From assembly GCA_020216625.1 (NCBI GenBank), contig JAIUYB010000023.1, forward strand, positions 1 to 12,171: DNA of 12,171 bases. Direction: 5' to 3'. Positions 1-12,171 of the stretch are shown piece after piece; the stretch's first letter is position 1, and each line of letters starts with the position of its first letter. The stretch comes from Desulfarculus sp. (lineage in GTDB: Bacteria; Desulfobacterota; Desulfarculia; Desulfarculales; Desulfarculaceae). The notes under the pieces are model-generated. The model ran no database searches. It was given only the letters and a program-made list of their open reading frames with translations, and was not told the origin of the DNA. The position numbers were made by a program, and so were the translations under genes.

Positions 1-14
1 TACACTCTTTCCCT
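1..14. other. Residual Illumina adapter sequence at contig end
   Basis: The first 14 bases, TACACTCTTTCCCT, are identical to an internal part of the Illumina universal adapter, which reads CTACACTCTTTCCCTACACG. The match runs to the first base of the window and is followed at once by a fold-back inverted repeat, so it is best read as untrimmed library sequence at an assembly end and not as genomic DNA. A 14-base match at an exact contig edge is unlikely by chance, but the window alone does not prove that the edge is a contig end. Confidence 0.8.
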
Positions 15-1189
15 GCCCGGCCTGCTCCTGGGTCTGCGCCAGGCGTGGCCTCGGCCCCGGCCTGGCGCAGACCCAGGAGCAGGCCGGGCAGGTCGATGCC
101 CAGGGGGCATTCCTGGCGGCAGAGGCCGCAGAGGGTGGAGGCGTGGGCCAAGTCCAGCGCCGGGGCCAGATCGTCCAACAGGCGGGAGAGCACGCTACCC
201 ATGGGACCGGGATAGACCGAGCCGTAGGCGTGCCCGCCGGCCAGACCGTAGACCGGGCAGAAGTTCAAGCAGGAGGAGCAGCGCAGGCAGAGCAGGATTT
301 CCCAGAACTTGCCTCCTAAAATGCGGGAGCGGCCGTTGTCCACCACCACCAGGTGCAACTGGCGCGGGCCGCCGGCCCCGCTCAGCCCGGCCGGCGCGGC
401 CAGCCAGGAGGAATAGGCGGACAAGGGCGCGCCGATGGCGGCCCGGGTCAACAGCTCCAGGGCCGCGCCCAGGTCGGCCAGGGTCGGCAGCGGCTTTTCC
501 AGGCCCATCACCGCGATATGCAGAGGCGGCAGGCCGGTGACATAGCGTCCGTTGCCCTCGTTGGTCACGACGGCCAACGCGCCTTCCCGACAGGCGGCGA
601 AGTTGACCCCGCTGATGCCGGCGTCGGCGGCCAGGAAGCGCTGGCGCAGGGTGGCCCGGGCCAGCTTGGTGAGGGCCTCGGGCTCGGCCGGCACCCGTTG
701 GCCCAGATTTTCGGCAAAAAGATCGGCCACCTGCCCCCGATCACGGTGCATGGCCGGCCCCAGGATGTGGAAGGGCGGCTCCCCGGCCAACTGGATGATG
801 AACTCGCCCAGGTCGGTCTCGCTGACCTCCACCCCGGCCGCCTCCAGGGCCGGGTTGAGGGCGATCTCCTCGCAGGTCATGGACTTGCCCTTGACCACCT
901 TGCGGGCTCCGGCGGCCGCCAGGATGCCCAGGACGATGCCCCGGGCCTCGGCCGCGTCGGCCGCGAAATGCACCCGCGCTCCCCGCGCTTCCAGGCGCTC
1001 GGCCAGAAGGTCCAGCCATGGCGCGGGGTTGGCCAGATAGGTCAGCTTGGCGTCGCGGACGCGGGCGCGCAGATGCTCCCAGAGGCCGGTATCGGCCAGG
1101 CCCCGGGCGTGCATCTCGCGCAGGCGGGCGGTGAAACCCTCCAGGGCCTGGCGCTGGCGGTCGTCGGCGCAGGGACGGACCCGGGCCAT
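1..1189 (-). CDS. lutB: LutB/LldF-type iron-sulfur lactate oxidation protein (3' truncated)
   Basis: This is the iron-sulfur electron-transfer subunit of the LutABC (LldEFG) L-lactate to pyruvate oxidation complex, a cytoplasmic complex with no flavin lactate oxidase domain. The frame is open from ATG 1189 to the window edge (396 codons). The N-terminal ~290 residues match the LUD domain, including the family-like stretches KVVKGKSM, GEFIIQ and TNEGNGR. Two ferredoxin-like clusters follow: C301-x2-C304-x2-C307-x3-C311-P and C354-x2-C357-x3-C361-P, with the conserved GGHAYGSVYPGP between them. The start codon overlaps the lutA stop as TGATG, which implies translational coupling. Full-length relatives have about 460-480 residues, so the C-terminal domain is missing. 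The last ~20 codons (positions 1-59) come from the fold-back/adapter artefact or its spacer and should not be trusted. A lutC partner would lie beyond the edge. The ykgF family is the same protein under another name. Confidence 0.88.
   Translation of the reverse strand, partial: MARVRPCADDRQRQALEGFTARLREMHARGLADTGLWEHLRARVRDAKLTYLANPAPWLDLLAERLEARGARVHFAADAAEARGIVLGILAAAGARKVVKGKSMTCEEIALNPALEAAGVEVSETDLGEFIIQLAGEPPFHILGPAMHRDRGQVADLFAENLGQRVPAEPEALTKLARATLRQRFLAADAGISGVNFAACREGALAVVTNEGNGRYVTGLPPLHIAVMGLEKPLPTLADLGAALELLTRAAIGAPLSAYSSWLAAPAGLSGAGGPRQLHLVVVDNGRSRILGGKFWEILLCLRCSSCLNFCPVYGLAGGHAYGSVYPGPMGSVLSRLLDDLAPALDLAHASTLCGLCRQECPLGIDLPGLLLGLRQAGAEATPGADPGAGRAGKEC
12..92. repeat. 33-bp perfect fold-back inverted repeat (probable library chimera)
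   Basis: Bases 12-44 are the exact reverse complement of bases 60-92, separated by a 15-nt spacer (45-59). The right arm lies in the conserved coding sequence of lutB, just after its second cysteine cluster. The left arm is therefore an inverted copy of coding DNA and translates to nothing LutB-like. The left arm overlaps the adapter match by three bases (12-14, CCT), as a microhomology junction would. A genuine cruciform or terminator is less likely, because the arm copies codons and has no T-tract. Confidence 0.75.
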
Positions 1190-1959
1190 CAGGCCACCTC
1201 CCCGGCCAGCAACTGAGTGATATGCACCACTTCGATGCCAAGCTTCCGCGCCCGCGCTCCAGCGGCCAGGTGCAGCAGACAGCCCACGTCGCCCACCACC
1301 AGGACCTGGGCCCCGGCCTCGGCCGCCGCGGCCAACTTGTCGCCCAGCAGCGCGCCGGAGAGCTCGTGATGGCTAACGCTGAAGGGGCCGCCGAACCCGC
1401 AGCAGCGCTCCGCCCGGGGCAGCTCCAGGCGGGGCCGGCCGGGCAGGGCGTCCAGCAAGGCGTAAGGGGCTTGGTCCTGGCCCAGGGCGCGGTGCAGGCC
1501 GCAGGAGGGATGGTAGACCCAGGGCCGGGAGGGCGCCCGGGCCCCGGCCAGGCGGGTCAGGCCCAAACGCTGATGCAGGTACTCGGTCAGCTCGTAGGTT
1601 CGCCGAACCAGCGCCTCGGCCTGAGGGGCCAGATGAGCCATTTCGGGTCGTGAGGTCAGCAATTCCGAAAGGTTGTGCCGCAAGTGGGCCACGCAGGAGC
1701 CCGAGGGCGAGACGATGTCGCCGCTTTGGGCGAAGGCCCGGACCCAGGCCGCCCCCACCCGCGCCGCCGCCCCGGTCCGGCCGGTTTTATGCAGGGCGTT
1801 GCCGCAGCAGACCTGGTCCGGGGGCAGGTCCACGGTCACGCCCTGGGCGCGCAGGACCTGCCGGGCGGCCCGGGCCACCGGGTGCAGCAGGGCGTCGGCC
1901 AGGCAGGTGACGAACAGGCTGGCGCGGGACGGTGGCGCGATGGGTTGAAGATGATTCAT
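1189..1959 (-). CDS. lutA: LutA/LldE-type CCG-domain Fe-S oxidoreductase
   Basis: This 256-residue protein is the CCG-domain subunit of the LutABC/LldEFG lactate oxidation complex, expected in the cytoplasm and electron-coupled to LutB. Both CCG domains are visible. The first has C19, C51-C52-G and SGSC with C89. The second has HPSC with C153 and C186-C187-GFGG. These cysteines are the presumed cluster ligands of the heterodisulfide-reductase-like domain. The length agrees with the ~240-residue family norm. The family homology begins near residue 13, so the first dozen residues are uncertain. ATG 1959 has no good Shine-Dalgarno sequence in front of it and lies only about two bases past the predicted transcription start, so translation may be leaderless or may start slightly downstream. 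lutA is the first gene of the lutA-lutB operon and is transcribed away from the phosphate genes. GlpC- or HdrB-like proteins also carry CCG domains, but the lutB neighbour favours LutA. Confidence 0.88.
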   Translation of the reverse strand: MNHLQPIAPPSRASLFVTCLADALLHPVARAARQVLRAQGVTVDLPPDQVCCGNALHKTGRTGAAARVGAAWVRAFAQSGDIVSPSGSCVAHLRHNLSELLTSRPEMAHLAPQAEALVRRTYELTEYLHQRLGLTRLAGARAPSRPWVYHPSCGLHRALGQDQAPYALLDALPGRPRLELPRAERCCGFGGPFSVSHHELSGALLGDKLAAAAEAGAQVLVVGDVGCLLHLAAGARARKLGIEVVHITQLLAGEVA

Positions 1960-1967
1960 GGTTGGCC

Positions 1968-1975
1968 TGTATACA
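1968..1975. promoter_or_regulatory. Palindrome TGTATACA, possible GntR-type operator
   Basis: TGTATACA is a perfect 8-bp palindrome lying on the candidate -10 of lutA, nine bases upstream of its start. FadR-subfamily GntR regulators, including lactate regulators such as LutR and LldR, commonly bind short palindromes with GT...AC half-sites, so a repressor here could block the promoter. No regulator gene is visible in the window. Short palindromes occur by chance, so this is only a lead. Confidence 0.3.
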
Positions 1976-1997
1976 CCCTGGACTGAGGGAAGGACAA
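1968..1997 (-). promoter_or_regulatory. Candidate sigma70-type promoter of lutAB
   Basis: On the minus strand, TTGTCC (1997-1992) and TATACA (1973-1968) are separated by 18 bp, each matching the -35/-10 consensus at four of six bases. Transcription would begin near 1961, almost at the lutA ATG (1959), giving a nearly leaderless message. That agrees with the lack of a ribosome binding site. It is a pattern match only. Confidence 0.35.
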
Positions 1998-2008
1998 GCC
2001 GTCCGGGG

Positions 2009-2037
2009 TTGTAACGACCGGGTTAAAGGTATATTAC
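2009..2037 (+). promoter_or_regulatory. Candidate promoter of the DUF47-pit operon
   Basis: TTGTAA (2009-2014) and TATTAC (2032-2037) are separated by 17 bp on the plus strand. Transcription would start near 2045 and leave a leader of about 125 nt before ATG 2172. The element lies inside the Pho-box-like array, so a bound regulator would cover it. The leader contains a small C4/G4 hairpin (2143-2153) just before the ribosome binding site but no riboswitch that I recognise. Confidence 0.35.
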
Positions 2038-2061
2038 AGCGACGTGACGAATGGGTTAAAA
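2011..2061 (-). promoter_or_regulatory. Five-repeat Pho-box-like array (PhoB binding site candidate)
   Basis: Read on the minus strand, five 7-mers lie at an exact 11-bp period: TTTTAAC (2061-2055), TCGTCAC (2050-2044), CTGTAAT (2039-2033), CTTTAAC (2028-2022) and TCGTTAC (2017-2011). The enterobacterial PhoB consensus is CTGTCA(T/C) plus a 4-bp spacer, also an 11-bp period. Together the repeats match it at 24 of 35 positions, and T at position 4 and A at position 6 are invariant. The array stands between divergent lutA and the DUF47-pit operon, and phoB is encoded nearby. Its orientation points toward lutA, but it also covers the possible promoter of the plus-strand operon, which would suit PhoB repression of pit as known for orfA-pit in Sinorhizobium meliloti. 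Confidence 0.5.
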
Positions 2062-2171
2062 TTTGGCCCAAGGGTGGCGCTCGGGTAGGACGCCGCCGGG
2101 GTCAAAAATGAAAACGCCAACGAGACTGGGTCCGTCCTCCCCCCCCGGCGGGGCCGGCCTGGGAGTGGTAA

Positions 2172-2804
2172 ATGGGTTTCAGCCTTTTCCCCAAAACCGT
2201 CAAGTTCGAGGAAATGTTCATCGACCTGATCGGCAAGATCCGGGCCGCGGCCCTGGTTCTGCGCGACATGTGCAACCAGCCCGGTGACTTGCGCGAGCAG
2301 ATCATCCAGATCATGGACCTGGAGAACGAGGGCTCCAACCTTTCCCAGGACATCTCCCGCCAACTGGCCGCCACCTTCATCACCCCCATCGACCGCGAGG
2401 ACATCCACGAACTGAACAAGGCCATGATGAAGGTCCTGACCCTGATCAAGCAGGTGTCCCTGCGCATGGGCGAGTACAGCCAGGGCGACGTGCCCAAGGG
2501 CGCGCGGGCGCTGACCAGGCACCTGTTCGACATGCTGGACCAGGCGGCCATCATGATGGCCAAGCTGGGCAAGAAGCAACGCAACCTGGAGGCGGAGCTG
2601 GAGGCCATCGAGGAGGCCAAGCGGGAGGCGGATCTGGTGCTGATGGAGGCCCTGACCGCCATGTACTCCCCCCGGGAGCTGGGCTCGCAGGAGCTGTTGA
2701 CCATCATCCGCTGGTCGCGCATCTACGACCGGCTGGAGAGGGCCATCAACCGCAGCGAGACCCTGGCCGAGCTCTTGGAAGGGGTGTTCGTGAAAAATGC
2801 CTGA
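2172..2804 (+). CDS. DUF47 family PhoU-like phosphate transport regulator
   Basis: This 210-residue, almost entirely helical protein belongs to the PhoU-like DUF47 (TIGR00153) family, which is normally encoded directly upstream of pit genes. It has no signal peptide or membrane segment, so it should act in the cytoplasm, probably by modulating the adjacent transporter; the precise mechanism is not settled for the family. Supporting stretches are the N-terminal FSLFPKTVKFEEMF, the central TFITPIDREDIHEL, and the C-terminal helical segment with DRLERAINRSETLAELLEG. The length is typical. The start at 2172 is supported by GGGAG (2161-2165) six bases upstream. Its last codons overlap the pit start (ATGCCTGA, 2797-2804), so the two proteins are translationally coupled. 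The classical PhoU of Pst systems is a different subfamily, and no pst genes are seen here. Confidence 0.88.
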   Translation: MGFSLFPKTVKFEEMFIDLIGKIRAAALVLRDMCNQPGDLREQIIQIMDLENEGSNLSQDISRQLAATFITPIDREDIHELNKAMMKVLTLIKQVSLRMGEYSQGDVPKGARALTRHLFDMLDQAAIMMAKLGKKQRNLEAELEAIEEAKREADLVLMEALTAMYSPRELGSQELLTIIRWSRIYDRLERAINRSETLAELLEGVFVKNA

Positions 2805-3807
2805 GGTCTCCCTGCTGCTGATCCTCATCCTGCTGGTGGCCCTGGCCTTCGACTACACCAATGGCGCCAACGACTGCGCCAACGCCATCGCCACCGTGGT
2901 CTCCACCAAGGTCCTCTCCCCCCGCCAAGCGGTGTTGATGGCCGCGAGCCTGAACATGCTGGGAGCTTTATTGGGCACCGAGGTGGCCGAGACCATGGGC
3001 AAGGGCATCATCAACCCCGAGATGATCATGGGCTCCCAGCTCTTGGTCCTGGCGGCGGTGGTGGGCGCGGCGACCTGGAACGGACTGGCCACCCACTATG
3101 GCTGGCCCATCTCGGCCTCCCACGCCCTGATCGGGGGACTGATTGGGGCGGGCCTGACCTTCGGTGGCCCGGAAACCCTGAATTTCAGCTCCATCGCGGC
3201 CAAGGTGCTGGTCCCACTGGTCCTGTCGCCCATCTTCGGCTTTTTGGGGGGGTACCTCCTGTTGGTGGGCCTGGCCTGGGCTTTCCGCGACAGCGCCTGG
3301 GAAAAGTCCAACCACCTGTTCCGCAAGCTGCAATTGGTCTCCTCCGGGGCCATGGCCCTGAGCCATGGCATGAACGACGCCCAGAAGACCATGGGCATCA
3401 TCACCCTGGCGCTTTTCATCTCCCACTGGATACCGGCCATGGTGGTGCCGTTGTGGGTCAAGCTGCTCTGCGCGATGGTGATGGGCCTGGGCACCGCGGT
3501 GGGCGGGTGGAAGGTCATCCAGACCATGGGGCACAACATCTTCAAATTGGAGCCTTTCCACGGCTTCGCGGCCGAGACCTCGGCCGCCCTGGTCATCGCC
3601 GGCTCCTCCCATTTCGGCGCGCCCATCAGCACCACCCACATCATCTCCACCTCCATCATGGGGGTGGGCGCCTCCAAGCGCTTCAGCGCGGTGCGTTGGC
3701 GGGTGGCCGGCAACCTGGTCATCGCCTGGGTGCTAACGATTCCAGCCTCCGCCGCCATGGCGGCGGTGGCCTTTTGGGCGCTGTCCCTGCTGGGGTTGGG
3801 CGGTTGA
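2797..3807 (+). CDS. pit: PiT family inorganic phosphate permease
   Basis: This 336-residue inner-membrane protein is a member of the PHO4/PiT family, which takes up phosphate (in bacteria often as a metal-phosphate complex) using a cation gradient. The diagnostic inverted-repeat signatures are present: GANDCANA at residues 23-30 after the first membrane segment, and HGMNDAQKTMG from residue 190. WPISASHALIGG and PISTTHIISTSIMG, one in each half, are the related pore motifs. About ten hydrophobic segments span the chain. The length is that of the short, 330-340-residue bacterial/archaeal branch and not the ~500-residue E. coli PitA. The ATG overlaps the preceding DUF47 gene by 8 bp, with GGAAGGGG upstream as the likely ribosome binding site. 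Sulfate permeases of the same superfamily are a remote alternative; the DUF47 and PhoBR neighbours favour phosphate. Confidence 0.93.
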   Translation: MPEVSLLLILILLVALAFDYTNGANDCANAIATVVSTKVLSPRQAVLMAASLNMLGALLGTEVAETMGKGIINPEMIMGSQLLVLAAVVGAATWNGLATHYGWPISASHALIGGLIGAGLTFGGPETLNFSSIAAKVLVPLVLSPIFGFLGGYLLLVGLAWAFRDSAWEKSNHLFRKLQLVSSGAMALSHGMNDAQKTMGIITLALFISHWIPAMVVPLWVKLLCAMVMGLGTAVGGWKVIQTMGHNIFKLEPFHGFAAETSAALVIAGSSHFGAPISTTHIISTSIMGVGASKRFSAVRWRVAGNLVIAWVLTIPASAAMAAVAFWALSLLGLGG

Positions 3808-3824
3808 GACCGACAGGAGAAGCG

Positions 3825-3842
3825 TTGTAACCAAAATGCAAC
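3825..3842 (+). promoter_or_regulatory. Weak two-repeat Pho-box-like site upstream of phoB
   Basis: TTGTAAC (3825-3831) and ATGCAAC (3836-3842) are spaced 11 bp apart, and the octamer GTTGTAAC is shared with the pit upstream region (2008-2015). Autoregulation of phoB by PhoB is common, but only two imperfect units are present and they lie about 100 bp from the start codon. The rest of the 132-bp pit-phoB gap shows a possible -10, TAAGAT (3897-3902), without a convincing -35, and no terminator. Confidence 0.22.
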
Positions 3843-3939
3843 ACAACTCCGGGTGTAAACCGCTGGTTTCGCCTGGGAAAGCCCGCCCGCTCCGGTTAAG
3901 ATTCCGCCCAAAGGCTCCGGCCAAGCGAGGAGAGACCAG

Positions 3940-4629
3940 ATGGGCAAACCGACGGTGTTGGTGGTGGAGGACGAGCGCGATATTCAGGACTTGGTGGAGT
4001 TCAACCTGCGCCAATCCGGATACCGCGTGCTCAAGGCCGGGGATGGGCTGGAGGGACTGCGCCTGGCCCAGTCCGAGAAGCCGGACTTGGTGGTGCTGGA
4101 CCTGATGCTGCCGGGCCTGGACGGCAAGGAGGTCTGCCGCCGCCTGAAACAGGGCGAGTCCACCCGGGCCATCCCCATCCTGATGCTCACCGCCCTGGCC
4201 GAGGAGACCGACCGCATCATCGGCTTCGAGATCGGCGCCGACGACTACCTGACCAAACCTTTCAGCCCCCGCGAACTCTCGCTGCGCATCCAGGCCATTC
4301 TGCGCCGCAGCGCCGAGCCGGAGGCGGGCGGCGGCCATTTGCGAATGGACGGCTTGGTCATCGACCCCGAGCGGCACTTGGTGGAGGTCGAGGGCGAGGT
4401 GGTGGACCTGACCGCCACCGAGTTTCGCCTCCTGCACCATCTAGCCAGCCACGCCGGCAAGGTCCAGACCCGCGAGGTGCTGCTGGAGCGGGTCTGGGGC
4501 TACGCCTACGAGGGTTACGCCCGCACCGTGGACACCCATGTCCGCCGCTTGCGTAAAAAGCTGGGCAAGCTCAGCGAGGCCATCGAGACCATCCGCGGCA
4601 TCGGTTACCGGTACCGGAGCGGCGAATGA
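3940..4629 (+). CDS. phoB: PhoB-type OmpR-family response regulator
   Basis: This 229-residue transcription factor has an N-terminal receiver and a C-terminal OmpR/PhoB winged helix. In the receiver, acidic residues E10 and D11, phosphoacceptor D54 (in VVLDLMLPGLDG), T84 and K106 (in YLTKPFSP) are all in place. The winged helix occupies roughly residues 130-229 and ends in DTHVRRLRKKLG and IRGIGYRY, typical of PhoB/PhoP. GAGGAG (3927-3932), seven bases before the ATG, is a strong ribosome binding site that fixes the start. The gene overlaps phoR by ATGA and lies 132 bp downstream of pit, which supports a phosphate-responsive role over other OmpR-family members. It would activate or repress Pho-box promoters when phosphorylated by PhoR in low phosphate. 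Confidence 0.88.
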   Translation: MGKPTVLVVEDERDIQDLVEFNLRQSGYRVLKAGDGLEGLRLAQSEKPDLVVLDLMLPGLDGKEVCRRLKQGESTRAIPILMLTALAEETDRIIGFEIGADDYLTKPFSPRELSLRIQAILRRSAEPEAGGGHLRMDGLVIDPERHLVEVEGEVVDLTATEFRLLHHLASHAGKVQTREVLLERVWGYAYEGYARTVDTHVRRLRKKLGKLSEAIETIRGIGYRYRSGE

Positions 4630-6407
4630 AGCCACGGCTGTCCTTCCAGACCCGGGTGCTCATTGGCGGCCTGGCGGTGGTGCTCTGCACCCTCCTGTTC
4701 GTGGCCGTGCTTCTGGAGCGCTCCCTGGGCGAACGCATTCTCTCCCAGGTTCAAGGCGGCCTGGAAAAGCAGCTCACCCTGGCCGTGGACTTGGTGTCCG
4801 ACCGCTGGCGGCCCAGCCAGGGCCTGGACGCCAGCGAGAACCTGGCCGAGGATCTGGGGCGCAAGCTGGGCCTGCGCATCACCTTGATCACCCCCCAGGG
4901 CCTGGTGGTGGGCGATTCAGAGGTGGGCCGGGCCGACTTGGAGCGCCTGGAAAACCATGCCCGGCGGCCGGAGGTCGTGGCCGCCATGACTTCCGGCCAG
5001 GGCAGCAGCATCCGCTACAGCTCCACTCTGGGGGTGGACCTGCTCTACGTGGCCGGCCTGGTGGGCGATCCCAGTCGACCCGGCTTGGTGGTGCGTCTGG
5101 CCCTGCCGCTTTCCGAGCTTAACCGCACCTTGACTGGCGTGCGCCGCCTGGTGCTGGGAGCCATGCTGCTGGGGGTGCTGTTGTCGGTGGGGGTGGCCTT
5201 CTTCATGGCCCGGGGCATCAGCCGGCCATTGAAGGACCTGACCCGCACCGCCCAGATCATCGCCTCCGGCGACCTCAGCCCCCGGGTGCGGCGCTATCCT
5301 CGCCATGAGGTGGGTGATCTGGGCCGGGCCTTCGACCGCATGGCCGACACCCTCCAGCAGAAGATCGAGGACATCACCGCCGCCCATGACCGCCAGGATG
5401 GCATCCTGAGCGCCATGATGGAGGGGGTGATGCTGGTGGACCCCGAGGGCCGCATCCTGTTGGTAAACCAGGCCCTGATGCGCCTGTTGGACCTGACCCG
5501 CGATCCAGTGGGGCTGACCTCCTCGGAGATGGTGCGCAATCCCGACCTGCAAGACGCGGTGGGCGCTGTGTTGGCCGGCCAGCCCTACCAGTCGCGCGAG
5601 ATCCGCACCTTGGGTTCCAATCCCCGCCACCTGGAGGTCCACGTGGCCCGCCTGGCCGGGGACGGCCCCCAGGCCGGCGGCGCGGTGGCGGTGTTCCACG
5701 ACATCAGCGAGCGCAAGCGGGTGGAGAAGATGCGTCGGGACTTCGTGGCCAACGTCAGCCACGAACTACGCACCCCGCTGACCGCCATTCGGGGCTCGGC
5801 CGAGACCCTGTTGGACGGGGCCCTGGAGAGCCCGCATTACGCCAAGCACTTCGTGGAGATGATCGAGCGACACACCCAGCGCCTGCAACGCCTGGTGGAA
5901 GATCTCCTGGACCTGGCGCGGCTGGAAAGCGGCCAGGCCCCGCCCAAAAAGGACGCGGTGGACGCGGCCGAGCTGGCCGACGCGGTGCTGGCCACCTTCA
6001 GCGACCTGGCCGCGGAAAAGGGCCTGGAGCTGACCCGCAGCCTGCCCCGGGAGGGACTCAAGCTCTGGGGCGACCGCCGTCAACTGGAGCAGGCGGTGCT
6101 GAACCTGATGGACAACGCCATCAAATACACCCAGCCGGGAGGCAAGGTCGGCCTAAGCTTCAGGGCTGGAGAGGGCGGGAGCGTGATCGCGGTCAGCGAC
6201 ACCGGCCCGGGCATCGACCCCCAGCACCTGCCCCGGCTCTTCGAACGCTTCTACCGGGTGGACAAGGACCGCTCCCGCGAGATGGGCGGCACCGGCCTGG
6301 GCCTGGCCATCGTCAAGCACATCGTCCAGGCCCATGGCGGCTCGCTGGAGGTGGACAGCCAGCCTGGGCGGGGCAGCGAATTTCGCCTGATCATTCCCGC
6401 CGCCTGA
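4626..6407 (+). CDS. phoR: PhoR-type membrane sensor histidine kinase
   Basis: This 593-residue kinase has, in order: membrane helix ~11-31, an extracytoplasmic sensor ~32-172, membrane helix ~175-195, HAMP ~196-249, PAS ~255-365, HisKA with H379 in NVSHELRTPL, and a HATPase domain. The ATPase shows an N-box with N493 and N497, G1 box DTGPG at 525-529 and G2 box GGTGLGL at 554-560. The large periplasmic sensor plus PAS is the PhoR layout of Firmicutes and Desulfobacterota and is longer than E. coli PhoR (~430 residues, little periplasmic domain). The start overlaps the phoB stop (ATGA at 4626-4629), so stoichiometric translation is likely. No terminator for this strand follows; the hairpin at 6434-6465 has its T-tract on the other strand. 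A different stimulus is possible, since PhoR, PnpS and WalK-like kinases share this layout; the phosphate neighbours favour PhoR. Confidence 0.87.
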   Translation: MKPRLSFQTRVLIGGLAVVLCTLLFVAVLLERSLGERILSQVQGGLEKQLTLAVDLVSDRWRPSQGLDASENLAEDLGRKLGLRITLITPQGLVVGDSEVGRADLERLENHARRPEVVAAMTSGQGSSIRYSSTLGVDLLYVAGLVGDPSRPGLVVRLALPLSELNRTLTGVRRLVLGAMLLGVLLSVGVAFFMARGISRPLKDLTRTAQIIASGDLSPRVRRYPRHEVGDLGRAFDRMADTLQQKIEDITAAHDRQDGILSAMMEGVMLVDPEGRILLVNQALMRLLDLTRDPVGLTSSEMVRNPDLQDAVGAVLAGQPYQSREIRTLGSNPRHLEVHVARLAGDGPQAGGAVAVFHDISERKRVEKMRRDFVANVSHELRTPLTAIRGSAETLLDGALESPHYAKHFVEMIERHTQRLQRLVEDLLDLARLESGQAPPKKDAVDAAELADAVLATFSDLAAEKGLELTRSLPREGLKLWGDRRQLEQAVLNLMDNAIKYTQPGGKVGLSFRAGEGGSVIAVSDTGPGIDPQHLPRLFERFYRVDKDRSREMGGTGLGLAIVKHIVQAHGGSLEVDSQPGRGSEFRLIIPAA

Positions 6408-6425
6408 TTTTCACAAGCCACCGAT

Positions 6426-6465
6426 AAAAAAATCCCGCCCGAACGCCTGGGTGGCGTCGGGCGGG
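6426..6465 (-). terminator. Strong intrinsic terminator of a minus-strand transcript
   Basis: On the minus strand a 13-bp GC-rich stem (6465-6453 with 6447-6434, one unpaired base) closes a 5-nt loop and is followed, one base later, by seven T residues (6432-6426). The plus strand has no T-run after the stem, so it cannot efficiently terminate phoR. It marks the end of a minus-strand transcript from the region to its right, converging on phoR. Confidence 0.75.
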
Positions 6466-6508
6466 GAGGGCGCTGGGCGCGTCGGGCCCGGCTGACGGGT
6501 GCTCCCCC

Positions 6509-6599
6509 GAGGCCGGCAGGTCCCCTCCTATACGCGGCACCGGGCTGCGGTTCCGCTCCCGGTGGGGAGGACCGGACAGGGGCCCATACGGCTGCCCTC
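6509..6599 (-). ncRNA. Long imperfect hairpin, candidate structured 3' RNA
   Basis: An inner stem pairs 6519-6528 with 6564-6573 (nine of ten pairs). Inside it, ACCGGG (6539-6544) pairs with CCCGGT (6558-6563) above a GCGG/CCGC apex. An outer arm pairs 6509-6511 and 6515-6519 with 6592-6599. The rod begins directly after the stop codon of the small minus-strand ORF (6601) and lies upstream of the minus-strand terminator, so the strand is inferred from those. I could not match it to SRP RNA, 6S RNA, tmRNA, RNase P RNA or a known riboswitch. GC-rich DNA makes stable hairpins easily, so functional status is uncertain. Confidence 0.3.
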
Positions 6600-6600
6600 G

Positions 6601-6753
6601 CTACCGCGGACCCCCTCTCGCCAGGGGGGGAACGCGGCCTTGGACTGGGGACGAGGTTGCCCGCTGGCGCTGGAAACGCGGCCGGCGGCCCATGATCAGA
6701 CCAAGGGCCGCCGCTAGTCCAGCCAGGCAGATGAGGTATATGCTCGAGTCCAT
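6601..6753 (-). CDS. Small single-span membrane protein, unknown function
   Basis: This 50-codon ORF is too short to be recognised by family. Its N-terminus, MDSSIYLICLAGLAAALGLI, is one hydrophobic helix (about residues 5-21). A positively charged tail follows (MGRRPRFQRQR), so the tail would stay in the cytoplasm by the positive-inside rule. The last 15 residues are Pro/Gly/Arg-rich. A canonical AGGAG (6764-6760) lies exactly six bases before the ATG, and an intrinsic terminator on the same strand follows about 135 bp after the stop. No clear promoter is visible upstream. It converges on phoR and runs divergently from the HAD gene at 6967. Its shape recalls small regulatory or accessory membrane peptides, but no homology is claimed. 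Chance remains possible, since the C-terminal half resembles translated GC-rich noncoding DNA. Confidence 0.45.
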   Translation of the reverse strand: MDSSIYLICLAGLAAALGLIMGRRPRFQRQRATSSPVQGRVPPLARGGPR

Positions 6754-6817
6754 GATGGTCTCCTGACCGAAGTCCTGGTTGAAAACCTTGTCGGCTGGCG
6801 CGGGACCCGACTTGAGG

Positions 6818-6837
6818 AAAAAATCGGACCTGGTCCG
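6818..6837 (-). terminator. Small hairpin followed by T6 on the minus strand
   Basis: CGGAC (6825-6829) pairs with GTCCG (6833-6837) around a 3-nt loop, and on the minus strand a T6 run (6823-6818) follows directly. The 5-bp stem is weak. It lies about 65 bp upstream of the small minus-strand ORF, so it may be a terminator for antisense transcription from the right, or an attenuator in that ORF's leader. No gene that needs it on the minus strand is visible to its right. Confidence 0.3.
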
Positions 6838-6897
6838 GAAAACCGCCCTTTTCCCTGGCCTGGCTCACCGGATCGACGCCGGATCGGTATTTTGGCC

Positions 6898-6925
6898 TTG
6901 GCCCGGGTCGGAACGCGGGTAAAAT
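6898..6925 (+). promoter_or_regulatory. Candidate sigma70-type promoter of the HAD gene
   Basis: TTGGCC (6898-6903) and TAAAAT (6920-6925) are separated by 16 bp. The -10 matches the consensus at five of six bases and stands out in GC-rich DNA. Transcription would start near 6932, about 35 bp before ATG 6967, which leaves room for the GGAAGA ribosome binding site at 6958-6963. Confidence 0.45.
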
Positions 6926-6966
6926 AAGCCCGCGCCCCGGCCCCACCCCTTGAGTTTGGAAGAACC

Positions 6967-7515
6967 ATGCCCGCCGCCCCTCCCCTGGCCGTGGACCTGG
7001 ATGGCACCCTGGTCCTGGACGACACCACCGGCATCTGCATGGGCCTATTGTGGCGGGACCACCCTTGGCAGATGCTGGGCCTGCCCCTGTGGCTCTGGCG
7101 CGGCCGGGCCTTTGCCAAGCGGGAGATGGCCCGCCGGGTGGAGCTGGATCCGTCCCGGTTGCGCTACCATCTGCCGTTCTTGGAATTCCTGCGTCAAGAG
7201 CGGCGGGGCGGCCGGCTGCTGGTGCTGGCCACCGGCAGCGATCAGAAGGTGGCCCAGCGGGTGGCCGATCATCTCGGCATCTTCCAGGAGGTTTTCGCCA
7301 GCGACGGCCGGATCAACCTGACCTCCACCCGCAAGGCCGCGGCCCTGGTGACCCGCTTCGGGGAGCGCGGCTTTGACTACGCCGGCAACCACCGCAAGGA
7401 CCTGCCGGCTTGGCGCCTGGCCCGCCAGGCCATCCTGGTCAATTGCCCGGCGCGCCTGGTGGCCCGGGTCCAGGCCGAGGGCCTGGCTCACACGGTCTTC
7501 TCTTCCGACCAGTGA
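6967..7515 (+). CDS. Stand-alone HAD-superfamily phosphatase-like domain
   Basis: This 182-residue soluble protein shows the HAD motifs in order. Motif I is DLDGT with D10 and D12, motif II is LATGSD with T89, and the motif III lysine is probably K123. The motif IV region is DYAGNHRKDLPAW, with N141 where many HADs have the first Asp and D145 conserved. The stretches RLRYHLPFLEFLR and GRINLTSTRKAAALV resemble the HAD domain usually fused N-terminally to UbiA-family prenyltransferases. No UbiA domain follows: an immediate TGA overlaps a terminator, and no prenyltransferase sequence appears in the next 144 bp. It may be a genuinely separate phosphatase or the surviving half of a fusion. The substrate is unknown; a phosphorylated polyprenol-linked or sugar phosphate is only a guess from the fusion family. 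The start is supported by GGAAGA just upstream. Confidence 0.72.
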   Translation: MPAAPPLAVDLDGTLVLDDTTGICMGLLWRDHPWQMLGLPLWLWRGRAFAKREMARRVELDPSRLRYHLPFLEFLRQERRGGRLLVLATGSDQKVAQRVADHLGIFQEVFASDGRINLTSTRKAAALVTRFGERGFDYAGNHRKDLPAWRLARQAILVNCPARLVARVQAEGLAHTVFSSDQ

Positions 7516-7529
7516 CTGGTCACCTTTTT
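7507..7529 (+). terminator. Intrinsic terminator overlapping the HAD stop codon
   Basis: GACCAGT (7507-7513) and ACTGGTC (7515-7521) form a perfect inverted repeat around one base, followed after three bases by T5 (7525-7529). The HAD stop codon (7513-7515) is inside the hairpin. It separates the HAD gene from the diguanylate cyclase gene. Confidence 0.6.
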
Positions 7530-7560
7530 GCCGCCACAACGCGTCTGAAAAGGCATCATC

Positions 7561-7614
7561 GCTTGCCAAGCCTCATCCCTTCGGGCTAACTTTGCCCCCA
7601 GTGGGGGGAGCAAG
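7561..7614 (+). other. Leader with alternative hairpins upstream of the diguanylate cyclase
   Basis: The 144-bp gap between the HAD and diguanylate cyclase genes contains GCTTG-C-CAAGC (7561-7571), CCC-TTC-GGG (7577-7585) and a longer hairpin (7590-7614, CTT/GC/CCCC arms with small bulges). The arm GCAAG (7610-7614) could pair instead with CTTGC (7562-7566), so two structures exclude each other. An AT island, TTAATTAATA (7623-7632), rare in this GC-rich DNA, follows. I recognise no known riboswitch and no clear promoter here. Confidence 0.25.
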
Positions 7615-7659
7615 AGCGGGGATTAATTAATAGAGGCCCCCGGAAGCGAAAGACCAGCG

Positions 7660-9399
7660 ATGTCTATCCGATTCATTCGGCTCTCGCTCCCGGCCCTGCT
7701 GCTTTGGTTGGCCCTGGCTGGCCTGGCGCGGGGCGATCAGGGAGCGGGGACCCTCGTTCTGGGTGCGGAGCCTTTTTACGACCTGACCACCCATCTGGAG
7801 ATCCTGGCCTCCCCGCCGGAAGGCCTGAGCCTCGAGCAGGTGCGCTCCGAGCCGTGGCGGGGGCGCTTCCGGCCAGTGACCACCCCCAGCCTGAACTTGC
7901 CATCCGATGAATTGAGGGAATACTGGCTGCGTTTCACGCTGTGGGCGCCGCCAGAAATTCCGGCCGCCGCCGGCACCTGGCTGCTGGCCACGGACTATAT
8001 TTTCCTGGGCAAGATCGACCTCCACCGGCCCGGGACCCAAGGCTGGGAAACCATCCGGGCCGGGCTTTATCTTCCCTTCGTCAACCGTGAGCTGACCAAC
8101 CGCGCTTTCGTATTCCAACTGCCCCGGTTGGACCAGGGGCCGGCTACCTGCTATCTGCGGCTGGAGACCCGCGGCCTCAACCCCATCCGGTTCCAGGTCT
8201 GGAGCCTGCCGGCCTTCATCACCCACACGGCCAAGGAGGACTACCTCTACGGGATCTGCTTCGGCGTGCTCTCCAGCATGATCCTGTTCAACCTGTTCAT
8301 CGCCGCCTCCCTGCGCGACCGGGTCTATTTCCACTACGTGGGCTACATGTTCTTCGCCCTGCTGTCCATGGTCATGCTGCATGGCCAGATCGCGGCCATC
8401 CTGGACCTGGGCGACCAGGGCTTCACCCGCCTGTTCTGGACCAGCATGGGCCTGTTCACGACCTTTGCCTATCTCTTCATGCGCGGGGTCTTGAACACCC
8501 ACCGCCTGGCTCCCCTGGTGGATCGGCTGCTCAGGCTCGGCTCCTACTATGGCCTGGTGATCATGGTGGCGGGCCTGTTCGATCAAGCCTGGATCGGGCG
8601 CTGGCTCACGGTGGCCAGCGGCATCTTCTCGCCCTGGCTGGCCCTGGGGGCCGGCATCGCCAGCTATCGGCGGGGATTCGCGGCCGCGCGCTATTTCCTG
8701 GTGGCCTGGGGGACCCTGGCGGCGGCCATGACCATCTTCGCCCTGCAGGAGGTCGGACCCCTACGGGGACAATATTGGGCCCGCAACGCCCTGATCATCG
8801 GCACCGCCCTGGAGTCCATCCTGCTCTCCCTGGCCCTGGCCGCGCGCATCCGCACCCTGCAACAGGAACGGGACGTCCTGTCCCAGAGCGAACGCCGTTT
8901 CAAGGAGCTAAGCTACACCGACGCCCTGACCGGCCTCTACAACAAGCGCTATTTCAGCCTAAACCTGGACCGGATCCTGTCCGATTGGGTTGCCCCGGCC
9001 CAACCACCGTGCTTGTTGTTCATCGATATAGATGACTTCAAAAGCTTCAACGACAGCCACGGCCATGACCAAGGCGATCTGGTGTTGCGGGGCCTGGCCC
9101 GGGTGATGACCGAAAGCGTGCGTGAGGCTGACCTGCCCTGCCGCTGGGGCGGGGAGGAGTTCGCGGTGATCCTGCCCGGGGTGGGGCTGGAGCAGGCCCA
9201 GGCCATCGCCGAGCGCATCCGGCAGCGTTTCGGCCAGATCGCCTTCATCCCGGCCGGCCAGGCGGTGCAAAAGACCATCAGCCTGGGGCTGGCCCAGTTT
9301 CAACCCGGCGAGACCGTCGAGGATTTCATCCGCCGGGCCGATCAGGCCCTCTACCAGGCCAAGCGCTCCGGTAAGAACCGCTTGGCCGTCGCCGCCTGA
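7660..9399 (+). CDS. 7TMR-DISM membrane diguanylate cyclase (GGDEF)
   Basis: This 579-residue protein synthesises cyclic di-GMP from two GTP. It has a signal peptide (~1-25), an extracytoplasmic 7TMR-DISMED2-like sensor (~45-170), about seven membrane helices from ~195 to ~400 (7TMR-DISM), a short coiled linker (~400-415) and a C-terminal GGDEF domain. The GGDEF domain starts with the DALTGLYNKRYF signature (D421). The active-site loop is GGEEF at 497-501, and the allosteric I-site RxxD (R488-D491) lies five residues before it, so product inhibition is likely. There is no EAL or HD-GYP domain. DISMED2 domains are thought to bind carbohydrate-like ligands, but the ligand here is unknown. The ribosome binding site is weak: GGAAG lies 13 bases before the ATG. 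The start is chosen because the signal peptide begins there. Confidence 0.92.
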   Translation: MSIRFIRLSLPALLLWLALAGLARGDQGAGTLVLGAEPFYDLTTHLEILASPPEGLSLEQVRSEPWRGRFRPVTTPSLNLPSDELREYWLRFTLWAPPEIPAAAGTWLLATDYIFLGKIDLHRPGTQGWETIRAGLYLPFVNRELTNRAFVFQLPRLDQGPATCYLRLETRGLNPIRFQVWSLPAFITHTAKEDYLYGICFGVLSSMILFNLFIAASLRDRVYFHYVGYMFFALLSMVMLHGQIAAILDLGDQGFTRLFWTSMGLFTTFAYLFMRGVLNTHRLAPLVDRLLRLGSYYGLVIMVAGLFDQAWIGRWLTVASGIFSPWLALGAGIASYRRGFAAARYFLVAWGTLAAAMTIFALQEVGPLRGQYWARNALIIGTALESILLSLALAARIRTLQQERDVLSQSERRFKELSYTDALTGLYNKRYFSLNLDRILSDWVAPAQPPCLLFIDIDDFKSFNDSHGHDQGDLVLRGLARVMTESVREADLPCRWGGEEFAVILPGVGLEQAQAIAERIRQRFGQIAFIPAGQAVQKTISLGLAQFQPGETVEDFIRRADQALYQAKRSGKNRLAVAA

Positions 9400-9418
9400 T
9401 CCCCGGTCCCACGCCTGG

Positions 9419-9448
9419 TTGGCGAAATCCGCTCTGTGCTACTATAGT
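9419..9448 (+). promoter_or_regulatory. Candidate sigma70-type promoter of the two-component operon
   Basis: TTGGCG (9419-9424) and TATAGT (9443-9448) are separated by 18 bp, with the -10 matching five of six bases. Transcription would start near 9455, about 85 bp before the kinase ATG at 9539. It begins 19 bp after the diguanylate cyclase stop codon; no terminator lies between, so read-through is also possible. Confidence 0.5.
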
Positions 9449-9538
9449 GCGTCGGAGGCCAGGCCTGGGGGCCGCCCATCGCCACCATCCCCCGGACCGC
9501 TTCCCTCCGCCCCGCAACCCCTGGCCGAGCGACAGCCC

Positions 9539-10943
9539 ATGCGTCTGGACCTGAGAGGCAAGTTCACCCTGGTCATGGTGATCGGCGCCTTGGCCCTATT
9601 GGCCAACATCCTGCTGGTCTACTACGAGACCGCCCATATGAATTCCCGGGTCGCCGCCCTGGAGTTGACCGAGGACCTCTACAACACCATCCTGGAAATG
9701 CGGCGCTACGAGAAGAATTATCTGCTGTATCAGGATCAGGAGAGCAGCGAACAGGGCATGCTCTATTTTCAGCGGGCCCAGGCCACCCTGGGCGAGTTGT
9801 TGCAAAAACACCAATCGGCCGCGCCCAATGTCGTCGGCTATCGGTCCATCGCCAAGTTCCTAGACGAATATCAACAGACCCTGGCCAGGTTGCGGGCCGA
9901 TGCCCACGACCAGGAGGCCGCCAACCGCATCCGGGCCGTGGGCAAGAGCCTGGTGGATTTGCCGGAGAACCTGCTGCGCACGGAGAGGCGGCGGGTGGCG
10001 CGGGCGGCCGTCAACGCCTCGCTCTTGCCCCTGATCTCCATGGGAGCCATGCTGGTGCTTTTTGTGGCCGCGGCCTCCCTGATACGCACCAAGGTCATCA
10101 AGCCCCTGGTCAACCTGGAGAAGGCCACCGAGAAGATCGCCCATGGCGACTTCAGCCCCATCCCACAGGCCGAAAAGGAGGAGAGCCAGGTCGACCGCCT
10201 GGTGCGGGCTTTCAACCGCATGGCCCGGGAGCTGGAAACCACCCAGGAACAGATCGTCCATTCGCGCAAGATCGCCAGCCTGGGCACCCTGGTCTCGGGC
10301 ATCGCCCACGAGCTGAACAACCCCATCAACAACATCATCCTGACCATCGACACCCTGGTGGAGGGGCGCAACCTCAGCCAGGAGAGGCGCCAAGTCCTGT
10401 TGGACGATATCTTGAAGCAGGCCCTGCGCTCCAGCCAGATCGTCAAGAACCTGCTGGATTTCTCCCGGGCCGAGACCGCGGTGTTCAAGGAGCTGGACCT
10501 GGCCCAGACGCTGCGGGAGACCATCAGCCTGGTGGGCAACCAGGTGGCTTTGTCCAAGGTCAAGGTCCATGAGCGGATCGCCCCCGACCTGCCGCGCATC
10601 GTGGGCAACCGTCAGGGGTTGCAGCAGGTCTTCCTCAACCTGATCGTCAACGCCATCCAGGCCATGCCCCAGGGTGGCGATCTGACCATCAGCGCCCGGC
10701 AGGCCAACGAGCGCGAGTTGGAGGTCCAGGTCCAGGACACCGGCCAGGGCATCCCCGAGGAGAACCTCTCGGCCATCTTCGACCCATTTTTCACCACCAA
10801 GGAAGTGGGCAAGGGCACCGGCCTGGGTCTGTCGGTCAGCTATGGGGTGATCAAAAAGCACGGCGGCCAGATCCAGGTGGCCAGCAAGCTGGGCAAGGGC
10901 ACCACCTTCACCGTGCTGCTGCCGCTGCGGGAGCTGGTGGGCC

Positions 10944-10951
<8 letters not shown>
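9539..10951 (+). CDS. HAMP-domain sensor histidine kinase (NtrB/ZraS-like)
   Basis: This 470-residue kinase has a membrane helix at ~9-28, an extracytoplasmic helical sensor of ~130 residues, a second helix at ~162-182 and HAMP at ~183-238. HisKA carries H257 in [10 protein letters not shown], the HELNNP variant typical of kinases partnered with NtrC-type regulators. The HATPase has N367 and N371, [14 protein letters not shown] and GTGLGL at 426-431. The sensor segment with [13 protein letters not shown] resembles the methyl-accepting-type four-helix sensor. I start it at ATG 9539, not at the in-frame ATG 9419, because 9419-9448 carries a promoter and the extra 40 residues are low-complexity Pro/Ser/Ala before an obvious N-terminal membrane helix. 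The ribosome binding site is poor. The stop overlaps the next gene by 8 bp (ATGCCTAG), so both are one operon. The stimulus is unknown. Confidence 0.88.

Positions 10952-12171
<1,220 letters not shown>

What the first reader, a model, noticed from the sequence alone, without database searches (positions are those of the whole stretch)
2011..2061. Five phased 11-bp Pho-box-like repeats between divergent lut and pit operons
Five 7-mers at exact 11-bp spacing match the PhoB site architecture. They sit beside a PhoB gene and cover the possible pit promoter. Their orientation points to lutA, which would link lactate oxidation to phosphate status, while the overlap suits PhoB repression of the low-affinity Pit transporter. 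A five-unit array is longer than the usual two-unit box.
Basis: partly seen in the sequence, partly recalled or inferred. Interest (0 to 1): 0.72.

Follow-up and report, generated by a model that had tools for sequence, protein, structure and literature searches.

The report
PhoB-type operator array at phosphate transporter
Five evenly spaced short DNA repeats upstream of a phosphate-transporter gene look like a landing site for the bacterium's phosphate-starvation regulator, probably controlling the transporter rather than the neighbouring lactate genes; this is a known kind of switch.

Summary
In detail: five 7-mers at exact 11-bp spacing lie on the minus strand at 2060-2010. A motif learned from 18 pstS promoters of the same family, rebuilt without the window's genome and its nearest relative, scores the array above 5000 of 5000 dinucleotide shuffles. 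It is very probably a PhoB operator. The lactate link is not supported: of six close lutA loci without pit next door, one has a site, whereas eight of nine close DUF47-pit loci do. Fifteen of 18 pstS boxes lie exactly 9 nt before TANNNT; the array does not, towards lutA. The one promoter-like site that a simple scan lists (2033-2062) lies inside the array and faces pit. In three relatives lutA lies directly opposite phoBR, so DUF47-pit probably arrived later. Best reading: PhoB~P binds the array and probably lowers DUF47-pit transcription under phosphate limitation; activation remains possible. Starvation-repressed pit (Sinorhizobium), PhoP-activated pitH2 with a long array (Streptomyces) and PhoB binding at a lactate operon (Desulfovibrio) are published. 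New member of a known kind.

The parts
2010..2060 (-). Five-unit, 11-bp-phased PhoB-type operator array
   Evidence: 31.4 bits for five units, 0 of 5000 shuffles; spacing controls negative; 2 of the 33 genome matches lie here
2032..2049 (-). Best Pho-box dimer CGTCACGTCGCTGTAATA
   Evidence: 22.6 bits with a pstS-trained matrix that excludes G000 and G005
2033..2062 (+). Predicted DUF47-pit promoter ATTACA-18-TAAAAT, inside the array
   Evidence: the only site listed in 1940-2200; shuffles give 0.2 (sd 0.4), so weak alone
1968..1997 (-). Possible lutA promoter TTGTCC-18-TATACA, ending 8 nt before the lutA ATG
   Evidence: by eye; not listed by the scan; similar hexamers 6-8 nt before lutA in G001, G002, G004, G009 (by eye)
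1189..1959 (-). lutA-like (Fe-S)-binding protein
   Evidence: CCG cysteine-rich domain; adjacent open lutB-like frame at 1-1192
2172..2804 (+). DUF47 / PhoU_div (Pit accessory protein type)
   Evidence: PF01865, 45 bits, over cut-off
2797..3807 (+). pit, PHO4-family phosphate transporter
   Evidence: PF01384, E 6e-96
3826..3843 (+). Second Pho-box-like dimer TGTAACCAAAATGCAACA, in front of phoB
   Evidence: 18.3 bits, 0 of 5000 shuffles of 3808-3939; no TANNNT at 9 nt
3940..4629 (+). phoB-like OmpR-family response regulator
   Evidence: TIGR02154 is the best model, 254.1 bits, below its cut-off of 296.2; next best match in the held genome is 44% identical
4626..6407 (+). phoR-like histidine kinase
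   Evidence: TIGR02966 332.2 bits (cut-off 334.2), PnpS 391.2 (cut-off 400)

Best explanation
The array is a PhoB operator that belongs to the DUF47-pit transcription unit. Under phosphate limitation phosphorylated PhoB binds the five 11-bp units head to tail. Because the units cover the predicted -35 and -10 of the DUF47-pit promoter, binding most likely excludes RNA polymerase and turns the low-affinity transporter down, while PhoB turns up pst and perhaps, through the second box at 3826-3843, its own phoBR. Shown by computation: the array, its match to the lineage's pstS boxes, and its association with close DUF47-pit loci. Inferred: PhoB binding, the sign of regulation, the promoter. Any effect on lutA would be a by-product of the shared gap.
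For: A motif found from random starts in 18 family pstS upstream regions, best site 19.1-25.5 bits in each. The window array is reached by 0 of 5000 shuffles. The own genome has exact pattern matches before pstS and a pstC-like gene, 2 of 4 exact matches in all. Eight of nine distinct close DUF47-pit loci carry a site at 1% or better. The one listed promoter in the gap lies under the array. In G003 the box lies between TTGCAA and TAGTCT, 17 bp apart, where it would block polymerase (by eye, box). The activating geometry is absent at all eight pit-linked sites in their own reading direction (seven scripted, L168 read).
Against: In G001, G002 and G004 the box lies just upstream of the likely pit core promoter, not over it (by eye), which fits activation as well. 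Streptomyces pitH2 is activated by PhoP through a similar array (PMC7866108, passages). PhoB and PhoR fall below their NCBIfam cut-offs. The association does not extend to more distant loci: 0 of 21, 0 of 30 and 0 of 11 (best 11 of 1000) at 1%; the line between close and distant (63% pit identity) was drawn after seeing the scores. The promoter under the array is weak evidence. The boxes before phoB and the pstC-like gene also lack the 9-nt geometry, so its absence does not exclude activation. No binding or expression data were available.
Confidence: 0.58

Rival explanations
1. PhoB~P binds the array and activates DUF47-pit (and perhaps read-through into phoBR) under phosphate limitation, as PhoP does at Streptomyces pitH2.
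For: Array of four core and two ancillary units and PhoP-dependent activation at S. coelicolor pitH2 (PMC7866108, passages). In G001, G002 and G004 the box is immediately upstream of the likely pit promoter (by eye).
Against: The site reads away from pit in six of eight close loci with a site; none of the eight has the box-N9-TANNNT spacing of 15 of 18 pstS boxes in its reading direction; the array overlaps the predicted -35/-10.
Confidence: 0.24
2. The array mainly regulates lutBA, coupling lactate oxidation to phosphate, as considered for the lactate operon of Desulfovibrio vulgaris.
For: Array orientation is that of lutA and ends 12 nt before the possible lutA -35 (by eye). G009 has a two-unit site in its lutA-phoB gap (13.1 bits, 2 of 1000). 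PhoB binds a site containing GTTAC-N6-GTTAC upstream of the D. vulgaris lactate operon by EMSA (PMC6456213).
Against: Five of six close lutA loci without pit have no site. No activating geometry. The D. [quoted passage not shown] vulgaris (PMC6456213).
Confidence: 0.1
3. The repeats are bound by another OmpR-family regulator with a GTTAA/GTAAC-type direct repeat, not by PhoB.
For: OmpR-family sites often share 10-11-bp direct repeats (recalled). The held genome has two other regulators with matches of 40-44% identity along most of PhoB.
Against: The same motif stands before pstS in 18 family genomes and before a pstC-like gene and phoB here.
Confidence: 0.06
4. The array is a chance or relic pattern without present function.
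For: Two of the five units (TTTAACC) are weak matches of 4.5 bits each.
Against: 0 of 5000 shuffles for 3, 4 and 5 units; recurrence at other close DUF47-pit loci.
Confidence: 0.02

Closest known systems
Sinorhizobium meliloti orfA-pit, repressed under phosphate starvation
   Same: Accessory-protein gene followed by pit; Pho box just upstream of the operon's start; regulated opposite to Pst (PMC3131613 and PMC8829014, passages only; that the repression acts through PhoB is recalled)
   Different: Here a five-unit array in a divergent gap next to lutA, in a gene order that runs on to phoBR; no expression data
Streptomyces coelicolor pitH2 PHO box
   Same: Long array of 11-nt direct-repeat units (four core and two ancillary) upstream of a pit gene (PMC7866108, passages)
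   Different: There PhoP activates; the accessory gene pap goes with pitH1, not pitH2; consensus differs
Desulfovibrio vulgaris PhoB box at the lactate operon DVU3025-3033
   Same: Core (c/t)GT(n)AC repeat; PhoB bound the site by EMSA next to lactate genes (PMC3333781 and PMC6456213, passages)
   Different: One two-unit site, different operon and promoter type; here sites track pit rather than lut
E. coli pstS-type activating Pho box (CTGTCAT-N4-CTGTCAT)
   Same: 7-mers with 4-bp spacers, head to tail (PMC4415409, passages)
   Different: Different core; the window array lacks the fixed distance to a -10 hexamer that this family's pstS boxes show

Membership tests
PHO box (PhoB/PhoP operator) | Direct repeats with 11-bp period | tested here: met
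   only 11 bp scores positive among 7-15 bp for five units
PHO box (PhoB/PhoP operator) | Sequence agrees with boxes at pst promoters of the same lineage | tested here: met
   matrix from 16 pstS boxes, own genome and G005 excluded; 0 of 5000
PHO box (PhoB/PhoP operator) | A PhoB-type regulator in the genome | tested here: inconclusive
   best model TIGR02154, but 254.1 bits is under the 296.2 cut-off; followed by a PhoR-like kinase also just under cut-off
PHO box (PhoB/PhoP operator) | Bound by phosphorylated PhoB | not testable with these tools
   needs footprint or EMSA
Activating Pho promoter of this family's pstS type | Box followed after 9 nt by TANNNT | tested here: not met
   15 of 18 pstS boxes have it; the array (lutA strand) does not, nor do the boxes before phoB and the pstC-like gene
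PhoB-repressed pit operon (S. meliloti type) | Accessory-protein gene plus pit as one unit | tested here: met
   DUF47 and pit overlap by 8 nt
PhoB-repressed pit operon (S. meliloti type) | Operator overlaps the promoter or transcript start | tested here: inconclusive
   predicted promoter only; in three relatives the box is upstream of the likely promoter (by eye)
PhoB-repressed pit operon (S. meliloti type) | Transcript falls under phosphate limitation | not testable with these tools
   no expression data
PhoB control of lactate genes (D. vulgaris type) | Box linked to the lactate genes across relatives | tested here: not met
   1 of 6 close lutA loci without adjacent pit has a site

The most novel reading that the evidence does not exclude
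One PhoB array serves both sides of the gap: it shuts the low-affinity phosphate transporter and, from the far side, modulates a leaderless lutBA promoter, so that insertion of DUF47-pit between lutA and phoBR newly wired lactate oxidation to phosphate status in this lineage.
Probability: 0.1. Interest if true: 0.5.

Novelty: new member of a known kind. Interest (0 to 1): 0.27.

Why it matters
It gives a calibrated Pho-box matrix and a simple activation grammar at pstS (box, 9 nt, TANNNT) for a Desulfarculus-related lineage; one paper search for Desulfarculus with PhoB listed a single paper with one mention of each. It also suggests how a transporter operon can bring its own PhoB operator into a new neighbourhood, which warns against assigning a divergent operator to a gene by repeat orientation alone.

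Tried and rejected
A lutA-centred reading was tested and set aside (1 of 6; no activating geometry). A phylum-wide association of DUF47 with Pho boxes was tested and not found: 0 of 30 loci at 2% (30 loci out of 170 genomes with a match) and 0 of 11 at 1% (best G080, 11 of 1000; for some of these the DUF47 start was only approximate), though the family matrix may not fit other lineages. The pit check inside the script printed no positive for any locus and was not used. Among more distant pit loci, 0 of 21 reached 1%. Promoters of phoB in relatives are mixed: G006 15.3 bits, reading away from phoB (3 of 1000); G008 and G012 6.7 bits (73 and 74 of 1000); G009 13.1 bits, reading towards lutA (2 of 1000); G010, G001 and G002 none. 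The other phoB loci printed were not scored. The first pattern search used a 10-bp period by mistake, found 7 matches against 9 in its control, and was replaced. The first related-loci scan, with DUF47, found nothing; the second, with pit, worked. No structure prediction was run.

Rows dropped before counts: the motif search used 18 of the 51 genomes with a pstS match, namely the window's family; G019 of that family was left out because its match sits at a contig end, G013 had no match, and only the best match per genome was used. That leaves 25: four close (L165-L168, pit identity 63-65%) and 21 below that. The line at 63% was drawn after seeing the scores; the next ones down (60, 59 and 59%: L172, L174, L178) have no site. 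Shuffle fractions are not corrected for the number of regions.

Full report
What is there. The window is a whole 12,171-base contig of a 70%-complete genome. Genes around the finding: lutB-like and lutA-like on the minus strand (lutA 1189-1959), then on the plus strand DUF47 (2172-2804), pit (2797-3807), a phoB-like regulator (3940-4629) and a phoR-like kinase (4626-6407). The best named match of the pit gene, at 67% identity, lies in a Desulfarculus sp. genome; Desulfarculus belongs to Thermodesulfobacteriota.

The observation. Five 7-mers on the minus strand, 2060 to 2010, at exact 11-bp steps. To score them without circularity I took upstream regions of pstS from 18 genomes of the same family (18 of 51 genomes with a match) and ran an expectation-maximisation search for an 18-base motif from 250 random starts. 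The best motif is CGTaACC.cgccGTaACA; its best site scores 19.1-25.5 bits in each of the 18 and reads in the direction of pstS in 17. A matrix from 16 of these (the window's genome and its nearest relative G005 left out) gives the window gap 22.6 bits for the best dimer and 31.4 bits for five units; 0 of 5000 dinucleotide shuffles reach either, and five units at any other spacing from 7 to 15 bp score -19.1 or lower. A sixth unit on either side lowers the score.

What binds it. The motif pattern stands as exact matches before pstS and a pstC-like gene in this genome, two of the four exact matches in all, and with one mismatch before phoB at 3826-3843 (18.3 bits, 0 of 5000 shuffles). At one mismatch the genome has 33 matches against 21 for the control pattern, so single matches mean little. 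D. vulgaris PhoB has a (c/t)GT(n)AC repeat (PMC3333781, passages), and its site at the lactate operon contains GTTAC-N6-GTTAC (PMC6456213, passages), the same core. PhoB is therefore the likely ligand. Caveat: both regulator genes score below their NCBIfam cut-offs.

Which gene it serves. In G001, G002 and G009 lutA lies directly opposite phoBR; in G004 the first codons of a phoB-like frame are visible opposite lutA at the contig end (by eye). DUF47-pit of G001-G004 sits elsewhere, and DUF47 had no match in the other family genomes searched. So in the window DUF47-pit probably arrived between lutA and phoBR. Scored with the same matrix (27 regions), all four same-genus DUF47-pit loci outside the window carry a site (G001 0, G002 0, G004 2, G003 3 of 1000 shuffles), while of six close lutA loci without pit (G001, G002, G003, G004, G009, G013) only G009 does (2 of 1000). 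Adding four further close pit loci (63-65% identity) gives sites in L165 (0 of 500), L167 (0 of 500) and L168 (5 of 500), not in L166 (365 of 500), whose DUF47 follows an upstream kinase-like frame by 11 nt and so has little room for a promoter. In total eight of nine distinct close DUF47-pit loci have a site. G001, G002 and G004 share one arrangement, so they are not independent, and the limit of 63% was drawn after seeing the scores. The association does not reach more distant loci (0 of 21; 0 of 30; 0 of 11; all at 1%).

Direction. The sites read away from pit in the window, G001, G002, G004, L167 and L168, and towards it in G003 and L165. Orientation therefore does not mark the target. In pstS, 15 of 18 boxes are followed after exactly 9 nt by TANNNT. 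The window array does not have this towards lutA, and none of the pit-linked sites has it in its own reading direction (for seven; L168 read). The boxes before phoB and the pstC-like gene lack it too, so its absence does not prove that a box cannot activate. Possible lutA promoters (TTG(T/C)xx, 17-18 bp, then a hexamer ending 6-8 nt before ATG) are visible by eye in the window, G001, G002, G004 and G009, with or without Pho boxes; the promoter scan did not list the one in the window.

Mechanism. The one sigma-70-like site listed in 1940-2200, ATTACA-18-TAAAAT at 2033-2062 on the plus strand (shuffles: mean 0.2, sd 0.4), lies inside the array. In G003 the box fills the 17-bp spacer between TTGCAA and TAGTCT (by eye). 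Both fit occlusion of the pit promoter. Against this, in G001, G002 and G004 the box lies just upstream of the likely pit promoter (by eye). I put repression at a little over half and activation at about a quarter.

Known precedents. orfA-pit of S. meliloti is repressed under phosphate starvation and its Pho box lies just upstream of the gene start (PMC3131613, PMC8829014; passages). S. coelicolor pitH2 is activated by PhoP through four core and two ancillary 11-nt units (PMC7866108; passages). PhoB binds upstream of the D. vulgaris lactate operon, with no reliable effect on expression obtained (PMC6456213, passages). Each element of the finding has thus been seen before; I saw no report of the combination in the listings. 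A search for Pho box, PhoB and Geobacter gave no paper, one for PhoB, Desulfovibrio, phosphate and binding site motif two, and one for Desulfarculus and PhoB a single paper, seen only in the listing.

Verdict. Real, functional-looking and well calibrated, but a new member of a known kind. The lactate-phosphate link remains possible and is the only part that would surprise a specialist.

Noticed in passing
window 3826-3843: A second Pho-box-like dimer in front of phoB, in its direction (18.3 bits, 0 of 5000 shuffles): possible autoregulation, though no TANNNT follows at 9 nt.
   Followed up: partly
window 1-92: The contig starts with letters that resemble an Illumina adapter (recalled) followed by a perfect 33-nt inverted repeat with 15 nt between the arms: probably an assembly artefact.
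   Followed up: partly
window 1959-1997: A lutA -10-like hexamer ends 6-8 nt before the start codon here and in G001, G002, G004 and G009 (by eye), which suggests a conserved leaderless lutA transcript.
   Followed up: no
L246 1501-1517: An exact Pho-box pattern upstream of a secreted-protein-like frame that is followed by an ammonium-transporter-like frame (names recalled from the sequence), a possible nitrogen-phosphate link.
   Followed up: no
L005, L006, L007, upstream of DUF47: The region opposite DUF47 in G004, G002 and G001 has tandem GTATTAC or TATTAC repeats 10 bp apart (by eye), perhaps an operator of the divergent small gene seen in G002.
   Followed up: no
L123, L124, L125: G001, G004 and G002 carry a second phoB-like gene divergent from pstS (61-64% identical to the window's), not found in the held part of the window's genome.
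   Followed up: no
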